Under the pieces are notes generated by a model. The model had not been told where the DNA came from and searched no databases. It was given only the letters and a program-made list of their open reading frames with translations. A DNA stretch of 64,000 bases from a virus, in IMG/VR virus record IMGVR_UViG_3300044825_002033, positions 1 through 64,000 of that record, one strand, 5' to 3'. Numbering within the stretch: position 1 is the stretch's first letter; every line of letters starts with the position of its first letter. Of the stretch, positions 1 through 64,000 are shown piece by piece. The translations under genes were made by a program, and so were the position numbers.

Positions 1-1168
1 ACCAATAGGAGCACACTGCTTTTTCAAAAACAAGACCATATTTGCCAGGATAATCTACATTTGTTGAAAGTGGTTCTAAATCAAAATTGCAGTTATTAAG
101 TCCAAGCGTAGCAGTAGTGTAAGAATCGGAATACATTTTGTTCCATTCTTCGTGTCTTGCGAGAAGGAAATATGCTTCAGGTCTCTTTGGAAGAAGGTTA
201 ATTGCATGTTGATACAATCCTTTAACTGTATAACTTCTGTTACCTTGATCATGAAAACAAGAAGCCATATGAAGCAGACATTCATAAGCAAGCAAGGAAT
301 CATTCGTTCTATCTGCTGCTCTTAAGTAATATGAAATTGCAGAAGCAGTTTGTTTCTGTGCATGATACCACCTTGCTAACTCAAAATTTCTAATTGGATT
401 TTCAGTATCAAGTGCATATGCAACGATGGGGTCAGTAGGAATATTCATAATTATTTTAATATCTGCTTGATTTTCTTTCCACCAGTTTGAAATGTATTTT
501 GATGCAAAATGATGATTTGGTTTCTGTCCGTTTTCTAGTTCAGTGTCGTTGAGATTCGTAGAATTGATATTTGTATTCTCTACAAACAGTGGACAGGTAT
601 AAACTTTTCCAAAGTTGGTGAAGAATAAACTCTCACCAATTGGCATAATTTCGGAGTTCTTAACTTCTAAATGATAAGTTTCTCCTATACAACAGTGGTC
701 TATGATTTGCTTTACATAATCTCTTTTTAAAATATATGCAGTAATCGCCCAATCATCCCAATATCGTTCTCTTAAACATACATTCTCAAACTCGCCACGA
801 ATTGCAAGAAGTTGAACCGCATCCCAATCTTTTGGAAGATTGCGAACAAACTCTTCCCAAGTAAAGTTCCAATAATCTACAGTTTCTAATGATAAGTCAT
901 CTTCACAGAAGAATCCATAATCTTCAGTAGTATTATAGTACCAGTCCTTAAACATTTTAAGATGCGAAACATTGCATCCTTTCACTGGATCGGTGAGACT
1001 ATTCACATACTTTCCCGTGATAATATCATCAGACTCTGAAAACCTTTTGGATTTGATTGGAATTGGGGTGATACCATATATCTCAAACTGTTCTGTAAGT
1101 AATTTCTGTCTAAAAAAATCATCTTCCAGAGTTACATAACGAACTGATAATAATCCTTTTAGTTTCAT
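1..1168 (-). CDS. Glycosyltransferase (GT25-like) with TPR-like C-terminal part, cut by window edge
   Basis: At least 389 codons are open from an ATG at 1168 to the window edge, so the 3' end is missing. The N-terminal ~200 residues resemble LPS-type family 25 glycosyltransferases: an acidic CEDD motif at residues 88-91 sits where the metal/nucleotide-sugar site would be. Residues ~240-360 contain helix pairs with TPR character (ELARWYHAQ, ALLAYE-type spacing, then LLPKRPEAYFLLARHEE). The inferred role is transfer of a sugar to a glycan, either on the host envelope or on a virion protein. The ATG overlaps the stop of the upstream GH130-like gene (ATGA), so the two are probably translationally coupled. 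The acceptor cannot be told from sequence. Confidence 0.65.
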   Translation of the reverse strand, partial: MKLKGLLSVRYVTLEDDFFRQKLLTEQFEIYGITPIPIKSKRFSESDDIITGKYVNSLTDPVKGCNVSHLKMFKDWYYNTTEDYGFFCEDDLSLETVDYWNFTWEEFVRNLPKDWDAVQLLAIRGEFENVCLRERYWDDWAITAYILKRDYVKQIIDHCCIGETYHLEVKNSEIMPIGESLFFTNFGKVYTCPLFVENTNINSTNLNDTELENGQKPNHHFASKYISNWWKENQADIKIIMNIPTDPIVAYALDTENPIRNFELARWYHAQKQTASAISYYLRAADRTNDSLLAYECLLHMASCFHDQGNRSYTVKGLYQHAINLLPKRPEAYFLLARHEEWNKMYSDSYTTATLGLNNCNFDLEPLSTNVDYPGKYGLVFEKAVCSYW

Positions 1169-2130
1169 ACAAATTCCTCCATTAAATGACCAGGAACTCT
1201 TAAAATATATGCAGCATTATCTTGAAATCCAAAAGTAAGTAGATAATCGTTTTGATATTTTGCCATTCCACAACAAAATTCAATTTGTCCCTCCAAGAAT
1301 GAAAATGCAGGCGAAAACTTTTGAATATTCCAATTCTTATCCCAGTATGTAAACTTATGCCGATAAGTTGCATTCTTTCTTCCTGCTTCAGACTTGAACA
1401 AGTCAGTCTCGTGATTGATTGTTAAGTAACCATCTTTGTATGGTAAAACTTGAGAACCACCGCGAAGATCTTTTGGCGCTTCAATCCAATCTTTAAGAAC
1501 TACAGTCTCTGTGCGATTTTCTTCTGGAATGAATTTAACAACTTGTGTTCCATTAGTCCATTTTACAAAATGAAATGGCATATTCAAAATCGGCATCCAG
1601 TTCTTGTTGCAATATTCTTGATCTGGTGGTGGTCCAGGAATACGAAATCTTGAAACTTCTTTGACTGAATTTTCTCCAAACTCAAGTTCAGAAAGTTCCA
1701 TTCTTCCTGTACCAATCGTATCCAAATCTCTTCTTACTCCAGTAAGATAGAATTTATCGTTCCACTTAATTAACCTTGCATCCTCCAGTCCTACAAATTC
1801 CCATAATGGTTTCTGATCAAAAGCAGAAGTATCTACTTTTGACCAATATGAAATGTCTAAATTTTCATTCAACTCACATATAAAATTTGTGGTTGTGAGC
1901 GTAATATCATTCTCTGGATTGAGATAAACTAATGGACCGTATTGATGTTCGTATTTGTTTAACTCTGAATGATACAGTGTATATTGAATATGTCGAACAT
2001 TGACTAATATCTTTCCGTTGTCTATGAAAACCGATGGATTGCAAAGACCTGTACCATTCGTGTGTTCTGCAGGAATAAGTAAAGGTTTGATTGTACCACC
2101 ATTTTCAAGAGTAAATTTTACAAAATTCAT
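1165..2130 (-). CDS. GH130/GH43-like five-bladed propeller carbohydrate-active protein
   Basis: The 321-residue protein has features of the GH43/GH130 beta-propeller glycosidase and phosphorylase fold: an early NPS motif (31-33), GLEDARL at 114-120, KNWMP at 176-180, an RGGSQ turn near 224-228 and FCCGM near the C-terminus. GLEDARL resembles the GxEDPR signature of GH130 mannoside phosphorylases, but the match is partial and I cannot assign a substrate. It overlaps the downstream glycosyltransferase by 4 nt, so the pair probably makes or trims one glycan. A T4-type late promoter (AATAAATA, 2155-2162) lies 25 nt upstream of the ATG. It could be a non-catalytic sugar-binding propeller. Confidence 0.6.
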   Translation of the reverse strand: MNFVKFTLENGGTIKPLLIPAEHTNGTGLCNPSVFIDNGKILVNVRHIQYTLYHSELNKYEHQYGPLVYLNPENDITLTTTNFICELNENLDISYWSKVDTSAFDQKPLWEFVGLEDARLIKWNDKFYLTGVRRDLDTIGTGRMELSELEFGENSVKEVSRFRIPGPPPDQEYCNKNWMPILNMPFHFVKWTNGTQVVKFIPEENRTETVVLKDWIEAPKDLRGGSQVLPYKDGYLTINHETDLFKSEAGRKNATYRHKFTYWDKNWNIQKFSPAFSFLEGQIEFCCGMAKYQNDYLLTFGFQDNAAYILRVPGHLMEEFV

Positions 2131-2154
2131 AAAACCATAATGAATTCTTGAGAG

Positions 2155-2162
2155 TATTTATT
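2155..2162 (-). promoter_or_regulatory. T4-type late promoter
   Basis: The minus strand reads AATAAATA, one base from the T4 late consensus TATAAATA, 25 nt before the ATG of the GH130-like gene. The same octamer and spacing recur before many other genes in the window. Confidence 0.65.
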
Positions 2163-2198
2163 ATTTGTTTCAAAGTCAGATTGAAGTAGGCAGCAAAC

Positions 2199-2642
2199 TC
2201 ATATCAGGTCTTCACTGATCTGTCTAGCACTAGGTAATATTGGCCACTGGATATCAAAAGGATTCAACTGAGTATCTGGTAGGTCTCTAAGTTCTTGACG
2301 ATATAATGCCCATTGTTCTTTATTTTCAAGTCCCAAATCATAATCACTGATTTGAGTCCAATCACTGTCTTTAAGTAATTGATTTCTTTGTTCTCTTACC
2401 TTGCTCCACTGATCTTCAAGTTCTTGAGTATTATAAGGTCTTACAATAAATTCTGTTCCAGTCCATTCAACAGTTTCTGTTTTTGAATCATATGTTGGAT
2501 ATTCATAAGGACCAGTATATCCTGCAGCAGAAATCTCATCAGCAGTAAATGTTGATGGATCAGTTCTTGTGAATCCATCTGAGAATTTAAGTCTAAATGG
2601 AATTGGTTCTGGTTTTGAACCTTTGAATGAGTAAAGAGTCAT
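2199..2642 (-). CDS. Tail-assembly-chaperone-like protein (Phage_tail_APC type)
   Basis: The protein has 147 residues. The segment from about residue 79 (W..VR.QRN.LL..SDWTQ) through YRQELRDLPDT matches the signature of the Phage_tail_APC family, small proteins encoded next to tail-fibre genes that help fibre folding or attachment. The N-terminal half (~1-75) is a small beta-rich region with no clear match. Its ATG overlaps the stop of the 847-residue propeller protein by 4 nt, so it is the last gene of that fibre operon. The partner is inferred from this coupling and could equally be the collagen-like fibre further upstream. Confidence 0.65.
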   Translation of the reverse strand: MTLYSFKGSKPEPIPFRLKFSDGFTRTDPSTFTADEISAAGYTGPYEYPTYDSKTETVEWTGTEFIVRPYNTQELEDQWSKVREQRNQLLKDSDWTQISDYDLGLENKEQWALYRQELRDLPDTQLNPFDIQWPILPSARQISEDLI

Positions 2643-5182
2643 AAGAATTGTAATGAATATTGATTTATGAAAGGTGTAATATCATTTACAATAAACATTC
2701 TGTCTTGATTATTGGATAACGCAATTCCGAATGCACTAGAAGGTTGTGTTGGATTTCCAAAAATTACAATATAATTTGAAGATAGAGATGCTGTAGATAA
2801 ATCAAAAGGAGTTGAAAGTTTAACTTGAAAAACTCTTCTATTCGATCCAATTTGATTAACATAGATTGTTTTCCCATCTGGATTAATGTAAATTCCAGAT
2901 ATTGATAATCCTAATACTCCAGTATAAGATTGAACGGTATTGTAGATATTAATATCTCCAGGATTTAAAGTATTTGGAGATGAAAGTGTAATTCTTCTTA
3001 TAGTGCTACTAGAATTTCCACAAAAAAATAAATAATTGCCGTCTGGAGAAACACTCAATCCTCTTGGAGTAAGTTCTAATTGATTGGATGGTGCTGCAAA
3101 ATTACCACCTAACATTAATGCACCAGTTGCGGTGCTAATATCCCAAGGAGTACTTAATGAAAATTCTTTAATAGTGTCTGTTGTAATATCAGTAGCATAC
3201 ATTTCTGTTCCATCATCTTTAAAAAATATTCCAGTGGGATTTAGTGCAGGATACGAAAATGTTTTGATTCCAACAGAACTCATTGACGAAATATCCCAAG
3301 GAGTATTTAAATCAATTTGTTTGATAGTATCAATATTTTGTCCAACAACATATATTGTTGAACCATCAGGTTTAAATGTAATCGCAATGGGAGTGCTCTC
3401 TGCAGTTCCTGGATAAGTTGCAACTCTTGTAAATTTTGCGGTGCTAATATCCCAAGCAGTGCTTAATGTATATTGATTCAAATCTGATCCAGTGCCACCA
3501 GTAACATACATAGAAGTTCCATCTGTACTGAATCCGACAGAATATGGTGTTGCCTCCTCAATTCCAACATACTTATATGCAGTGCAAGTATCAACATTCC
3601 AAGCAGAACTCAAACCAACTCTCCAAATACGATCATTAGTACCGCCCATAAAAAATAGTTTAGTTCCATCGGTGCTTAATCCAACACCATACGGAGTTGC
3701 ATCAAAAAGTCCTACAAATAAATTTGTTGAAAGTCCAACAAAAGATGAGGAAGAAACATCATATGGGTTGATTAGATTAAATTGCCTTACACTATCAAGT
3801 GTGGATCCACAAACATAAAGTTTATATCCATTATCACCAAAAAATATTCCACCCACTGATGCTTCTCCTGTAGAAGAAACTGCAGTTGATGTTGTAAATC
3901 CTACAGTAGCAAGTCCTACATTTGAAATATCCCAAGCAGTTCCAAGAGAATATTCTATAATATTATCATTTGTTTGGCCAGCAACAAACATTTTTGTTCC
4001 AGTATCATTAAATGCTAATCCAATTGGAGTTGTTTCTCTTGTGGTTACACTAAAAGATGTCGTAAATGCAATCCTAGATGTTATTGCCCATCCAACAGAA
4101 AGACTATATTCACGAACAAGATCATTTGTTCCTCCCATCACAAACATCTTTGTTCCATCATCTTGTTTAAAATAAACTGCATATGGTGTTGCATCAGATA
4201 CTGCAGTTTGAGTAGAAGACGGAATAGTAGATACTCCAACAAATGATGCGGTAGTCAAATCCCAAGGAGTACTTAAGTTATATTGATTAATATCATCTCC
4301 AGTAGTTCCTACAACATAAAGACTTCTACCATCTGGTTTAAAATGAAGTCCTATCGGTACTGTATCTTGAGCTGTTACACTTAATGTTTGAACTCTTGGA
4401 TTTGCGGTTGAAACATTCCAAGGAGAACTCAAATCATATGCAAGAACTGCATCATTTGTCTCTCCTAAAATAAACATTACAGTTCCATCTGTATTAAATC
4501 CAACAGATCTTGGAGTTGCTTCGCCAAAAGTTCCTGCTCCAAAGTTTGCAGCCACAGATTTAGAAGTTACAAGAGATGCTGTACTAATATCCCAATTTGA
4601 GATACTGTATTGATAAACTGTATCTTTTTCATTTCCCATTACATATGCATATTGCGTATTTAATCCAACTGCAGGATTTGATGTAATGTAGATATTTTGT
4701 GGAGCGATATCTTGCGTTCCGACATAAGCACTTTTGACATCTAATATAAAAGTACTTAAATCATATGGTGTGGACATTGTTCCTGACCACACTGCATCAC
4801 TATTAAAACCAGTAAAAAACAATTTAGTTCCATCATCTGATATTGTTACTTCTGTTGGGTTTATATCATAATCACCGACAACTGTACTGATGCCAGAATA
4901 TGTTATTGTTGATAAATTAAATGGTGCTGATAAATTATATTGTTGTATTGATGCAGTTGTCCTTGATGATGTGTTTGCAGTTGTATATAATTTTGTTCCA
5001 TCTTTACTAAAACATAATCCACTAGGAGTAGATGTATTGGAAAGAGCATTGCCTACACCATCAAAAGTGTATGACTGAATATTTTCAATAGCATCTTTAT
5101 ATGAGATGTTATCTTCTGGACTATAAACTCCACTTCTTCTTTTAGAGTTTGTTGATATTCCTATAAGACCCAATCTTGCCAT
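2639..5182 (-). CDS. Large beta-propeller repeat protein, probable tail adhesin
   Basis: The 847 residues consist almost entirely of about 15 repeats of roughly 50 residues. Each repeat has a P.GI.F..DGTK core, a hydrophobic strand of the type LYV.GGT, then D.I.QY.LS and PWDIST. This is the pattern of YncE/NHL-type beta-propeller blades; 15 repeats would suit two seven-bladed propellers with one strand set left for closure, which is my inference. The usual role of such proteins on cyanophage tails would be binding of a host surface ligand. It lies between the collagen-like fibre unit and the assembly chaperone in one operon, touching both neighbours. Confidence 0.7.
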   Translation of the reverse strand: MARLGLIGISTNSKRRSGVYSPEDNISYKDAIENIQSYTFDGVGNALSNTSTPSGLCFSKDGTKLYTTANTSSRTTASIQQYNLSAPFNLSTITYSGISTVVGDYDINPTEVTISDDGTKLFFTGFNSDAVWSGTMSTPYDLSTFILDVKSAYVGTQDIAPQNIYITSNPAVGLNTQYAYVMGNEKDTVYQYSISNWDISTASLVTSKSVAANFGAGTFGEATPRSVGFNTDGTVMFILGETNDAVLAYDLSSPWNVSTANPRVQTLSVTAQDTVPIGLHFKPDGRSLYVVGTTGDDINQYNLSTPWDLTTASFVGVSTIPSSTQTAVSDATPYAVYFKQDDGTKMFVMGGTNDLVREYSLSVGWAITSRIAFTTSFSVTTRETTPIGLAFNDTGTKMFVAGQTNDNIIEYSLGTAWDISNVGLATVGFTTSTAVSSTGEASVGGIFFGDNGYKLYVCGSTLDSVRQFNLINPYDVSSSSFVGLSTNLFVGLFDATPYGVGLSTDGTKLFFMGGTNDRIWRVGLSSAWNVDTCTAYKYVGIEEATPYSVGFSTDGTSMYVTGGTGSDLNQYTLSTAWDISTAKFTRVATYPGTAESTPIAITFKPDGSTIYVVGQNIDTIKQIDLNTPWDISSMSSVGIKTFSYPALNPTGIFFKDDGTEMYATDITTDTIKEFSLSTPWDISTATGALMLGGNFAAPSNQLELTPRGLSVSPDGNYLFFCGNSSSTIRRITLSSPNTLNPGDINIYNTVQSYTGVLGLSISGIYINPDGKTIYVNQIGSNRRVFQVKLSTPFDLSTASLSSNYIVIFGNPTQPSSAFGIALSNNQDRMFIVNDITPFINQYSLQFL

Positions 5183-5544
5183 CAGGAAATCTCCTCATAA
5201 GAAATAATAACATCAATATCATTTGCAGCACTTGCTTGTGCTCTAATACCTACACTCTCTTCCAAGTAAAAATATGTTTCTTTTGTTGATATAACTTGTG
5301 TTGCATCAGCAGGAACATTGATTGTTCTTGCTAGATAATAATCTGTTCCATTTCTTATAATACTTACAGAAATATCAGCAGCATTTACTCCATCTACATT
5401 TGCTGCAAAGATGCTGTTAATTTTAAAGACCTTATTGCTTCCTGAGGTATTTGTAAGAATGCCAGTCACCGCAGTTGTACCCAACCCTACAACCGTAGTG
5501 ATTCCTGTAATCGTTGTTGGATTTTTAATGTTTGGTGCGGCCAT
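5182..5544 (-). CDS. Small beta-rich virion protein, fibre-associated
   Basis: A 120-residue protein of beta-strand character: TTITGITTVVGLGTTAVTG at the N-terminus, a VFKINSI strand, and ISVSIIRNG and DVIISYEE strands at the C-terminus. The same fold pattern (a displaced-origin strand, then a lab-type jelly-roll ending in a VSYEE-like strand) is visible in the 113-residue protein at 29496-29837 and within the 288-residue protein at 26990-27856. I infer a fibre-tip or fibre-linker role. It is coupled to the propeller gene (TGATG overlap) and follows the collagen-like fibre by 1 nt. No enzymatic motif is visible. Confidence 0.55.
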   Translation of the reverse strand: MAAPNIKNPTTITGITTVVGLGTTAVTGILTNTSGSNKVFKINSIFAANVDGVNAADISVSIIRNGTDYYLARTINVPADATQVISTKETYFYLEESVGIRAQASAANDIDVIISYEEIS

Positions 5545-5545
5545 T

Positions 5546-8500
5546 TTAGAATATCATTCCCATCATTACTGGACTTATATCTGGAGTGGAACTTCCACCA
5601 CCACTTTCTATATTTATCGTACCAATACCTGAAGAAAATGTAACTGTAGAAATACCAGAACCTCTGAAGTCTAAGAGTGTTACTCCAGTTCCTACTGTCC
5701 CTCCTGCTGTTGCGATTCCAAGTGCGGAACCTTCACCAGAAGCACCCTGAATGCCTTGACTACCTAAACCTTGAACGCCTTGAAGACCTTGAGCTCCAAC
5801 AGATCCTTGAGATCCAACAGATCCTTGAGATCCAACAGATCCTTGAGCACCTTGAGATCCTGTGATACCTTGAGCACCTATAGAACCTTGAATACCTTGA
5901 ATACCTTGTGTACCCTGAGTACCTTGAGTACCCTCCGTACCTTGAATACCTTGAATACCTTGAATACCTTGTGTACCCTGAATGCCTTGAGTTCCTTGAG
6001 TACCCTCCGTACCTTGAATACCTTGAATACCTTGAATACCTTGAATACCTTGTGTACCCTGAATGCCTTGAACTCCTTGAGAACCTTGAGTTCCTGATGT
6101 GCCTTGAGAACCGAAAGCACCTTGAATTCCTTGAGTTCCTTGATCACCAATAGATCCTTGAGCACCAGTTGTTCCTTGAATTCCTTGAGTACCTTGAATA
6201 CCTGCTGCAAAAGGAGTTGTCCAAGAAACCCCAGCACCAGTAGAAATAAGAACTGATCCAGCAGCGCCTACATTCGTATAGAAATCTCTTAATGGGCCAT
6301 CAACTTCTATCAATCCAATAAATGTAGTAGCACCAGAAACTCTTACATCACCTAAAACATCAAGTGTTGCTCTTGGAATCGCAGATCCAATACCAAGTCT
6401 AGTTCCAGTATTAATTAAAACAGTGCCAATACCAGCAGAAGGACCTGGACCAATGTTGATTTGAGTAAAGGATCCAGAAGCACCACCTGTACCAAAGTTG
6501 ATTATCTTGGTGTTTCCAGATGCAGTAACACCTGCTTGAATATCAGTTTGTTGAGTTACAGTAGAACGACCAAAAGTAATTGTACCAGTACCACCAGTTC
6601 CACCAAATGTTAACGTTCCCGATGCTTGGTTGCTACCAAACACATGAGACCCTGTGGCTGAACCAATTAATGAAAGAAGACCAGTAGCAGATAATGTTCC
6701 ACTAGCACTTATACCTGAAAATGAATTAGTAGCACCAGTAAAAGTTTGAGATAAACCAAGAGTTGCAAGAGTATCAGTAGGACCAATTAATGGCAGTGTA
6801 AGAGTTCTGTTATTATTAATAGCAGAGGCAACAATAGAATACTCAAAAGTGTTTGCTGGGTTTCTGATTTTTAAGTTACTTGATCGGAACGTGGAAACAC
6901 CAGTAGCACTTAATTGGGTAGTGAATAAAGTTTCTCCAGTGACTGTGGTAATACCAGCAAAAGTAGAAACACCAGAAACATTAAGTTGAGGAGTGCTTAC
7001 TGTTCTATCGGTTACTTGCATTCCACCAGCAGCAAGTCTTACTTCATTAGGTACTTGAGTACTTCCAATACCAATTGCATAGTTACTTAACCAAGCATCA
7101 GTTCCAAGTCCAGAGAATGCTCCAGACTTGAACCACATAATTTTCTTATATGTTGCAGGTGCGGTTTCAATACCAGCAATAAAGAGATTAACTAATGGTG
7201 ATCCTTCAGTTGATGCAACTGCAATACCACCATGATTTGCTGTAGTGTCTGTTGAAAGATCTACTCCTCCTGGGCCAGTTGTTACACCAAGAATAATATC
7301 AGCATCAAGAACTCTTAAATCTTGTGCGGTGATAACCGTTGTGGTTCCACCAATACTTAAATTATTAGTGATATTGAGGTCATAAACACTTAACTGGGTT
7401 CCATCAAAAGTTAAGTTAGCAGAACCAGTTGGATTATTTGAACCATCCTTATAAACAACTTGGTTTGCCGAACCTGCTACAGGTCCGGTTGTTCCCTGAA
7501 TGCCTTGAGTACCCTCCGTACCTTGAATACCTTGAATACCTTGTGTACCCTGAATGCCTTGAGTACCCTCCGTACCTTGAATACCTTGAATACCTGGAAT
7601 ACCTTGTGTACCCTGAATGCCTTGAGTTCCTTGAGTACCTTGAGTACCCTCCGTACCTTGAATACCTTGAATACCTTGTGTACCCTGAATGCCTTGAGTT
7701 CCTTGAGTACCTTGAGTGCCTTGTGTGCCTTGAGAACCTACATCACCTTGAATACCAGTGGTGCCTTGTATCCCTTGAGCACCCTGTAAACCCTGCAGTC
7801 CTTGTGTGCCTTGTGTACCTTGAATGCCATCAAGACCTTGAATTCCTTGAGTTCCTTGAGTTCCTTGAGCACCAGTATTACCTTGAATACCAATATCGCC
7901 TTGGATACCAGAAAGACCTTGAGAACCAACAGATCCTTGATTTCCTACATTACCTTGAATGCCTATTGAACCTTGAGATCCTACAGATCCTTGAGTGCCA
8001 GTATTTCCTTGAACACCAGAAAGACCTTGAGAACCAACAGATCCTTGAGTTCCTACATTACCTTGAATACCTATTGATCCTTGAGATCCAAGTTGACCTT
8101 GAATTCCTGATGTTCCTTGAGAACCTACATTACCTTGGATACCAGAAAGACCCTGAATTCCGGCATCTCCTTGGATGCCCATCAAACCTTGGGTTCCTTG
8201 AAGACCAATAATACCTTGAGCACCTTGAGTTCCCGGAGTACCTTGAATTCCTTGTGCTCCAGTATCTCCTTTATCACCAGTTCTTGCAAATGTAATAATA
8301 ACATCTAAACCATCAGTAAATGATGTAGAGACACCAGAAACATACGCAATAGGAACTTCAAAGAATGTTGTATCGTGAGTGTGCAGACCCACGATCGCAA
8401 ACATTGTACTATTTGCAGTATTTGTTTTCTCTGAAATAGAGAAGTGACCCTTGATTACTGACGTACTATCATCAATTGTTTGTAGATAGTTGAAAATAGA

Positions 8501-9259
8501 AACGTTATTATCATCAAAAGAATTGATGTAAAGATAAGTTGCTGTGCTAAGTCCAGTTTGATTAAATCTGGCAACACCAGTTGCAATTCCAACAGTGGTA
8601 ATACCAGAACTAAAAGTATAATCAAACGCAGCACCACCAAAAGATCCTGTGGTTCCTTGAGTACCTTGAATACCAGATAAACCTTGAATACCGATTATAC
8701 CTTGAGTTCCTTGTAATCCTTGAGTTCCTTGAGATCCTTGAGATCCTTGAGATCCTACATAACCCTGAATACCAATAGAACCTTGAGTCCCTTGGGTTCC
8801 TTGATTGGAAAGACCTTGAACACCTTGAACACCTTGAAGACCTTGTGTTCCTTGAACACCGTGAACACCTTGAAGACCTTGAAGACCTTGTGTTCCTTGA
8901 GTTCCTTGTGATCCCTGAGAACCTAAAGAACCCTGAATTCCTATTCCACCTTGAATACCTTGAGGTCCTAGTAATCCTTGAATTCCAACGAAGCCCTGAA
9001 CACCAATTGTTCCCTGTAAACCTTGAAGACCTTGAATTCCTTGAGATCCTCTTGATCCTTGAATACCCTGTCCAGCAAAAGCACCATTTAAACCTTGAGT
9101 TCCTTGAGTTCCTTGAGCACCATCCAGACCAATGTATCCAGTAACTCCCTGAGTTCCCTGAACACCTTGAAGACTATCTGCTTCTCTTGCAACTTTAAGA
9201 GAAGGATTATATCCTACTGTGACGTTATAACTTGTGCTTCCTATTGAAACTGAAGGCAT
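5546..9259 (-). CDS. Collagen-like tail fibre protein
   Basis: The 1237-residue protein has three long Gly-X-Y tracts at about residues 31-206, 328-593 and 1018-1173. They are mostly GIQ, GTQ, GVQ, GSQ and GLQ triplets, so the Y position is almost always Gln and proline is rare. Between them are globular segments at ~207-327 and ~594-1017; the latter has repeated phage-fibre strands. The C-terminal ~60 residues form a small end domain. Gly-X-Y tracts of this kind form trimeric collagen-like rods in phage fibres. The DNA is highly repetitive and generates long spurious open frames on both strands. It shares an operon with 9259-9591 upstream (1-nt overlap). Thr in the X position could carry O-glycans, as in bacterial collagen-like proteins. 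Confidence 0.8.
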   Translation of the reverse strand: MPSVSIGSTSYNVTVGYNPSLKVAREADSLQGVQGTQGVTGYIGLDGAQGTQGTQGLNGAFAGQGIQGSRGSQGIQGLQGLQGTIGVQGFVGIQGLLGPQGIQGGIGIQGSLGSQGSQGTQGTQGLQGLQGVHGVQGTQGLQGVQGVQGLSNQGTQGTQGSIGIQGYVGSQGSQGSQGTQGLQGTQGIIGIQGLSGIQGTQGTTGSFGGAAFDYTFSSGITTVGIATGVARFNQTGLSTATYLYINSFDDNNVSIFNYLQTIDDSTSVIKGHFSISEKTNTANSTMFAIVGLHTHDTTFFEVPIAYVSGVSTSFTDGLDVIITFARTGDKGDTGAQGIQGTPGTQGAQGIIGLQGTQGLMGIQGDAGIQGLSGIQGNVGSQGTSGIQGQLGSQGSIGIQGNVGTQGSVGSQGLSGVQGNTGTQGSVGSQGSIGIQGNVGNQGSVGSQGLSGIQGDIGIQGNTGAQGTQGTQGIQGLDGIQGTQGTQGLQGLQGAQGIQGTTGIQGDVGSQGTQGTQGTQGTQGIQGTQGIQGIQGTEGTQGTQGTQGIQGTQGIPGIQGIQGTEGTQGIQGTQGIQGIQGTEGTQGIQGTTGPVAGSANQVVYKDGSNNPTGSANLTFDGTQLSVYDLNITNNLSIGGTTTVITAQDLRVLDADIILGVTTGPGGVDLSTDTTANHGGIAVASTEGSPLVNLFIAGIETAPATYKKIMWFKSGAFSGLGTDAWLSNYAIGIGSTQVPNEVRLAAGGMQVTDRTVSTPQLNVSGVSTFAGITTVTGETLFTTQLSATGVSTFRSSNLKIRNPANTFEYSIVASAINNNRTLTLPLIGPTDTLATLGLSQTFTGATNSFSGISASGTLSATGLLSLIGSATGSHVFGSNQASGTLTFGGTGGTGTITFGRSTVTQQTDIQAGVTASGNTKIINFGTGGASGSFTQINIGPGPSAGIGTVLINTGTRLGIGSAIPRATLDVLGDVRVSGATTFIGLIEVDGPLRDFYTNVGAAGSVLISTGAGVSWTTPFAAGIQGTQGIQGTTGAQGSIGDQGTQGIQGAFGSQGTSGTQGSQGVQGIQGTQGIQGIQGIQGIQGTEGTQGTQGIQGTQGIQGIQGIQGTEGTQGTQGTQGIQGIQGSIGAQGITGSQGAQGSVGSQGSVGSQGSVGAQGLQGVQGLGSQGIQGASGEGSALGIATAGGTVGTGVTLLDFRGSGISTVTFSSGIGTINIESGGGSSTPDISPVMMGMIF
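5740..6205 (-). repeat. Collagen-coding 9-nt-based tandem repeat tract (C-terminal)
   Basis: Tandem 9-nt units encoding Gly-X-Gln run through this stretch, with higher-order copies of about 36-60 nt, for example around 5890-6065. Two further tracts of the same kind lie at ~7480-8275 and ~8640-9165. Near-identical copies across the tracts make slippage and unequal recombination likely. Confidence 0.7.
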
Positions 9260-9591
9260 TAGATTGACTCACTAGGGTTTACAAGCACCATTCCATCAAC
9301 AACTTTAGTTTTCTTACCGGTTGATGATGTAATTATTACATCATAATAGTATCTTCCTGCCTTTAAGTCATCGGTGACTGTATTTGCGAGAGATACCACA
9401 ACTTGTCCTGCAGCAGATACGATTCCTACTCCAAATGGAGTAGAAGTTGCAGACTCTGGAAATTTACGAATCTTTGCAACTCCGGTATGTCCTGTTAGAT
9501 CCAAAGGACTACCATCAGGATTATTCACAGTAAAAACTTCCTGATAATCTGTCCCTTGTTCTATAACAATATTAACTGCAGCGACAGCCAT
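9259..9591 (-). CDS. Small virion protein, BppU-like N-terminal fold
   Basis: 110 residues with the pattern QGTDYQEVFTV, DGSPLDLTGHT, AKIRK, AGRYYYDVII and VDGMVLVNP. This resembles the small Ig-like or baseplate-upper-protein N-terminal domain found in many phage structural proteins. It overlaps the start of the collagen-like fibre by 1 nt and is the first gene of that late operon. A connector role for the fibre is inferred from position and fold. Confidence 0.6.
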   Translation of the reverse strand: MAVAAVNIVIEQGTDYQEVFTVNNPDGSPLDLTGHTGVAKIRKFPESATSTPFGVGIVSAAGQVVVSLANTVTDDLKAGRYYYDVIITSSTGKKTKVVDGMVLVNPSESI

Positions 9592-9609
9592 AACTTGAAA
9601 ATTTTTAAG

Positions 9610-9617
9610 TATTTATG
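9610..9617 (-). promoter_or_regulatory. T4-type late promoter
   Basis: CATAAATA on the minus strand, 19 nt upstream of the ATG at 9591. It is positioned to drive the operon 9259-9591, collagen-like fibre, 120-residue protein, propeller and chaperone. Confidence 0.55.
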
Positions 9618-9638
9618 ATAATACAAATACTTCTTTCT

Positions 9639-10457
9639 CTATTGGCATAGTTCTTCGATGATTTTTTTATTACTAATTTGTTGAGTAAATCCTAGTTGTT
9701 TCAACTTAGAAACATCCATCCAGAAATCTTTTGTTTGAACAATTTTATGAAATTCTGGTGTTTCTTTACTTTTAATATTTGAACTAGATTTTAAACATCT
9801 TTTCGCTATTGTAATTATATCCAAAATTGTAGTTGGAGTTCCACTACCAATATTATAGATTTCATTAAGGTTACCTTCTCTACAAACTAAATCAATTGCA
9901 CGACAAACATCATCAACATGCATAACATCTCTAATTGGAGTTCCTTCATCATAAAGGTAAACATCTTCATTATTTTTTAGAAGATTAATCATATAAGTTA
10001 TAGCATTCTTCTTAGCAGAAATTTTTTTATCACCACTGCCTAATACATTACATAACCGAAGAATTCTATAATTTACTCCGTAAGTTTTACAAAAAGAAAT
10101 TAGTAAATCCTCTGCTGTTTTTTTAGTAATAGAATAAAATCCTATAGGATTGCAATGGTAATCCTCTTTTGCAGGAAGATTTGTTTCGCCATAAACAAAC
10201 CAAGAACTGATGAAGTTGAAAGTAAAATTGCCTTCTCTACAATAGTCTAATACTTCACATAAAACTTTTAGATTTGTTTCAACATCAAGAGTTATATTTG
10301 TGTGAATGTTGTAATTGTCAGCAGTAGAAATAAAATATAAAATTTCTTGAGTCCTTGGTTTTCTTTCTTCTCTATCCTGTTTTGTTACTTTATCAGAAAA
10401 AAGACGATAGAAGTTTCCACCAACAAATCCTGTTCCACCATAAAGAGAATAAACCAT
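9639..10457 (-). CDS. NAD-dependent epimerase/dehydratase (extended SDR)
   Basis: A 272-residue extended short-chain dehydrogenase/reductase. The Rossmann GxxGxxG motif is at residues 7-13, the SSxxVYG segment at ~84-90 and the catalytic YxxxK at Y108-K112; a PIRDVMHVDDV segment follows near 165, typical of NDP-sugar epimerases. The family interconverts nucleotide sugars (UDP- or GDP-hexoses) in the cytoplasm, and the likely role here is to supply a sugar donor to the glycosyltransferases encoded in the window. The length is slightly short for the family (usually 300-340) because the N-terminal Rossmann strands are compact. A hairpin separates it from the 131-residue gene upstream. The substrate is not identifiable. 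Confidence 0.8.
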   Translation of the reverse strand: MVYSLYGGTGFVGGNFYRLFSDKVTKQDREERKPRTQEILYFISTADNYNIHTNITLDVETNLKVLCEVLDYCREGNFTFNFISSWFVYGETNLPAKEDYHCNPIGFYSITKKTAEDLLISFCKTYGVNYRILRLCNVLGSGDKKISAKKNAITYMINLLKNNEDVYLYDEGTPIRDVMHVDDVCRAIDLVCREGNLNEIYNIGSGTPTTILDIITIAKRCLKSSSNIKSKETPEFHKIVQTKDFWMDVSKLKQLGFTQQISNKKIIEELCQ

Positions 10458-10477
10458 ATCATCAATGTTTTTGATAT

Positions 10478-10507
10478 TATAAAACCTCCAGAGAACTCTG
10501 GAGGTTT
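10478..10507 (-). terminator. Hairpin terminator after the 131-residue gene
   Basis: A perfect inverted repeat with 12-bp arms (10482-10493 and 10496-10507) and a 2-nt spacer, followed on the minus strand by only four T residues and then ATAAT. The stem is strong but the U-tract is weak, so it may terminate partially or act as a processing site between the late gene upstream and the SDR gene. Confidence 0.55.
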
Positions 10508-10530
10508 GAGTGGTCAGTTTTAAAACTGGA

Positions 10531-10926
10531 TCAAAGTGCTCTTATAGCAGTCAGTGCTTCTTGCATTTTGACTTGTGCTGCTGCTTCTTTTTGTGCTGCT
10601 AAAGCATCATCGCCTTCTTGTCTTGCCTGTTGTGCTTCACCTGAAAGTACCTGTGATGCAAAGTAAGGAGTTGCAACAGTATTATATTCTGCTTCAGTCA
10701 GAACTTGAACAGCATTTTTTCCACAGTCACTGACTACTGTTGATACTGAAGTGGTATCAGGAACTTCTGCAAGACAGACATCAACACCTTCATCATCGGA
10801 TAACCAAATTTTAACACCTAATCCGGCATATTCCTTCCAAGGATGTCTTTTATATGCTGGTTCTGGTTTTTCACAACAAAAAACGTTGTTTCCATCATCA
10901 ACATAATAGTGCTTAATGTATTGCAT
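10531..10926 (-). CDS. Uncharacterised late protein with Ala/Gln-rich helical tail
   Basis: I do not recognise this 131-residue protein. Residues 1-60 are compact and contain a CC pair in VFCCEKPEP. Residues ~80-131 are a strongly helical, charged Ala/Gln/Glu-rich segment likely to form a coiled coil. A late promoter at 10951-10958 and a hairpin right after the stop make it a single-gene late transcription unit, which suggests a virion or assembly protein although it sits among modification genes. Confidence 0.55.
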   Translation of the reverse strand: MQYIKHYYVDDGNNVFCCEKPEPAYKRHPWKEYAGLGVKIWLSDDEGVDVCLAEVPDTTSVSTVVSDCGKNAVQVLTEAEYNTVATPYFASQVLSGEAQQARQEGDDALAAQKEAAAQVKMQEALTAIRAL

Positions 10927-10945
10927 TGTCGTTAGAAGATAATCT

Positions 10946-11611
10946 TTAGTTATTTATTTCAATTCCATACTTTTGAGATAATTGTTTGTTTTGCTCTTGC
11001 ATTGATTGAAATCCTTTCACTTGAGCCCAACAAACAATACTATATCTGGTTCCTTTCGTGACTGGTTCTACACCATGACGATAATGATGATTGGAAGGAA
11101 AACAAACCATCATTCCTGGTTCTGGACGAATTCTAACTTTAAGTTCTGGAAAAACAAAGTCTCCACCATCAAAATCATCATTCAAAAACATTACAATCGA
11201 TAAGTCACGATCAATAGACTTTTTCCAAATCAATTCTCCCTCAGGTGTTCTCCATAAACTTTCTCCATCAATGTGAGGTTTATAGTGCCCACCAATTCCA
11301 TAAGAAAGCATCTGTGGCATTTCACTTTCAGAAATTTCAATACCATAAAAAGGATTGATAACTTCTTTGACTGTATTCTGAAATAAATCTATTATTTTAT
11401 CTTTAATTGGTTCATACTCAATAAATTGAGTATCTCTCATTTTTTTATCAACAATCCATTCAATTCCACCAGTTTTGTTGGATTTATCTGGATCAAAAAC
11501 AGAAAGATCTGTTGCTTCTGATGAACGAACGTGACTTAGAATTTCTTGAATTCCATTTTCATTAATCACGTTAGGTCGAATTAAAATATAAGAAAGTGGG
11601 TTATCAATCAT
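10946..11611 (-). CDS. 2-oxoglutarate/Fe(II) oxygenase, prolyl-4-hydroxylase-like
   Basis: About 221 residues from the ATG at 11611, preferred over the TTG at 11617. The metal triad of the 2OG-Fe(II) double-stranded beta-helix fold is complete: HID at 113-115 and a distal His at 179 in YRHGVEPV, followed by the 2-oxoglutarate-binding Arg at 189 in KGTRYS. The strand FLNDDFDGGDFVFPE is typical of the P4H/PiuC subgroup. It would hydroxylate a protein or small-molecule substrate. It starts 2 nt after the sulfotransferase stop, so it is part of the modification cassette. A hydroxylated fibre protein is one possible target, by inference only. Confidence 0.8.
   Translation of the reverse strand: MIDNPLSYILIRPNVINENGIQEILSHVRSSEATDLSVFDPDKSNKTGGIEWIVDKKMRDTQFIEYEPIKDKIIDLFQNTVKEVINPFYGIEISESEMPQMLSYGIGGHYKPHIDGESLWRTPEGELIWKKSIDRDLSIVMFLNDDFDGGDFVFPELKVRIRPEPGMMVCFPSNHHYRHGVEPVTKGTRYSIVCWAQVKGFQSMQEQNKQLSQKYGIEINN
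10951..10958 (-). promoter_or_regulatory. T4-type late promoter
   Basis: AATAAATA on the minus strand, inside the 3' end of the oxygenase gene and 25 nt before the ATG at 10926. Confidence 0.6.
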
Positions 11612-11613
11612 TA

Positions 11614-12435
11614 TCAATAATACCTATGATTTGGATTTTTCCAGTATTCTAAATTGCTGTACTTATTTAGAGTGAGGTCGGAAAGAATACTTTTTGGATC
11701 TTTTGATACTTTTTTAAGTTCTTTACGAACGTGATGCATATCCTTGAGATACCATTGATCATCTACTTCTCTATGTGTATTTTCAATATGATCAAAAGAA
11801 TGCTCATATGGTTTGAGATCTAGAAATTCATAAATTCGATTTAATGTCTCATTTGGAGATTGAATTAAATCATCATACTCAACCATTAGTAGATGTTTTT
11901 CGTGATCACCGCGAATAAATGCTTGAGACTGTGCCCAGAGTGCTTGCTCTACAATTCCATCTTTACTCATCAAATAGTCACATCGGGTATCATCATTAAT
12001 CGGAAGTCCTTTTTCAATTAGATGTTGATCAATAAATGAAACCTGATCAGAATTCCGACGAATCATTGAAATAAAAGATGTTAAGACTTCTGTGACATTT
12101 CTGACTGGACAGATGATCTTTGGATCTGGTGTAATGTAAGTCTTAATTCTTTCAATATTATTACTCCAGGCACGACAGTGATCAATGATGAATGGTTTTT
12201 CTGTGTCGAAATAATAGTCTTCAATGATTGATGAGATAACTTTATGTGCTGATTTTGGTTTTGGGTAACCAAGATATTGTTCACTGTCTATAAAGAAATG
12301 ATCATTCCAGTACATCAATTCCATTACAGGACTAACTGGTTCTGTATGAAGTTCTGGATTTTGATTCAGAATGCTTTTTAATAAAGTACTACCAGATCTT
12401 GGAAGACCTGCCATAAAGAAGTAAGTTTTATTCAT
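11614..12435 (-). CDS. PAPS-dependent sulfotransferase-like protein
   Basis: 273 residues. The 5'-phosphosulfate-binding loop GLPRSGSTLL is at residues 10-19 and the 3'-phosphate-binding CPVRNVTEVLTSF segment at about 110-122, both standard in Sulfotransfer_1/3 proteins. Such enzymes move a sulfuryl group from PAPS to sugars, tyrosine or other acceptors. The gene starts 1 nt after the DUF6445 gene and ends 2 nt before the oxygenase gene. The inferred product is a sulfated glycan or protein on the virion or host surface; the acceptor is unknown. Confidence 0.8.
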   Translation of the reverse strand: MNKTYFFMAGLPRSGSTLLKSILNQNPELHTEPVSPVMELMYWNDHFFIDSEQYLGYPKPKSAHKVISSIIEDYYFDTEKPFIIDHCRAWSNNIERIKTYITPDPKIICPVRNVTEVLTSFISMIRRNSDQVSFIDQHLIEKGLPINDDTRCDYLMSKDGIVEQALWAQSQAFIRGDHEKHLLMVEYDDLIQSPNETLNRIYEFLDLKPYEHSFDHIENTHREVDDQWYLKDMHHVRKELKKVSKDPKSILSDLTLNKYSNLEYWKNPNHRYY

Positions 12436-12436
12436 A

Positions 12437-13051
12437 TCACCAATCAGTAGGATTAAAAAAGAATAATTGAACTAAACGACCGTTTTCAAGAGTATGTCCA
12501 AAGTTATAATTGTGAGAATGCCATAGATTAGCATTGAAAATTACCAGACGATTATACTTCATTGGAGACAAAAGGTAACGTGTCCATTGGGAGCGATCTA
12601 ATCCTTCTCCATAAACAGTTGTCCACCATGCTTCTTTTGCAGAAGAATATCCCCATACATTTGCTTCAGTATCTAATGTTGGGCAGGTATCCATCTTTGT
12701 TTTATTGTGCATCCAAAATGAAGTTCCACCTTCATCTATGGTTTGTTCTGGTGTGTTGAGATAACAGACAGCACCATATTCCCAAACAGGATCAACGTGA
12801 ACATCCTGACGATAAGAATCTTTTTCGTAAGAGATTCTAAAGTATCCGTTTGGATTTGCTGGTGTTAGAGACTTGTTTAGAATTTTCTCAAATCTCTGGT
12901 GAAGTTCTTGAGGATAGTAACTTTCGTGAGAATTTCTTCCTGGATAAGTATATCCTTCTTGTGGTTCTGGATATGTGCAAGAGAGTGCAAACTGACGAAC
13001 TTCATCTGGATTGTGATGAAAATCATCAATTACAATAATATTGCGATTCAT
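12437..13051 (-). CDS. DUF6445-type putative 2OG-Fe(II) oxygenase
   Basis: 204 residues resembling the DUF6445 family of oxygenase-like proteins. A candidate metal site is HVD at 85-87 with the distal His at 178 in the LWHSHNY segment, and Arg192 could bind 2-oxoglutarate. The conserved stretch YNRLVIFNANLWHS recurs, changed, in the 168-residue protein at 21769-22275. First gene of the cassette DUF6445-sulfotransferase-oxygenase. No late promoter is visible; an extended -10 element lies 20 nt upstream. Confidence 0.65.
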   Translation of the reverse strand: MNRNIIVIDDFHHNPDEVRQFALSCTYPEPQEGYTYPGRNSHESYYPQELHQRFEKILNKSLTPANPNGYFRISYEKDSYRQDVHVDPVWEYGAVCYLNTPEQTIDEGGTSFWMHNKTKMDTCPTLDTEANVWGYSSAKEAWWTTVYGEGLDRSQWTRYLLSPMKYNRLVIFNANLWHSHNYNFGHTLENGRLVQLFFFNPTDW

Positions 13052-13070
13052 AAGAAAGTTTTTATTCTAT

Positions 13071-13079
13071 ATTATATCA
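13071..13079 (-). promoter_or_regulatory. Possible extended -10 promoter
   Basis: The minus strand reads TGATATAAT, a match to TGnTATAAT, overlapping the stop codon of the upstream repeat protein and 20 nt before the DUF6445 ATG. No good -35 is seen, so this is a weak call. Confidence 0.35.
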
Positions 13080-15974
13080 TACATTTGTTGCTTGTGCTTG
13101 AGTTCCTCTTACTGCGTTTCCTGTAGAACTTGATGCAGCAAGAGCACTACGAGCAACACTTAAGTTTGCACCAGGAACTGCTGCTGTGGTATCTGATGAA
13201 TAAGTGACCTTATCCATTGTTGATCTTGCACCGGGAGTTCCACCACCAAAGTATCCTGCTGTTGAATTGCCGGTTGCAGCAAGACCATAACGAGCAAGAC
13301 TTAAGTTTCCGCCAGGAATTCTTTCTGTTGTATCAGTTGAATAAGTGACCTTATCCATTGTTGAATATTGTGGAGAGCCAGTAGTACCACCACCAAAGTA
13401 TCCTGCTGTTGAATTGCCGGTTGCAGCAAGATCAAAACGAGCAACACTTAAGTTTGCACCAGGAACTGTTGATCTTGTATCAGTTGAATAAGTAACCTTA
13501 TCCATTGTTAAAAAATAATTAGGAATACCTGTAGTGCCGGCACCAAAGTATCCTGCTGTTGAATTTCCTGTTGCTGCAAGATAAGCACGAGCAGCACTTA
13601 ATGCTGCTCCAGGAACTGCTGCTGTTGTATCAGTGGAATAAGTGACCTTATCCATTGTTGAATGATCAGGAGCGCCAACATTACCACCACCAAAATATCC
13701 TGATGTTGAGTTTCCTGTTGCCGCCAAAGCTTGACGAGCAACAGTTAAGTTTGCTCCGGGAACTGCTGCAGTGGTATCTGATGAATAAGTGGTCTTATCC
13801 ATTGTTGAATAATATGGATTCAGACCACCACCAAAATATCCTGCTGTTGAGTTTCCTGTTGCAGCAAGTTGCCGACGTGCAACACTTAATGCTGCTCCGG
13901 GAACTGCTGCTGTGGTATCTGATGAATAAGTAACCTTCTCCATTGTTGAGGACTCGTTGAGTGAACTTACAAAACCACCACCAAAGTATCCACTATTGCC
14001 TTGAATTGCTTGTGGTGAGAGTGTGAATTCTTGTTGTGGCAATGCATTTGCTGTAGAACTTGATGCAGCAAGATTACGACGAGCAACACTTAATGCAGCA
14101 CCAGGAACTACTGATGTGGTATCTGATGAATAAGTAACCTTATCCATTGTTGAAAATGTAACACCAGGAGATATTCCACCACCAAAATATCCTGATGTTG
14201 AATTACCTGTTGCACTATGACCTCGACGAGCAACACTTAAGTTTGCTTCAGGAACTGTTGATCTTGTATCAGTGGAATAAGTGACCTTATCCATTGTTGA
14301 ATGAAATGAAGGACTAGAAGATATTCCACCACCAAAGTATCCTGATGTTGAGTTTCCTGTTGCCGCCAAAGCTTGACGAACAACACTTAAGTTTGCTCCA
14401 GGAACTGCTGCTGTGGTATCTGATGAATAAGTAAGCTTATCCGCTGTTGAACTAATACCACCAGGAGTGAAACCTCCACTAAAGTATCCTGATGTTGAGT
14501 TTCCTGTTGCAGCAAGAGCACTTCGAGCAGCACTTAATGCTGCTCCAGGAACGGCAACTGTTGTATCAGTTGAATAAGATACCTTATCCATTGTTGAATA
14601 ATATAACGGACCAGGAACAACACCACCACCAAAGTATCCAGATGTTGAGTTTCCTGTTGCTGCTACATCACGAGCAACACTTAATGCTGCACCAGGAACT
14701 GCTACTGTGGTATCAGTAGAATAAGATACCTTATCCATTGTTGAATAATATAACGGACCAGGAACAACACCACCACCAAAGTATCCATTACTTGAACTGC
14801 CAGTTGCACCAAGATAACGACGAGAAGCACTTAATGCGGCACCAGGAACTGCTACCGTGGTATCTGATGAATAAGTAACCTTATCCATTGTTGAAAATGA
14901 AATAGTGCCACCAGCATCAGTACCACCACCAAAATATCCAGAATTAAATGAAGATCCTTTAGATACAAAATTTCTACTACTTCTTAAGTCTGCTGCTGGT
15001 AATGCGTTGGCTCTTGCACTTGATGCAGCAGACGATGTACGAGCAGAAGTTAATGCTGCTCCAGGAACTGCTGCTGTGGTATCTGATGAATAAGTAACCT
15101 TATCCATTATTGATACTGGATTAGTGCCGCCACCAAAGTATCCTGCGGTAGAGTTTCCTGTTGCGGCAAGATCTCTACGAGCATTACTTAAGTTTGCTCC
15201 TGGAACTGTTGCTGTTGTATCTGATGAATAAGTAGTTTTTTCAACTAAACTTACAATAGCAAAACTAGAAGAAAAACCACCACCAAAATAACCATTAGTT
15301 GAATTGCCGGTTGCGGCAAGTTGGCGACGAGCATTACTTAATGCTGCACCAGGAACTGTTGATCTTGTATCAGTGGAATAAGTGACCTTATCCATTGTTG
15401 AAAGAATTAGTAATCCAGGAATCCCGCCGCCACCAAAGTATCCTGCTATTGAATTACCGGTTGCAGCAAGACTATAACGAGCAGCACTTAATGCTGCACC
15501 AGGAACTACTGCTGTTGTATCAGTTGAATAAGTAACCTTATCCATTGTTGAGAATTCTGGATTATTACCTCCACCAAAGTATCCTGCAGTTGAATTACCG
15601 GTTGCAGCAAGATTAAAACGCTGAGCACTTAAATTTCCAGTAGGAACTGCTGCTGTTGTATCTGTTGAATAAGTGACCTTATCCATTGTTGAATAATTAC
15701 CAAAACCACCACCAAAGTATCCTGCTATTGAATTACCGGTTGCAGCAAGACCATAACGAGGAACACGTAATGCTGCCCCAGGAACTGCTGCTGTGGTATC
15801 TGATGAATAAGTGACCTTATCCATTGTTGAGAATGGACCAGGAAAACCACCGCCAAAGTAACCAGTAAAAGGTGTTGGATCATTCGTCCATACTTCTTCA
15901 GGAGAAACCCAGTTATCATCTAACCGTCTTAAAATTACTTTAGATAGAACAAAGGCTCCCCTGGTCTCAACCAT
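13077..15974 (-). CDS. Kelch-like triple six-repeat propeller protein (copy 1)
   Basis: 965 residues. After a ~35-residue N-terminal anchor (shared WVSPEEVWTNDPTPFTGYF) come 18 repeats of about 46-49 residues. The repeat is GYFGGG, then a variable loop, then STMDKVTYSTDTT, VPGA.LS.AR and LAATGNS. This follows the kelch pattern (double Gly, hydrophobic strand, conserved Arg). The repeats fall into three groups of exactly six, separated by two constant linkers (ANALPAADLRSSRNF..., ~14935-15040; and a PQQEFTLSPQAIQGN type, ~13985-14065), so three six-bladed propellers are predicted. Repeats 2 and 3 of the middle group share the same loop. A late promoter is upstream. Probably a tail adhesin. Confidence 0.7.
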   Translation of the reverse strand: MVETRGAFVLSKVILRRLDDNWVSPEEVWTNDPTPFTGYFGGGFPGPFSTMDKVTYSSDTTAAVPGAALRVPRYGLAATGNSIAGYFGGGFGNYSTMDKVTYSTDTTAAVPTGNLSAQRFNLAATGNSTAGYFGGGNNPEFSTMDKVTYSTDTTAVVPGAALSAARYSLAATGNSIAGYFGGGGIPGLLILSTMDKVTYSTDTRSTVPGAALSNARRQLAATGNSTNGYFGGGFSSSFAIVSLVEKTTYSSDTTATVPGANLSNARRDLAATGNSTAGYFGGGTNPVSIMDKVTYSSDTTAAVPGAALTSARTSSAASSARANALPAADLRSSRNFVSKGSSFNSGYFGGGTDAGGTISFSTMDKVTYSSDTTVAVPGAALSASRRYLGATGSSSNGYFGGGVVPGPLYYSTMDKVSYSTDTTVAVPGAALSVARDVAATGNSTSGYFGGGVVPGPLYYSTMDKVSYSTDTTVAVPGAALSAARSALAATGNSTSGYFSGGFTPGGISSTADKLTYSSDTTAAVPGANLSVVRQALAATGNSTSGYFGGGISSSPSFHSTMDKVTYSTDTRSTVPEANLSVARRGHSATGNSTSGYFGGGISPGVTFSTMDKVTYSSDTTSVVPGAALSVARRNLAASSSTANALPQQEFTLSPQAIQGNSGYFGGGFVSSLNESSTMEKVTYSSDTTAAVPGAALSVARRQLAATGNSTAGYFGGGLNPYYSTMDKTTYSSDTTAAVPGANLTVARQALAATGNSTSGYFGGGNVGAPDHSTMDKVTYSTDTTAAVPGAALSAARAYLAATGNSTAGYFGAGTTGIPNYFLTMDKVTYSTDTRSTVPGANLSVARFDLAATGNSTAGYFGGGTTGSPQYSTMDKVTYSTDTTERIPGGNLSLARYGLAATGNSTAGYFGGGTPGARSTMDKVTYSSDTTAAVPGANLSVARSALAASSSTGNAVRGTQAQATNV
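13990..15040 (-). repeat. Middle repeat group of copy 1 with constant linkers
   Basis: Six ~140-147 bp direct repeats flanked by the two constant linkers. The DNA at ~14572-14640 is repeated almost base for base 147 bp further on (~14719-14787), which shows a recent duplication or conversion event. Confidence 0.65.
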
Positions 15975-16007
15975 AACTTATGTCTAACTCTTTATAAGGC
16001 ATAAATT

Positions 16008-16015
16008 TATTTATC
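16008..16015 (-). promoter_or_regulatory. T4-type late promoter
   Basis: GATAAATA on the minus strand, 34 nt before the ATG of propeller copy 1. Confidence 0.55.
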
Positions 16016-16028
16016 TTACACTGCATCA

Positions 16029-18866
16029 TCATACATTTGTTGCTTGTCCTTGAGTTCCTCTCACTGCATTTGCAACAGAACTTGATGCTGCAAGACCTTC
16101 ACGAGCAACACTTAATGCTGCTCCAGGAATTGTTGTTCTTGTATCAGTATAATAAGAAATTTTTTCCATTGTTGATTTTATAATACCATCCCATCCTCCA
16201 CCAAAGTATCCTGCTGTTGAATTTCCTGTCGCACCAAGAAGGTTACGACCAGTGCTTAAGTTTGCACTAGGTACTGCCTCTGTTGTATCCGTTGAATAGG
16301 TGACCTTATCCATTGTTGTGAAAGTAAAACCACCTCCAAAGTATCCAAATGAAGAATTACCTGTTGCAGCAAGATTACTACGGGCAAGACTTAAATTGCC
16401 ACCAGGGATTCTTGCAGTGGTATCAGTTGAATAAGTGACCTTGTTCATTGTAGATCTTGGACCAGGACCACCACCAAAGTATCCAAATGAAAAATTACCT
16501 GTTGCAGCAAGATTATAACTTGCCGCACTTAATGCTGCACCAGGAACTGCTACTGTGGTATCTGATGAATAAGTGACCTTATCCATTGTTGATACTGGGC
16601 CAGGAGCTCCACCACCAAAGTATCCTGCTATTGAATTGCCTGTTGCAGCAAGACGATTACGAGCAGCACTTAATGAAGCACCAGGAACTGCTACTGTGGT
16701 ATCAGTTGAATAAGTGACCTTATCCATTGTTGAATACAATGATGGACCCGGAGAAATTCCACCACCAAAGTATCCTGCGATTGAAGATCCTGTTGCTGCA
16801 ATATAAGTACGAATAACAGTTATTCCAGTTCCAGGAACTGCAGCAGTAGTATCTGATGAATAGGATAACTTATCTATTGTTGAATAATATGAACTGGCAA
16901 AAGCAGCAGCACCACCACCAAAGTATCCACTATTGCCTTGAATTGCTTGAGGTGAGAGTGTGATGTCCTGTTGGGGTATTGCGTTTGCTGTAGAACTTGA
17001 TGCTGCAAGATAAGCACGAGCAGCACTTAATGCTGCACCTGGAACTGCTGCTGTTGTATCAGTGGAATAAGTGACCTTATCCATTGTTGAATATGAAGGA
17101 GCACCACCACCAAAGTATCCAGCACTCGAATTACCTGTTGCAGCAAGACCATTACGAGCAACACTTAAGTTTGCACCAGGAACTGTTGATCTTGTATCAG
17201 TTGAATAAGTAACCTTATCTATTGTTGATGATGTAGGAGAACCACCACCAAAGTATCCAGATGTTGAGTTTCCTGTTGCTGCTAATTGTTGACGAGCAAC
17301 ACTTAATGCTGCTCCGGGAACTGCTGCTGTGGTATCAGTGGAATAAGTGACCTTATCCATTGTTGATCTTGGACCAGGAATACCTCCACCAAAGTATCCT
17401 GCAGTTAAAGATCCTGTTGCAGCAAGAGCACTTCGAGCAACACTTAATGCTGCTCCGGGAACTGCTGCTGTGGTATCAGTGAAATAAGTAACCTTATCCA
17501 TTGTTGAATAGGCGGTACTAACAAAACCACCACCAAAGTATCCTGCACTTGAATTACCTGTTGCAGCAAGACTATCACGAGCAACACTTAATGCTGCTCC
17601 GGGAACTGCTACTGTGGTATCTGATGAATAAGTAACCTTATCCATTGTTGAACGTAAAGGACTACTACCACCACCAAAGTATCCAGATGTTGAGTTTCCT
17701 GTTGCTGCTAGACGACTACGAGCAACACTTAATGCTGCTCCGGGAACTGCTGCTGTGGTGTCAGTTGAATAAGTAACCTTATCCATTGTTGATAATGGAC
17801 CACTACCACCACCAAAATACCCAGAATTAAATGAAGATCCTTTAGATACAAAATTTCTACTACTTCTTAAGTCTGCTGCTGGTAATGCGTTGGCTCTTGC
17901 ACTTGATGCCGCAAGAGAACTTCGAGCAACACTTAATGCTGCTCCTGGAACTGCTGCTGTGGTATCTGATGAATAAGTAACCTTATCCATTGTCGAGAGT
18001 GGACCACCAAAAACAGCACCACCACCAAAATATCCTGCTATTGAATTGCCGGTTGCAGCAAGACCATAACGAACAGCACTTAATGATGCACCAGGAACTA
18101 GTGCAGTGGTATCTAATGAATAAGTAATTTTATCAACATTTGATAAAGATGGAGAAGGACCACCACCAACAAAATATCCTGCTATTGAGTTTCCTGTTGC
18201 ACCTGCCTGGAAACGCTCAACACTTAAATTTCCAGTAGGAATTCTTGCTGTTGTATCCGTTGAATAAGTGACCTTATCCATTGTTGAATAATATATCGGA
18301 CCACCAGTAGCAAAACCACCACCAAAATAACCTGCTATTGAGTTTCCTGTTGCCGCAATACGACTACGACCATCACTTAATGCTGCACCAGGAACTGCTG
18401 CTGTGGTGTCAGTAGAATAAGTGACCTTATCCATTGTTGATCTTGCACCTGGACCACCACCACCAAAGTATCCTGCTATTGAATTACCGGTTGCACCAGG
18501 ACCATAACGAGCAGCACTCAATGCTGCTCCAGGAACTGCTACTGTGGTATCAGTGGAATAAATGACCTTATCCATTGTTGATACTGGGGCAGGAGTTCCA
18601 CCACCAAAGTATCCTGCTATTGAATTGCCTGTTGCAGCAAGACGATTACGAGCAGCACTTAATGCTGCTCCAGGAAATGTTGCTGTGGTATCAGTTGAAT
18701 AAGTGACCTTATCCATTGTTGAATACTCTGGAGAAGTACCACCACCAAAGTAACCAGTAAAAGGTGTTGGATCATTCGTCCATATTTCTTCAGGAGAAAT
18801 CCAGGTATTTTTTCTTATTCTACTACGAACATCAAGTAACCCGAAGACCCCTCTAGTATTAGGCAT
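16029..18866 (-). CDS. Kelch-like triple six-repeat propeller protein (copy 2)
   Basis: 945 residues, same plan as copies 1 and 3: an N-terminal segment ending in SPEEIWTNDPTPFTGYF, then 3 x 6 kelch-like repeats and a C-terminal ANAVRGTQGQATNV tail. The two linkers between groups are nearly identical to those of the paralogs (ANALPAADLRSSRNF at ~17815-17920; PQQDITLSPQAIQGN at ~16925-17000). Variation is concentrated in the loop after GYFGGG (3-13 residues of differing sequence) and in the two or three residues after LS.AR. One repeat has a degenerate GYFVGGG start with NVDKI instead of TMDKV. Its own late promoter lies upstream. Predicted virion adhesin; ligand unknown. Confidence 0.7.
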   Translation of the reverse strand: MPNTRGVFGLLDVRSRIRKNTWISPEEIWTNDPTPFTGYFGGGTSPEYSTMDKVTYSTDTTATFPGAALSAARNRLAATGNSIAGYFGGGTPAPVSTMDKVIYSTDTTVAVPGAALSAARYGPGATGNSIAGYFGGGGPGARSTMDKVTYSTDTTAAVPGAALSDGRSRIAATGNSIAGYFGGGFATGGPIYYSTMDKVTYSTDTTARIPTGNLSVERFQAGATGNSIAGYFVGGGPSPSLSNVDKITYSLDTTALVPGASLSAVRYGLAATGNSIAGYFGGGAVFGGPLSTMDKVTYSSDTTAAVPGAALSVARSSLAASSARANALPAADLRSSRNFVSKGSSFNSGYFGGGSGPLSTMDKVTYSTDTTAAVPGAALSVARSRLAATGNSTSGYFGGGSSPLRSTMDKVTYSSDTTVAVPGAALSVARDSLAATGNSSAGYFGGGFVSTAYSTMDKVTYFTDTTAAVPGAALSVARSALAATGSLTAGYFGGGIPGPRSTMDKVTYSTDTTAAVPGAALSVARQQLAATGNSTSGYFGGGSPTSSTIDKVTYSTDTRSTVPGANLSVARNGLAATGNSSAGYFGGGAPSYSTMDKVTYSTDTTAAVPGAALSAARAYLAASSSTANAIPQQDITLSPQAIQGNSGYFGGGAAAFASSYYSTIDKLSYSSDTTAAVPGTGITVIRTYIAATGSSIAGYFGGGISPGPSLYSTMDKVTYSTDTTVAVPGASLSAARNRLAATGNSIAGYFGGGAPGPVSTMDKVTYSSDTTVAVPGAALSAASYNLAATGNFSFGYFGGGPGPRSTMNKVTYSTDTTARIPGGNLSLARSNLAATGNSSFGYFGGGFTFTTMDKVTYSTDTTEAVPSANLSTGRNLLGATGNSTAGYFGGGWDGIIKSTMEKISYYTDTRTTIPGAALSVAREGLAASSSVANAVRGTQGQATNV

Positions 18867-18898
18867 TTTTTATAGTCGTCTTCCTATAAGCATAGTGT

Positions 18899-18906
18899 TA
18901 TTTATT
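18899..18906 (-). promoter_or_regulatory. T4-type late promoter
   Basis: AATAAATA on the minus strand, 33 nt before the ATG of propeller copy 2. Confidence 0.6.
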
Positions 18907-18908
18907 CT

Positions 18909-21776
18909 TTAAATCACTGTTGCTTGTGCTTGAGTTCCTCTTACTGCATTTGCTGTAGAACTTGATGCAGCTAGACTACTACGAGCAACACTTAATGCTG
19001 CTCCAGGAAATGTTGCTGTGGTATCAGTGGAATAAGTAACCTTATCCATTGTTGAATACTGACTAGAGGGAAGTTCATAACCACCACCAAAGTATCCTGC
19101 TGTTGAATTACCGGTTGCAGCAAGATTATAACGAGCAACACTTAATGCTGCACCTGGAACTGCTACTGTGGTATCAGTAGAATAAGTGAGTTTATCCATT
19201 CTTGTTGTTTTGGGAGAATACCCACCACCAAAGTATCCAACAGTTGAATTTCCGGTTGCACCAAGATAAGAACGACCAAAACTTAAGTTTGCTCCAGGAA
19301 CCGCTGCTGTCGTATCTGATGAATAAGTGACCTTATCCATTGTTGATTCACTGCCAAAACCGCCACCAAAGTATCCCACTATTGAATTACCAGTTGCGGC
19401 AGAACCAAAACGAGCAACACTTAATCTTGCTCCGGGAACTGCTGCAGTGGTATCAGTGGAATAAGTAACCTTATCCATTGTTGAATGATATAACGGACCA
19501 GGACCACTGGGGGATCCGCCACCACCAAAGTATCCTGCTATTTGATTACCGGTTGCGGCATAATACCAACGACCAGAACTTAAGTTTGCTCCAGGAACTG
19601 CTACTGTGGTATCTGATGAATAAGTGATCTTATCCATTGTTGTAACAACAGCACCGGGAGTAGTAGTACCACCACCAAAGTATCCTGCTACTGAGTTTCC
19701 TGTTGCAGCAAGATCACTACGAGAAACACTTAATCTTGCTCCGGGAACTGCTGCTGCTGTGGTGTCAGTTGAATAAGTAATCTTATCCATTGTTGATCTT
19801 GTACCAGGACTAATACCTCCACCAAAGTATCCAGTATTACCTTGAATTTCTTGAGGTGTTGTTGAGAAGTCCTGTTGGGGTATTGCGTTTGCTGTAGAAC
19901 TTGATGCAGCAAGATAACCACGAGCAGCACTTAATGCTGCTCCGGGAACTGCTGCTCTTGTATCAGATGAATAAGTGACTTTATCCGTTGTTGATCTTGA
20001 ACCAGGATTACCACCACCACCAAAGTATCCAGCAGTTGAGTTTCCTGTTGCGGCAAGATAACCACAGGCAACACTTAATACTGCTTCAGGAACTGCTGCT
20101 GTGGTATCAGTTGAATAAGTGACCTTTTCCATTGTTGAATAAAAACCGGGACTGCCTGGACCAAGGCCACCACCAAAGTATCCTGCAGTTGAATTGCCGG
20201 TTGCAGCAAGAGAATAACGAGCAACAGTTAAGTTTGCTCCAGGAACCGCTGCTGTGGTATCAGTTGAATAAGTGACCTTATCCATTGTTGATCTTGGACC
20301 AGGAAGACCACCACCAAAATAACCAGCAGTTGAGTTTCCTGTTGCTACTAAGTGTTGACGAGCAACACTTAATGCTGCTCCGGGAACTGCTGCTGTGGTA
20401 TCAGTGGAATAAGTGACCTTATCCATTGTTGAATAGGATGCAGGACCAGTAGGCTCACCACCACCAAAATAACCAGCAGTTGAGTTTCCTGTTGCAGCAA
20501 GATTATAACGAGCAGCACTTAATGCTGCACCAGGAACTGTTGTTCTTGTATCAGTTGAATAAGTAACCTTATCCATTGTTGAATAGGATGTAGGACCAGG
20601 AACAACAACAACACCACCACCAAAATAACCTGCTACTGAGTTTCCTGTTGCAGCAAGAGCATAACGAGCAACACTTAATGCTGCTCCGGGAACTGCTGCT
20701 GTGGTATCAGTGAAATAAGTAACCTTATCCATTGTTGAATAAGAGCTAAGACTAAAAAGACCACCACCAAAATACCCAGAATTAAATGAAGATCCTTTAG
20801 ATATAAAGTTTCTACTACTTCTTAAGTCTGCTGCTGGTAATGCGTTGGCTCTTGCACTTGATGCTGCCAAATTACGACGACCAGCACTTAATGCTGCACC
20901 AGGAACTGCTACTGTTGTATCTGATGAATAAGTAACCTTATCCATTGTTGATATATCGGTAAATCCTCCACCAAAATAACCTGCTATTGAGTTTCCTGTT
21001 GCAGCAAGATTAATACGAGCAACACTTAATGCTGCACCAGGAACTGCTGTTGTGGTATCTGATGAATAAGTTAACTTATCCATTAATGAAGAACTACCAC
21101 CACCACCAAAGTACCCTGCTATTGAGTTTCCCGTTGCTGCAAGTTGATTACGAGCAACACTTAATGCAGCACCAGGAACTGTTGATCTTGTATCAGTTGA
21201 ATAAGTAACCTTATCTACTATTGTATCACTACTAAAGTATCCTGCGATTGAGTTTCCTGTTGCGGCAAGATTAGAACGGGCAACACTTAATGATGCACCA
21301 GGAACTTGTGCTGTGGTATCTGATGAATAAGTAACCTTATCCATTGTTGATCTTGGACCAGGAACACCGCCACCAAAGTAACCTGCAGTTGAATTACCGG
21401 TTGCTCCTAAATTACGACGAGCAACACTTAATGACGCACCAGGAACTGCTGCTGTGGTATCTGATGAATAAGTGACCTTATCCATTAATGAAGAACCACC
21501 ACCACCACCAAAGTACCCTGCTATTGAGTTTCCTGTTGCAGAAAGACCATAACGAGCAGCACTTAATGCTGCACCAGGAATTGCTACTGTAGTATCAGTT
21601 GAATAAGTAACCTTATCCATTGTTGATATAGATCCACCAGGACCTTGCCCACCGCCAAAGTAACCAGTAAAAGGTGTCGGATCATTTGTCCATACTTCTT
21701 CAGAAAAAATCCAATTGTTATCTTTAATTTCTAACAGTATTTCCGATAAAACAAAAGTCCCCCTAGTTTCAACCAT
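18909..21776 (-). CDS. Kelch-like triple six-repeat propeller protein (copy 3)
   Basis: 955 residues with the same 3 x 6 repeat plan as the two downstream copies and the same linkers (ANALPAADLRSSRNF at ~20770-20870; PQQDFSTTPQEIQGN at ~19830-19905). Repeat 4 of the first group is shortened and lacks the triple Gly (GYFSSDTIVDKV), so one blade has an altered tip loop. The N-terminal EEVWTNDPTPFTGYF and C-terminal AVRGTQAQAT segments match the other copies and presumably attach the protein to the same place on the virion. The ATG overlaps the stop of the 168-residue oxygenase-like gene by 8 nt. Confidence 0.7.
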   Translation of the reverse strand: MVETRGTFVLSEILLEIKDNNWIFSEEVWTNDPTPFTGYFGGGQGPGGSISTMDKVTYSTDTTVAIPGAALSAARYGLSATGNSIAGYFGGGGGSSLMDKVTYSSDTTAAVPGASLSVARRNLGATGNSTAGYFGGGVPGPRSTMDKVTYSSDTTAQVPGASLSVARSNLAATGNSIAGYFSSDTIVDKVTYSTDTRSTVPGAALSVARNQLAATGNSIAGYFGGGGSSSLMDKLTYSSDTTTAVPGAALSVARINLAATGNSIAGYFGGGFTDISTMDKVTYSSDTTVAVPGAALSAGRRNLAASSARANALPAADLRSSRNFISKGSSFNSGYFGGGLFSLSSYSTMDKVTYFTDTTAAVPGAALSVARYALAATGNSVAGYFGGGVVVVPGPTSYSTMDKVTYSTDTRTTVPGAALSAARYNLAATGNSTAGYFGGGEPTGPASYSTMDKVTYSTDTTAAVPGAALSVARQHLVATGNSTAGYFGGGLPGPRSTMDKVTYSTDTTAAVPGANLTVARYSLAATGNSTAGYFGGGLGPGSPGFYSTMEKVTYSTDTTAAVPEAVLSVACGYLAATGNSTAGYFGGGGNPGSRSTTDKVTYSSDTRAAVPGAALSAARGYLAASSSTANAIPQQDFSTTPQEIQGNTGYFGGGISPGTRSTMDKITYSTDTTAAAVPGARLSVSRSDLAATGNSVAGYFGGGTTTPGAVVTTMDKITYSSDTTVAVPGANLSSGRWYYAATGNQIAGYFGGGGSPSGPGPLYHSTMDKVTYSTDTTAAVPGARLSVARFGSAATGNSIVGYFGGGFGSESTMDKVTYSSDTTAAVPGANLSFGRSYLGATGNSTVGYFGGGYSPKTTRMDKLTYSTDTTVAVPGAALSVARYNLAATGNSTAGYFGGGYELPSSQYSTMDKVTYSTDTTATFPGAALSVARSSLAASSSTANAVRGTQAQATVI

Positions 21777-22275
21777 TTTTTATAATTATCTTCTGAAAGA
21801 GCATAGAATTATTTAGATTAGTAGCATAAGAATGCCATAAATTACTTCTAAATAAGACCATTCGATTGTACTTTGCAACAATATTTCCATACTCTTTCCA
21901 TAAACTCAAATCAGAATTAAAGATTTCTAAAAGATTACTTTCATTAATCTGATATTTATTCATTTCTTCTGAAGTTGGAAATGTTTCAAGTCCTGTTGCA
22001 AGGTGCGAATAAAACTTAATTCCAGTCTCTCCAAATGATTGCATTGGCAATGTCAGATAAATGACTGCAATCCAATCAGATCTAAGATGTGCTACAACAC
22101 CAGAATCACCACCAACTTCATTAGTTGCACAAATGATTTCAATGGGATTTCCTATAACTTCTGTAATTTTACTCACAGTTTCGTCAGTAATCACACATTG
22201 ATTCTCAAAAAAACCTTTATGATATTGGTGTGGAATATCATAAAGGTTATCAACTATAATAATATGTTCTCTCAT
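21769..22275 (-). CDS. Degenerate DUF6445-like oxygenase-fold protein
   Basis: 168 residues. The segment YNRMVLFRSNLWHSYATN (His148) parallels YNRLVIFNANLWHSHNYN in the DUF6445 protein at 12437-13051, and HLRSDWIAVIYLT (63-75) parallels HVDPVWEYGAVCYLN there. In the position of the metal-binding Asp of HxD stands Arg65, although an Asp follows two residues later (67). The protein may therefore be catalytically dead or use a shifted ligand. It overlaps the next gene upstream by 4 nt (22272-22275) and propeller copy 3 by 8 nt, so it is tightly coupled to the adhesin. Confidence 0.55.
   Translation of the reverse strand: MREHIIIVDNLYDIPHQYHKGFFENQCVITDETVSKITEVIGNPIEIICATNEVGGDSGVVAHLRSDWIAVIYLTLPMQSFGETGIKFYSHLATGLETFPTSEEMNKYQINESNLLEIFNSDLSLWKEYGNIVAKYNRMVLFRSNLWHSYATNLNNSMLFQKIIIKNG
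21810..21817 (-). promoter_or_regulatory. T4-type late promoter (TCTAAATA variant)
   Basis: TCTAAATA on the minus strand, inside the 3' end of the 168-residue gene and 34 nt before the ATG of propeller copy 3. The CTAAATA variant recurs at 27881 and 40464. Confidence 0.5.
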
Positions 22276-23123
22276 CCTTGAGCGTTATTACCTTCGATTT
22301 GCTTCTGTTCTGCTGCAGGTTTGATTGCTGCACCATAACCTAGATCAGTACCGGTGAGTTTTTCATAACCTCTCATTACTTTACTTTGGAGATCATTAAT
22401 AAACTCAAGTCTTCCTCTTTGGTCTAGAAGTTTATCCATAGGCAAATAACCTTCTTTAAAGTTATTTTTAGGATCAACCATTGCAGGAGCAGACGCACGA
22501 CGCATTGCTTGAAGGTTTGCACCAGAAATACCAGTCTGTGCTGCCATTAGATCGTCTAGTGCTTGCTCTGCAAGACGAGTATCCCAATACTCTTCATTCT
22601 CTGCCAGGAACTGCTCTCTTGTAGGAGGTGTGCCACCATTCTGTTCAACCAGTTTATCAAGCATCTTATCAAGATGCTGAAGTTGATGCAGACGATCACG
22701 AATCTCAAGTTCAGAACCTTTCAGATAATGAGTCAGTTCTAGTTCTTCAAGGTCATACCAGCAGAGTTTTTTACCTCCACCAGGACCACCAGTTTCCCAC
22801 ATAATGGGTTGAGATTTATCTTTTCCGTCCCACTTATACTCAAACTCACGAACTTTCTCTTTCATTTCAATCAACTTGAACATATATCCTGCTGCCATAA
22901 TACGGCGTTCTTTTAGGATATGCTCAAATGATACGGAGATATTATGAGTGTTCAAACCAATGAACTTTTCAATCTGGAAGTTAGTTCTTCCTTGTGCCAT
23001 TTCTTTGTCGCTTTCTTCCCAAGCAAAGACGTTATCAGATGCTTGCTTTAGGAATTCATCGTTAAAAACAGCGTCTTGTGCATTGATTGGTGTATAAGTC
23101 AGTGCTGTGGTTTCTTCAGACAT
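22272..23123 (-). CDS. Uncharacterised helical protein
   Basis: 283 residues, mostly helical and charged; I do not recognise the family. There are no Cys-rich or nucleotide-binding motifs; the GGPGGGKK stretch near residue 110 is too short and out of context for a P-loop. Helices at ~125-190 have coiled-coil character (ELEIRDRLHQLQHLDKML) and the C-terminus is low-complexity (AAEQKQIEGNNAQG). A TATAAT element about 30 nt upstream (23152-23157) might be its promoter, but a -35 is lacking. The gene sits between the carbamoyltransferase and the oxygenase-like gene. Confidence 0.5.
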   Translation of the reverse strand: MSEETTALTYTPINAQDAVFNDEFLKQASDNVFAWEESDKEMAQGRTNFQIEKFIGLNTHNISVSFEHILKERRIMAAGYMFKLIEMKEKVREFEYKWDGKDKSQPIMWETGGPGGGKKLCWYDLEELELTHYLKGSELEIRDRLHQLQHLDKMLDKLVEQNGGTPPTREQFLAENEEYWDTRLAEQALDDLMAAQTGISGANLQAMRRASAPAMVDPKNNFKEGYLPMDKLLDQRGRLEFINDLQSKVMRGYEKLTGTDLGYGAAIKPAAEQKQIEGNNAQG

Positions 23124-23182
23124 AATTTTCTTTTCAAACTCATAAGTTATGTTGTATTATATAGGTACGTTTCAAAAAACTA

Positions 23183-24598
23183 TTATCTACTTAAAATTTT
23201 ACCATTTATAACGATAAGATCCAAATTTGATTTTTTAAAAAAATTAAATGCTTCTTCCTCGGTTTCTAAAATAGGTTCTCCATTTCCATTTAAACTTGTA
23301 TTTAATAAAACAGGAACATTGGTAATTTCTTCAAACTTTTTAATTAAATTATAGTAATGCAAATTTGTTTCCTTATTGATTGTTTGAAATCGTGCAGACC
23401 CATCAACGTGAGTGACAGCAGGAATTTTTTCTGGTTGTTTAACTTGTGCAGTATAGAGCATATATGGACTCGGAAAAGGAAAATCAAACCATTCTTGGAA
23501 ATGTTCCTCCAACACAACAGGTGCAAATGGGCGGAACCACTCACGATTTTTAATAACGTGGTTAATCAGTTCACGATTATGAAAATTTCTTGGATCTGCA
23601 AGAATAGAACGATTACCTAATGCTCTTGGTCCAAATTCAGATCTTCCTTGAAACCATCCAATAATTTTTCCATTTGCAATTTGATTAGCAATATAAGAAT
23701 AATCTGGAGTTTCTATTTGATGATCTTTTCCAGTATAGCAAAGATCTTTTGATTGATAATTATATCGAGGTTCATTTAAAATATGATGTGCAACGTACAA
23801 AGCAGATCCTACTGAAGTTCCATCATCGCCACAAGCAGGAAAATGATGAAAATTTTTAAATTTAGATTGTCGAACTATCTTTGAATTTGCATTACAATTT
23901 AGAAATGATCCTCCAGATAAACAAAGATTATTCGTTTTATTTTCAAGACTATCAAGATATCCTAAAACATCCTTTTCAAATACATCTTGAACTGTTGCAG
24001 CAACATTCATTTTGTGTTTGATTTCATTTGTATAAGATTTAAAATCAAAATTAAATGAAGTGCCATAAGATGCGAGACCCATAGTGGTTCCTGCCTTATG
24101 AAGTGCAGGACCTAATCCAAGTTTCTCAGTAACTTCCCCGTAGAGAACTCCTACCATTAACCCCGGACAATATTCGGCAGTAAGTTTACTCCCATTTCCA
24201 TAAGCAATCAAAGAATTTGCTTCCAATTTTCCCATACTACAATCCATACTAAAACAATATGCTTCATTAAATGAACTTGTGTAATATGCGGAAGCACAGT
24301 GAGCAAGATGATGTGAAATAATATATGTTTTAATATCTTTACCTTTAATGCTTAATGAATCAACAAGATATTCGTTGCCAAATACTTCCTGTTTAAAATC
24401 ATTAGTTGCTATGCAATCGATTTCATCTAAATTTATAGACGATGCCTCTAAGATATAATCGATGACTTCCTCAGTGAATGAAGAATCTTTTTTCTTTCTG
24501 GTGATTCTTTCAGTTGCAATCGCTGATACTAATTTTCCATCTTTTACAACACATACTGATCCGTCGTGTCCGAAATTTAGTCCTAAAATAGTTGCCAT
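23183..24598 (-). CDS. Carbamoyltransferase (NodU/CmcH/TobZ family)
   Basis: 471 residues with both family parts. The N-terminal YrdC/Kae1-like ATPase region begins LGLNFGHDGS (His11) and has HHLAH at 96-100, which binds the metal in relatives such as TobZ. The C-terminal part has the GRSEFGPRALGNRS signature at ~314-328 and a LLNTSLNGNGEPI segment near 435. The family uses carbamoyl phosphate and ATP to carbamoylate hydroxyl groups of sugars or antibiotics. With two glycosyltransferases immediately upstream, a carbamoylated surface or virion glycan is the likely product. Confidence 0.85.
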   Translation of the reverse strand: MATILGLNFGHDGSVCVVKDGKLVSAIATERITRKKKDSSFTEEVIDYILEASSINLDEIDCIATNDFKQEVFGNEYLVDSLSIKGKDIKTYIISHHLAHCASAYYTSSFNEAYCFSMDCSMGKLEANSLIAYGNGSKLTAEYCPGLMVGVLYGEVTEKLGLGPALHKAGTTMGLASYGTSFNFDFKSYTNEIKHKMNVAATVQDVFEKDVLGYLDSLENKTNNLCLSGGSFLNCNANSKIVRQSKFKNFHHFPACGDDGTSVGSALYVAHHILNEPRYNYQSKDLCYTGKDHQIETPDYSYIANQIANGKIIGWFQGRSEFGPRALGNRSILADPRNFHNRELINHVIKNREWFRPFAPVVLEEHFQEWFDFPFPSPYMLYTAQVKQPEKIPAVTHVDGSARFQTINKETNLHYYNLIKKFEEITNVPVLLNTSLNGNGEPILETEEEAFNFFKKSNLDLIVINGKILSR

Positions 24599-24615
24599 AA
24601 TACTTTACTTATATT

Positions 24616-26301
24616 CTAACTTTGCGAGAGTAATTGATTAGCTAAATTGGTTCCCCATTTTTTCTCAAAATATTTTTTTATTTTTTGTTCTCTTTGTATT
24701 GTTTTTTGTTTACTCTCACCACTTCTCCAAGTAGATTTTCCATAAAAATGAAGAAGATATGATGAAACATTAATACTCGTTTCAAATCCTAATTGAGACG
24801 CTCTTAATCGATAATCTATATCCTCCCCTCCACTTTCAAAATTTTCATCAAAGAATCCAACTTTTGATAATATTTGGTGTGGTATATAAAAACAATAATA
24901 TGCTATCAGTGAATTATCAATTTTTATTTTTTCGCGATCGATAGTTTTTGCAAATTCATTTAATTCATTTTCTTTTCCAACATAATCTTCAAGATCCATT
25001 GCATATTCAATTTTTAAATCTTTACATCCACCCATTAATTTCTGATTTGACATTGGGATTAAAACTTTATTTTCGCAATCAAAATTTTGATTCCAGTTTT
25101 CTGTAAAAACAACGTCATTACTCAAACCAAAGAAGTCTACTTCATCAACTAGAGCAAGTTTCATTACAAAGTTCATATTCTCTGCAAATGTTTTTGCAGT
25201 GTTATTTGAGATCAGAGTAATTTGTTGTTGATAATCTGTCAGAGAATACTGTCCGTCATTATCAATCAAGAAAAACTTATCCTTTTCTCCCAATTCAGTA
25301 TTCTGAAAGAAAGATTTAAGTGCAAGATCAGTATACTTTTCAGTGCTCTTTGTACTTGTCATACAATAATACACTGGTCTCTTTTCAGTTTTATGATTTT
25401 GAACTGTATTAACTAGATTTTTCCATTGCTCTGCAATTTTCTTCCAATCATACTTTTCAGTTACATAATCCGAAATCAGTTTAGAGACTTCCTGATAAAA
25501 CTTTGGTTTATTATCATAGTAATCCAGTGCTAAACAACAAGCATCAGCAAACTGGCGAATAAAATTATCGGTAACTTTCCAACCTTTTGATGTATTCTCA
25601 CCTTCAATCGGAACCACAGTTGCATTCTTTTCGCCAGCAACTTCTGCAAGTGCTCCAATATCTGTAATGATTGGGTATGCACCACACTTCATTGCTTCAA
25701 TCATCGAAACACCAAAGGTTTCTTCCCAGATGTTTGGGTGAATAAAGAATGCTGATTCCTGATAATGCTTCACCAACTCTTCACGATCAATCGCAGGAGA
25801 ATATTCAACATTCGGAAGAGTCTTCAGATACTCATAAAGTTCAATAAACTGATCATTCAATGGTCCATAAAGAGACATTGAAGAGAAGATCTTGAACTTT
25901 ACATCTTGATGAACCTGAGAAATCAGAGGGATCACTTTAGATAATACTTCAAGACCTTTATAAGGAATTGAAGTGAAGATCATTGTCTTTGTTTTTTGAG
26001 TTGAATGTTGAAACATTTCGGCAACTCCATTCGGAATCACTGAGATTTTATGTTCAGGAACATTCAGAAATCTTACAAGTTGATCTTTGTTCCACTGTGA
26101 AGGTGAAACAATATGATCCACAGTATTATGATCGAAGTTCAAGAATACAGGTTGATCATAAGCGTGATGTGCCCATAGAATCTTGTATTGATGATTTGAT
26201 TTTTTAATTTCTTCGGGTAAATGAGAAACAAAAACATTTTCTGGAAATGTATAATGTTCCTGCAAATACAGATAAGACGTTTCAGTTGCTCCAGATTTCA
26301 T
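24616..26301 (-). CDS. Two-domain glycosyltransferase (GT4-like plus GT2-like)
   Basis: 561 residues forming two catalytic modules. Residues ~1-300 are GT4/GT-B-like: VSPSQWNKDQL, VIPNGV, then EETFGVSMIEAMKCGAYPI, the usual nucleotide-sugar-binding E...E region. Residues ~315-561 look GT2/GT-A-like: VYYCMTSTKS, then FFLIDNDGQ with a DND in the DxD position, and a FESGGEDIDYRLRASQLGF segment with the ED catalytic pair. It may add two sugars in sequence. It starts 4 nt after the 217-residue glycosyltransferase, so the two are one operon. Confidence 0.75.
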   Translation of the reverse strand: MKSGATETSYLYLQEHYTFPENVFVSHLPEEIKKSNHQYKILWAHHAYDQPVFLNFDHNTVDHIVSPSQWNKDQLVRFLNVPEHKISVIPNGVAEMFQHSTQKTKTMIFTSIPYKGLEVLSKVIPLISQVHQDVKFKIFSSMSLYGPLNDQFIELYEYLKTLPNVEYSPAIDREELVKHYQESAFFIHPNIWEETFGVSMIEAMKCGAYPIITDIGALAEVAGEKNATVVPIEGENTSKGWKVTDNFIRQFADACCLALDYYDNKPKFYQEVSKLISDYVTEKYDWKKIAEQWKNLVNTVQNHKTEKRPVYYCMTSTKSTEKYTDLALKSFFQNTELGEKDKFFLIDNDGQYSLTDYQQQITLISNNTAKTFAENMNFVMKLALVDEVDFFGLSNDVVFTENWNQNFDCENKVLIPMSNQKLMGGCKDLKIEYAMDLEDYVGKENELNEFAKTIDREKIKIDNSLIAYYCFYIPHQILSKVGFFDENFESGGEDIDYRLRASQLGFETSINVSSYLLHFYGKSTWRSGESKQKTIQREQKIKKYFEKKWGTNLANQLLSQS

Positions 26302-26305
26302 AATA

Positions 26306-26959
26306 CTAACCTTGATAAATGTGATAACCAGTGTGACTAAGTTTAATTGTTGGATCTAACCAAATATTATAACCAACTTGTTGTGCTCTATGAAAGAAAC
26401 TTTTGTCTTCAGACATAAACCCATTTTGAGTTTGATGTTCTGCAAAGTAATGATATGAATTATTCAATTCTGCAGAAGTGTGTGGAGTATCTGAATGATA
26501 ATCCGAAGGAATATACTTGAGTCCTGGATTTTGTTTTGCAATATCAAGAAACACTTGACGATGAATCAAAACAAAACCCATTCCATTACCATTAATCCTC
26601 ACCAGATCTCCATGCCTTTGTTCTGGTTGAACAATATCAACACAGTATCGTTCTGGAATAATCTTCATTGGATAAGCACCAGAAACAATCGGAACTTGAT
26701 GTACTAGCAATTTTAGCACATCGTCCGGATTAAATCCAATGTCACTATCCAAAAAGAACAGATACTCGTGTTCTGTATTGTTAATGAAAAAATTAGCAAT
26801 CTTGGAACGTGCTTGAGTGATCAAAGAAGAGTTCGTCAGAGTTAATAGTCCGTGTGGAATGTCATTTCTGACGAATGTTTTACCAAGATTAAACAGTCCA
26901 AGAGTGGTTTTTTCACTCACGATTCCTCCCATACAAGGAAGACCAATCATTATACTCAT
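26306..26959 (-). CDS. GT-A fold glycosyltransferase
   Basis: 217 residues with a GT-A fold: FLDSDIGFNPDD places a DxD metal motif at 71-73, preceded by RSKIANFF and followed by VSGAYPMKI and a C-terminal EDKSFFHRAQQVGYNIWLDP segment carrying the general-base ED. Comparable to small phage and cyanobacterial glycosyltransferases that use UDP- or GDP-sugars. First gene of the glycosyltransferase-carbamoyltransferase series. An extended -10 element lies 16 nt upstream. A second in-frame ATG three codons downstream is also possible. Confidence 0.7.
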   Translation of the reverse strand: MSIMIGLPCMGGIVSEKTTLGLFNLGKTFVRNDIPHGLLTLTNSSLITQARSKIANFFINNTEHEYLFFLDSDIGFNPDDVLKLLVHQVPIVSGAYPMKIIPERYCVDIVQPEQRHGDLVRINGNGMGFVLIHRQVFLDIAKQNPGLKYIPSDYHSDTPHTSAELNNSYHYFAEHQTQNGFMSEDKSFFHRAQQVGYNIWLDPTIKLSHTGYHIYQG

Positions 26960-26974
26960 ATCAGTTTTTTAATA

Positions 26975-26983
26975 ATTATAGCA
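26975..26983 (-). promoter_or_regulatory. Possible extended -10 promoter
   Basis: TGCTATAAT on the minus strand is a full TGnTATAAT match before the glycosyltransferase operon. The predicted leader would be only about 9 nt, and no clear -35 is seen, so confidence is limited. Confidence 0.4.
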
Positions 26984-26989
26984 CAAAAA

Positions 26990-27856
26990 TTATGAAGTCT
27001 TTACTTTTCCTGAAATTTGAACATCAATTGTTGAAAGTTGATCAACTTGAATTTTTAGGACATCATTTGTATTCAATCTCTTTGGAGTTTCTAGAAGTTC
27101 TATACTAGCATACTTTGGAACAATTAGATCTTCTACAAGACTTCTGGTTGTAACTCCACTTGTAACAGTAACTGAAATTGGATATCCACCAAGATCAGTT
27201 GTATTTGTCAAGCGAATGGATTGAAGAATTGAAGGATAAGTTGTTGCAGTATAAATTCCAATTGGAGCAATTGTATTAATACCAGCTTGTCCAAATCCTC
27301 TTCCAAAATAATCTGTTGCTGTTTTCTGGTGATAGGTAATATAAACTTGTACCGCAGTATTAATACCGACTCGATCATAATCAGTAGATCTCATTACGAT
27401 CTTATCAGAAGGATTTAGAACTTGTGGTTGTTGTAAAAGTTCTACTGCCATTCCTGTTGGAATTGGAATATTATATGCAAAGTAACTTCTCTCTCCCCCA
27501 TTAAAATCAAATGCACCAATTACATTAACTTCGGTATTTAATCCAACATTTGCTGCATGAATTGAATAAATGATATATTCTTCTCCTACAGTAGAAGGAA
27601 GTGTGAGAATCGTATCTCCAATTCCTGTTAAAATAGCAGAAAAGGCGCTTGTGATGCCAGTATTGAATGCGGATCCATCATCAGCTCCGCCAGCAGAAAC
27701 AGTGGCCCAAGTAACTCCAGTTCCTGTTGATTGAAGAACTTGTCCAGAAGTTCCTGTTGTTCCTCCAGCAGTAACTGAACCAGTAATGGTAACTCCAACA
27801 CCACTAAAATTTCTACCGTCATCAATAACAGTAGTATTATTAATCTTAATAGCCAT
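26990..27856 (-). CDS. Fibre-associated beta-rich virion protein
   Basis: 288 residues. Residues 1-70 resemble the strand-rich segment found in the neighbouring fibres (NNTTVIDDGRNFSGVGVTITGSV, then GGTTGTSGQVLQSTGTGVTW). Residues ~90-180 and ~190-288 look like two copies of a jelly-roll-like domain related to the 113- and 120-residue small virion proteins (both have AANVGLNTEVNV- or TNTTDLGGYPISV-type openings and an E-L-L-(Q/E) strand before a final motif). No catalytic residues are evident. Likely a fibre or fibre-tip protein. Confidence 0.6.
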   Translation of the reverse strand: MAIKINNTTVIDDGRNFSGVGVTITGSVTAGGTTGTSGQVLQSTGTGVTWATVSAGGADDGSAFNTGITSAFSAILTGIGDTILTLPSTVGEEYIIYSIHAANVGLNTEVNVIGAFDFNGGERSYFAYNIPIPTGMAVELLQQPQVLNPSDKIVMRSTDYDRVGINTAVQVYITYHQKTATDYFGRGFGQAGINTIAPIGIYTATTYPSILQSIRLTNTTDLGGYPISVTVTSGVTTRSLVEDLIVPKYASIELLETPKRLNTNDVLKIQVDQLSTIDVQISGKVKTS

Positions 27857-27875
27857 CTTCGTTTACACTCGGCTT

Positions 27876-29486
27876 TTAGTTATTTAGTTGTGACTTAAGT
27901 TCTTGAACTTCTACAGATAGTTCTTTAACTGCCTCAATTAGAACACCAATAATTCCATTATAATTAACTGTTTTAGTTTCATTTTGACTGACAAGTTCTG
28001 GAAGTACTTTTTCAACTTCTTGCGCGATTACACCAATTGATTTCTTATCACTAGACTTCCAAGTAAACTTAACACCATTTAGTTGCTCTATCGTCTCCAA
28101 TGGATTTTCAATTTTGGTAATGTCTTTTTTAAGATTAATATCAGACGTTGAGTTAAAATCTGCAGAAGTTGTAATTCCGGTAACAACTAATGTAGTAAAT
28201 GTTGGAGTGCTTGAAAGAGAGATTGTTGCTGTTGCTCCTAATGCAACCGCAGAAGCAGTGATATTACTTCCTACAAAATCTAATACTGTAATGCTTCCTG
28301 CAGTGCCAACTGTTGAACCTTCTTCTCTAACTATAATTCCATTTAAAGATCCTGCACCAAGTGATGTCACTGGTTGCCAAGACAATCCTGTTCCAGTAGA
28401 GGAAAGAACATAAGAGTTTTGTCCTGTAGTTCCTCCTACGGAAATTCGAGAGAACGTAGAAATACCAGAAATAGTTAAAGCAGTTCCTACAAGATTACTT
28501 GAAAGAGTAATGGTTGCTGTTGCCCCTAATGCAACTGCAGAAGCAGTAACATTACTTCCTACAAAATTTAGAGTTGTAATACTTCCTGCAGTACCTACAG
28601 TAGAACCTTCATCCTGAACTACAATTCCATCTAGAACTCCACCACCAACCGATGTTATAGGTTGCCAAGATAATCCAGATCCAGTAGAAGAAAGAACATA
28701 TTGATTTTGTCCTGTAGTTCCTCCGGCAGAAATTGAAGTTAATGTAGAAATGCCAGAGATATTAAGTCTTTGTGCTGTTAAACTGGTTGCTGTGGCAACA
28801 CCAAGAGTAGAAATACCAGAAATACTTAAAGCAGTTCCTACAAGATTACTTGAAAGAGTAATGGTTGCTGCTACTCCTGCAGCAGAAGCAGTAACATTAC
28901 CTCCTACAAAATTTAGAGTTGTAATGTTTCCTGGAGTACCTACAACGGAACCTTCATCCTGAACTATAATTCCATTTAAAGTTCCTGCACCTACTGATGT
29001 TACTGGTTGCCAAGATAATCCTGTTCCTGTAGATGAGAGAACATAAGAATTCTGTCCTGTAGTTCCTCCTGCCGCAATTTGAGTTAAACTAGAAATACCA
29101 GAAATAGTTAAAGCAGTTCCTACAAGATTTGTAGAAAATGTAATATTTGCAGTGGATCCAATACCCGTAGCAGTTACATAATCACCAATAAGATTTAAAG
29201 TTGAAAAAGAAGATCCAGATCCAATACTTACTCCTTCATTCTTAATATCAAGACCACCAATCTTTGCTCCAATAAGATCGGTAAGATTTGCTCCAGACCC
29301 ATAAAATGCTGTAGCACTTAGAATGCCAGTGACTTCGGCATTGCCAATTACATATAAACTTCTCCCTCCAGCATTGGTGGTTCCTATACCGACTCTGCCA
29401 ATTGTTTGTAAGACGGTACTACTCTCAGTATAAGAACTTATACCGACTCTTAAACTTTGTTGTCTGTCGCTAAGGAACTTTGCCAT
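27876..29486 (-). CDS. Tail fibre with C-terminal Peptidase_S74 chaperone domain
   Basis: 536 residues. The middle consists of three copies of a ~100-residue unit, each with LTISGIST, GGTTGQN.YVLSSTG.GLSWQP, a GIIVQDEGS-type strand and TLNFVG.NVTAS. The last ~90 residues form the intramolecular chaperone found in trimeric phage fibres and endosialidases: SDINLKKDI carries the Ser-Lys autocleavage dyad and IGVIAQEVEKVLPELV is the signature helix. The chaperone normally folds the trimer and then cuts itself off. The final ~30 residues form a coiled coil. No clear late promoter is seen directly upstream; the gene is 10 nt after the 113-residue gene. Confidence 0.8.
   Translation of the reverse strand: MAKFLSDRQQSLRVGISSYTESSTVLQTIGRVGIGTTNAGGRSLYVIGNAEVTGILSATAFYGSGANLTDLIGAKIGGLDIKNEGVSIGSGSSFSTLNLIGDYVTATGIGSTANITFSTNLVGTALTISGISSLTQIAAGGTTGQNSYVLSSTGTGLSWQPVTSVGAGTLNGIIVQDEGSVVGTPGNITTLNFVGGNVTASAAGVAATITLSSNLVGTALSISGISTLGVATATSLTAQRLNISGISTLTSISAGGTTGQNQYVLSSTGSGLSWQPITSVGGGVLDGIVVQDEGSTVGTAGSITTLNFVGSNVTASAVALGATATITLSSNLVGTALTISGISTFSRISVGGTTGQNSYVLSSTGTGLSWQPVTSLGAGSLNGIIVREEGSTVGTAGSITVLDFVGSNITASAVALGATATISLSSTPTFTTLVVTGITTSADFNSTSDINLKKDITKIENPLETIEQLNGVKFTWKSSDKKSIGVIAQEVEKVLPELVSQNETKTVNYNGIIGVLIEAVKELSVEVQELKSQLNN
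27881..27888 (-). promoter_or_regulatory. T4-type late promoter (CTAAATA variant)
   Basis: ACTAAATA on the minus strand, 25 nt before the ATG at 27856, within the 3' end of the S74 fibre gene. Confidence 0.5.
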
Positions 29487-29495
29487 TGTTCTATA

Positions 29496-29837
29496 TTAGT
29501 TGAGTGTTTCTAAAATACTTGCAATAAACTTAATATTGGTTGCATTACTTGCCGATACAACAAGAACATCACCAGATTCAAGAACTAATTTTCCAGGCAA
29601 AAGGTTAGCAGTATCATTACCAGAAATTGGAAATTGCTTTACGATTTCTGTCGTAACTGCAATTCCTGATACAGTTCTACGATGAGAAAAAGAAATATCG
29701 TGTGATGTTGTATTGATATTTGTTGCTTGAGCTAAAAGAACAACTCCAGTATATCCAACAGGCGCAGTGTAAATTCCTACTGGACTTGTGGACGGAACGT
29801 TTGTGATAGTTTTGAATACGTTAAGTGCGAGTGCCAT
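29496..29837 (-). CDS. Small beta-rich virion protein
   Basis: 113 residues with alternating strands (VGIYTAPVGYTGVVLLAQ, HDISFSHRR, LVLESGDVLVVSAS, IKFIASILE). The pattern is the same as in other small cyanophage fibre-linked proteins in this window (5182-5544). It is the middle gene between a beta-helix protein and the S74 fibre, all in one late operon. A connector or tip role is inferred. Confidence 0.55.
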   Translation of the reverse strand: MALALNVFKTITNVPSTSPVGIYTAPVGYTGVVLLAQATNINTTSHDISFSHRRTVSGIAVTTEIVKQFPISGNDTANLLPGKLVLESGDVLVVSASNATNIKFIASILETLN

Positions 29838-29843
29838 TCCGAA

Positions 29844-31853
29844 TTAACCTCCGAGTGCTAGAATGAATGGTGTCATTGTTGAGAACAAACTCTTAGAATA
29901 ATCTCTTCCTCCAATTTGACCTGTTTGTTGATTGATCACAACACCATTACCAATTCTAAAGTTTCCAGATTGGTCGGTAGAAGTAAATACTACAAGACCT
30001 CCATTACGTGCATCAGTCTCATTTTCTTGAATTGCAACTCCACCACCAGCAGGAAGTGCTTTTGCAATTTCAGTTCCAGATCCAATGTATTCTAAAGAGT
30101 GTCCTGATGCAAGAACTCTACTTTGTTTAAAGAATGGAACTGTGCTTCCAACACCAACAGCATAAGGAAGAGTATCATTCATTGTAATTGTACAAATTCC
30201 AGAAGGTGATATTGGTGTGGAACTTTGAATTGCGTAATAAGTTGGAAGTAAAACAGAAGAGGCAGTTGCAGTATTTATTCCAATATCAGGAGAACTAATT
30301 GTTATCGTTGGAGTCGTAGTATAACCTCTTCCACTTGATATAATTTCAATATCCGTAACAGAACCATTGCTAATATTTGCAACTGCTTGTGCAGGAACTC
30401 CCCACGAAGTTGGTGGAGAACTAATTGTTACTGTTGGTCTGTTTGTATATCCAGTTCCTCCTGCACTAACATTAATTTTATCCACCGTATAATAAAGAGA
30501 ATCAAAATAGACAGCTTGACCATCAAAAGGACGAACTACATTAAGTTTTACAGTTCCTCCAGAACTCCAGGTATGTGGAAGTGTTGATGGTCCAACATTG
30601 ACTGCAAATGAATTTGATGAAGGAATGGATTGAATTTCAAAAATATATCCAGATGCTCCACTTGGATAAGTTACAATACCAGGACCAGAGGGGCAAGTAA
30701 AATTAAGTCCATAAAGTGTGACACCCATTCCCACATTAAAATTATGTGCGGTACTAACTGTAACAGTTGTAAGTCCTGTTAAATTATTATATGTTGCTCC
30801 AGTTACAGTCAGTGTTGGTGTATCAAACTTCAATACAAAAGTGTCAGAGTTTGCACTTGCTGCAGAAGTAATGATACCCGTGTACTTGCGTGGTCCAACA
30901 CCATCAGCAACCAATCCATAGTTTCCGAAAGATGAGTTAGAGTTGGTTAGATCGCAAGCAGCTCCACTTCCACAGTAAACTGCAATATCGTTACAAATTG
31001 TAAAAAGAGATACTAATTGTGCATATCCTTCGTTTGTAATAGAAATTCCAATACCACCTTGATTATATTGTGTATATGAATCAAGAACCATTGATTTGGT
31101 TGGTCCAATAGAATGTTTTCCATCGATCTTCATTCCAATACTATTTGGAATGAAGTTAGTACAGTTTTGAATATAAGGCGATTGGTTATTATATGTTGGA
31201 GCATTTGGATTAAATGCAAAAATCGCACCAGTATTTGCAGCACCTGCAAATGACATTTCTGCAATATAATCGCCATTTGCAACGTAGAAAAGATCTCCTG
31301 TATTTTGTGGAGTTACAGTAACATCTCTTAAACTATCACCGATGATACTGATCTGTGCAGGTAAAGTAATAGGATTATCTTCTATATAAGTCCCAGCACT
31401 AACTTTAATAACAGTTCCTGCTGTTGCAATTCCTGCTGCTGCTTTGATTGTTGCTTTTGCTTGATTAAATGTTGTTCCTTCGTTTGTATCACTTCCATCT
31501 TTTGAGACATAAATGATATTTGCATTTGCTCCTCCTGCGACGTTGAGAAGTTTTGATCCATCTCCATAGTATGTAATAATTCCTGTGGTTGCGGTAACAA
31601 TTCCTGATGAAATTTGTACATTTGAAATTGTGGCTATACCAGAAACAGTAAGATAACTTATTCCTCTTACATCTGTAAGTGTAGATACACCTGAAATATA
31701 AAGTGCCGTAGCACCAATTCCACCATTAACATGTAGAGAATACTTTGGATTTGTAGTCGCAATACCTACTTTATTACTATCTTTGTCTGCAAATATGAGG
31801 TTATTATTGACTTCTATGCCGTTCTTGACGACAAAATTCTTTTGTACTGCCAT
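29844..31853 (-). CDS. Right-handed beta-helix virion protein
   Basis: 669 residues. Residues ~100-320 have the coil pattern of pectate-lyase-like beta-helices: KDGSDTNEGTTFNQAK, AGTVIKVSAGTYIED and ISIIGDSLRDVTV, ending with LTNSNSSFGNYGLVADGVG. The same succession occurs in the N-terminal part of the 2032-residue protein at 32915-39013 (LNNSNSNFGAKALEATG), so the two are paralogous there. Residues ~330-610 are Ig- or beta-sandwich-like repeats (INVSAGGTGYTNRPTVTISS). No catalytic Asp cluster can be singled out, so binding rather than cleavage is as likely. A perfect TATAAATA late promoter lies upstream. Confidence 0.65.
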   Translation of the reverse strand: MAVQKNFVVKNGIEVNNNLIFADKDSNKVGIATTNPKYSLHVNGGIGATALYISGVSTLTDVRGISYLTVSGIATISNVQISSGIVTATTGIITYYGDGSKLLNVAGGANANIIYVSKDGSDTNEGTTFNQAKATIKAAAGIATAGTVIKVSAGTYIEDNPITLPAQISIIGDSLRDVTVTPQNTGDLFYVANGDYIAEMSFAGAANTGAIFAFNPNAPTYNNQSPYIQNCTNFIPNSIGMKIDGKHSIGPTKSMVLDSYTQYNQGGIGISITNEGYAQLVSLFTICNDIAVYCGSGAACDLTNSNSSFGNYGLVADGVGPRKYTGIITSAASANSDTFVLKFDTPTLTVTGATYNNLTGLTTVTVSTAHNFNVGMGVTLYGLNFTCPSGPGIVTYPSGASGYIFEIQSIPSSNSFAVNVGPSTLPHTWSSGGTVKLNVVRPFDGQAVYFDSLYYTVDKINVSAGGTGYTNRPTVTISSPPTSWGVPAQAVANISNGSVTDIEIISSGRGYTTTPTITISSPDIGINTATASSVLLPTYYAIQSSTPISPSGICTITMNDTLPYAVGVGSTVPFFKQSRVLASGHSLEYIGSGTEIAKALPAGGGVAIQENETDARNGGLVVFTSTDQSGNFRIGNGVVINQQTGQIGGRDYSKSLFSTMTPFILALGG

Positions 31854-31879
31854 AGGTGGAGAGCGCCAACCTTTTTACT

Positions 31880-31887
31880 TATTTATA
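31880..31887 (-). promoter_or_regulatory. T4-type late promoter, perfect consensus
   Basis: TATAAATA on the minus strand, 27 nt before the ATG at 31853. Confidence 0.75.
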
Positions 31888-31888
31888 C

Positions 31889-32908
31889 TTAAACTGTATC
31901 TGCAATAAACTCAGCAATACATTTTGAAAAAGCAACTCTTCGATCGGTTCCAGTATTAGTAAAAACATTTCTAATTTTAAATAATCCACCTCTTGTTTCT
32001 GATGCAAGAGTTAAAGTATCGTGTCTTTGTTTGGTGGGCCTTATCCAATTAGGAGCAGTTGTAGACCTTGTAATCGTATAAGTTGATGCTCCAGTAAATG
32101 TTACATATCCATATGGTTGTGCCGAAGTAGAACCATAAAAAAGAATACCATCATATCCATCAGTAGAGGTATAAGTACTCAACGCAATAACTCTATACCC
32201 TCTGAATATCATCTCTCCGGTTGCACCATTAATTGTTCTCTGTGGTGTACCTGTAGAATTAACTGCAACTAATTGTCCAATCATACCACCGGGAGAATCT
32301 GTTTGTTCATCAGAATTAGTAATAACAATAGTTGTAGAACCTTTCCTTACATTTGATCCTATTACGCTTCCAAATCTTCCAGGCGCTCCTGTAGAAATTG
32401 CATTTGGAGTTGTCCATATTGACCAAAGGTTTCCATGAACATCCTCTGATTTTTCATCATTTCCAAAAGCAGATAATCTTCCTCTAGTAGTATTTGCAAT
32501 TACATCAGTACAAATATTAACGACATGAGTAGTTGAATTTGAAAAATACCTTGTACTAGTCCAGTTTGTAATTGTTGCTGCGCCAGTTGCTTCACCTCTC
32601 ATAAATGTTTGAGATATTGTTAATGTTCCATTTGGGTTTGAAATTGTAAATGAAGTTGAAGGATTTCTACTAAAAGCGCCAAAATAAGCATAGAGATTTG
32701 GATATTTTGTAAGATCTGTTCCTATTTTTTCTAATAGTAATGCATTTTGAAGTTCTCCAATAAATGTTCCATTACTATAAAAAGCACTCACATCGTTCAT
32801 AGAACCACTTTGATCTTGATGAATGATTACATTTACTCCAAGTGATCTATTATTTCCTTTAAAGAGTATTGGTGATAAGTTAGCGACTACTGAACCGTGA
32901 AGAGCCAT
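31889..32908 (-). CDS. von Willebrand factor A-like (MIDAS) virion protein
   Basis: 339 residues. VNVIIHQDQSGSMNDV at ~25-40 is a VWA first strand followed by the MIDAS loop DxSxS (D32, S34, S36). FIGELQNALLLEKIG and YAYFGAFS follow in the family's order, and NSDEQTD (Asp200) fits the third MIDAS loop; Thr108 may supply the middle ligand. VWA domains bind a metal ion and through it a protein or glycan ligand, so an adhesin role is likely. The C-terminal ~120 residues are beta-rich. The gene lies between the beta-helix protein and the 2032-residue protein in a late operon. Confidence 0.65.
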   Translation of the reverse strand: MALHGSVVANLSPILFKGNNRSLGVNVIIHQDQSGSMNDVSAFYSNGTFIGELQNALLLEKIGTDLTKYPNLYAYFGAFSRNPSTSFTISNPNGTLTISQTFMRGEATGAATITNWTSTRYFSNSTTHVVNICTDVIANTTRGRLSAFGNDEKSEDVHGNLWSIWTTPNAISTGAPGRFGSVIGSNVRKGSTTIVITNSDEQTDSPGGMIGQLVAVNSTGTPQRTINGATGEMIFRGYRVIALSTYTSTDGYDGILFYGSTSAQPYGYVTFTGASTYTITRSTTAPNWIRPTKQRHDTLTLASETRGGLFKIRNVFTNTGTDRRVAFSKCIAEFIADTV

Positions 32909-32914
32909 GAGATT

Positions 32915-35900
32915 TTATGCGTAGGTTGCAAATGTTCCAAGAACTTCCCAAACCGAACCAATTCTAAAGATACTGAATCCAAAGAAGTAATATCCAGCAG
33001 CAGTTCCCGTTGGTGGAAGATTGTTCAACCAACGAATACTATTTCCGCCAGTATTCAGAGCAGTTCCATTAATCTGGAATTGAATATTTGTAAGATTAGA
33101 AACAGTTGTTGCAGCGTTTAATACTACAGTATAATTTAATGCTCTATTATCAGTTGTTGGTACATTATTAATATTGATGACTGTAGTATCTGTGCTTGTT
33201 GTCCTAGTAATTGGTCCTGTCGTAAAATCACAAGTTAATGCAGTTCCTACAGTTGACTGATTATTGTAAATATCAGATACCTGTGTAAAGGTACAAATAC
33301 CTGAAGAAATGTCACCTGCACGATTGAATGAGGAATAACCTTGTCTTGCAGGAATATCTGCATACCACTCACCTCTTTGTGCTCCGCTTACATTATGAAT
33401 AAGATGAGATACATTTCCATTAATATTATTGGAAGAATTTCTACGAACAATTGTGTCCGGAGTAGTGGTTGCTGCAGATACAAATCCCTCTAGATAGTTT
33501 ACATTTAAGTTAGAAACAACAGTGCTCGAAGCAACACTAATTGGAGCAGTTCCAGTTACAATGGTAGAATTGAATCTTTTTGCAGTTATTAATGAGGTTT
33601 CTCCAAGAACTGTAAAGACACCATTGGATAATAAATTTGCAATCTCCGTTTCTCCTGCATACCAACTAAATCCATAAGAATTATTCTGTGGAACAGACCA
33701 CCATAATGAATCATTTGCACCCACACCAACTGCATAGTTTGTATGTGCATCAGTAGAAAGTCCTATTGCATTTTCATAGATGATTCTTGTGCCAATACTT
33801 GTTGTTCCAAAAGAAGGAGCAGCATATCCTAGATTTCCATCACCTGAGATTTTAAAATCTATTATATCAACAGGAGCATCTAATCTAACTGTTGCAAGAC
33901 CGACTGCTGAATTAAAATCGACTGTGATATCAAATCCAAATCCATCTTTTGATCCTACAAAATTAAGTGCATTTGCATCACCAATGAAAGATCCTTCCGA
34001 AGAAATTCCAATCGTGTTATATGGATCACCTTCAAAATAGACTGTAGTAATACCTGTTGCAGAATCATAATCTTTACTAATGGTTAATCCAACTCCAACA
34101 AGATTTAATAGTGTAGAGAATCCTACAGGACCATTATTTGTAGAAATTCCAACACCATATAGAGAATCATTGATCCAACCAAAAGCCTTCCACTCATTAT
34201 TTGTAGTATAAATCCAACCTGCATTTCCGTTAGTTCTTGGAGTTGAATTAAATTCAACATCACCATAATTACCAACAATTGTTGGTTTTGCATCAGAAAC
34301 ACTTAATCTTCTTGAAATATCTTCTTCTCCTTGAAGATATATTGAATTTGCTTCAACATCAGCATTTGTAGTGACTTTATTATTAAAGACTACAGGACCA
34401 TTAAATTCAGATACAATGTTTTTATCTCTTCCACCTTCAACTTTTATAGAATTTCCAACAAATACCTTTTGAGTATCAGTAATATCAACAATCTCTGAAG
34501 AATTCTTTTCTCCTGTATTTGTAGGAACTGGAGTATCATAAGTTTCTTCTTTACCAGTTGCAGAATTAATTTTTTTATTACCAGTAAAAAAGTCACCATC
34601 ACTATTCATACCAGTATAAACAATTAGACCACCATTAGTCTTAGTTGATTGTGCTAAGAAGATTTCACTCTTACTTAAAGAGCGATCTTGTTTATCTGGT
34701 AGTGATGTTGAATAATTACCGGGACCAAATCCAAGATATTCAAATGTATGACCCGATGCACGAATAATTGAGTTACGGCGAAGCTCAACTGGAGTTACTT
34801 TAATTCTACGAACAAGAGATCCTGCAATATGAGTTTCTCTTGGAGAACCTAAAATAGATCTAAAAATTTGTAAAGAATTTGACGTGACCGCTTGCTTGAT
34901 TCTAAAGATCTCATTATCAATTAGCAGATAGTCTCCAAGATTTAATCCAAGAGCAACAGCATTTGGAACATTTAAAGTAGTTGAATCAGGATCAGTTGCA
35001 AGAATTGAAGTTCCAAGAGTTGTTGTAATGCCAGCATATTGATAATCTAAACGACCTGAAGTATTTTCAGTGTCTCTATCTAAATCGCCACCATAAGAAG
35101 TCAGAGTGGGACGATATGCATGTAAAGTTCCTGTCGCTAATGTAGAAGTTGTTGCACCAATTCCAATATTAATATCTACAAGAGAATTTCCAACAGAACT
35201 ATAAAGTTTTTTGACAATAAAGTCCCCATTAAATGCAGATTGATTTGCGCCTCTAATTACAATTTTATTATCAACTCTGAATCCGTGACTAGTTGTAAAT
35301 CCAACTGTTGCAAGACCAGTAACTGAATTATAGACAAACGTAGATACTCCTACGGCTTTATCGGTAAATAGATAACCAGAAGAAGATGTTACAATCGAAC
35401 CTAGTCCCACTGCTGAGAAGTTAGAAATAGTGTCACCAGAAATTACATTAATTTCTTTTGGTCTTCCTGTAGTAATTTCAGAAACTCTATAAATTGTATT
35501 ATATCCAGAGTTTAATGCAGAAGAAACTCCAGAAATACTAAGAGTATCTCCAATGTTGTTAGAAATAGATTCAACTTTTACAACACCAATGACATGACCT
35601 GCAGTGGTTGCAACACCAACAACAGTAAGTGTATTTCCAATACCATATGCAGAACCACCATCAATAATCTGAACTCCAGTAATTGCACCTGCAGTCACAG
35701 CGATTCTTGCAGTTGCATTTGATCCTGTAGTAGATCCTGCAAATCCTACTAATCTAGCATTATAAAGATTTCCCGTAAATGGAGCAGATGAACCATAATT
35801 ACTACCACCACTTATAATACTAACTGTAGTAATTCCCGATAGTCCATGATCAAGTGATGTGTAAATGGTATGAGTAGTTCCACTAGATGATTGAATATTG

Positions 35901-38900
35901 GTAATTCCATATCCAACAACAAAAGATTCTAATGTCTCTTTAGTAATACTTTTTTGTAGGTCATTAACTACAACTTTTCCGATAATATCTGGAAGAGCGT
36001 GTGAAGTTGTTGAATCTGGATCAGAATTTGGATTATCATTATTTAATTGTGGATATAGATTTTCAACTGGTTGTGCAAATGCCAGGTTATTAAATGGTGC
36101 AACTGTTGGATTATTAGAATAATTAATTAGAGTTAAGTAATAAACACCATCCTGAACATTTGTGATGTATGGTTGAATTACTTGAGATCTATAAACTTGA
36201 TAAGTTTTTTCATATTTCTTCCTTCTGAAGTATGGAAGACTTGATGTTCTACTAGAGGTATCGTTTGCAAAAGAACCAAGACTTAATGTTGTAGTATAAG
36301 TAAATTCTTTTGCGCTTAGAATAGATGTAACAGTATAAGTTCCGTTATATCCTGCAGGAGATACATTAACGATTTCTACTTCTTCACCAACTCTCAAATT
36401 ATGAGGAATTTCTGCACGAATTGTGACAGTGCCAGAAGAGTAAGAAGCATCTGCAATAAACTTAGGATTTCTTAATAGAGTTGAATTTGAAATCGCGCCA
36501 GAAGAATTATAAAGTTGTGCAATTTCAGTGGTTCCAGTTCCTATAATGTTATTAGATTCCTGAAGAATAAATCCATCAGTTGGTGGTTTTGCTGTAGTAG
36601 AAGAATTTTTTGGAAGAACGTAACGAACTCGATAAAGAGTATCAATTAAACTTCTAGAGTCAGGTTTACGTGTTACATAAGATCTTGTAGTTGCATTTCC
36701 AAGTCCAGAAACTCCAGAAGAATTGATTACATCATAAATTTGATTGTTTGTAACATCTACATTTATATACCATTGATTATCAAATTGAACTGGATGTCCA
36801 ATTTCTCCCGGATTTTTATCTGAAACTCTACTTACAATACTTAGAGTTCCTCCTTTATTGTTAAGAGTAATGGCAGTTGCTGTTGTTGAACCATTAATAG
36901 CATCACTTAAAGTTTTTGCAATTCTAATTTCATCTGTTCCAATTCCTGATGCAGATTCTTTAGTAATTGCATAATAAATTTGATTTGATTCTAATCCATC
37001 AGGAAGATGTCCATCATCAGCAATGATGCGAATTGATTCTCCATTCGCAAATGAATGTACCTCTGTTAATTTAAGAGTATTTAAAGTAATACTATTAATT
37101 CCTGCTGTGCTTCTTTCAACAGTAAATAATTTTTCTGATGAACTTTGTGTTGAATTGTAAGGTCCATACGGCATTACAATTCGTGAAGAATATGATGTAA
37201 GTGCTCCTCCAACAAAAGATTGAATATTTAATTCATCATTTTGCTTTGCGCCAATATGATAACCATCGATTAATACTTTTGGTGGTACATTTCGATTTGT
37301 TTCATTATAAAGATAAAGACGTGTAGTTGTACCAGCTCCTGCAGATTTTGATGTGGTAACTCCAACATCAATTGCACCGAATTCTACACTAATTTCAGTG
37401 CTTTCAATTTCTTTTGGTGGAATGATATGAGTGATATATCCATAATCATCTGCAGTAAATGCTTCTCTCTTAAATCCAGTTGCTTCTAATGCTTTTGCTC
37501 CAAAATTGGAATTAGAATTATTAAGAGCAATATCTCCACCATTTTCTGTTGCAAAGTGTTGAGCGTATCCAATTGCAAAAACAGAAACTAATTGTAAGAA
37601 TGAATCATTTGTTGCTTTAATATGGAAGTTTTCATATTCTGGTTTAAATCTGGATCTTGAATTTGTATTAAGACTACTTAGTTTTGTTGAATCTACATAT
37701 TTTCCAGTACCACTGTCATATCTTACAAATGCATTTTCATCTTTTTGCAATCCAATACCAGTGTATTGTGCCACGACCATTGATTTAAATCCAGTCGCCT
37801 TATCTCCATCAGCAAGAAGACCACACATTCCATAAACAGAACGAACAGAAATATTAAAGATATATGGAGATGCCGAAGTAACAGTATCAACAGAAAGACT
37901 TAAGGTTGATCCAGTGACTCCTGGAAGTGGATTTGCTGGTGCATTCTGAGTCTTATATGTAATTTGAGTACTGCTTGGTACAGTGTTGATTACATATTGT
38001 CCATCATATCCTTCAGCACTTATTCCACTAACTTGAATTGGACTATCAACACTCAATCCTTCAATTGTGTTTACAAGATCTACAGTAATCGTTGTTGTAG
38101 GAATAACTCCATCACCTGCACGAATACTTGTAATACCTACGGAAGCGCCTTTTGGTCCTACAATACGATACTCATCAATGAGTGGTTGAATATCTAGTGT
38201 TCCTGATCCATAATCTGGAGAAATTCCTCTACCCGAAGAATCTCCATAAACTGCTGCAATTTTTTCATAATACATATCCAAATCAGTTCTGGTTGTATCA
38301 ACTTTAGATCCAACTGAATCGTTTAAAAAATCATCATTAATATAAACACCATTTACACCATCAGCATATTCAAATCCAGTAAGTTTATGGTGAGAAAAAT
38401 TAGGAACAAATTGACTGGATGTATAATCTTTGTAGCAGTTTCCATTTGGGTCTGCATCCAAAATAGTAAACTGCCAAAAATAACAAGCGCCTGTTGTACG
38501 AAGAATAGCAGATCTTTCAATATTATCGTTTTCTGGATCTGGAACATAAAGTGGACGAATCTTAGTCTTACGAAGATCCATACCAACAATCGATGTTCCT
38601 CTTGGAACAATTACACCACCATGAATTGAATTAAGTTTATATAAAGGGTTATCTGGATTAGTTAGATCAAATCTTGTATCAATATCCCATTGTATAATGT
38701 CAGTTAGTCCAGTTAAACCACTTCTTGCGGAATAAGTTCCTGCACCTGTTGGAATATATCCGGGGCGGTTATCTACAATATGATCACCAGGATATAACAG
38801 AATTGTTGTTTTATTAAATCTATCGTTATTTAATCCACGCTGATATGAAAATCTTGCTGCTTCAATCAGTGCTCTTTGAATAGTTTTAAACGGTCTTGTT

Positions 38901-39013
38901 AAACTATTTCCTGAGTTTTCAATACTGTCCGTCGAATCAAGACTATTTGGATCAACATAAAGAATTGTTCCTCTTGCCGACTTAAGAAAATTATCGAGGC
39001 GTGAAAGACCCAT
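32915..39013 (-). CDS. Giant beta-helix virion structural protein
   Basis: 2032 residues, the largest gene in the window. The N-terminal ~550 residues hold a right-handed beta-helix: TILYVDPNSLDSTDS, FKTIQRALIEAARFS and TTILLYPGDHIVDNRPG, later FHIKATNDSFLQLVSVFA and the LNNSNSNFGAKALEATG coil shared with the 669-residue paralog. The middle (~560-1500) contains many short beta-sandwich units; the last ~500 residues have fibre-like strands with repeated FVG.K and ISTNNGP segments. Large proteins of this kind are common virion components of T4-like cyanophages; whether this one is a fibre or whisker cannot be told. A late promoter lies 31 nt upstream. Confidence 0.65.
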   Translation of the reverse strand: MGLSRLDNFLKSARGTILYVDPNSLDSTDSIENSGNSLTRPFKTIQRALIEAARFSYQRGLNNDRFNKTTILLYPGDHIVDNRPGYIPTGAGTYSARSGLTGLTDIIQWDIDTRFDLTNPDNPLYKLNSIHGGVIVPRGTSIVGMDLRKTKIRPLYVPDPENDNIERSAILRTTGACYFWQFTILDADPNGNCYKDYTSSQFVPNFSHHKLTGFEYADGVNGVYINDDFLNDSVGSKVDTTRTDLDMYYEKIAAVYGDSSGRGISPDYGSGTLDIQPLIDEYRIVGPKGASVGITSIRAGDGVIPTTTITVDLVNTIEGLSVDSPIQVSGISAEGYDGQYVINTVPSSTQITYKTQNAPANPLPGVTGSTLSLSVDTVTSASPYIFNISVRSVYGMCGLLADGDKATGFKSMVVAQYTGIGLQKDENAFVRYDSGTGKYVDSTKLSSLNTNSRSRFKPEYENFHIKATNDSFLQLVSVFAIGYAQHFATENGGDIALNNSNSNFGAKALEATGFKREAFTADDYGYITHIIPPKEIESTEISVEFGAIDVGVTTSKSAGAGTTTRLYLYNETNRNVPPKVLIDGYHIGAKQNDELNIQSFVGGALTSYSSRIVMPYGPYNSTQSSSEKLFTVERSTAGINSITLNTLKLTEVHSFANGESIRIIADDGHLPDGLESNQIYYAITKESASGIGTDEIRIAKTLSDAINGSTTATAITLNNKGGTLSIVSRVSDKNPGEIGHPVQFDNQWYINVDVTNNQIYDVINSSGVSGLGNATTRSYVTRKPDSRSLIDTLYRVRYVLPKNSSTTAKPPTDGFILQESNNIIGTGTTEIAQLYNSSGAISNSTLLRNPKFIADASYSSGTVTIRAEIPHNLRVGEEVEIVNVSPAGYNGTYTVTSILSAKEFTYTTTLSLGSFANDTSSRTSSLPYFRRKKYEKTYQVYRSQVIQPYITNVQDGVYYLTLINYSNNPTVAPFNNLAFAQPVENLYPQLNNDNPNSDPDSTTSHALPDIIGKVVVNDLQKSITKETLESFVVGYGITNIQSSSGTTHTIYTSLDHGLSGITTVSIISGGSNYGSSAPFTGNLYNARLVGFAGSTTGSNATARIAVTAGAITGVQIIDGGSAYGIGNTLTVVGVATTAGHVIGVVKVESISNNIGDTLSISGVSSALNSGYNTIYRVSEITTGRPKEINVISGDTISNFSAVGLGSIVTSSSGYLFTDKAVGVSTFVYNSVTGLATVGFTTSHGFRVDNKIVIRGANQSAFNGDFIVKKLYSSVGNSLVDINIGIGATTSTLATGTLHAYRPTLTSYGGDLDRDTENTSGRLDYQYAGITTTLGTSILATDPDSTTLNVPNAVALGLNLGDYLLIDNEIFRIKQAVTSNSLQIFRSILGSPRETHIAGSLVRRIKVTPVELRRNSIIRASGHTFEYLGFGPGNYSTSLPDKQDRSLSKSEIFLAQSTKTNGGLIVYTGMNSDGDFFTGNKKINSATGKEETYDTPVPTNTGEKNSSEIVDITDTQKVFVGNSIKVEGGRDKNIVSEFNGPVVFNNKVTTNADVEANSIYLQGEEDISRRLSVSDAKPTIVGNYGDVEFNSTPRTNGNAGWIYTTNNEWKAFGWINDSLYGVGISTNNGPVGFSTLLNLVGVGLTISKDYDSATGITTVYFEGDPYNTIGISSEGSFIGDANALNFVGSKDGFGFDITVDFNSAVGLATVRLDAPVDIIDFKISGDGNLGYAAPSFGTTSIGTRIIYENAIGLSTDAHTNYAVGVGANDSLWWSVPQNNSYGFSWYAGETEIANLLSNGVFTVLGETSLITAKRFNSTIVTGTAPISVASSTVVSNLNVNYLEGFVSAATTTPDTIVRRNSSNNINGNVSHLIHNVSGAQRGEWYADIPARQGYSSFNRAGDISSGICTFTQVSDIYNNQSTVGTALTCDFTTGPITRTTSTDTTVININNVPTTDNRALNYTVVLNAATTVSNLTNIQFQINGTALNTGGNSIRWLNNLPPTGTAAGYYFFGFSIFRIGSVWEVLGTFATYA

Positions 39014-39043
39014 CTTATTAATACTTATAGTTCCGTTATGGAT

Positions 39044-39051
39044 TATTTATC
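39044..39051 (-). promoter_or_regulatory. T4-type late promoter
   Basis: GATAAATA on the minus strand, 31 nt before the ATG at 39013 and just downstream of a terminator for the preceding genes. Confidence 0.6.
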
Positions 39052-39056
39052 ATAAG

Positions 39057-39084
39057 AAAAAAGCACCCAATTACTTGGATGCTT
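39057..39084 (-). terminator. Strong intrinsic terminator of the early island
   Basis: On the minus strand a 10-bp stem (arms 39075-39084 and 39061-39070, one G-U pair) with the tetraloop GTAA is followed by T residues continuing the T-rich arm. It closes the transcription unit that starts at the sigma70 promoter near 41041 and separates it from the late promoter at 39044. Confidence 0.8.
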
Positions 39085-39125
39085 GTCTGCACATTAAGTG
39101 CGCTCTTCCTTCACACCATATTATT

Positions 39126-39746
39126 TTACCACTTCTGCTCTTCCCACGTCAACTTTTTTTTCAATTCTTTATCAAACATCATCAAGTACCTATGTTTTCT
39201 GCTTCTTTCTCTCCACTCACCTTCCACACCTTTAGTCGGTCCTCTTGAGTGTTTTATAAATGAACCATCGGATTGTTTGATCCAGAAGTCTGATTTCCTA
39301 TCAGTCAGACCGTAATACTTGAAATTTGTTGCACGATATATGATTCCAGTGTGGTGAGAAAAGTCAGCATAACTAAGAATAGCACGAACGCGGGCATCTT
39401 TTCTAAATCTCCTTATACAACGACTGACGAACCAAGATGTGATATTATATTCTTCTTTTTGAATATCTGGATGTATACAAAGTCTTGAGAGTTCGTATAT
39501 ACCTTCTTGTTGATTTCTTTCTAGACCAAAAGCACCTACTGCTATTTCCGGGACTGGTAACCCAGTAAAGATACAAGTGCCCAAGCACCCACCAATCCTA
39601 AGAATATCAGAAACTGAGGATCTGAAAAGCCCATAATTGAAACCAGATTTAAAATCTTTTGATTCGTCTTTAAGATAATGATAGGTATAAAGAAGTTCTT
39701 TGATTTCTTCTTTACCTACTCTATCTATAAAGTAATCTTGTTTCAT
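39126..39746 (-). CDS. Mom-like GNAT-fold protein, possible DNA adenine modification
   Basis: 206 residues matching the Mom pattern of the GNAT superfamily: ELSRLCIHPD at 85-94, SYADFSHHTG at 125-134, then IYRATNFKYYG at 136-146 and a C-terminal RKHRYLMMF segment. In phage Mu, Mom converts adenine in DNA to a carbamoylmethyl derivative that blocks restriction. Whether this protein acts on DNA is an inference. It is the last gene of the early-type island before a strong terminator, fitting a protective modification made soon after infection. GNAT-type acetylation of another target is the alternative. No separate promoter is visible. Confidence 0.65.
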   Translation of the reverse strand: MKQDYFIDRVGKEEIKELLYTYHYLKDESKDFKSGFNYGLFRSSVSDILRIGGCLGTCIFTGLPVPEIAVGAFGLERNQQEGIYELSRLCIHPDIQKEEYNITSWFVSRCIRRFRKDARVRAILSYADFSHHTGIIYRATNFKYYGLTDRKSDFWIKQSDGSFIKHSRGPTKGVEGEWRERSRKHRYLMMFDKELKKKLTWEEQKW

Positions 39747-39755
39747 TAAGTATTT

Positions 39756-39929
39756 TTACTCACTTTGTTTGCATTTTAACATATATTCTACAGTGTTTGC
39801 AACATCATTCATCGCATCACGAAGGAATGGTTGTTGTCCAGATTCTTGTTTGAGGATTGGTCGTGAATCATCAGTGAGAGTCCATCTCCACTGACTCATA
39901 TCTTTACAATACCAGAGATTAATTTTCAT
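39756..39929 (-). CDS. Small conserved cyanophage protein, unknown function
   Basis: 57 residues beginning MKINLWYCKDMSQWRW, compact and acidic, ending in a VANTVEYMLKCK helix. I chose the ATG at 39929 over an upstream in-frame start because the segment upstream belongs to another gene in a different frame that overlaps by 11 nt. The WYC..MSQWRWTLTDD segment is common in small T4-like cyanophage proteins as far as I recall; no function is known to me. Confidence 0.6.
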   Translation of the reverse strand: MKINLWYCKDMSQWRWTLTDDSRPILKQESGQQPFLRDAMNDVANTVEYMLKCKQSE

Positions 39930-40077
39930 GCTTGAAATGTTCCAGTTCGACCCAGTTAAGGAGGGTTTGAAATGCCGTGATGGAAGCATCCGTGCAATTA
40001 TCATCCTTAAGTTTTTGAACATAATATTCAAGTGCTTCAATGACCATTTGGCGGTCTTGTTGTGAAATAAGTGACAT
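39919..40077 (-). CDS. Small helical protein, unknown function
   Basis: 52 residues (MSLISQQDRQMVIEALEYYV, then a second helix around TAFQTLLNWVEL). Not recognised. Its 3' end overlaps the start of the next gene (ATGAAAATTAA), so it is the upstream member of a coupled pair. It begins just after tRNA-Thr and is too short to be found by length alone. Confidence 0.55.
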   Translation of the reverse strand: MSLISQQDRQMVIEALEYYVQKLKDDNCTDASITAFQTLLNWVELEHFKHEN

Positions 40078-40095
40078 TTGGAGTTATAAACTCAG

Positions 40096-40167
40096 AGCCC
40101 CCGACCGGAATTGAACCAGCGACAAACGGTTTACAAAACCGTTGCTCTACCACTGAGCTACAAGGGC
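40096..40167 (-). tRNA. tRNA-Thr (UGU)
   Basis: 72-nt cloverleaf: acceptor GCCCTTG pairs with CGGGGGC (two G-U), D-arm GCTC/GAGC with GTGG loop, anticodon arm ACGGT/ACCGT with loop TTTGTAA giving anticodon UGU, T-arm GCTGG/CCGGT with TTCAATT loop. No CCA is encoded. UGU reads ACA, a codon favoured in AT-rich phage genes. Confidence 0.9.
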
Positions 40168-40169
40168 AT

Positions 40170-40439
40170 TTAATCAACAGGCAACATTTCTGGATTTTCT
40201 AAATCTAACTCATAAAGCAAAGGATGGCATTCTTCAAGCATTAGATAATATGATGCTTGATATAAATCCTCTGGTTCATATCTTCTTTCGTTATCTGCTA
40301 ATTTGATTAACTCTAAGTCGAATAAAGATTCGTCATCGAGTTCATCAAAAGTGAATGGGATTGAATTTATAAAGTACATTAAAACAATTTGTTTTCCGCG
40401 ATTGTACCAGACATATGCGGCATCAATTCTGTACTTCAT
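40170..40439 (-). CDS. Small acidic protein, unknown function
   Basis: 89 residues, very acidic in the second half (DELDDESLFDLELIKL, then ECHPLLYELDLENPE). Not recognised. It lies between tRNA-Leu and tRNA-Thr and carries its own late-type element (TCTAAATA, 40464-40471) 25 nt upstream, so it may be expressed both from the early promoter at 41041 and late. Confidence 0.5.
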   Translation of the reverse strand: MKYRIDAAYVWYNRGKQIVLMYFINSIPFTFDELDDESLFDLELIKLADNERRYEPEDLYQASYYLMLEECHPLLYELDLENPEMLPVD

Positions 40440-40463
40440 AGGAGTTTTCCTACTACTTTTGAT

Positions 40464-40471
40464 TATTTAGA
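40464..40471 (-). promoter_or_regulatory. T4-type late promoter (TCTAAATA variant)
   Basis: TCTAAATA on the minus strand, between tRNA-Leu and the 89-residue gene, 25 nt before its ATG. Confidence 0.45.
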
Positions 40472-40483
40472 GGATAAACCTCA

Positions 40484-40557
40484 TAGGCGTGGTGGGATTC
40501 GAACCCACACTTTATTGATTTTAAGTCAATTTTCTCTGCCGGTTGGAATACACGCCC
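40484..40557 (-). tRNA. tRNA-Leu (UAA) with short variable loop
   Basis: A 74-nt cloverleaf: acceptor GGGCGTG with CACGCCT (G1-U72 wobble), anticodon stem ATTGA/TCAAT with loop CTTAAAA giving anticodon UAA, T-arm GTGGG/CCCAC with TTCGAAT, discriminator A. The D-stem has only three pairs (TTC/GAA). The variable region is about 5 nt, although bacterial tRNA-Leu normally has a long variable arm; the anticodon and A73 nevertheless fit Leu. Functionality is somewhat uncertain. Confidence 0.75.
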
Positions 40558-40559
40558 AT

Positions 40560-40582
40560 AAAAACTCAGAAGAAACTGAGTT
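40560..40582 (-). terminator. Weak hairpin terminator or processing stem
   Basis: A 7-bp inverted repeat (arms 40563-40569 and 40576-40582) with a 6-nt loop overlaps the end of the 59-residue gene; on the minus strand it runs into TTTTTAT directly before tRNA-Leu. It may terminate partially or help process the tRNA. Confidence 0.45.
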
Positions 40583-40745
40583 GACTACCTGATTCTACCA
40601 CATAAGTCGGAGGATGTAAACGACAGTATTCATTAAATGTAATCTTCATTTCTTTGTTGGTAAGATTACAGTTCTTTGCTGCCGTTGGTACATTCCATTT
40701 TGCCGCGAACAGCATTTCCATTGATTCTCGTGTTTCTGGACGCAT
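40566..40745 (-). CDS. Small protein with predicted helix-turn-helix-like region
   Basis: 59 residues. The segment NVPTAAKNCNLTNKEMKITFNEYC has the spacing of a short helix-turn-helix (a helix ending VPTAAK, a turn at NCNLT, then KEMKITFNEYC), which suggests DNA or RNA binding but is not proof. The protein starts MRPETRESMEMLFAAKW and ends in the region that forms the hairpin at 40563-40582. It lies between two small genes of the early island. I recall close relatives in T4-like cyanophages but no function. Confidence 0.55.
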   Translation of the reverse strand: MRPETRESMEMLFAAKWNVPTAAKNCNLTNKEMKITFNEYCRLHPPTYVVESGSQLSFF

Positions 40746-40804
40746 TTTAAAAAAAGTATCGTGTGAGAATTTTTACCGGGAATTTTTTCGACCAAAAATG
40801 GAAC

Positions 40805-40987
40805 TTAAAGTGGATTTGCGTATGAGAGAGTCTCTTCATCCACTGTAGCACGAACAAAGTCTAGCACGTTCATAAACTCATCCACGGTATCACAGGTCAC
40901 TTGCTTCTCTGACCCTTCACTGGAGTACAGATACACTGTACGTTTGATAGGGTCCACCACGCAGCGTGAGAGGTACTCGTCTTGCAT
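40805..40987 (-). CDS. Small early protein, unknown function
   Basis: 60 residues (MQDEYLSRCVVDPIKRTVYL at the start, then a VDEFMNVLDFVRATVDEETL helix). Not recognised. It is the first gene after the near-consensus sigma70 promoter at 41013-41041, with a leader of about 20 nt, so early expression by host RNA polymerase is expected. Confidence 0.6.
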   Translation of the reverse strand: MQDEYLSRCVVDPIKRTVYLYSSEGSEKQVTCDTVDEFMNVLDFVRATVDEETLSYANPL

Positions 40988-41012
40988 TCGGTCGTCCGTT
41001 GATTACCTAAGT

Positions 41013-41041
41013 ATCATAGCACCCTCAGGTACCCGTGTCAA
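41013..41041 (-). promoter_or_regulatory. Near-consensus sigma70 promoter of the early island
   Basis: On the minus strand a perfect -35 TTGACA (41036-41041), a 17-bp spacer, then TATGAT (41013-41018; five of six). The predicted start is near 41006. It lies in the 3' end of the late gene 41038-41607 and faces the small genes, tRNAs and Mom-like gene. Confidence 0.85.
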
Positions 41042-41607
41042 GTAAATGGCGTGAGAGGGAGCACTGCGGTCCCAACACCAGCGACTGTAAACAAAATCTT
41101 ATTATCTGGTTGAACTTCCATTGTGATTCCATTCACTGGGCCTTGAAGCTCTGCATTTATTTTTATTTCATCTCCTTGCTTCTCTTCAGTAAATACAAGT
41201 TCACCTGTAGTTTTAATGCCAACGATCAACGTCGTTTGCTTCATAGTATTTGTTAAGTCATCAAATTCAGTTCTAACTGATGTCTTAACAATGACTGGTT
41301 CCATTGGAGACAATCTATGAGTGGAAGCAGCTCCTGCAAAACTTGGAATATTTTCTGGAGGCAATCCTAGTAAAATGGGTGGTTCTACATAAGGCGACTT
41401 TTTGCCCGGAGGAATCAGTGCATTACTTACTGATGGTTTGTCTGTCGGTGTAAATTCAAATGGTTTTGGTACGACAACTCCCTGAGAGTTAATCGTTGTC
41501 CCATTACCAACAGGATTTATGATACTTATAATTGCAGCATCTATATCTGGTGTTAGATTCCCATCATAATCAAATGCTGGTGCGTATATATTTGGTGGTG
41601 TTGTCAT
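41038..41607 (-). CDS. Uncharacterised virion protein, baseplate-proximal
   Basis: 189 residues. The N-terminal ~100 residues are Pro-rich and extended (TPPNIYAPAFDYDGNLTPD, then KPFEFTPTDKPSVSNALIPP). The C-terminal part is beta-rich (TEEKQGDEIKINAELQGPV, ending in a VGTAVLPLTPFT strand). Not recognised. It follows the 334-residue protein by 1 nt and belongs to the baseplate-spike operon, which suggests a virion role. The sigma70 promoter of the neighbouring island overlaps its last codons. Confidence 0.5.
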   Translation of the reverse strand: MTTPPNIYAPAFDYDGNLTPDIDAAIISIINPVGNGTTINSQGVVVPKPFEFTPTDKPSVSNALIPPGKKSPYVEPPILLGLPPENIPSFAGAASTHRLSPMEPVIVKTSVRTEFDDLTNTMKQTTLIVGIKTTGELVFTEEKQGDEIKINAELQGPVNGITMEVQPDNKILFTVAGVGTAVLPLTPFT

Positions 41608-41608
41608 A

Positions 41609-42613
41609 CTATTCTCCTTTTACATCATAGTGATATCCAGCAATGGATCTCTGAGAATTATCTCCAGGATAATTTTCAATAGTCCCCTGATATTCTGGAA
41701 TAAGTTTTTCGGTATCTTTTCTTTCTGCCATAATATAATAGAAACAATCAATAGGCATTCCACCTTTTGATTGAAGATAGACTTTTTCGTCATCCCACCG
41801 TTTTATAATCACATCTTGATGTGAACCGATTGGAGTTAGGTTGACTGTAATTGTTTGAATATCTACCAGACCTTTCCAATAATCTGGAAGAACAATTTCA
41901 TTTCGGTTTTTTACTCTTCCTCTTATGTAGACGGATGCTTCTGGACCTTCTACGCAGGTATGAGTGAGTCTCCAACCTTCTTTTGTTGGGTGGGGGATAT
42001 CAAAGTTTTTCTTTGCCGATAAGACGTGTGCTCCACATCCAGACTTAACTTCTCCAGAAGCTTTTAAATCGCCCTTAAGAGTTATATCATCATCTGTTTT
42101 TACTTTACCTTTAATAATTACATCATCATAAAAGTCTGCTTTATCAACAACCGAAAGTTTTTCTTTGATTCTTACATTCTCATAAAAATCAACGTCACCA
42201 ATAAAAATTGCTGCTGCAGGTCCTTTTCTTGGTCCTTCACATCTAGGAGCACAAGACTTAGGAACATCTACAATTGCTGGACCTTTTCTTACGACAAGTG
42301 AGTATGGATTAAGTAGATCCTTACCCTTTTCCATTCCAATACCAATCACTCCACACGGATTAATTTCCCACCTATCAATAAATTGAAGATTTCCGCAGAC
42401 AATTGGAAATGGTGCATCTGTATTTTTTAAAGGTCCTATCATTACAGTACCTTCAGTTGCTTCGAAAGTAGTGTCATTTCCAAATACTGCAGGACACTGA
42501 GAATATTGAGCACCTCTAATCGTGCAAGGACCTCTACCTAAGAGTTCTGGTTTTGCTTCGTCTTTTGTTATGTGCGATTGGTTATGACATAATACCTTAT
42601 CAAAACTTGCCAT
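41609..42613 (-). CDS. Tail structural protein with C-terminal VEGPE-type domain
   Basis: 334 residues. The middle has several parallel-strand repeats of the form DFYDDVIIKGKVKT/DDITLKGDLKAS (residues ~145-200), typical of a spike or fibre shaft. The C-terminal part has WRLTHTCVEGPEASVYIRGR near 215-235, a motif that recurs in fibre C-termini of marine phages, followed by a beta-sandwich. CVEGPE may form a self-processing or folding site, but I cannot show that. It is probably attached to the baseplate, given its place between the spike protein and the 189-residue gene. Confidence 0.55.
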   Translation of the reverse strand: MASFDKVLCHNQSHITKDEAKPELLGRGPCTIRGAQYSQCPAVFGNDTTFEATEGTVMIGPLKNTDAPFPIVCGNLQFIDRWEINPCGVIGIGMEKGKDLLNPYSLVVRKGPAIVDVPKSCAPRCEGPRKGPAAAIFIGDVDFYENVRIKEKLSVVDKADFYDDVIIKGKVKTDDDITLKGDLKASGEVKSGCGAHVLSAKKNFDIPHPTKEGWRLTHTCVEGPEASVYIRGRVKNRNEIVLPDYWKGLVDIQTITVNLTPIGSHQDVIIKRWDDEKVYLQSKGGMPIDCFYYIMAERKDTEKLIPEYQGTIENYPGDNSQRSIAGYHYDVKGE

Positions 42614-42622
42614 TTTTAAATA

Positions 42623-43201
42623 TTAAAAGTTAAGGGGGAACGCTCTATTTAGAATACTATCAGAAAGTGACAATGATGGTGGCTTGAGATTTGACGCTGC
42701 AGTTAAACTTTGCATATCACCCGTGTACATTTTTAAAATATTCATCGCAGTCATTTGCATTGATCCATCAGTGAAAATGGACATTTTTTCATTACCATTA
42801 ATATTTACAGTTTTTCCCTCGATATTTACTCCTTCTTTGCCGTTAATATTGACAAATCCATTAGATGGTCCAGATCCATATGCCGTAATATCAATATTTT
42901 CTGCCTCCATACGAATTCTGCCACGAGTGGAAATAACAATATCACCGCTTTCTGCGTCTAACCAAAATGCAGGTTGTCCTTTTGGAATATTGTCACCACA
43001 TTTGACTTGATATCTTCCACGGCATCTTGAGGTTATCCATCCTTTTCTTGGTCCAGTTTGATCAATAGTAATATATTCAAGACCACCTTGACCCTGGATC
43101 ATTGCTGATGAAATAACTTGGTCTTTGTGAATATGACCAAATCTTAAATTTCCATCTTTGGTATTAATATCTTTTGTTTCGTAATTTTTAGATTTTGTCA
43201 T
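42623..43201 (-). CDS. Spike beta-helix protein (gp5C/VgrG-spike-like)
   Basis: 192 residues. Residues ~75-165 show the spike repeat of gp5/VgrG tips: GDIVISTRGRIRMEAENIDI, then NGFVNINGKEGVNIEGKTVN and MSIFTDGSMQMTAMNILKM, with alternate residues inward. T4 gp5 carries this at its C-terminus after the lysozyme domain; here it appears as a separate protein, while the OB-fold part is in the 599-residue gene. The inferred role is the trimeric puncturing spike. It is 1 nt from the 408-residue gene. Confidence 0.65.
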   Translation of the reverse strand: MTKSKNYETKDINTKDGNLRFGHIHKDQVISSAMIQGQGGLEYITIDQTGPRKGWITSRCRGRYQVKCGDNIPKGQPAFWLDAESGDIVISTRGRIRMEAENIDITAYGSGPSNGFVNINGKEGVNIEGKTVNINGNEKMSIFTDGSMQMTAMNILKMYTGDMQSLTAASNLKPPSLSLSDSILNRAFPLNF

Positions 43202-43202
43202 T

Positions 43203-44429
43203 TTATCTTGGTATTATATCGAAAATTTGTCTTGGTGCAATTTTTCCTACACAATCAACAACGGAAATCAATGAAGTTCCTGGTGGAATTTCAAAAAGAT
43301 CTTCCTCATTTAATATTCTAGTTACATTGAGAATTGGTTTAATCACCGCATTAAATCCGGTCGCAGAATCAACTACTATTTCAGGCAAATCATCAAAACC
43401 ACATCCTTTAGACACTACTTCTACTTTAGTAATTTCACCTCTCGCATTTATTGTGGGTTTTAAAACAACTCCGTTATCTGGTGTTATTCTGATTTTATCT
43501 TCCGGCTTATAATTAAATCCAGGATCAGAAATTACCACACTATCAAAACAAATTAAGACCTTATATGTAGGTGTGGAACCAGGAGAAGCTGCAGAAGGAA
43601 CTACTGGAGAAACTGCAGAAGGAACTACTGGAGAAACTGCAGAAGGAACTACTGGAGAAACTGCAGAAGGAACTACTGGAGGAATCGCAGGAGGAACTAC
43701 TAGAGGAATCGCTGGAGGAACTGTTGGAGAAACTATACCATCATCTGATACTTCTATTGGTGATCTATAAGGGGGATTCCAAGTATCTCCTGGTTTTAGA
43801 GTTGAAGGTTGTCTGTCGTCAGGAACAGTATAATAAGTACCTTCTTTTGTTTTTACAAAACCTTCATCTGCTTCTTTCCAAGTTCTTCCATTTCCACCTA
43901 AACTTCCATCAAAAGTATTTAAATATCCATCACCAGGAGCATCGACATAAACATTTTTAACTTTATCACCGTCCATAATGACTTCTAAAGCACTTCCACT
44001 ACCTTTTCCACACTCATCATCTAACACAGCAAATGGAGAAGATTTGTAGTTTTTTCCAGGATTTACAATATCAAATGCTATAACTCCAGATGAAACAGGA
44101 CTAATAACAGCATTTGCCATAGCACCGACACCCTCTCCACCAAAAAACTGAACTTTTGGAGGTCCACAAGGTTGTGGTTCGGTAGGACAACTAATGTTTG
44201 AAAATGCAGTATCACTAATTAAATCTTTTTCAGGTTTAAGTGCTAAGACTTGATCGATAGTAAGTTCTCGTTGGAGTCCATTTTTATCTTGAAAATAAAA
44301 TAATTTTCCTGGACTAGCTGCATCAATGGTCTTTGCTTGCTTTTTAGTTACATTATCAACACGAACTCCATCATTATCATAGAATGAAACTCTTATTGCT
44401 CTATCGGGAACTTTAGATGTATTAGCCAT
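43203..44429 (-). CDS. Baseplate-linked protein with proline-rich tandem repeat
   Basis: 408 residues. The N-terminal ~75 residues resemble a small structural domain (VPDRAIRVSFYDNDGVRVDN). Around residues 235-285 is a tandem VVPSAVSP octamer repeat that forms a stiff linker. The C-terminal part (YKPEDKIRITPDNGVVLKPT) has a strand-rich fold that repeats a motif already seen at ~110-135 (NPGKNYKSSPFAVLDD), so two related domains lie on either side of the linker. It sits between the OB-fold hub protein and the spike. Function not recognised. Confidence 0.55.
   Translation of the reverse strand: MANTSKVPDRAIRVSFYDNDGVRVDNVTKKQAKTIDAASPGKLFYFQDKNGLQRELTIDQVLALKPEKDLISDTAFSNISCPTEPQPCGPPKVQFFGGEGVGAMANAVISPVSSGVIAFDIVNPGKNYKSSPFAVLDDECGKGSGSALEVIMDGDKVKNVYVDAPGDGYLNTFDGSLGGNGRTWKEADEGFVKTKEGTYYTVPDDRQPSTLKPGDTWNPPYRSPIEVSDDGIVSPTVPPAIPLVVPPAIPPVVPSAVSPVVPSAVSPVVPSAVSPVVPSAASPGSTPTYKVLICFDSVVISDPGFNYKPEDKIRITPDNGVVLKPTINARGEITKVEVVSKGCGFDDLPEIVVDSATGFNAVIKPILNVTRILNEEDLFEIPPGTSLISVVDCVGKIAPRQIFDIIPR
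43582..43677 (-). repeat. 24-bp tandem repeat coding Pro-Ser-Ala-Val-Ser-Pro
   Basis: Four near-perfect 24-bp units (starting 43582, 43606, 43630, 43654), continuing as degenerate copies to ~43725. They encode the proline-rich linker of the 408-residue protein. Copy number is likely to change by slippage. Confidence 0.75.
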
Positions 44430-44431
44430 AT

Positions 44432-46231
44432 TTAATAAAACGAAATCCTATCTTCTAATATATCTTTTTTGATTAAATCTCTTTCTTGTTGAGCAGTTGC
44501 TTGTGTTTCTCTATTAGTTTCTCCGACTTGAAGTTGATTAGTTGATTTTTCTGTTCCTTGTGAAACGTTAGATATTGGTTGACCCTCTGCTTTACCTTCG
44601 CTAAGACCTTCCGAAGTATTTTGAGAGTTACCGACAACATTCCTGTTACCATCAGACGGAGACTTATTGCCTCCTGGAACTGGAGCAGCAACATCACCAC
44701 CAGGAACTGCAGGTCCAGCAAGATTTAACTCATTGTAATCTGGACAAGATTTTTCTTCATCACATTTAAAGAATTCTAAAATTCCAGTTACCATATCAAG
44801 AGCATTAAAAACACTTCCTGCAACAGATGAAATTGCACTTCCAATTCCTTTAGTAAAAGCAAGAATAGGATTTAATATTGAATCTAAACCTTTTGTAATA
44901 TCACCAAAAACATTATTTAAAAATCCAGAAATTAAATCTTCAGTTGCACATAAAGGACCATTGACTGCTTTATCCAAAAGATTTGAAAGCAAATTCTTCA
45001 TTAATGAGGTAAGACCTCTTCCAATTTTCTGAAAGATACAGTTGAGTTTTTCTAAACCTTTTTCTACAATTGAACTAAAACTAGGCACTTCTCCCGGAAA
45101 CAAAAATCCTTGAACTTGTTTTACTCCATCTGCAATTTTATTTTGCACATATGACATAATATTTCCCATAATAGAAGTCATGAATGATGAAACAAAATCA
45201 CTTGCTTTATTAAGCAAATTGTTCACCTGCCCAATAATAGAATCTGCAAATGAAGTAACTTCTCCAGCAAACTTTTTAATTTTTTCAACTTCATTCAAAA
45301 GATTTTTAATGACCCTCTGAATTCCTTTCATTTCTGAGTTCTTCTTTTTACAAGAACTTATCAGAGGTCTTAATATTTTTTTATCCTCATCTTGCATCAA
45401 ATAAGATTTTACAGGGTCAAGATGCAAAGAATCAAAAGTATAAAGTGGAAAGTTAGATGGTCCAGGAACACTGCCTAAATTTAACTTACTAACAGTTCTA
45501 AAGTCAGGAAGTTTTGCTATGTTGGGATTATTAAAAGTTGAATCGTAAAGTTGATATCCAAGAGTATTTTGCGCTTCTTTTGTTTGTCTTGGTGGAGACA
45601 AACTTGGTTGAGATGCTTTTACAGTTGCTAAAAGAACTTGTCTTTCAATTTCATTCTTAGGAAGTCCTGCTGCTGTTGCTGCTTCTCTAGCAACAGTTGC
45701 AGCAGAAAACTCCTGTCTTGTTGGAGTTCTTGCTGGATTTAAAAGATTTTTAAGTTGAGCTGTAGTTTTATTGTCTAAACTTTGACCATTACCTTCAGCA
45801 GATGTTGGATTTGAATTTGGTGATGGACCACCTCTTTCCTTAGGTACATTGTTATTTGAGTTTCCAAGAACACCATCAATATATGGTTCTTGTCCACCCA
45901 TTCCATCCATAAAGAATCCAGTGACAATGCATCCTGCAGATAATGATGGAGTTTCACTAAATCCACCCATACCAGAACCCGAAGTAACTGGCAACACAAC
46001 GTTTGCCATTACCATTTGATCTGGAGGTATGACATTCATATCTCCAGTATGCCAACTAAAAATTCTTACTTTATAACGATATCCCCATCCCTTTATGTCA
46101 GGAAGTTGATCAAATTTTTGTGCAGCAATATTATCTCTCCAAGTTTCGCTAGATTCAATGCGACCAAACCAACGAGGAGGATGTGTTAGGAATTCAGAAT
46201 CGAAACCTTTTCCAGTTGTTACATCAGACAT
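44432..46231 (-). CDS. gp5-like hub protein (OB-fold, no lysozyme domain)
   Basis: 599 residues. Residues ~15-125 match the gp5 OB-fold: WFGRIES, YRYKVRIFSWHTGDMN and the loop ANVVLPVTSGSGMGGFSE, ending IVTGFFMDGMGGQEPYIDGV, close in order to T4 gp5. The T4-type lysozyme domain (~residues 175-340 in T4) is absent. Instead there is a long helical stretch (~300-500) with amphipathic segments and a Gly/Ser-rich C-terminal tail. The beta-helix spike is in a separate gene nearby. The role is the hub-spike base that contacts the gp27-like protein encoded next. Confidence 0.7.
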   Translation of the reverse strand: MSDVTTGKGFDSEFLTHPPRWFGRIESSETWRDNIAAQKFDQLPDIKGWGYRYKVRIFSWHTGDMNVIPPDQMVMANVVLPVTSGSGMGGFSETPSLSAGCIVTGFFMDGMGGQEPYIDGVLGNSNNNVPKERGGPSPNSNPTSAEGNGQSLDNKTTAQLKNLLNPARTPTRQEFSAATVAREAATAAGLPKNEIERQVLLATVKASQPSLSPPRQTKEAQNTLGYQLYDSTFNNPNIAKLPDFRTVSKLNLGSVPGPSNFPLYTFDSLHLDPVKSYLMQDEDKKILRPLISSCKKKNSEMKGIQRVIKNLLNEVEKIKKFAGEVTSFADSIIGQVNNLLNKASDFVSSFMTSIMGNIMSYVQNKIADGVKQVQGFLFPGEVPSFSSIVEKGLEKLNCIFQKIGRGLTSLMKNLLSNLLDKAVNGPLCATEDLISGFLNNVFGDITKGLDSILNPILAFTKGIGSAISSVAGSVFNALDMVTGILEFFKCDEEKSCPDYNELNLAGPAVPGGDVAAPVPGGNKSPSDGNRNVVGNSQNTSEGLSEGKAEGQPISNVSQGTEKSTNQLQVGETNRETQATAQQERDLIKKDILEDRISFY

Positions 46232-46233
46232 TA

Positions 46234-46449
46234 TTAATCATCATAAATTCTACACTCTAACGCATTCGGATTTTCATCACAGTACATTTCAAATCCTGTT
46301 GGGTCGTGATCTGTGTCTGGATGATTGACTTGATATTTCTCTAAAGCATCAAGTTCACCTTCTAAATGACGACGACGCTGACCACTGGTATTTGGATTAT
46401 CCAGTTCATCACGATCATCATTAATATGTTGTTGAAGTGTTCTGTCCAT
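46234..46449 (-). CDS. Small charged protein, unknown function
   Basis: 71 residues from the ATG at 46449 (MDRTLQQHINDDRDELDN). Helical in the first half, acidic at the end (DHDPTGFEMYCDENPNALEC). I prefer this start because a late promoter element (GATAAATA, 46473-46480) lies 24 nt upstream of it; a GTG at 46482, overlapping the gp27-like stop codon, is the alternative. Not recognised. Confidence 0.5.
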   Translation of the reverse strand: MDRTLQQHINDDRDELDNPNTSGQRRRHLEGELDALEKYQVNHPDTDHDPTGFEMYCDENPNALECRIYDD

Positions 46450-46472
46450 ATGAACACACGATTGATTGATAT

Positions 46473-46480
46473 TATTTATC
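46473..46480 (-). promoter_or_regulatory. T4-type late promoter
   Basis: GATAAATA on the minus strand, overlapping the stop of the gp27-like gene and 24 nt before the ATG at 46449. It would drive the spike/baseplate genes to its left. Confidence 0.55.
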
Positions 46481-47822
46481 ACATCTTTGCAGGTTTTCTA
46501 CCATAGGAGTCACGAATTAATTCGATGTTAGTATAAGTTTTATTATGTGAAATAGTGTGACACAATGCAGAGATTAAATATACTCCACTCATTCTTGGAT
46601 TATAAGATGGATTTGGTTTGTTTGTTAATTCTGGAAAGTCGCAATGAATCAAGTCGCCCGCTCTCAAACTAAAATCTCCAGCAATAGTTATTTTAAGCGT
46701 AACTGTAAATAACTGATTGTATCTTGCTGCTGCTCGACTCTGAATCTGCTGTTTATCAATATCGGGTTCTTTGGATTTTTTAAGTTGGTCTTTGAGACTC
46801 TTACCTTCAGGAAGAAATCCAATTGCATCCATACTCCAATTGAAACGAGATGCAACTGCAGTAAATTCAGGGTTTACAAATTTGAATTCTGTTCCCCCAG
46901 TAATCACAACATCTTGTTGAAGATCTAAGTCTATTGGTTTCTGTGCGTAGAAACTCTCAAAAGCATCAACTCCTTTATTTTCGGATGAATAAGTTCCCAT
47001 CTGGAGTTTAGATTGAAAATCTCCAGAGTCTGTTGATTCATAGTTTAAAATTTTTCCATCATATCCAACAGGAATTACTGTGGATGTTGTATTATTGAAG
47101 ATATATTTTTTAATAGCAATTCGATCAAAAAGTTTATCCACAGACTTAAACTTATATCCATCAGCATTTTCAAAGAATAAAAATCCTGCGGTCTTTCCAA
47201 AAGCATCAGGTATATTTGGAACTGATTTTTTTGCTAACCAATAGATTGTCCAGAATGGTTTTTTGGTAGTTCCAATAAAGTTGAATTTGTTTTCAGTAAC
47301 TTCAATATCAAGTTCTTTTTCTGTTTTCAAATTTTCTTTTAGAATATTTTCAACATGATCTGATATTCTTCCATTATATCTTTTTATAACTCTAGAGTCT
47401 GCAAGTTCATTTTGTAAGAATTCTCTTGATGCAATATCTAAAGCAAAGACACTTTTTTGAGTATGCTCAGATATTTTTTCAGTTTGGTTTAAACGAAACG
47501 CATTTGTTTCAGTAATAAAGGAAAGTTTGTTTGGGGGATTAAATCCATCTTCAATTTGTAAATATATTTTTTCTCCGTTACCGACTTTCAATGCCTCCGC
47601 AAATCCAATAGAAGCACCGGTGCCATCATCTGCATTTCCAGATTTTCCAGTATCCACGACCATTGCTCTAATATGAATACTTTCTGATAAAATGTTCTCA
47701 TAATAATGTAATTCTGCAACACCTTTATTCAGGGCAATCGGATCTCCTCCTGAATTTGGAAACAACTCAAAGATAGGTATATTATTATCAGATTTTTTAA
47801 GTGATTCTGTTACATCTATCAT
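46479..47822 (-). CDS. gp27-like baseplate hub protein
   Basis: 447 residues, close to the length of T4 gp27 (391). The N-terminal part (IPIFELFPNSGGDPIALNKG, then SESIHIRAMVVDTGK) and the middle (TEKISEHTQKSVFALDIAS, ISDHVENILKENLK) show the D2-like hub pattern shared by gp27 and VgrG. ERV-type strands near the end (VYLISALCHTISHNKTYTNI) resemble the tail-tube-like second barrel. It likely forms the trimer on which the gp5-like OB-fold sits. The neighbours (gp5-like protein, tape measure) support this. Confidence 0.65.
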   Translation of the reverse strand: MIDVTESLKKSDNNIPIFELFPNSGGDPIALNKGVAELHYYENILSESIHIRAMVVDTGKSGNADDGTGASIGFAEALKVGNGEKIYLQIEDGFNPPNKLSFITETNAFRLNQTEKISEHTQKSVFALDIASREFLQNELADSRVIKRYNGRISDHVENILKENLKTEKELDIEVTENKFNFIGTTKKPFWTIYWLAKKSVPNIPDAFGKTAGFLFFENADGYKFKSVDKLFDRIAIKKYIFNNTTSTVIPVGYDGKILNYESTDSGDFQSKLQMGTYSSENKGVDAFESFYAQKPIDLDLQQDVVITGGTEFKFVNPEFTAVASRFNWSMDAIGFLPEGKSLKDQLKKSKEPDIDKQQIQSRAAARYNQLFTVTLKITIAGDFSLRAGDLIHCDFPELTNKPNPSYNPRMSGVYLISALCHTISHNKTYTNIELIRDSYGRKPAKM

Positions 47823-47826
47823 ACTT

Positions 47827-50800
47827 TTATCCGTACATTAGATTGTCGTTCATTTGTTCTCCCATAGTATCTATGGTTGAATAATCATATGATAAAGAAG
47901 ATTTGGATGTTCCACCCACCATTTCTCCAGAATCTCCAATAGGAACTGGAACGAAAGCAACTTCAGAGGATCCATATGGCATCTCATAATCAGTGTACAT
48001 ACTCAGAGAACTAATAATTGCTGGCATATTTTTTTGTAGTGAAGTTTTATCATAGACATTATAATTAAGAATATCAAGAACACCCGGTGCGACTTTTTCA
48101 GTTAATTCGTATGAGTCATTGTCGATTACATATTCTTTTCCTCTCTCACCAACTCTTGCAATATGAGGACCGTCTAAAGTTTCTCCACCCTCTTCATAAG
48201 CAACGTGAACATGATTTGAGTGATCAGATGGTTCATTTTTTCCATGAAGAAGTTGTACTGGTTTAACTCCTTTCATTCTATTAAATTCTGCAATTGCTTT
48301 TAGAATAGGACCTTGTTCATGAGTGTATGCTCCAATATCAAGTGCTCTACCTTGATAATGAAGAGACCCTTTACTGTGACCCGATGTTAAACTATATGGC
48401 GGATGTTCTGGATGGCGATGAATTTGTGAATATTGTTCTCCTGCTTTTAATTTATTTTTAAGATATCTACCAAGTTCACCTGCAATTTTGCTACCAGCAG
48501 AACCATAACCTTTTCCTAAAGTAATATTTGCATCACCTCCTCCACCCATAACAACAATATCGCCAAGTTGAGGTGCTCTTGCTGGACCTGGATTTTTTGC
48601 TCCATAAGCTCTAGCAGCAGGTCCAACAAACCATCCAAAGAAATTATTAGGAGCATTTTCTTTTCTTCTTACATCTCCAGGTCCAGGTTGATTACTTCCT
48701 CCCATGAAATCAGTTCTTCCACCAACAAATTTTCTTGCTTCTTCTTGATATTTTGAGTTTTTTAATGCTGCTGCAGTTTTTTGTAAATCTGATTGAGATA
48801 TTCCAGTTGCAGCAGAAGCTGATGCAAGATCCTTAATAGCGTGCCATTCTGGGTTTGGAACACCAGTTTTTCCTCTTCTTGGATATTTCCAAGTTGGTTC
48901 AAATTGCCCTTGTCTTAAAACTATTTGTTTGATAGTTTTTCCGCCATATATTCCAGAAGAAACTCTATTATAAATTGCTTGTGCGACATCAGCAGAACCT
49001 TGTGGGTCTGAGTCTTCCATTCTGGCAATAGCAACCAATGTCCAGAAGTCAGCATTACCACCAGTCACAGTCATACCAGGACCCACATCAAGACTTGAAT
49101 CTGTTTTGCCTTTCTCTATATTTTCTTGAACCATTTCTTCTCTACCAACAGGTCTCAAAGAAAGTTCTTTTGCTAAATCACGAATCGTTTCATCTACTTC
49201 TTTTGAAACCGAATCCTCTACAGATTTTGCAATTATATCAGTGTAGTCTTCTCCTGCAAAAAATTGCTTTATATCTACTTCACCACCACCAGCAAATCCT
49301 AAAGTTCCTGACTTGAAAGTAGATTGCATCCAAGTATTTAAACCTCTACCTGCATTTTTGTAATCTAATGCATCTGGTTTCTGACCAAGTACGGTTTTAA
49401 TTGCGAGTGTAAAAAATGGTCCAAAGAAATCAGTTCTTCCTAGAACATCATTACTCTTAATTAAAAACTCCTGAGGATTTGCAGACTTTTCTGTCGATTT
49501 TTTTGGTTGCTGCTGTTGTTGATTATTACCAAACAACCCTCCCAAAAATCCAAATAGTCCGCTTGATTTTTCTGGATTAGGAAATAGTTTTTGTACTTTA
49601 TCTTCTCCACCAGTACTCGCACCTGGTTTTATTTTTCTAGGAGTGAATGATATTGATCTTGTTTTTTTCTTTTTCTTTATAGATCTACTTGGAGTTTGTG
49701 ATGCTCTTCCTCCACCAGCAGCTTTTATTCCCTTTTGTTTCTTAGGAGTTACTCCACCACCAAAGAAAGCGTCATATAATGCTCCACCAATAGTATCTCC
49801 AATATATCCACCTATTAATCCACCAATAAAGTTACCTGCAATAGGAACAACAGAACCAGCAGCTACTCCAACAGCACCCAAAAGTCCAGCACCTATTGCC
49901 CTGAATGCTGCTCTACCAGGATTTTCTCCAAGAGCAACAGACAATCCAAAATCAATTAGTGCTCCAATAACTGGAAGAGGAATTCTTTTTAAAAATGGTC
50001 TAACAGAAGAAAGTAATGCCTTATTTCCACCTTTACCAACAGTTACTTTTGGTCTTTGTCTTAATGGATTTCTTATGTCTGGTCTTCCTAATCCACGACC
50101 TCCAGACGTTGTTATCTTTGGTCTTCCACCTTGTCCCGGTCTAGGACGTGCGCCTGCTGCTGCACCAGCACCACCACCGCCACCACCTTTTCCAAGTCCA
50201 CCAGAACCAACGGCTACCATTCCTGCAATAATTGCAAGATTTAAAAACTTATTTAAAAGTCCTGATAGTTGATCAAATTGCTTTACTCCACCCTCTCCAA
50301 AAAGATTCTTTGCAAATCCTCTTGTTGCATCATATGCTTTATATCCCCAATCAATAAAAGTAACTAATCCATTTAAAAGTTTTCCACCTACATCTATAAA
50401 GAAATCTGCAACTTTAACAATGACAGGAAGAACCTTTAAAAGTTGTGGAAGAAATTCAATCAGACGAACTGCAAAGAATCCAAGTATAGTTTGTGTGATA
50501 AAATTTTTAATCCAATCTATAAATCCCATCTTCGGAAGAGATGGTAATTTAATACCTTTTACTTCTTGTGGTTTTTTACTCTCTAATTCTTTCTCCTTTC
50601 CTTCAAACTTTTCTTTTTCTTTGCCTTTTCTTTTTATTTCTTCTTGTTTCTTAGAGAGTAAAAAAGAATCTTTTAGAAGTTTATCAATAGTAATTACTTT
50701 CTTTTCAATTTTAAAAAGTGTACTTCCGAATGATTTAAATGATTCTTTTGCTGATTCTTTTCCTACTGGTGGTTTTACTACCAAAGACTTTTGATATTTG

Positions 50801-50838
50801 ATGATAGCAGAATTTGAAGATGGGAGTAGTTTAGCCAT
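47827..50838 (-). CDS. Tail peptidoglycan hydrolase (SleB plus M15-like domains) with tape-measure-like N-part
   Basis: 1003 residues. Residues ~100-180 (IDWIKNFITQTILGFFAVRL) and a Gly-zipper-rich hydrophobic part at ~270-350 are typical of tape-measure-related tail proteins. Then a SleB/Hydrolase_2 domain (~610-700): ARMEDSDPQGSADVAQAIYNR with a candidate catalytic Glu, followed by QGQFEPTW. Then an M15-like zinc peptidase (~795-895): HYQGRALDI and a SDHSNHVHVAY segment provide His/Asp/His ligands. Two different cell-wall cutting activities on one tail protein would open the peptidoglycan during DNA entry. The C-terminus has a tape-measure-like GERGKEYVI motif. It overlaps its upstream neighbour by 1 nt. 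Confidence 0.75.
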   Translation of the reverse strand: MAKLLPSSNSAIIKYQKSLVVKPPVGKESAKESFKSFGSTLFKIEKKVITIDKLLKDSFLLSKKQEEIKRKGKEKEKFEGKEKELESKKPQEVKGIKLPSLPKMGFIDWIKNFITQTILGFFAVRLIEFLPQLLKVLPVIVKVADFFIDVGGKLLNGLVTFIDWGYKAYDATRGFAKNLFGEGGVKQFDQLSGLLNKFLNLAIIAGMVAVGSGGLGKGGGGGGAGAAAGARPRPGQGGRPKITTSGGRGLGRPDIRNPLRQRPKVTVGKGGNKALLSSVRPFLKRIPLPVIGALIDFGLSVALGENPGRAAFRAIGAGLLGAVGVAAGSVVPIAGNFIGGLIGGYIGDTIGGALYDAFFGGGVTPKKQKGIKAAGGGRASQTPSRSIKKKKKTRSISFTPRKIKPGASTGGEDKVQKLFPNPEKSSGLFGFLGGLFGNNQQQQQPKKSTEKSANPQEFLIKSNDVLGRTDFFGPFFTLAIKTVLGQKPDALDYKNAGRGLNTWMQSTFKSGTLGFAGGGEVDIKQFFAGEDYTDIIAKSVEDSVSKEVDETIRDLAKELSLRPVGREEMVQENIEKGKTDSSLDVGPGMTVTGGNADFWTLVAIARMEDSDPQGSADVAQAIYNRVSSGIYGGKTIKQIVLRQGQFEPTWKYPRRGKTGVPNPEWHAIKDLASASAATGISQSDLQKTAAALKNSKYQEEARKFVGGRTDFMGGSNQPGPGDVRRKENAPNNFFGWFVGPAARAYGAKNPGPARAPQLGDIVVMGGGGDANITLGKGYGSAGSKIAGELGRYLKNKLKAGEQYSQIHRHPEHPPYSLTSGHSKGSLHYQGRALDIGAYTHEQGPILKAIAEFNRMKGVKPVQLLHGKNEPSDHSNHVHVAYEEGGETLDGPHIARVGERGKEYVIDNDSYELTEKVAPGVLDILNYNVYDKTSLQKNMPAIISSLSMYTDYEMPYGSSEVAFVPVPIGDSGEMVGGTSKSSLSYDYSTIDTMGEQMNDNLMYG

Positions 50839-53567
50839 TATTTCTTATTAACCCCCAATGTACTTCTTGCAGTTCTTGTTGAACTTGCGCTATGAGTTGG
50901 ATTTTGTGTTCTTGGTCTTTGACTGTTAGAAGGTCTTGCTCCACTTCCTCTTTGCCCGCCGGTATAAGGTGTCGCAGATGGTTTTGGTTTTGGTTTTGGT
51001 AATGGTTTAACTGGTTTAACTCCAGCATTTTTTGGTCTAGAAAACTTTGATTTGTATGGACCAGATTGTTTTCTTCTTGGATCATTGGTACTATACATTG
51101 TAACCGGAGAATTTGATTTCGTTGGTGGTATTGGTTTTCCTTTATCATCAGTCGGCGTAAAACCACCACCTAAATCAATTCCTTTACCGCCAGGTCTTAT
51201 ATTACCCCATCCAGTATTTTGATTTATTCTCAATATACCAGAAACTGCTGAGAACAAAGCTGGGCCGACATTACCTTTTTTCAAATTTGATCTGGCATTT
51301 TTAAAATAATGAGACGCTGTTTGATTCGCTTCATACGTGTCATCAGTTGTTGCTTTGCCACTCTTATCCACTTTAAAATTAAATTGACCTAGAGCAAGAT
51401 TGGCAAGTCTATCTCCCATTAATTTATTATAATCCGTTTGACCCAATCCAACAGCACCAACTCCACCTTGTCCTCTTCTCTGTGCTTCCAAAATAGCAGG
51501 TTTAACATATCTACCTAGAGATCCACCATCATCAACTCTAAATGCTTTTCCAAGTGGACCCATTAATCCTTTTACTGCATATTGAAGACCAGTCAATTTG
51601 GCTCCAAAATTTTTAACTCTTCCACCAGATGCTTTTTCTACAAATTTTTCAAACCCCTCACTCTTCAATCCCATCATTGCAGTTAAGTCGGGAGTTAATC
51701 CTTTATTTTGAACATCCTGAAATGCTTTTTTGACAAATCCTAAAGGTCCTTTATCTTTTTTTGGATCATAAAGACTTTTTATCCAAGCATCACTTTTATT
51801 GAGATTTGCTTGTGCTGTTTTTGTCAAAGCTGCTCCAGGTTTTAATTCTCCAGACTTTACCAATGCATTTTCACGTTCTGTTCCATATTTTTCGAGAGCT
51901 GCTAAAGGAGAATCAACTACACTAAGAACTTTATTTTTTGCTCCAGCAAGTATTTTTGAACCTGAAGAAGTAATGTCACTTAATTTTCTTTGACCATAAT
52001 CAAGTATATTTTTTTGTAAATTAGGATTATTAATAGATTTATATACTTGATTTCCAATTTGATTTAAATTCGGTCCAGACATTTTAAAACCAGAACCACT
52101 AGACATACCAGAAATTCCTGCTCCAAAAGATGATCCCCAAGTACTTGGTCTATCTACGTCATATCCAAGTTTAAACTTAATAAAATCTTTTATACTTTTT
52201 GTTGGATCATTTTGATTTTTGTTATTACCACCAGATCCAATAAGTCCTCCACCATAAGCATAAGTAGTACCGTTAACAATTTGTGGTTTATTAGTTCCAC
52301 CTCCAGCAGCATTCATTGCTTCGAAGGTTTCAACTCCATACTTATTAACAGCACCCGCTGACACAACGAATTCACCATCGGTAAGCCATGCAGGAACTTT
52401 ATCTCTTCCTTTTGGACCTCTTACCAATCCATACGTAGATCCACCACCATTAAAACCGTATGATTTGGTTTTACCTGTTTTTAAATATTCTAACTGCTCA
52501 TCAATCTCAGCACCCTTTCCTTGAAGCCTTTCAAAGATATTAAGATTTGCTTTTTGCTGTTGTAATTGTTTTATTTTATCTTGAGTACTTCCAGAAGATT
52601 GTGAAGTTTTTCTTTCCTGTTCATTTACAGTGCCAGGAAACATTGCAGGTATTGTTGCACCAGCAGTAAACAATGCAACCGCTTTTCCTAAAGGAGTGTT
52701 TATAAACTTTAAAAGTTTAGGTATGGCAACTTTACCTATTTGAAATATAAACCTTCCAACTAATCCAACAGTACCACGAATAAACCTACCAAAAGTGGTT
52801 CCAAAAAGAACATATGACCCAAGTATTGCAGGCCACCAATCTTTAAAAAATCGAATAAGATTTTTTATTTTTCCTTGATTTTGTGGATCAGCAAACCAAT
52901 CAACTAATTTTATTAATATTCTGCCAAGAATAATATTCTTAATAAAATTAACTATTTTATCCCAAACAGATTGAAAAGGTTTTGTGATAGTAGATACAAC
53001 CTTTTTAATTCCGTCAAAGATTTTAGATTCAAATTCTTTTTCTTTACCTAACCTTCTCTTACTTTCTGCGTCTTTTCTTTCTCTATCACTTCTTTTTTTA
53101 TTATCTTTATTGATATCAGTTAAGGTTTTAATAATAGAATCTAATGTATTATTGATTCTTGATAAAACATCTAAATCATTATCTTTCTTCTTGGAAACTT
53201 TTTCTATTTTATTTTTTGTTTCTTTTGGAACTCCACCAACAGGAGCAAGCATCAATCTTTTTTGTGCTCCTTTAATTTGTTTACGAATTCCACCAAGTCC
53301 AAGTCCATTTGCAGTAACTTTAGAACTTTTTGGAACAATTTTAAATCTTCCTTTCTTTCCTCTTACTCTTTTAAATTCATTTTTTATAAGTTCAACTTCT
53401 GCTCCAGAAATTTTTCTACGAGCAGATGTAACTTCTATTAAAAGTTCTCTTAGATATAAACTATAAATTTGATAATCGAGTTCAGCAACCTCATTAGGTT
53501 CTAAAGCTAGTAATCCTAAAATTACCTCATCTATATTCTCTTTGGGTAAGTTCGGACTACCAGCCAT
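50838..53567 (-). CDS. Tape-measure-like tail protein
   Basis: 909 residues. N-terminal helical, basic part (~1-180, IKNEFKRVRGKKGRFK). A hydrophobic stretch at ~195-310 (NFIKNIILGRILIKLVDWF, later TPLGKAVALFTAGATIPAM). Then GLVRGPKGRDKVPAWLTDGE (~380-400), the P.x.LT.GEFV motif found near the ends of many tape-measure proteins. The rest is Gly/Ser-rich with a basic Pro-rich tail. In T4 the equivalent role is carried by gp29; I see no direct similarity to it. The paired arrangement with the 1003-residue hydrolase is typical of cyanophage tail genes. Confidence 0.6.
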   Translation of the reverse strand: MAGSPNLPKENIDEVILGLLALEPNEVAELDYQIYSLYLRELLIEVTSARRKISGAEVELIKNEFKRVRGKKGRFKIVPKSSKVTANGLGLGGIRKQIKGAQKRLMLAPVGGVPKETKNKIEKVSKKKDNDLDVLSRINNTLDSIIKTLTDINKDNKKRSDRERKDAESKRRLGKEKEFESKIFDGIKKVVSTITKPFQSVWDKIVNFIKNIILGRILIKLVDWFADPQNQGKIKNLIRFFKDWWPAILGSYVLFGTTFGRFIRGTVGLVGRFIFQIGKVAIPKLLKFINTPLGKAVALFTAGATIPAMFPGTVNEQERKTSQSSGSTQDKIKQLQQQKANLNIFERLQGKGAEIDEQLEYLKTGKTKSYGFNGGGSTYGLVRGPKGRDKVPAWLTDGEFVVSAGAVNKYGVETFEAMNAAGGGTNKPQIVNGTTYAYGGGLIGSGGNNKNQNDPTKSIKDFIKFKLGYDVDRPSTWGSSFGAGISGMSSGSGFKMSGPNLNQIGNQVYKSINNPNLQKNILDYGQRKLSDITSSGSKILAGAKNKVLSVVDSPLAALEKYGTERENALVKSGELKPGAALTKTAQANLNKSDAWIKSLYDPKKDKGPLGFVKKAFQDVQNKGLTPDLTAMMGLKSEGFEKFVEKASGGRVKNFGAKLTGLQYAVKGLMGPLGKAFRVDDGGSLGRYVKPAILEAQRRGQGGVGAVGLGQTDYNKLMGDRLANLALGQFNFKVDKSGKATTDDTYEANQTASHYFKNARSNLKKGNVGPALFSAVSGILRINQNTGWGNIRPGGKGIDLGGGFTPTDDKGKPIPPTKSNSPVTMYSTNDPRRKQSGPYKSKFSRPKNAGVKPVKPLPKPKPKPSATPYTGGQRGSGARPSNSQRPRTQNPTHSASSTRTARSTLGVNKK

Positions 53568-53742
53568 TTTTACTTTGTTGCTGTTGTTTGTACTCTTCTT
53601 CTTCTATATGTTGCTTGAGAAGTTCAACATAAACGTCTCTTTCCCAAGGAATCATATTTTCAATTTCAGTCAATGAATATTTATGATACTGCATTAACGA
53701 AAAATTAAGTCTAAAGTAATTTTCAAGGTCCATATGGACCAT
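53557..53742 (-). CDS. Frameshift-extension ORF after gp26 (gp51-position)
   Basis: 61 residues (MVHMDLENYFRLNFSLMQYH, then YSLTEIENMIPWERDVYVEL). The MIPWER helix with a following charged tail resembles the C-terminal ORF of tail assembly chaperones. The first ATG lies 2 nt after the gp26 stop and has no Shine-Dalgarno. The frame is open upstream through a canonical slippery heptamer (53751-53757), so it is probably translated as a gp26 fusion by -1 frameshifting. It occupies the place where T4-like phages have gp51; a homology claim is not possible from the sequence alone. Confidence 0.5.
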   Translation of the reverse strand: MVHMDLENYFRLNFSLMQYHKYSLTEIENMIPWERDVYVELLKQHIEEEEYKQQQQSKNGW

Positions 53743-53757
53743 TATTATGCGAAAAAA
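53727..53757 (-). promoter_or_regulatory. Candidate -1 programmed frameshift site
   Basis: On the minus strand the heptamer T TTT TTC (53757-53751) is in the X XXY YYZ phase of the gp26 frame, two codons before its stop. After 10 nt follows a perfect palindrome GGTCCATATGGACC (53727-53740) that could form a GGTCC/GGACC stem with a 4-nt loop. The -1 frame runs on as the 61-residue ORF. Confidence 0.6.
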
Positions 53758-54464
53758 CTTGATAATCCCTCAAGAACTACTTCACTTTCAACATCAGTAA
53801 TCGGATTTTTAACAGTAACAGTGTGAGATAATTTAGGCATCGTTTCAAAGAACTTTTCAATTTGCTTAAACTGACCTGAATTCATTTGATCTAAAAATTC
53901 CATCAATTCCTTTTTAGTTACATCAGAAGCACTCCAAACCTCGTCTTCATTATAAATTTTATCTACACAAGAAGCAACAAGTTCAAAGGATTGCTCCATT
54001 GCATTATTACTAGAAAGATCAAAATTATTTTTAATAAACTGATCTAATGATGGATACTTCATTTCCATCATTAAATTATCATCAAGTTTAATTTGTTTGA
54101 TATGTTCATTGTTTCTTTGAACTCTGATATCATCAACATTAATTTTTATAGGTACAGAAGTTTCTCCGTCATCTGGGCAAATAACATTAACTTCAATTTC
54201 TTCTCCTACTGACTTTCCTCTAATATTCAAAAACAAAAATTCAATATCAAATGTAGGAAGAGATTCTACTTTGATATTTTTAGTTTCTATACAATTTTTA
54301 ATAACTGTTTTGATTGCATTAGTAATCTGCTTTGTATCTTCAGACTCTAGTGCAATGACTAAAAGTTTTTCTTCTTTAACTAAAAATGGTCTATATTTTA
54401 CAGTCTGTCCAGTAGAAGGCAATTCCAACTCATAAGTTGGAGTGGCAATTTTTGGTAAAGGCAT
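53745..54464 (-). CDS. Baseplate hub/tail assembly chaperone gp26-like
   Basis: 239 residues from the ATG at 54464, which has GGGAG 5 nt upstream and a perfect TATAAATA late promoter 27 nt upstream; a longer in-frame start would overlap the dyad at 54519. The sequence (MPLPKIATPTYELELPSTGQ, then YRPFLVKEEKLLVIALESED) matches the T4 gp26/T4-baseplate family (208 residues in T4), which assists hub assembly. It ends SSFFA at the slippery site, so about 302-residue fusion products are expected from the 61-residue ORF. Confidence 0.75.
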   Translation of the reverse strand: MPLPKIATPTYELELPSTGQTVKYRPFLVKEEKLLVIALESEDTKQITNAIKTVIKNCIETKNIKVESLPTFDIEFLFLNIRGKSVGEEIEVNVICPDDGETSVPIKINVDDIRVQRNNEHIKQIKLDDNLMMEMKYPSLDQFIKNNFDLSSNNAMEQSFELVASCVDKIYNEDEVWSASDVTKKELMEFLDQMNSGQFKQIEKFFETMPKLSHTVTVKNPITDVESEVVLEGLSSFFA

Positions 54465-54490
54465 AATCTCCCAAAACAATTCAGGTACTT

Positions 54491-54498
54491 TATTTATA
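54491..54498 (-). promoter_or_regulatory. T4-type late promoter, perfect consensus
   Basis: TATAAATA on the minus strand, 27 nt before the gp26-like ATG. Confidence 0.75.
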
Positions 54499-54518
54499 GC
54501 AATATGCCAGATTGAGAA

Positions 54519-54538
54519 GTGGCACAAGGTTGTGCCAC
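54519..54538. promoter_or_regulatory. Inverted repeat, possible operator
   Basis: GTGGCACAA and TTGTGCCAC are perfect 9-bp arms separated by GG. It lies between the divergent gp26-like gene and the plus-strand small gene pair and is not followed by a U-tract in either direction, so a protein-binding dyad is more likely than a terminator. Confidence 0.5.
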
Positions 54539-54555
54539 AGAGGAAAAATTCGTAC

Positions 54556-54561
54556 TATACT
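54556..54561 (+). promoter_or_regulatory. Possible -10 element for the small membrane gene pair
   Basis: TATACT lies 23 nt before the ATG at 54584. No convincing -35 lies at the normal distance; the inverted repeat at 54519 ends 17 nt upstream, so it may be activator-dependent. Confidence 0.3.
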
Positions 54562-54583
54562 GTAAAAGTAATCAATCAAATCA

Positions 54584-54826
54584 ATGAAAAAACTTTTCTT
54601 TTCTCTAGTTTTTCTTTACGGTGTTTTGGGATCTGCATTTGTTGCGAGTGAGACTGTAAGAGATATGGCTCTTCTAGAAAATGCTGTTCGAAACGGATAT
54701 GAACACGCTGAAATGCGACATAGAATGAACGTGGCAGCAGAAGGAAATTGGTTTTTATTGGGTAATCTTATTGCAATTGCAGGAGCTTTTGGTCTCTGCC
54801 AAAAAGATGATAAAAAAAATATTTAA
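54584..54826 (+). CDS. Small protein with signal peptide and C-terminal membrane helix
   Basis: 80 residues. A signal peptide (MKKLFFSLVFLYGVLGSAFVA) is followed by a short periplasmic helix (ETVRDMALLENAVRNGYEHA), then a hydrophobic segment (WFLLGNLIAIAGAFGLC) and a charged KKDDKK-type tail. The topology is signal-peptide in, C-terminal helix in the inner membrane. Not a recognised family. It overlaps the following lipoprotein gene by 20 nt in another frame. A lysis-related role is possible (see the neighbour), but nothing in the sequence proves it. Confidence 0.55.
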   Translation: MKKLFFSLVFLYGVLGSAFVASETVRDMALLENAVRNGYEHAEMRHRMNVAAEGNWFLLGNLIAIAGAFGLCQKDDKKNI

Positions 54827-54944
54827 AATTCTACTAATAGTATCTCTAACATATTTTTCAGTTGTTAGTTGTACAGTAACAACTGTTTATGTTTTGAATG
54901 AGTCTCTAAAAGATACTCAATCAACAGATCTTTTTCCAAACTGA
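54807..54944 (+). CDS. Small lipoprotein, overlapping gene
   Basis: 45 residues, MIKKIFKILLIVSLTYFSVV followed by SC: a lipobox-like VVSC at 19-22 would be cleaved before Cys22, leaving a 24-residue outer-membrane-directed peptide. The start lies in the last seven codons of the preceding gene in a different frame, as Rz1-like genes overlap Rz. It is too short for most gene finders. A terminator follows directly. Confidence 0.55.
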   Translation: MIKKIFKILLIVSLTYFSVVSCTVTTVYVLNESLKDTQSTDLFPN

Positions 54945-54968
54945 GGGTCTTCGGACCCTCTTTTTTTT
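54943..54968 (+). terminator. Intrinsic terminator
   Basis: A 7-bp GC-rich stem (54943-54949 with 54954-54960) with a TTCG tetraloop and eight T residues (54961-54968). It overlaps the lipoprotein stop codon and ends the plus-strand pair before the convergent gp54-like gene. Confidence 0.9.
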
Positions 54969-54985
54969 ATGCAGCAATATCAAAC

Positions 54986-55939
54986 CTAAGGAACAATACC
55001 ACCGCTTCCGGGATTAATTTGATTGAAATTCAATCCTAGACTTCTAGAAGTTTGGATATCACTGACTCCAAATTTAGGATTTGTGAAATTGGGATTTTCT
55101 TGAAACTGTCCATTAGTTATTGGAACTCCTATCGCTGGAGTTTGAGTTGGTTCTGGTTCAACTTCGTTTTGAGATACATTTCCTGCAACATAACGATCAT
55201 ATGTAAAGGAAACAGTTACTTTAAGAAGTTGAGAAGAATCATAAGAAACTGGCATTGATCCCACAGAAATTGGAAAAGCATTAATAAATTTATATGTCAT
55301 TCTTCCTGATGGTCTTCTTGTCCCAAGATCTCTTTCAAATTTTGTTATGCTAATGAATGGAGATTTATATTGCTTTGGATATTTAACTCTGTAAAAATTT
55401 GTAGTGTCATCTGAATTTGCAACCTGCTCTCCAGTTACGAATCTCATCCATGCTTCGAAGTATCTAATTTGATCATATCCTTTTCCTACACTTCCAGAGT
55501 TGACATAAAAAGTAAAATCAACACGATCATCATATAGTCTTCTATATGCATGTCTCTGGGTTACGCCAGTAAAATCATTATTCAATTCATGAGTGGTTAA
55601 TGAGGATCCAGGCAAAGAAGCATCAGAGCAAGAAATCGAAAGAAGATCGGTCATATCAAAAGGAAAACCACTCTGCTTTATAAATGATTCTGCTTCTGGT
55701 GGAGGGTTTATATAAACTTCATAATGTGAGGTTAATGCAGGTTGCATTAACTTTGTTTTTATAAAACTAACATCTCTTACTCTTGGATTTGGTGAAGCAC
55801 CTTCAGTAAATTTTGAAGGCAATCCAGTTCCAGGACTTGTTCCAGTTCCCGAAGTTGTTGTAGTTGATGGAACAGGAACTCCAGGTGCAAGATTTATTCC
55901 TTGTTGTGCGAGTGTAAATCCACTAATTGGATCTGCCAT
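54986..55939 (-). CDS. gp54-like tail tube initiator
   Basis: 317 residues, close to T4 gp54 (320). The Pro/Thr/Ser-rich N-terminus is followed by a gp19-like beta-sandwich: FIKTKLMQPALTSHYEVYIN, later DYDR-type RLYDDRVDFTFYVNSG and RYFEAWMRFV, then a TKFERDLGTRRPSGRMTYKF region near 210 and a DSSQLLKVTVSFTYDRY strand. This is the tube-type fold of gp54/gp19 proteins. Gp54 initiates tube polymerisation on the baseplate; a tube protein itself is the alternative. The neighbours gp48, gp53, gp4 and gp26 fit a baseplate assignment. Confidence 0.6.
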   Translation of the reverse strand: MADPISGFTLAQQGINLAPGVPVPSTTTTSGTGTSPGTGLPSKFTEGASPNPRVRDVSFIKTKLMQPALTSHYEVYINPPPEAESFIKQSGFPFDMTDLLSISCSDASLPGSSLTTHELNNDFTGVTQRHAYRRLYDDRVDFTFYVNSGSVGKGYDQIRYFEAWMRFVTGEQVANSDDTTNFYRVKYPKQYKSPFISITKFERDLGTRRPSGRMTYKFINAFPISVGSMPVSYDSSQLLKVTVSFTYDRYVAGNVSQNEVEPEPTQTPAIGVPITNGQFQENPNFTNPKFGVSDIQTSRSLGLNFNQINPGSGGIVP

Positions 55940-55944
55940 CTATC

Positions 55945-55952
55945 TATAAATA
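55945..55952 (+). promoter_or_regulatory. T4-type late promoter, perfect consensus
   Basis: TATAAATA on the plus strand, 31 nt before the gp4 ATG at 55983, in the gap between divergent gp54-like and gp4 genes. Confidence 0.75.
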
Positions 55953-55982
55953 CTTTTACTGTTATATTATGTATGCTGAAAA

Positions 55983-56423
55983 ATGGCAGAAAGTATTAAA
56001 AGTATCTACAAACCATCTTATCCAGAAAAATACAAAGGTGATGCGAACAATATAATTTGTAGAAGTAGTTGGGAAAGACGTTTTTGTTATTATTGTGATC
56101 ACAATCCAAGCATTATTTCTTGGGCATCAGAAGAGTTTTGTATTTCTTATGTGTCTCCTGTAGATGGTAGAGTGCATCGATATTTTCCAGACTATCTTAT
56201 TAAAATCCAAGAGTCAACCGGTAAAGTTAAAACTTATGTGATTGAAGTGAAACCAAAAAAACAAACAGTGCCACCAAAGCAGAAATCAAGAGTGACCAAA
56301 TCTTACTTGCATGAATGCAGAACTTATGCAGTAAATCAAGCAAAGTGGAAAGCGGCACAAGAGTGGTGTGCAGATAGGATGTTAGAATTTAAAGTAATCA
56401 CAGAAGAGGAGTTATTCAACTAA
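55983..56423 (+). CDS. 4: Head completion protein gp4
   Basis: 146 residues (150 in T4), an orthologue by sequence: KPSYPEKYKGDANNIICRSS, then WERRFCYYCDHNPSI and the nuclease-like FPDYLIKI/VIEVKPKKQ region. The D-(x)n-E-x-K arrangement is that of TnsA-like PD-(D/E)XK proteins. Gp4 acts with gp50/65 to complete the DNA-filled head. Its stop overlaps the next start (TAATG). A perfect late promoter precedes it. Confidence 0.85.
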   Translation: MAESIKSIYKPSYPEKYKGDANNIICRSSWERRFCYYCDHNPSIISWASEEFCISYVSPVDGRVHRYFPDYLIKIQESTGKVKTYVIEVKPKKQTVPPKQKSRVTKSYLHECRTYAVNQAKWKAAQEWCADRMLEFKVITEEELFN

Positions 56424-56965
56424 TGGCACTCACTGGATACGAAAAAGCGTTAGAACAATATACAAAATCAGAACTAGTTGAAATAGCAAAAACATATACC
56501 ATATATTACCAGACATCCTCTGGTGTTGGACAAATAAGTGGTTATAGTAAACTAACAAAACAAGAATTAATTAACTTAATTAAAAAGGATAAAGATTATC
56601 AAAAGGCTAAACCAAAGTCAAGAATTGAATTATTAAAAAGTAGAATTGTAAATTTAACAGATTCCGAAGATATAATGATGGTTATTTTAGAAATTTTTAA
56701 AGATGTTGAAATGATACCAGAACCGGGAAAATTTTATACTTTTGTTTATAATGCAAAAACTCCTAAACTTAGATATGACCAACATCCACTGATTGCTTGT
56801 ACCGAAATAAAAAAATGGGGATTTACTGGAATTAATTTTCATTGGAGAGAAACAAGAAATTATACCTGGAATGAGGTAGCAGGACAACTTCATAAAGTTT
56901 ATTATGAAGAACTAGACGAAATGCTTTCAATACCTTACGCAAAATATCTTACCGTTCCTGAATAA
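56423..56965 (+). CDS. SAP/Rho-N-like domain protein
   Basis: 180 residues. Residues ~12-50 (YTKSELVEIAKTYTIYY..., then GYSKLTKQELINLIKK) have the helix-extended-helix spacing of SAP/Rho-N-type nucleic acid binding motifs. The C-terminal part (PGKFYTFVYNAKTPKLRYDQ, GFTGINFHWRETRNYTW) is a second conserved domain that I do not recognise. It overlaps gp4 by 1 nt and is followed by gp48. A DNA-related head function, such as DNA-end or portal-vertex binding, is inferred only from position. Confidence 0.55.
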   Translation: MALTGYEKALEQYTKSELVEIAKTYTIYYQTSSGVGQISGYSKLTKQELINLIKKDKDYQKAKPKSRIELLKSRIVNLTDSEDIMMVILEIFKDVEMIPEPGKFYTFVYNAKTPKLRYDQHPLIACTEIKKWGFTGINFHWRETRNYTWNEVAGQLHKVYYEELDEMLSIPYAKYLTVPE

Positions 56966-56968
56966 ATA
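56961..56968 (+). promoter_or_regulatory. T4-type late promoter
   Basis: AATAAATA overlapping the end of the SAP gene and 80 nt before the gp48 ATG. The leader could form a small TCCTC/GAGGA stem (57021-57025 with 57034-57038) that covers part of the GAGGAGG ribosome-binding site. Confidence 0.45.
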
Positions 56969-57047
56969 AATAAAAATTCCAATAAATGTCTCATACTCTA
57001 CAAAAAATTGAGATGACTAATCCTCTTGTAAATGAGGAGGAGTTCTG

Positions 57048-58325
57048 ATGGCAGCGGTTAAAAGTGGAATTAATAAGGTAGGAAATAATTATTATCAATC
57101 AATAACATTAGAAAATTCAGATGGAAGTGTAGGAACAACTTTATATCGTGTCGATGCCAAAGGAAATAATGGAGTTCCAATTTATAATGTTGATAAACCA
57201 TCTGGGTCAAATACACTTGCCAAATCTTTTGATCCTAATGCAACTGCTGAAGAAAAAAAATTTCTTTCAGATCCAAATTCACAATTAAGTAAAGTTAGAT
57301 CTCAGCAAGTTACTTCATCAAATCCAAATGCAACCGTTACACAAAAATCTGCGTTAGCACAAGCAGGTGGTGGAAGTGGAAATGCTGCGAATAAACCAGA
57401 AAGTGAAGATGGACAACAAGGAAATACCACAGCATCTGAATTCAATCAAGAACAACTAAATGCATCTATTAGTGATGCTGGAGTTAGACAACAATATGGC
57501 AATTACAAATATCCAATAGACGCTCAATTCAATCTTCAAGATTGTATTAAGTTTTCAATGTATAGATATACTCCAAAGAAATTTAATGTTACTCAAAATT
57601 TAGGTGGATTTTCTGGATCAAATAAAGGATCTGCAATGGGTACAGTAACCCTACCCATTCAACCCGGCATCTCAGATTCTAATGTTGTTCAATGGGGAGA
57701 ATCCTCATTAAACTCTTTGCAAGCATTAGCGGGTGCAGCAGCACTAGCAGGGATTCAAAAGGGTGGAGAAGGACTAGGAGAATCTTTAGAGCAAATATCA
57801 ACAGGACTTCGTGACAAAGGAAAATCTGGAGATATAAAAGCAGGACTGGCTGCGTATTTTGCAGGTGAAGCTGCAGGAGCAAACACTGGGTTTTTAACAA
57901 GGGCAACTGGAGCAGTTTTAAATAATAACTTAGAATTGCTTTTTCAAGGTCCATCACTCCGCTCTTTTACCTTTAATTTTTCATTATCTGCGAGAGAGAA
58001 AAAAGAAGCAGAAGAAATAAGAAAAATTATAAGACTTTTTAAACAAGGAATGTCTGTTAAAAGATCTTCATCTGCACTGTTTTTAAAAACACCTAATATT
58101 TTTGATATTCAATATTTGCATAAAGGTAAAGAGCATCCATATATAAATCAAATCAAAACTTGTGCGTTACAAAATTTTGTTGTTAATTATACGCCAGCAG
58201 GAAATTATGCAACGTATGAAGATGGTGCAATGACTCAATATGATCTAACACTAACATTTGGTGAGATTGAACCACTATTTGATGATGATTATGGCCAAAG
58301 TGATGATGGTAAAATAGGTTACTAA
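57048..58325 (+). CDS. 48: Baseplate tail tube cap gp48
   Basis: 425 residues (364 in T4). Orthologue by its C-terminal half: a YKYPIDAQFNLQDCIKFSM region, LFQGPSLRSFTFNFSLSARE, EEIRKIIRLFKQGMSVKRSS and a C-terminal AMTQYDLTLTFGEIEPLFDDD. The extra N-terminal ~140 residues are low-complexity and Gln/Ser-rich. Gp48 caps the baseplate as the base of the tail tube beneath gp54. A strong GAGGAGG ribosome-binding site is present, partly within a small hairpin. Confidence 0.8.
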   Translation: MAAVKSGINKVGNNYYQSITLENSDGSVGTTLYRVDAKGNNGVPIYNVDKPSGSNTLAKSFDPNATAEEKKFLSDPNSQLSKVRSQQVTSSNPNATVTQKSALAQAGGGSGNAANKPESEDGQQGNTTASEFNQEQLNASISDAGVRQQYGNYKYPIDAQFNLQDCIKFSMYRYTPKKFNVTQNLGGFSGSNKGSAMGTVTLPIQPGISDSNVVQWGESSLNSLQALAGAAALAGIQKGGEGLGESLEQISTGLRDKGKSGDIKAGLAAYFAGEAAGANTGFLTRATGAVLNNNLELLFQGPSLRSFTFNFSLSAREKKEAEEIRKIIRLFKQGMSVKRSSSALFLKTPNIFDIQYLHKGKEHPYINQIKTCALQNFVVNYTPAGNYATYEDGAMTQYDLTLTFGEIEPLFDDDYGQSDDGKIGY

Positions 58326-58326
58326 A

Positions 58327-59454
58327 ATGGCATCTTATTTCAGACAAGTTCCAGACTTCGAATACGTCTCTAGAAATCCAGGAGACAAATATATCTCAGA
58401 ATATATTACAGTCAAAAATCTTTTCAAACGTGGAAAGTTGAGAGAAGATATTTTTGCAAATCTACAATTTTTTGAAAAATATTCAATCGTTGGAGATGAG
58501 CGACCCGATAACGTTGCGTATAAATTTTATAATGATGAAACTTTAGATTGGGTAGTTCTTCTTTCAAATAATATTCTGAACATCCAATCAGAGTGGCCAA
58601 TGACTCAAAAAACTTTTGATAAGTTGATGCTTGAAAAATATGGTTCTTATGATAATCTTTATAATGGAGTGCATCATTATGAGACTGAAGAGATCAAGAA
58701 TTCATTAGGTATTACAGTTCTTAAAGGCGGTATTCATATCTCTCCAACTTGGAAAACTAATGGAAACTTTATTGAAACAATCAACTCTATTATCACAAAA
58801 ATAACTGCTACAGGTAAAACTGTAAGAGTTGATATGAAAAACAACATACCAGGAATATTTTCTAGTAGTCAAGTTACAATTGATGGTGTATCTGAAGTCC
58901 AATACAATGGAAAATTCAATGTAAAAGAAATTTTTGACAAAGCATTTACCTATGAATTACCAGAAACTCCAAATAACTTAAGTCCAACAATTTCTACTTC
59001 TAAAAAAGAACAAGTTGTATTTGTAAAAAGCATATTCAGAATTATTGGAACAATAGAAAATGCATCAGATCAACTTTTACAAAATCAATTCCCAGATGCA
59101 GTATCTGGAAATGTAGTAGTTGATTCAGAAACTGGAAATTCTTGGACATACAACGGGTTCAATTGGATAGATGAACCTACATTAAAAAGTTTAAATGCAT
59201 ATTACTATGAATATTGGGATCCTGGTCTCGGATATCCCGTTTTAGTACCTTCAACTTCTTTCGTGAAACCAGTAACAAACTATGAATATGAAAATCAAAT
59301 AGAAGAAGCAAAAAGAAATATTTTTGTACTAAAAACAAAATATTTAAATGTAATCTTTAATGATATGGATGATATTATGCCATACAAAAAAGGTTCTCAG
59401 CAATATGTTAGCGAGAACCTTAAGAGAGGTGATAATATCAGACTTTATGAGTGA
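58327..59454 (+). CDS. 53: Baseplate wedge protein gp53
   Basis: 375 residues (196 in T4). N-terminal ~110 residues match gp53: SYFRQVPDFEYVSRNPGDKY, then VKNLFKRGKLREDIF, YSIVGDERPDNVAYKFYND and the TLDWVVLLSNNI segment. The C-terminal EEAKRNIFVLKTKYLNVIFND region also fits. In between is an insertion of about 180 residues with fibre-like beta-strands (SWTYNGFNWIDEPTLKSL). Gp53 joins neighbouring wedges around the hub. The gene ends directly against the gp32 stop (0 nt gap) and contains the terminator of the opposite transcript. Confidence 0.8.
   Translation: MASYFRQVPDFEYVSRNPGDKYISEYITVKNLFKRGKLREDIFANLQFFEKYSIVGDERPDNVAYKFYNDETLDWVVLLSNNILNIQSEWPMTQKTFDKLMLEKYGSYDNLYNGVHHYETEEIKNSLGITVLKGGIHISPTWKTNGNFIETINSIITKITATGKTVRVDMKNNIPGIFSSSQVTIDGVSEVQYNGKFNVKEIFDKAFTYELPETPNNLSPTISTSKKEQVVFVKSIFRIIGTIENASDQLLQNQFPDAVSGNVVVDSETGNSWTYNGFNWIDEPTLKSLNAYYYEYWDPGLGYPVLVPSTSFVKPVTNYEYENQIEEAKRNIFVLKTKYLNVIFNDMDDIMPYKKGSQQYVSENLKRGDNIRLYE
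59386..59421 (-). terminator. gp32 transcript terminator inside the convergent gp53 gene
   Basis: On the minus strand, arms 59413-59421 and 59390-59398 (AAGGTTCTC/GAGAACCTT, 9 bp) enclose a 14-nt loop and run into T residues (59386-59389). It lies 34 nt after the gp32 stop and within the last codons of gp53 on the other strand. Confidence 0.7.
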
Positions 59455-60408
59455 TCAATCCTCAGCAAGTTTTTGGAAATAACTGAGAGCATCATCCTCA
59501 TCTTCATCATCCGAAGTAATCTTAGGAAGTGAAGGTGACTTACTGCGATTGTAAGACTCCTCAAGTTCTTCCATTACTTTACTTTCACGACTTACGGGAG
59601 TACTGTAAGATTCATATTCATCTTCTTGCTCAACCACAGCACGAGATTGAGTAGGTGTATTAGTTCCACTAATACCAAGAACATAATTCATACGCTTCTC
59701 AAGGTCTTCATATGATTTGAACTGGTCTGGAGCAGTAATTGCAGAGAGAGAATATTCTTTCTTCCAGATTGCTTCCAGTGCATCGTCATCATCTAGGAGA
59801 GGAGCAACACGATCGAACTCAGACTTATCGTAGTTCCAGTAACCATCCTTCTTCACGATTTTGATCTTGAAGTTTGCACCTTGCCAGAAGTCAAAAGGAT
59901 TGATTGGATCTTCATCATCAAACTCAGGTTGCATAGCGTTCAGAATCTTATCAAAGATCTTCTTACCATACTTGAAGAGGAAAACTTTACCCTCGTTTTG
60001 AGGATTTGCAGGATCCTTTACAACGTAGATATTAGAATAGTAAGACAGTTTACGCTTTTGTTTACGAACAGTGTCTTTATCCTTTTCATTACCACTGTTC
60101 CACAGACCACGATTGTACTCGGAAATAGGATCTTTTTGACCAACAGTAGTAAGACTGTTTTCAATATACCATCCACCAGGACCTTGGAAAGCATGTGAAT
60201 ACATCTTTACCCAAGGAACATCTTCACCATCAGGAGCGGGTAGAAAACGAATGACTGCAGAACCCACACCAGTTTTATCCATCTCTGGTTTCCAAAGGCG
60301 ATCATCTGCACCACCAGAAGTGGTATTCATTTTCTCCACTTGCTTCACAAGTTTCTCAGTGAGTGAACCAAGTGAAGATTGTTTTTTAAGATTTGCAAAA
60401 TTAGACAT
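59455..60408 (-). CDS. 32: Single-stranded DNA-binding protein gp32
   Basis: 317 residues (301 in T4). Orthologue: N-terminal LAST-like NLKKQSS, then KTGVGSAVIRFLPAPDGED in the OB-fold core, and YYSNIYVVKDPANPQNEGKV with FLFKYGKKIFDKI. The C-terminal tail is acidic (DDEDEDD), as in the protein-interaction domain of T4. The protein contains no cysteine at all, so the zinc site of T4 gp32 (Cys77, Cys87, Cys90) cannot exist here. A perfect -35 and good -10 promoter lies upstream. Binds DNA in replication, repair and recombination together with gp59. Confidence 0.9.
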   Translation of the reverse strand: MSNFANLKKQSSLGSLTEKLVKQVEKMNTTSGGADDRLWKPEMDKTGVGSAVIRFLPAPDGEDVPWVKMYSHAFQGPGGWYIENSLTTVGQKDPISEYNRGLWNSGNEKDKDTVRKQKRKLSYYSNIYVVKDPANPQNEGKVFLFKYGKKIFDKILNAMQPEFDDEDPINPFDFWQGANFKIKIVKKDGYWNYDKSEFDRVAPLLDDDDALEAIWKKEYSLSAITAPDQFKSYEDLEKRMNYVLGISGTNTPTQSRAVVEQEDEYESYSTPVSRESKVMEELEESYNRSKSPSLPKITSDDEDEDDALSYFQKLAED

Positions 60409-60452
60409 TTGTACCTCGTATTCGTTGAGATTTGGCCTTTGTGTACTTCGTT

Positions 60453-60481
60453 ATTCTACAGGTCGGAACCCGTTTTGTCAA
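60453..60481 (-). promoter_or_regulatory. Near-consensus sigma70 promoter for gp32
   Basis: TTGACA at 60476-60481, 17-bp spacer, TAGAAT at 60453-60458 on the minus strand; the predicted start is near 60446, 38 nt before the gp32 ATG. It overlaps the last codons of the DUF1825 gene. Confidence 0.85.
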
Positions 60482-60800
60482 TCTGGTTCTTCATCACATC
60501 AAGCATCTTGGTCATATTGCCAAAGATGATATTCATATCAACATTGGAAGGAAGACCCATCATTGAAGCAGATTCAGTAATACGTTTTTTCATTTCCTTT
60601 GCTTCAGGATCATCAGAAAGACTCAAACGTGTATAGAGAATCTGCTGTTTGTTCAAAAGTTTTTCAAGAAGATTAACGTGTTGAATCTTATCTTCTTTTG
60701 TCATTGATGGAAACTTAAAGACGCTTCCATAAATTTCTTCTTGTAGTTCAGAAATTTCAGTCATCTCTGCGCGAACGACTTCAGAATCAAAGAAACTCAT
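60456..60800 (-). CDS. DUF1825 protein
   Basis: 114 residues, starting FFDSEVVRAEMTEISELQEEIYG; this opening (FFDSE.V) and the ~110-residue length match DUF1825, known mainly from cyanobacteria. No catalytic motif is seen; it is helical with charged heptads. Its place between gp59 and gp32 and its ribosome-binding site AGGAG suggest replication-period expression. It is the best single host-range marker in the window. Confidence 0.75.
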   Translation of the reverse strand: MSFFDSEVVRAEMTEISELQEEIYGSVFKFPSMTKEDKIQHVNLLEKLLNKQQILYTRLSLSDDPEAKEMKKRITESASMMGLPSNVDMNIIFGNMTKMLDVMKNQIDKTGSDL

Positions 60801-61393
60801 TGTTCTCCTAGAATTACTTCTTTTAAAATTCGTTTATAACGAAATACATCAATATTTAGAAATGGATTATATTTTTTAATCCGACGACTGACGGTTTGCC
60901 ACACCGGGTCTTGAAGTTTTTTATCAAAGTTCTTTGAGTATGCAAAGATTTTATCAAAAAGAACCATTGTTTCTAATGATACTTTACCACTCAAATATTT
61001 TTTCAAAAGAACAGGATGTCCTTTTGAACATTTAAAGACATCCTCAAATTTATTTTCTTCAAACAAAGATTGACTTTCTTCTTTAAAGACGTATGAAAGT
61101 GATTGTACTTTTTTCTGCCAGTTTTGATATCTTGATTCACCCTCTTTGATCATTTCACCAATCCAAAGAGATTCTGGATCATTGCAAGATACAAAGTTAG
61201 CAACAAAGAAATCTATAACTTCTTGATCTGTTTTTTGTCTTGAGATCTTTTCAAACCACATTCTATCTTTTCGTTTATAAAAAGATTGAATAGTTGCTTT
61301 TGATCTACCACAATATTTGAAGTAATCATAACTGTCTTTTGTGAAATGATTTTTTAAAGACAGATAACATTTATAAGAATCAAATGGCATCAT
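60797..61393 (-). CDS. 59: Helicase loader gp59
   Basis: 198 residues (217 in T4), all-helical and basic. MMPFDSYKCYLSLKNHFTKD, then SYDYFKYCGRSKATIQSFYK and the RKDRMWFEKISRQKTDQEV region match gp59. It loads the gp41 helicase onto gp32-covered forked DNA. It overlaps DUF1825 by 4 nt and begins at the gp33 stop, so it belongs to the same operon as gp33 and DUF1825. Either of two adjacent ATGs could be used. Confidence 0.8.
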   Translation of the reverse strand: MMPFDSYKCYLSLKNHFTKDSYDYFKYCGRSKATIQSFYKRKDRMWFEKISRQKTDQEVIDFFVANFVSCNDPESLWIGEMIKEGESRYQNWQKKVQSLSYVFKEESQSLFEENKFEDVFKCSKGHPVLLKKYLSGKVSLETMVLFDKIFAYSKNFDKKLQDPVWQTVSRRIKKYNPFLNIDVFRYKRILKEVILGEQ

Positions 61394-61650
61394 TAAAAGA
61401 CTAACTTAGCACGGGAAGTTTTTTTAAGAAAGTTAAGTTCCATTGCCTCATACTTAATCTTCTCTTTCAAAGGTTTAGAAATGAGTTTTGGAACCGATTC
61501 CAAATCTATATTGTTCTGCTCACAAAAATAAATGATTGCATCAATATAATTCATTTCGATATTAATTTGCACAAGATTTTCAATTTCTTGTGCAAATCGT
61601 GATGGGCAGAAGAACTTACTTTCTAATACTTTTTCTAATTCATTCTCCAT
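61393..61650 (-). CDS. 33: Late transcription accessory protein gp33
   Basis: 85 residues from the ATG at 61650 (MENELEKVLESKFFCPSRF), preferred over a TTG eight codons earlier. Helical, acidic N-terminus and basic C-terminus (LKKTSRAKLVF); the short length and its position before gp59 match the gp33 RNA-polymerase-binding protein of T4 (112 residues) and cyanophages. It connects RNA polymerase to the sliding clamp for late transcription, matching the many late promoters here. The first 11 nt overlap the nuclease gene. Confidence 0.65.
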   Translation of the reverse strand: MENELEKVLESKFFCPSRFAQEIENLVQINIEMNYIDAIIYFCEQNNIDLESVPKLISKPLKEKIKYEAMELNFLKKTSRAKLVF

Positions 61651-62320
61651 TTGACCCAGTATTGTGATGTACAAATTCTTTAATGTAGCGAACTAGTAAT
61701 CTAATATAATCTGCTTTGTTTCTTTTGTCAAATACTTTAACTTCACCACCAGGAGTTACCATAATAGTGATTAATTTAACAGGAGGAATATTAGTGAGTT
61801 CATAATATGCCGCAGCATAAAAAGTTTCTTGAACAAAATAATTTTCGATCCATTCTTCTGGTTTGATTTTTTCAGAAGTCTTAAAGTCAATAACTGCTAA
61901 CTCTCCCTCATACTCAGCAATACAATCTACTCGTCCAGCAAGTCCAAGATATTCGGAGTAAAGAGTTCTTTCAATCGCGTGAATATTATTTATCTTATCA
62001 AGATAAGGTTTTGCATGATGAAACATAATCTTTGTCATTGGTTGGTAATCATTCCAATCCAATTCTTTGTTTTCCAAGTAGTCCTGACAGACTTGGTGAA
62101 AATCAGTACCTCTTGCAGTTGCTCTTTTAGTAATGCGATTTGCTTCTTCAAGACCAACTCTTTTTCTCCATTTAACGAAGACTTCTCGATTATAAAAACT
62201 TGTAACAGAAGTAATAGAGGGCACCCATTTTCCATTAGGAAGATTATAGAGACGGATGCTCTCTGTTGTTTTGCATTCTAATTCAATGTCACCCAGATAA
62301 TTATGATGAATAAAACTCAT
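61640..62320 (-). CDS. RecB/MGME1-like PD-(D/E)XK nuclease
   Basis: 226 residues. GLAGRVDCIAEYEGELAVID is the PD-(D/E)XK core: Asp132, then Asp145-Phe-Lys147 (IDFKTS), with a YFVQETFYAAAYYELT helix (the QxxxY-type motif) after it. The N-terminal NLPNGKWVPSITSVTSFY segment is typical of MGME1/RecB-like exonucleases. It likely processes single-stranded DNA ends in replication or recombination. It overlaps PhoH upstream by 4 nt. It contains a sigma70 promoter for gp33 near its end. Confidence 0.75.
   Translation of the reverse strand: MSFIHHNYLGDIELECKTTESIRLYNLPNGKWVPSITSVTSFYNREVFVKWRKRVGLEEANRITKRATARGTDFHQVCQDYLENKELDWNDYQPMTKIMFHHAKPYLDKINNIHAIERTLYSEYLGLAGRVDCIAEYEGELAVIDFKTSEKIKPEEWIENYFVQETFYAAAYYELTNIPPVKLITIMVTPGGEVKVFDKRNKADYIRLLVRYIKEFVHHNTGSNGE
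61703..61731 (-). promoter_or_regulatory. Near-consensus sigma70 promoter for gp33-gp59-DUF1825
   Basis: TTGACA at 61726-61731, 17-bp spacer, TATATT at 61703-61708 on the minus strand, within the nuclease gene and about 46 nt before the gp33 ATG from the predicted start. Confidence 0.7.
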
Positions 62321-63072
62321 ACACCAACTTCCATTTTAGCGAGAATATATTCCTTCACAAATCCAGAGCGAACAATATCATCAACTTCAAATTCAATAAT
62401 GTCGATTGAAGGCATAACACGAAGAATTTTCATAAAATCAACAATTCCATTCTTTTCATTAGTTTTAATAAGATCACTTTGGGTAGCATCGCCACAGAAA
62501 CAAATCTTACTGTTTTCACCTACGCGAGTAATGATACTATCAAGTTCATGAAAGTTTAAGTTTTGGAATTCATCAACAATAATGATTGCATTATCAAGAG
62601 TTGTACCACGAATAAAAGAAGTGCTCCAAAAACTAATCGTTCCTTGAGTTTTAAGATTGCCATAAAGCATTTCAAATGATGCATCATCTGGCATCTGGAA
62701 CATATACTTTACCATGTTTTTATAGGGAATTTGGTAAAGAGAAGACTTATCTTCATGGTCTCCAGGAAGGAAACCAATTTCGCGAGTAGCAACAAGAGAC
62801 CTTACGATATAGATTTTTTCATAAGGACTTCTTTCATCTAAAACATCTTGAAGAGCATTATATAGAGTGATGAATGTTTTACCGGTTCCTGCACATCCAT
62901 ATGCAACGATGTTTTGATTTTTTTCATATGCCTTATACAAAAGTTTTTGATTGTCTGTGAGTGGTTCAATTTCTCTCATCAAATCAGAACCAATTGGTTT
63001 TTTGCGTTTCATTTGCTTTGCAGTCATTCCAACGCCAATCGGTTGATCCTCTGCCCTTCTTCTTCTTGCCAT
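62317..63072 (-). CDS. phoH: PhoH-like P-loop ATPase
   Basis: 251 residues. Walker A GCAGTGKT at 59-66, Walker B IIIVDEFQN near 162-170, and an ICFCGDATQSDL sensor-type motif near 192, all as in PhoH/RNA helicase-like ATPases. The basic N-terminus (MARRRRAEDQ) may bind nucleic acid. PhoH genes are widespread in marine phages; host phosphate stress is often suggested, but no experimental function is certain. It overlaps the nuclease gene by 4 nt. Confidence 0.85.
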   Translation of the reverse strand: MARRRRAEDQPIGVGMTAKQMKRKKPIGSDLMREIEPLTDNQKLLYKAYEKNQNIVAYGCAGTGKTFITLYNALQDVLDERSPYEKIYIVRSLVATREIGFLPGDHEDKSSLYQIPYKNMVKYMFQMPDDASFEMLYGNLKTQGTISFWSTSFIRGTTLDNAIIIVDEFQNLNFHELDSIITRVGENSKICFCGDATQSDLIKTNEKNGIVDFMKILRVMPSIDIIEFEVDDIVRSGFVKEYILAKMEVGV

Positions 63073-63079
63073 AAAATGA

Positions 63080-63328
63080 TTAAATTGGTTTTACTTTTGA
63101 TCCTGGTGCCTTTGATGCTTTATGCAGAACATCATTCCATCCTGGATGAGATTTAATAAGTCTATCATAAATCTCACCAACTTCTCCTGATGCTGGGCAA
63201 GTTGATGGATCTGACCAATCTCTATCCCAGTCTGGATTATCTTTTTTCCATTGATCCCAATCATGAACACTGAGAACAACTTCTTTTTGCTCACCAGTAA
63301 CTTTATTATAAACTGGATATGTTGCCAA
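63080..63328 (-). CDS. Small conserved cyanophage protein
   Basis: 82 residues, start TTG at 63328 supported by GGAGG 7 nt upstream and a late promoter. Sequence (TYPVYNKVTGEQKEVVLSVH, then DWDQWKKDNPDWDRDWSD) is reminiscent of FmdB-like small proteins of cyanophages, but there are too few Cys residues (one) for a zinc ribbon. Function unknown. Its 3' end lies 7 nt before PhoH. Confidence 0.6.
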   Translation of the reverse strand: MATYPVYNKVTGEQKEVVLSVHDWDQWKKDNPDWDRDWSDPSTCPASGEVGEIYDRLIKSHPGWNDVLHKASKAPGSKVKPI

Positions 63329-63354
63329 TGTTACACCTCCATAGTATGTAAGGA

Positions 63355-63362
63355 TATTTATT
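63355..63362 (-). promoter_or_regulatory. T4-type late promoter
   Basis: AATAAATA on the minus strand, overlapping the ThyX 3' end and 27 nt before the TTG start at 63328. Confidence 0.55.
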
Positions 63363-64000
63363 CAATAGTAATAGATGGTGCATCTACACACTCTGAGCAC
63401 CCTTCACGAGTCCATCCAAGTGCTTCAGATACTGCAGGAAACTGACAAGTAAAGAGACAACGAATTGCTTCTGCAATCTCCATATGTTCTTTCTGCGTAC
63501 CATGTGCAGAACGAAGATCGATGTAATGGATCCAAGAACGCACAGAACCGGTCATATAGAGGCGTGTAGGCGTTGCTAAGGGCAGTACAAACCTTGCACA
63601 CTCCTTTGCCACTCCTTTCTCCAGAAGACGGTTGTAGAGGCGTAAAGACTGCTCAAAATGAATTCGAATATCTTCTGCCAAAGTCAGTTTCAAATAATCT
63701 GGAATATCATCAATTGAGTTCTGACGATTCTTTGTATCTTGACGACGAAGTTCTGGTAGAGGAATTATACCACCAAGCAGATTAGTATCAGCATAACGCT
63801 GTGAAAACTCTTGAAATGTAAATGACCGATGCCGAAGGATTTGAGCTGCAATACCACGAGTAGTATTGATCTCTACAGTCATTGTTGCCTGTTCAAAGAT
63901 ACTCCAGTGTTGATGCTTAATACAATACTTAAGTAGTCCAGAGAAATTATCATTCTCTTGATTATTTGGGTTACTTACACGAGCACAATATGCCATGTGC
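63358..64000 (-). CDS. thyX: Flavin-dependent thymidylate synthase ThyX, N-terminus cut by window edge
   Basis: About 213 codons in the window. The ThyX motif RHRX7S is present as RHRSFTFQEFS (55-65 from the first visible Met), followed by QRYAD; the C-terminal VRSWIHYIDLRSAHGTQKE also fits. The first in-window ATG (63996) is preceded by open frame running to the edge, and relatives extend N-terminally before MAYCARVSNP, so the gene probably starts outside. Makes dTMP from dUMP for phage DNA synthesis using FADH2 and methylene-tetrahydrofolate. Confidence 0.9.
   Translation of the reverse strand, partial: HMAYCARVSNPNNQENDNFSGLLKYCIKHQHWSIFEQATMTVEINTTRGIAAQILRHRSFTFQEFSQRYADTNLLGGIIPLPELRRQDTKNRQNSIDDIPDYLKLTLAEDIRIHFEQSLRLYNRLLEKGVAKECARFVLPLATPTRLYMTGSVRSWIHYIDLRSAHGTQKEHMEIAEAIRCLFTCQFPAVSEALGWTREGCSECVDAPSITIE

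Follow-up and report, generated by a model that had tools for sequence, protein, structure and literature searches.

Three adjacent open reading frames on the minus strand, at 13077-21776 of the window (the whole 64,000-nucleotide stretch that was analyzed, positions 1 to 64,000 of IMG/VR record IMGVR_UViG_3300044825_002033), each carry 18 kelch-like repeats arranged 6+6+6, and raise the question of what structure such repeats build, how the variation within them arises, and where the proteins act. The 71-kb record also encodes two Pfam Photo_RC proteins at 68.6-71.0 kb, psbD-like and truncated psbA-like (the assignment of the two genes to psbD and psbA being our own reading), together with cyanophage-type tail genes, and the host is therefore a marine cyanobacterium; the kelch genes stand among tail-fibre genes. 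Elsewhere in the window, a Mom-like DNA modification gene (39126-39746) adjoins tRNA-Thr and tRNA-Leu genes (40095-40558). The three genes and their parts are as follows.

18909..21776, minus strand: kelch-propeller gene C, transcribed ahead of B and A; 955 aa, 18 blades
21666-21776, minus strand: N-terminal anchor of gene C, of the same kind as that of gene B
20856..21665, minus strand: gene C group 1, six repeats; predicted propeller, from repeat boundaries
19899..20777, minus strand: gene C group 2, six repeats; predicted propeller, from repeat boundaries
18960..19832, minus strand: gene C group 3, six repeats; predicted propeller, from repeat boundaries
16029..18866, minus strand: kelch-propeller gene B, 945 aa, 18 blades
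18756..18866, minus strand: N-terminal anchor of gene B, M..TRGVF.L...W....EIW
17901..18755, minus strand: gene B group 1, six repeats; predicted propeller, from repeat boundaries
16995..17822, minus strand: gene B group 2, six repeats; closed six-bladed kelch propeller in the AlphaFold2 model, with Foldseek matches
16080..16928, minus strand: gene B group 3, six repeats; predicted propeller, from repeat boundaries
13077..15974, minus strand: kelch-propeller gene A, 965 aa, 18 blades
15864-15974, minus strand: N-terminal anchor of gene A, of the same kind as that of gene B
15018..15863, minus strand: gene A group 1, six repeats; predicted propeller, from repeat boundaries
14058..14939, minus strand: gene A group 2, six repeats, from repeat boundaries; loop VVPGPLYY common to repeats 8 and 9
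13128..13991, minus strand: gene A group 3, six repeats; predicted propeller, from repeat boundaries

The repeat unit reads GYFGGG-[loop]-STMDKVTYSTDTTAAVPGAALSVAR-[XX]-LAATGNSTA, and each repeat begins with GYF. The initial annotation had described exactly 18 repeats per gene in three groups of six, and the open reading frames and the GYF counts agree with that description; the breaks fall after repeats 6 and 12 in all three genes. The repeat length of 46-49 residues given there proved slightly too narrow, with a measured spacing of 42-53 residues within groups and 64-71 residues for the linker-bearing repeats. Column comparison of the repeats confirmed a near-constant framework and a variable loop after GYFGGG. 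Linkers and termini, described as common to the three genes, are indeed shared, but they are not identical. An N-terminal anchor of ∼30 residues was carried by 25 of the 25 full kelch genes that we compared. When IMG/VR was scanned with the anchor motif, 21 loci matched, and almost all of them lay on contigs already in the kelch set; in the ORFs of the loci retrieved first, no anchor was seen on other virion proteins.

The arrangement in sixes is not due to chance: dozens of genes in related phages show it too, and over 14,835 bases the window is identical to another IMG/VR contig. When a repeat profile was applied to all fetched loci and complete ORFs were clustered at 90% identity, 47 of 52 distinct complete ORFs held 6, 12, 18, 24, 30, or 36 repeats (n = 5, 10, 22, 6, 3, and 1, respectively), and 139 blocks between linkers consisted of exactly six repeats; the nominal p of 3e-31 for this rule of six is overstated because the sequences are related. 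The five exceptions were three ORFs of S-SKS1, one gene of contig L100, and contig L013. The L100 gene has one weak repeat that the profile missed and holds 18 on the other count. These counts suggest that propeller rings are gained or lost whole. Distant members of the family carry groups of six inside proteins of 1,700-2,300 residues with fibrous SGNIASG or Asp-box-like repeats.

Several of these loci have peculiarities of their own. The sole clear break of the rule, L013 (48-3605), has 22 repeats (6,6,4,6) and represents either a real two-blade deletion or a collapsed assembly. In the cultured cyanophage S-SKS1 (HQ633071, L044 47-6192), the kelch ORFs are seemingly split by frame breaks into 9+3 and 3+9 repeats; contig L080 has intact 12/12/12 counterparts with similar N-termini, and the breaks may be either real decay or sequencing errors. 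In one 2,257-aa protein (L087, 1303-8073), two six-blade kelch groups stand beside numerous Asp-box-like repeats and proline-threonine linkers, so that two propeller types are mixed in an unusual way. A bacterial origin was considered and rejected: in a single scan of genome contigs, the one match lay on a MAG contig resembling phage contig L096. That contig (L045, DYLN01000029.1, labelled as a Melioribacter roseus MAG) contains a six-repeat kelch ORF whose length, repeat spacing, and termini are as in L096, and it probably comes from a phage and was binned with a bacterial MAG by mistake.

Structure prediction, which had been proposed as a check on the initial annotation, showed six-bladed closure for the middle group of gene B. 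The AlphaFold2 model of this group (16971-17849), built from an alignment with 64 propellers from related loci, is a closed six-bladed kelch propeller with a pLDDT of 93.2 and a pTM of 0.92. The best Foldseek matches were SAKe, KLHL3, KLHL12, and Keap1 (TMq 0.80-0.84, E down to 1.3e-19), with sequence identities of 14-24% among the matches listed. At the sequence level, phmmer matched the designed kelch protein 7q58 (E=2.5e-8); Pfam kelch profiles gave no match up to E=10, and NCBIfam and Pfam offered no usable family name for the repeats. The double glycine that ends strand B and the tyrosine of strand C are present, with GYFGGG and DKVTYS invariant or nearly so, and the strand D tryptophan of the kelch fold is absent, its position being occupied by AVPGA. 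Each group runs B-C-D, then five times A-B-C-D, then A; closure by strand A, as in Keap1, is suggested by this sequence order and by the strand order of the gene B model. A full-length model built with 15 homologues was unusable (pLDDT 33), so the other eight propellers are predicted from sequence likeness to share the fold of gene B group 2. Of the nine six-bladed propellers originally proposed, one has thus been modelled, and the multiple-of-six rule for the family is in keeping with the remaining eight.

Two places in each blade are hypervariable, namely the B-C loop after GYFGGG and a dipeptide after SVAR in the D-A connection, the latter having been overlooked in the initial annotation. 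The column entropies of the dipeptide (3.24 and 3.14 bits) approach that of the most variable loop columns (3.51 bits). Across the family the loops are mostly 3-9 residues long and 19% proline, with 330 distinct loops in 431 repeats. On the opposite face, the A-B and C-D turns are conserved. In Keap1, the DA and BC loops form the substrate pocket, and the contact residues are Ser363, Arg380, Asn382, Arg415, Arg483, and Ser508 (PMC4668279). Within the window, pN/pS values, which are uncorrected and come from repeats that are not independent, were 0.31 for the framework, 2.2 for the dipeptide (bootstrap 1.5-3.8), and 1.5 for the loop columns, whose alignment is loose. In four other phages (L010, L012, L017, and L025) the dipeptide gave values of 1.4-2.5. 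The contrast between 2.2 and 0.31 points to diversifying selection at the dipeptide. We take the Keap1 contacts to sit either in the BC loop or in the pair of residues that follows a conserved arginine of the D-A connection, and so to correspond to the two hypervariable places.

The blades also appear to be shuffled by short gene conversion, because linkage between silent sites is gone within about 20 nt and a natural loop swap has its match in the same gene. At fourfold sites, repeats of one gene were no more alike than repeats from different genes. The association between silent sites (n*r2) was about 6 for sites no more than 6 nt apart and about 1.3, near background, for those more than 12 nt apart, and all four combinations were found in 68-100% of silent-site pairs; shuffles of site positions gave p<0.001 for the window and for contig L009. 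Multi-base mutations could be a source of the short-range association. The loop swap was found among three contigs that are 99.7-99.9% identical (L027, L028, and L029). L027 and L029 have 12 differences, five of them within 54 nt of one blade, where the loop FPGPV is replaced by NPGPL. This replacement sets L027 apart from L028/L029, and the new 17-nt loop sequence is also present elsewhere in the gene, in a different blade. Since the repeats are about 141 nt long, such loop exchange could partly reflect short-read mis-assembly.

Comparison among related phages, also suggested at the outset, showed that the blades turn over independently of their surroundings. The flanking proteins of L022 and L025 are 94% and 91% identical to those of the window, and all loops differ when matching positions are compared by eye. 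Identical loops in related phages, the outcome that the initial annotation had named as a refutation, were confined to contigs that are almost the same throughout (99.7-100% identity in the part compared). The framework similarity of L025 to the window (0.73) is below that of most phages with flanks of only 70-79% identity (0.77-0.86 for most). The N-terminal anchors stay orthologous while the blades turn over, L025a grouping with gene C and L025b with gene B. The initial annotation had proposed both a shuffled array and a swapping of whole paralogs: shuffling is upheld by the linkage decay, the four-gamete counts, the loop swap with a same-gene donor, and the decoupling of blades from flanking genes, whereas paralog swapping is not borne out, given the orthology of the anchors.

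Silent codons in the repeats are column-specific and common across phages, with GAT in 389 of 390 cases at one Asp and ACA in 357 of 366 at one Thr; another Thr column mixes four codons. Between phages, codon identity at the same residue was 0.70 in repeats versus 0.47 in anchors. Exchange among phages or a constraint at the DNA level is a possible cause of the column-fixed codons. The codons in question (AAG for Lys, CGT for Arg, and TCA for Ser) often run against the phage's own codon usage. Conserved RNA hairpins were considered as a cause and found unsupported, with z = -0.97 for a single consensus unit. With codons shuffled at gene level, z lay between -2.5 and -6.4 for seven of the eight kelch genes, a measure that multiplies one pattern many-fold and that also reached -4.3 in one control gene.

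Could such variation have arisen in some other way? Neutral drift of unconstrained surface residues on a conserved fold, with neither selection for diversity nor shuffling, would account for loops that vary in length and sequence, and surface loops do tolerate change. We regard this as improbable, since at the dipeptide there are about two amino-acid-changing differences for every silent one, in the window as in most of the phages tested, the first and second codon bases vary more than the third, the A-B and C-D turns of the other face are conserved, and linkage decays over so short a distance. Most dipeptide codons have the form NNT and vary at bases 1 and 2, as would be expected if a diversity-generating retroelement wrote in the variation from an AAT target. 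No reverse transcriptase (RVT_1) was found in the 71-kb record or in five related records, which include contigs of 219-226 kb; the records may be incomplete. The retroelement reading is largely refuted. The loops, moreover, vary in length, adenines right beside the dipeptide stay fixed, and codons other than NNT occur, e.g., AGA and CAA, which leaves a retroelement the least credible of the sources considered.

Where the proteins act is a separate matter. Kelch domains are protein-binding platforms and poxvirus kelch proteins are among the structural matches, so one might suppose that the phage proteins, like those of poxviruses, act inside the infected cell on host proteins, as anti-defence decoys or adaptors, and never join the virion. 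We consider this unlikely: no BTB or similar partner domain was found attached (Pfam), the window genes lie in a tail-fibre neighborhood, and related propellers are built into long fibre-like proteins with long fibrous repeats. Among the structural matches are proteins whose jumbo-phage annotation is virion structural. Kelch proteins with a reported or annotated structural role occur in CBB, PhiPA3, and Noxifer, and that of CBB has been detected in virions by mass spectrometry (PMC5259590). These are hints of a virion location for the window proteins as well.

The kelch genes form part of a conserved cassette that includes 2OG oxygenases and, in many cases, a sulfotransferase; it is represented in the window by the following genes.

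21769..22275, minus strand: DUF6445-like gene (DUF6445b), 168 aa; Pfam PF20043 2e-7; shares 8 nt with the start of gene C
12437..13051, minus strand: DUF6445-like, 2OG-type gene, 204 aa; Pfam PF20043 6.6e-15; conserved HVD ... WHS; directly after gene A
11614..12435, minus strand: sulfotransferase; Pfam Sulfotransfer_3 1.3e-17; member of the conserved cassette
10946..11617, minus strand: 2OG-Fe(II) oxygenase; PHROG 61 1.4e-39; HxD...HGVEPVTxGxR

In related loci, the gene directly upstream of a kelch gene was DUF6445b in 10 of 25 cases, a sulfotransferase in seven, and another kelch gene in four; directly downstream were a 2OG oxygenase (17), DUF6445a (six), or a kelch gene (four). The overlap of DUF6445b with the kelch start suggests translational coupling. 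The motif of the 2OG-Fe(II) oxygenase resembles, on our reading of its conserved residues, a prolyl-hydroxylase signature. The upstream DUF6445-like protein (21769-22275) and its relatives do not have the HxD of the sister protein at 12437-13051 and show a conserved AHLxxDW instead; although a frequent upstream neighbor of kelch genes, it may not be an active oxygenase. That the cassette enzymes modify the propellers would be a guess from their adjacency.

We hold with moderate confidence that the best explanation of the whole is a set of propeller chains diversified by selection and conversion, likely serving as host-recognition proteins of the virion. Each of the three genes would encode the ∼30-residue N-terminal anchor followed by a chain of three six-bladed kelch-fold propellers with short linkers between them. 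Each group would open with strands B-C-D of its first blade and end with an extra strand A, giving a Keap1-like closure. Selection, together with short gene-conversion exchanges between blades of one gene or of sister genes, would diversify the face formed by the B-C loop and the D-A dipeptide, with the framework and the count of six held constant throughout. Most likely the proteins would belong to the virion and act there as binding proteins, fibre-like or decorative, an adhesin role being plausible, and their ligands would be variable surface structures of the cyanobacterial host. As the least certain step, the neighboring 2OG oxygenases and sulfotransferase may modify the proline-rich loops and the tyrosine-rich dipeptide. 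The kelch-propeller proteins are thus probably a rapidly renewed set of binding proteins for host recognition. More tentatively, and with some doubt on our part, they might form a repertoire that resembles antigen receptors yet needs no reverse transcriptase, in which a fixed ring, selected contacts of the Keap1 type, and gene conversion are joined by hydroxylating and sulfating enzymes that add variety.

The family provides a natural test case for a rigid repeat fold used as a renewable binding surface, in which framework, ring size, and contacts are each legible in the sequence on their own. Should these proteins prove to be fibres for host recognition, the dipeptides and loops would allow the cyanobacterial host range of a phage to be related to its genotype, and natural kelch binders could be drawn from the family.

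Phage kelch proteins are already known; we did not find the present organization and mode of diversification described in the literature. Like the kelch domains of Keap1/KLHL and SAKe, the phage propellers have six four-stranded blades, the double glycine of strand B, the tyrosine of strand C, and a ligand face made from B-C and D-A loops (PMC4668279); unlike them, they have neither the strand D tryptophan nor a Pfam kelch match, and they place several propellers in a row with hypervariable contact positions. The kelch proteins of the jumbo phages CBB, PhiPA3, Noxifer, and BcepSaruman are likewise phage-encoded propellers, one found in virions (PMC5259590) and some annotated as structural; they are 265-701 aa among the matches listed, and we found no report for them of six-multiple strings of rings, a conserved anchor, or blade shuffling. 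PHROG 19111 and the kelch ORFs of Synechococcus phage S-SKS1 belong to the same repeat family (E=3e-143 or better; 43-44% identity) and have the same cassette partners, but their function is listed as unknown and the S-SKS1 copies resemble frame-broken 12-blade types. Recently amplified, highly repetitive beta-propellers, which include the Kelch superfamily and viruses, acquire near-identical blades by amplification (PMC9218822), whereas in the phage kelch proteins the face residues diverge and strings of six-blade rings are kept intact. A parallel in tempo exists with the metaviromic islands at host-recognition genes of marine phages, which turn over rapidly in an otherwise stable genome (PMC3909814); fast turnover against a stable genome is seen here as well, but the variable unit is the blade loop within a conserved ring, and the role in recognition is putative.
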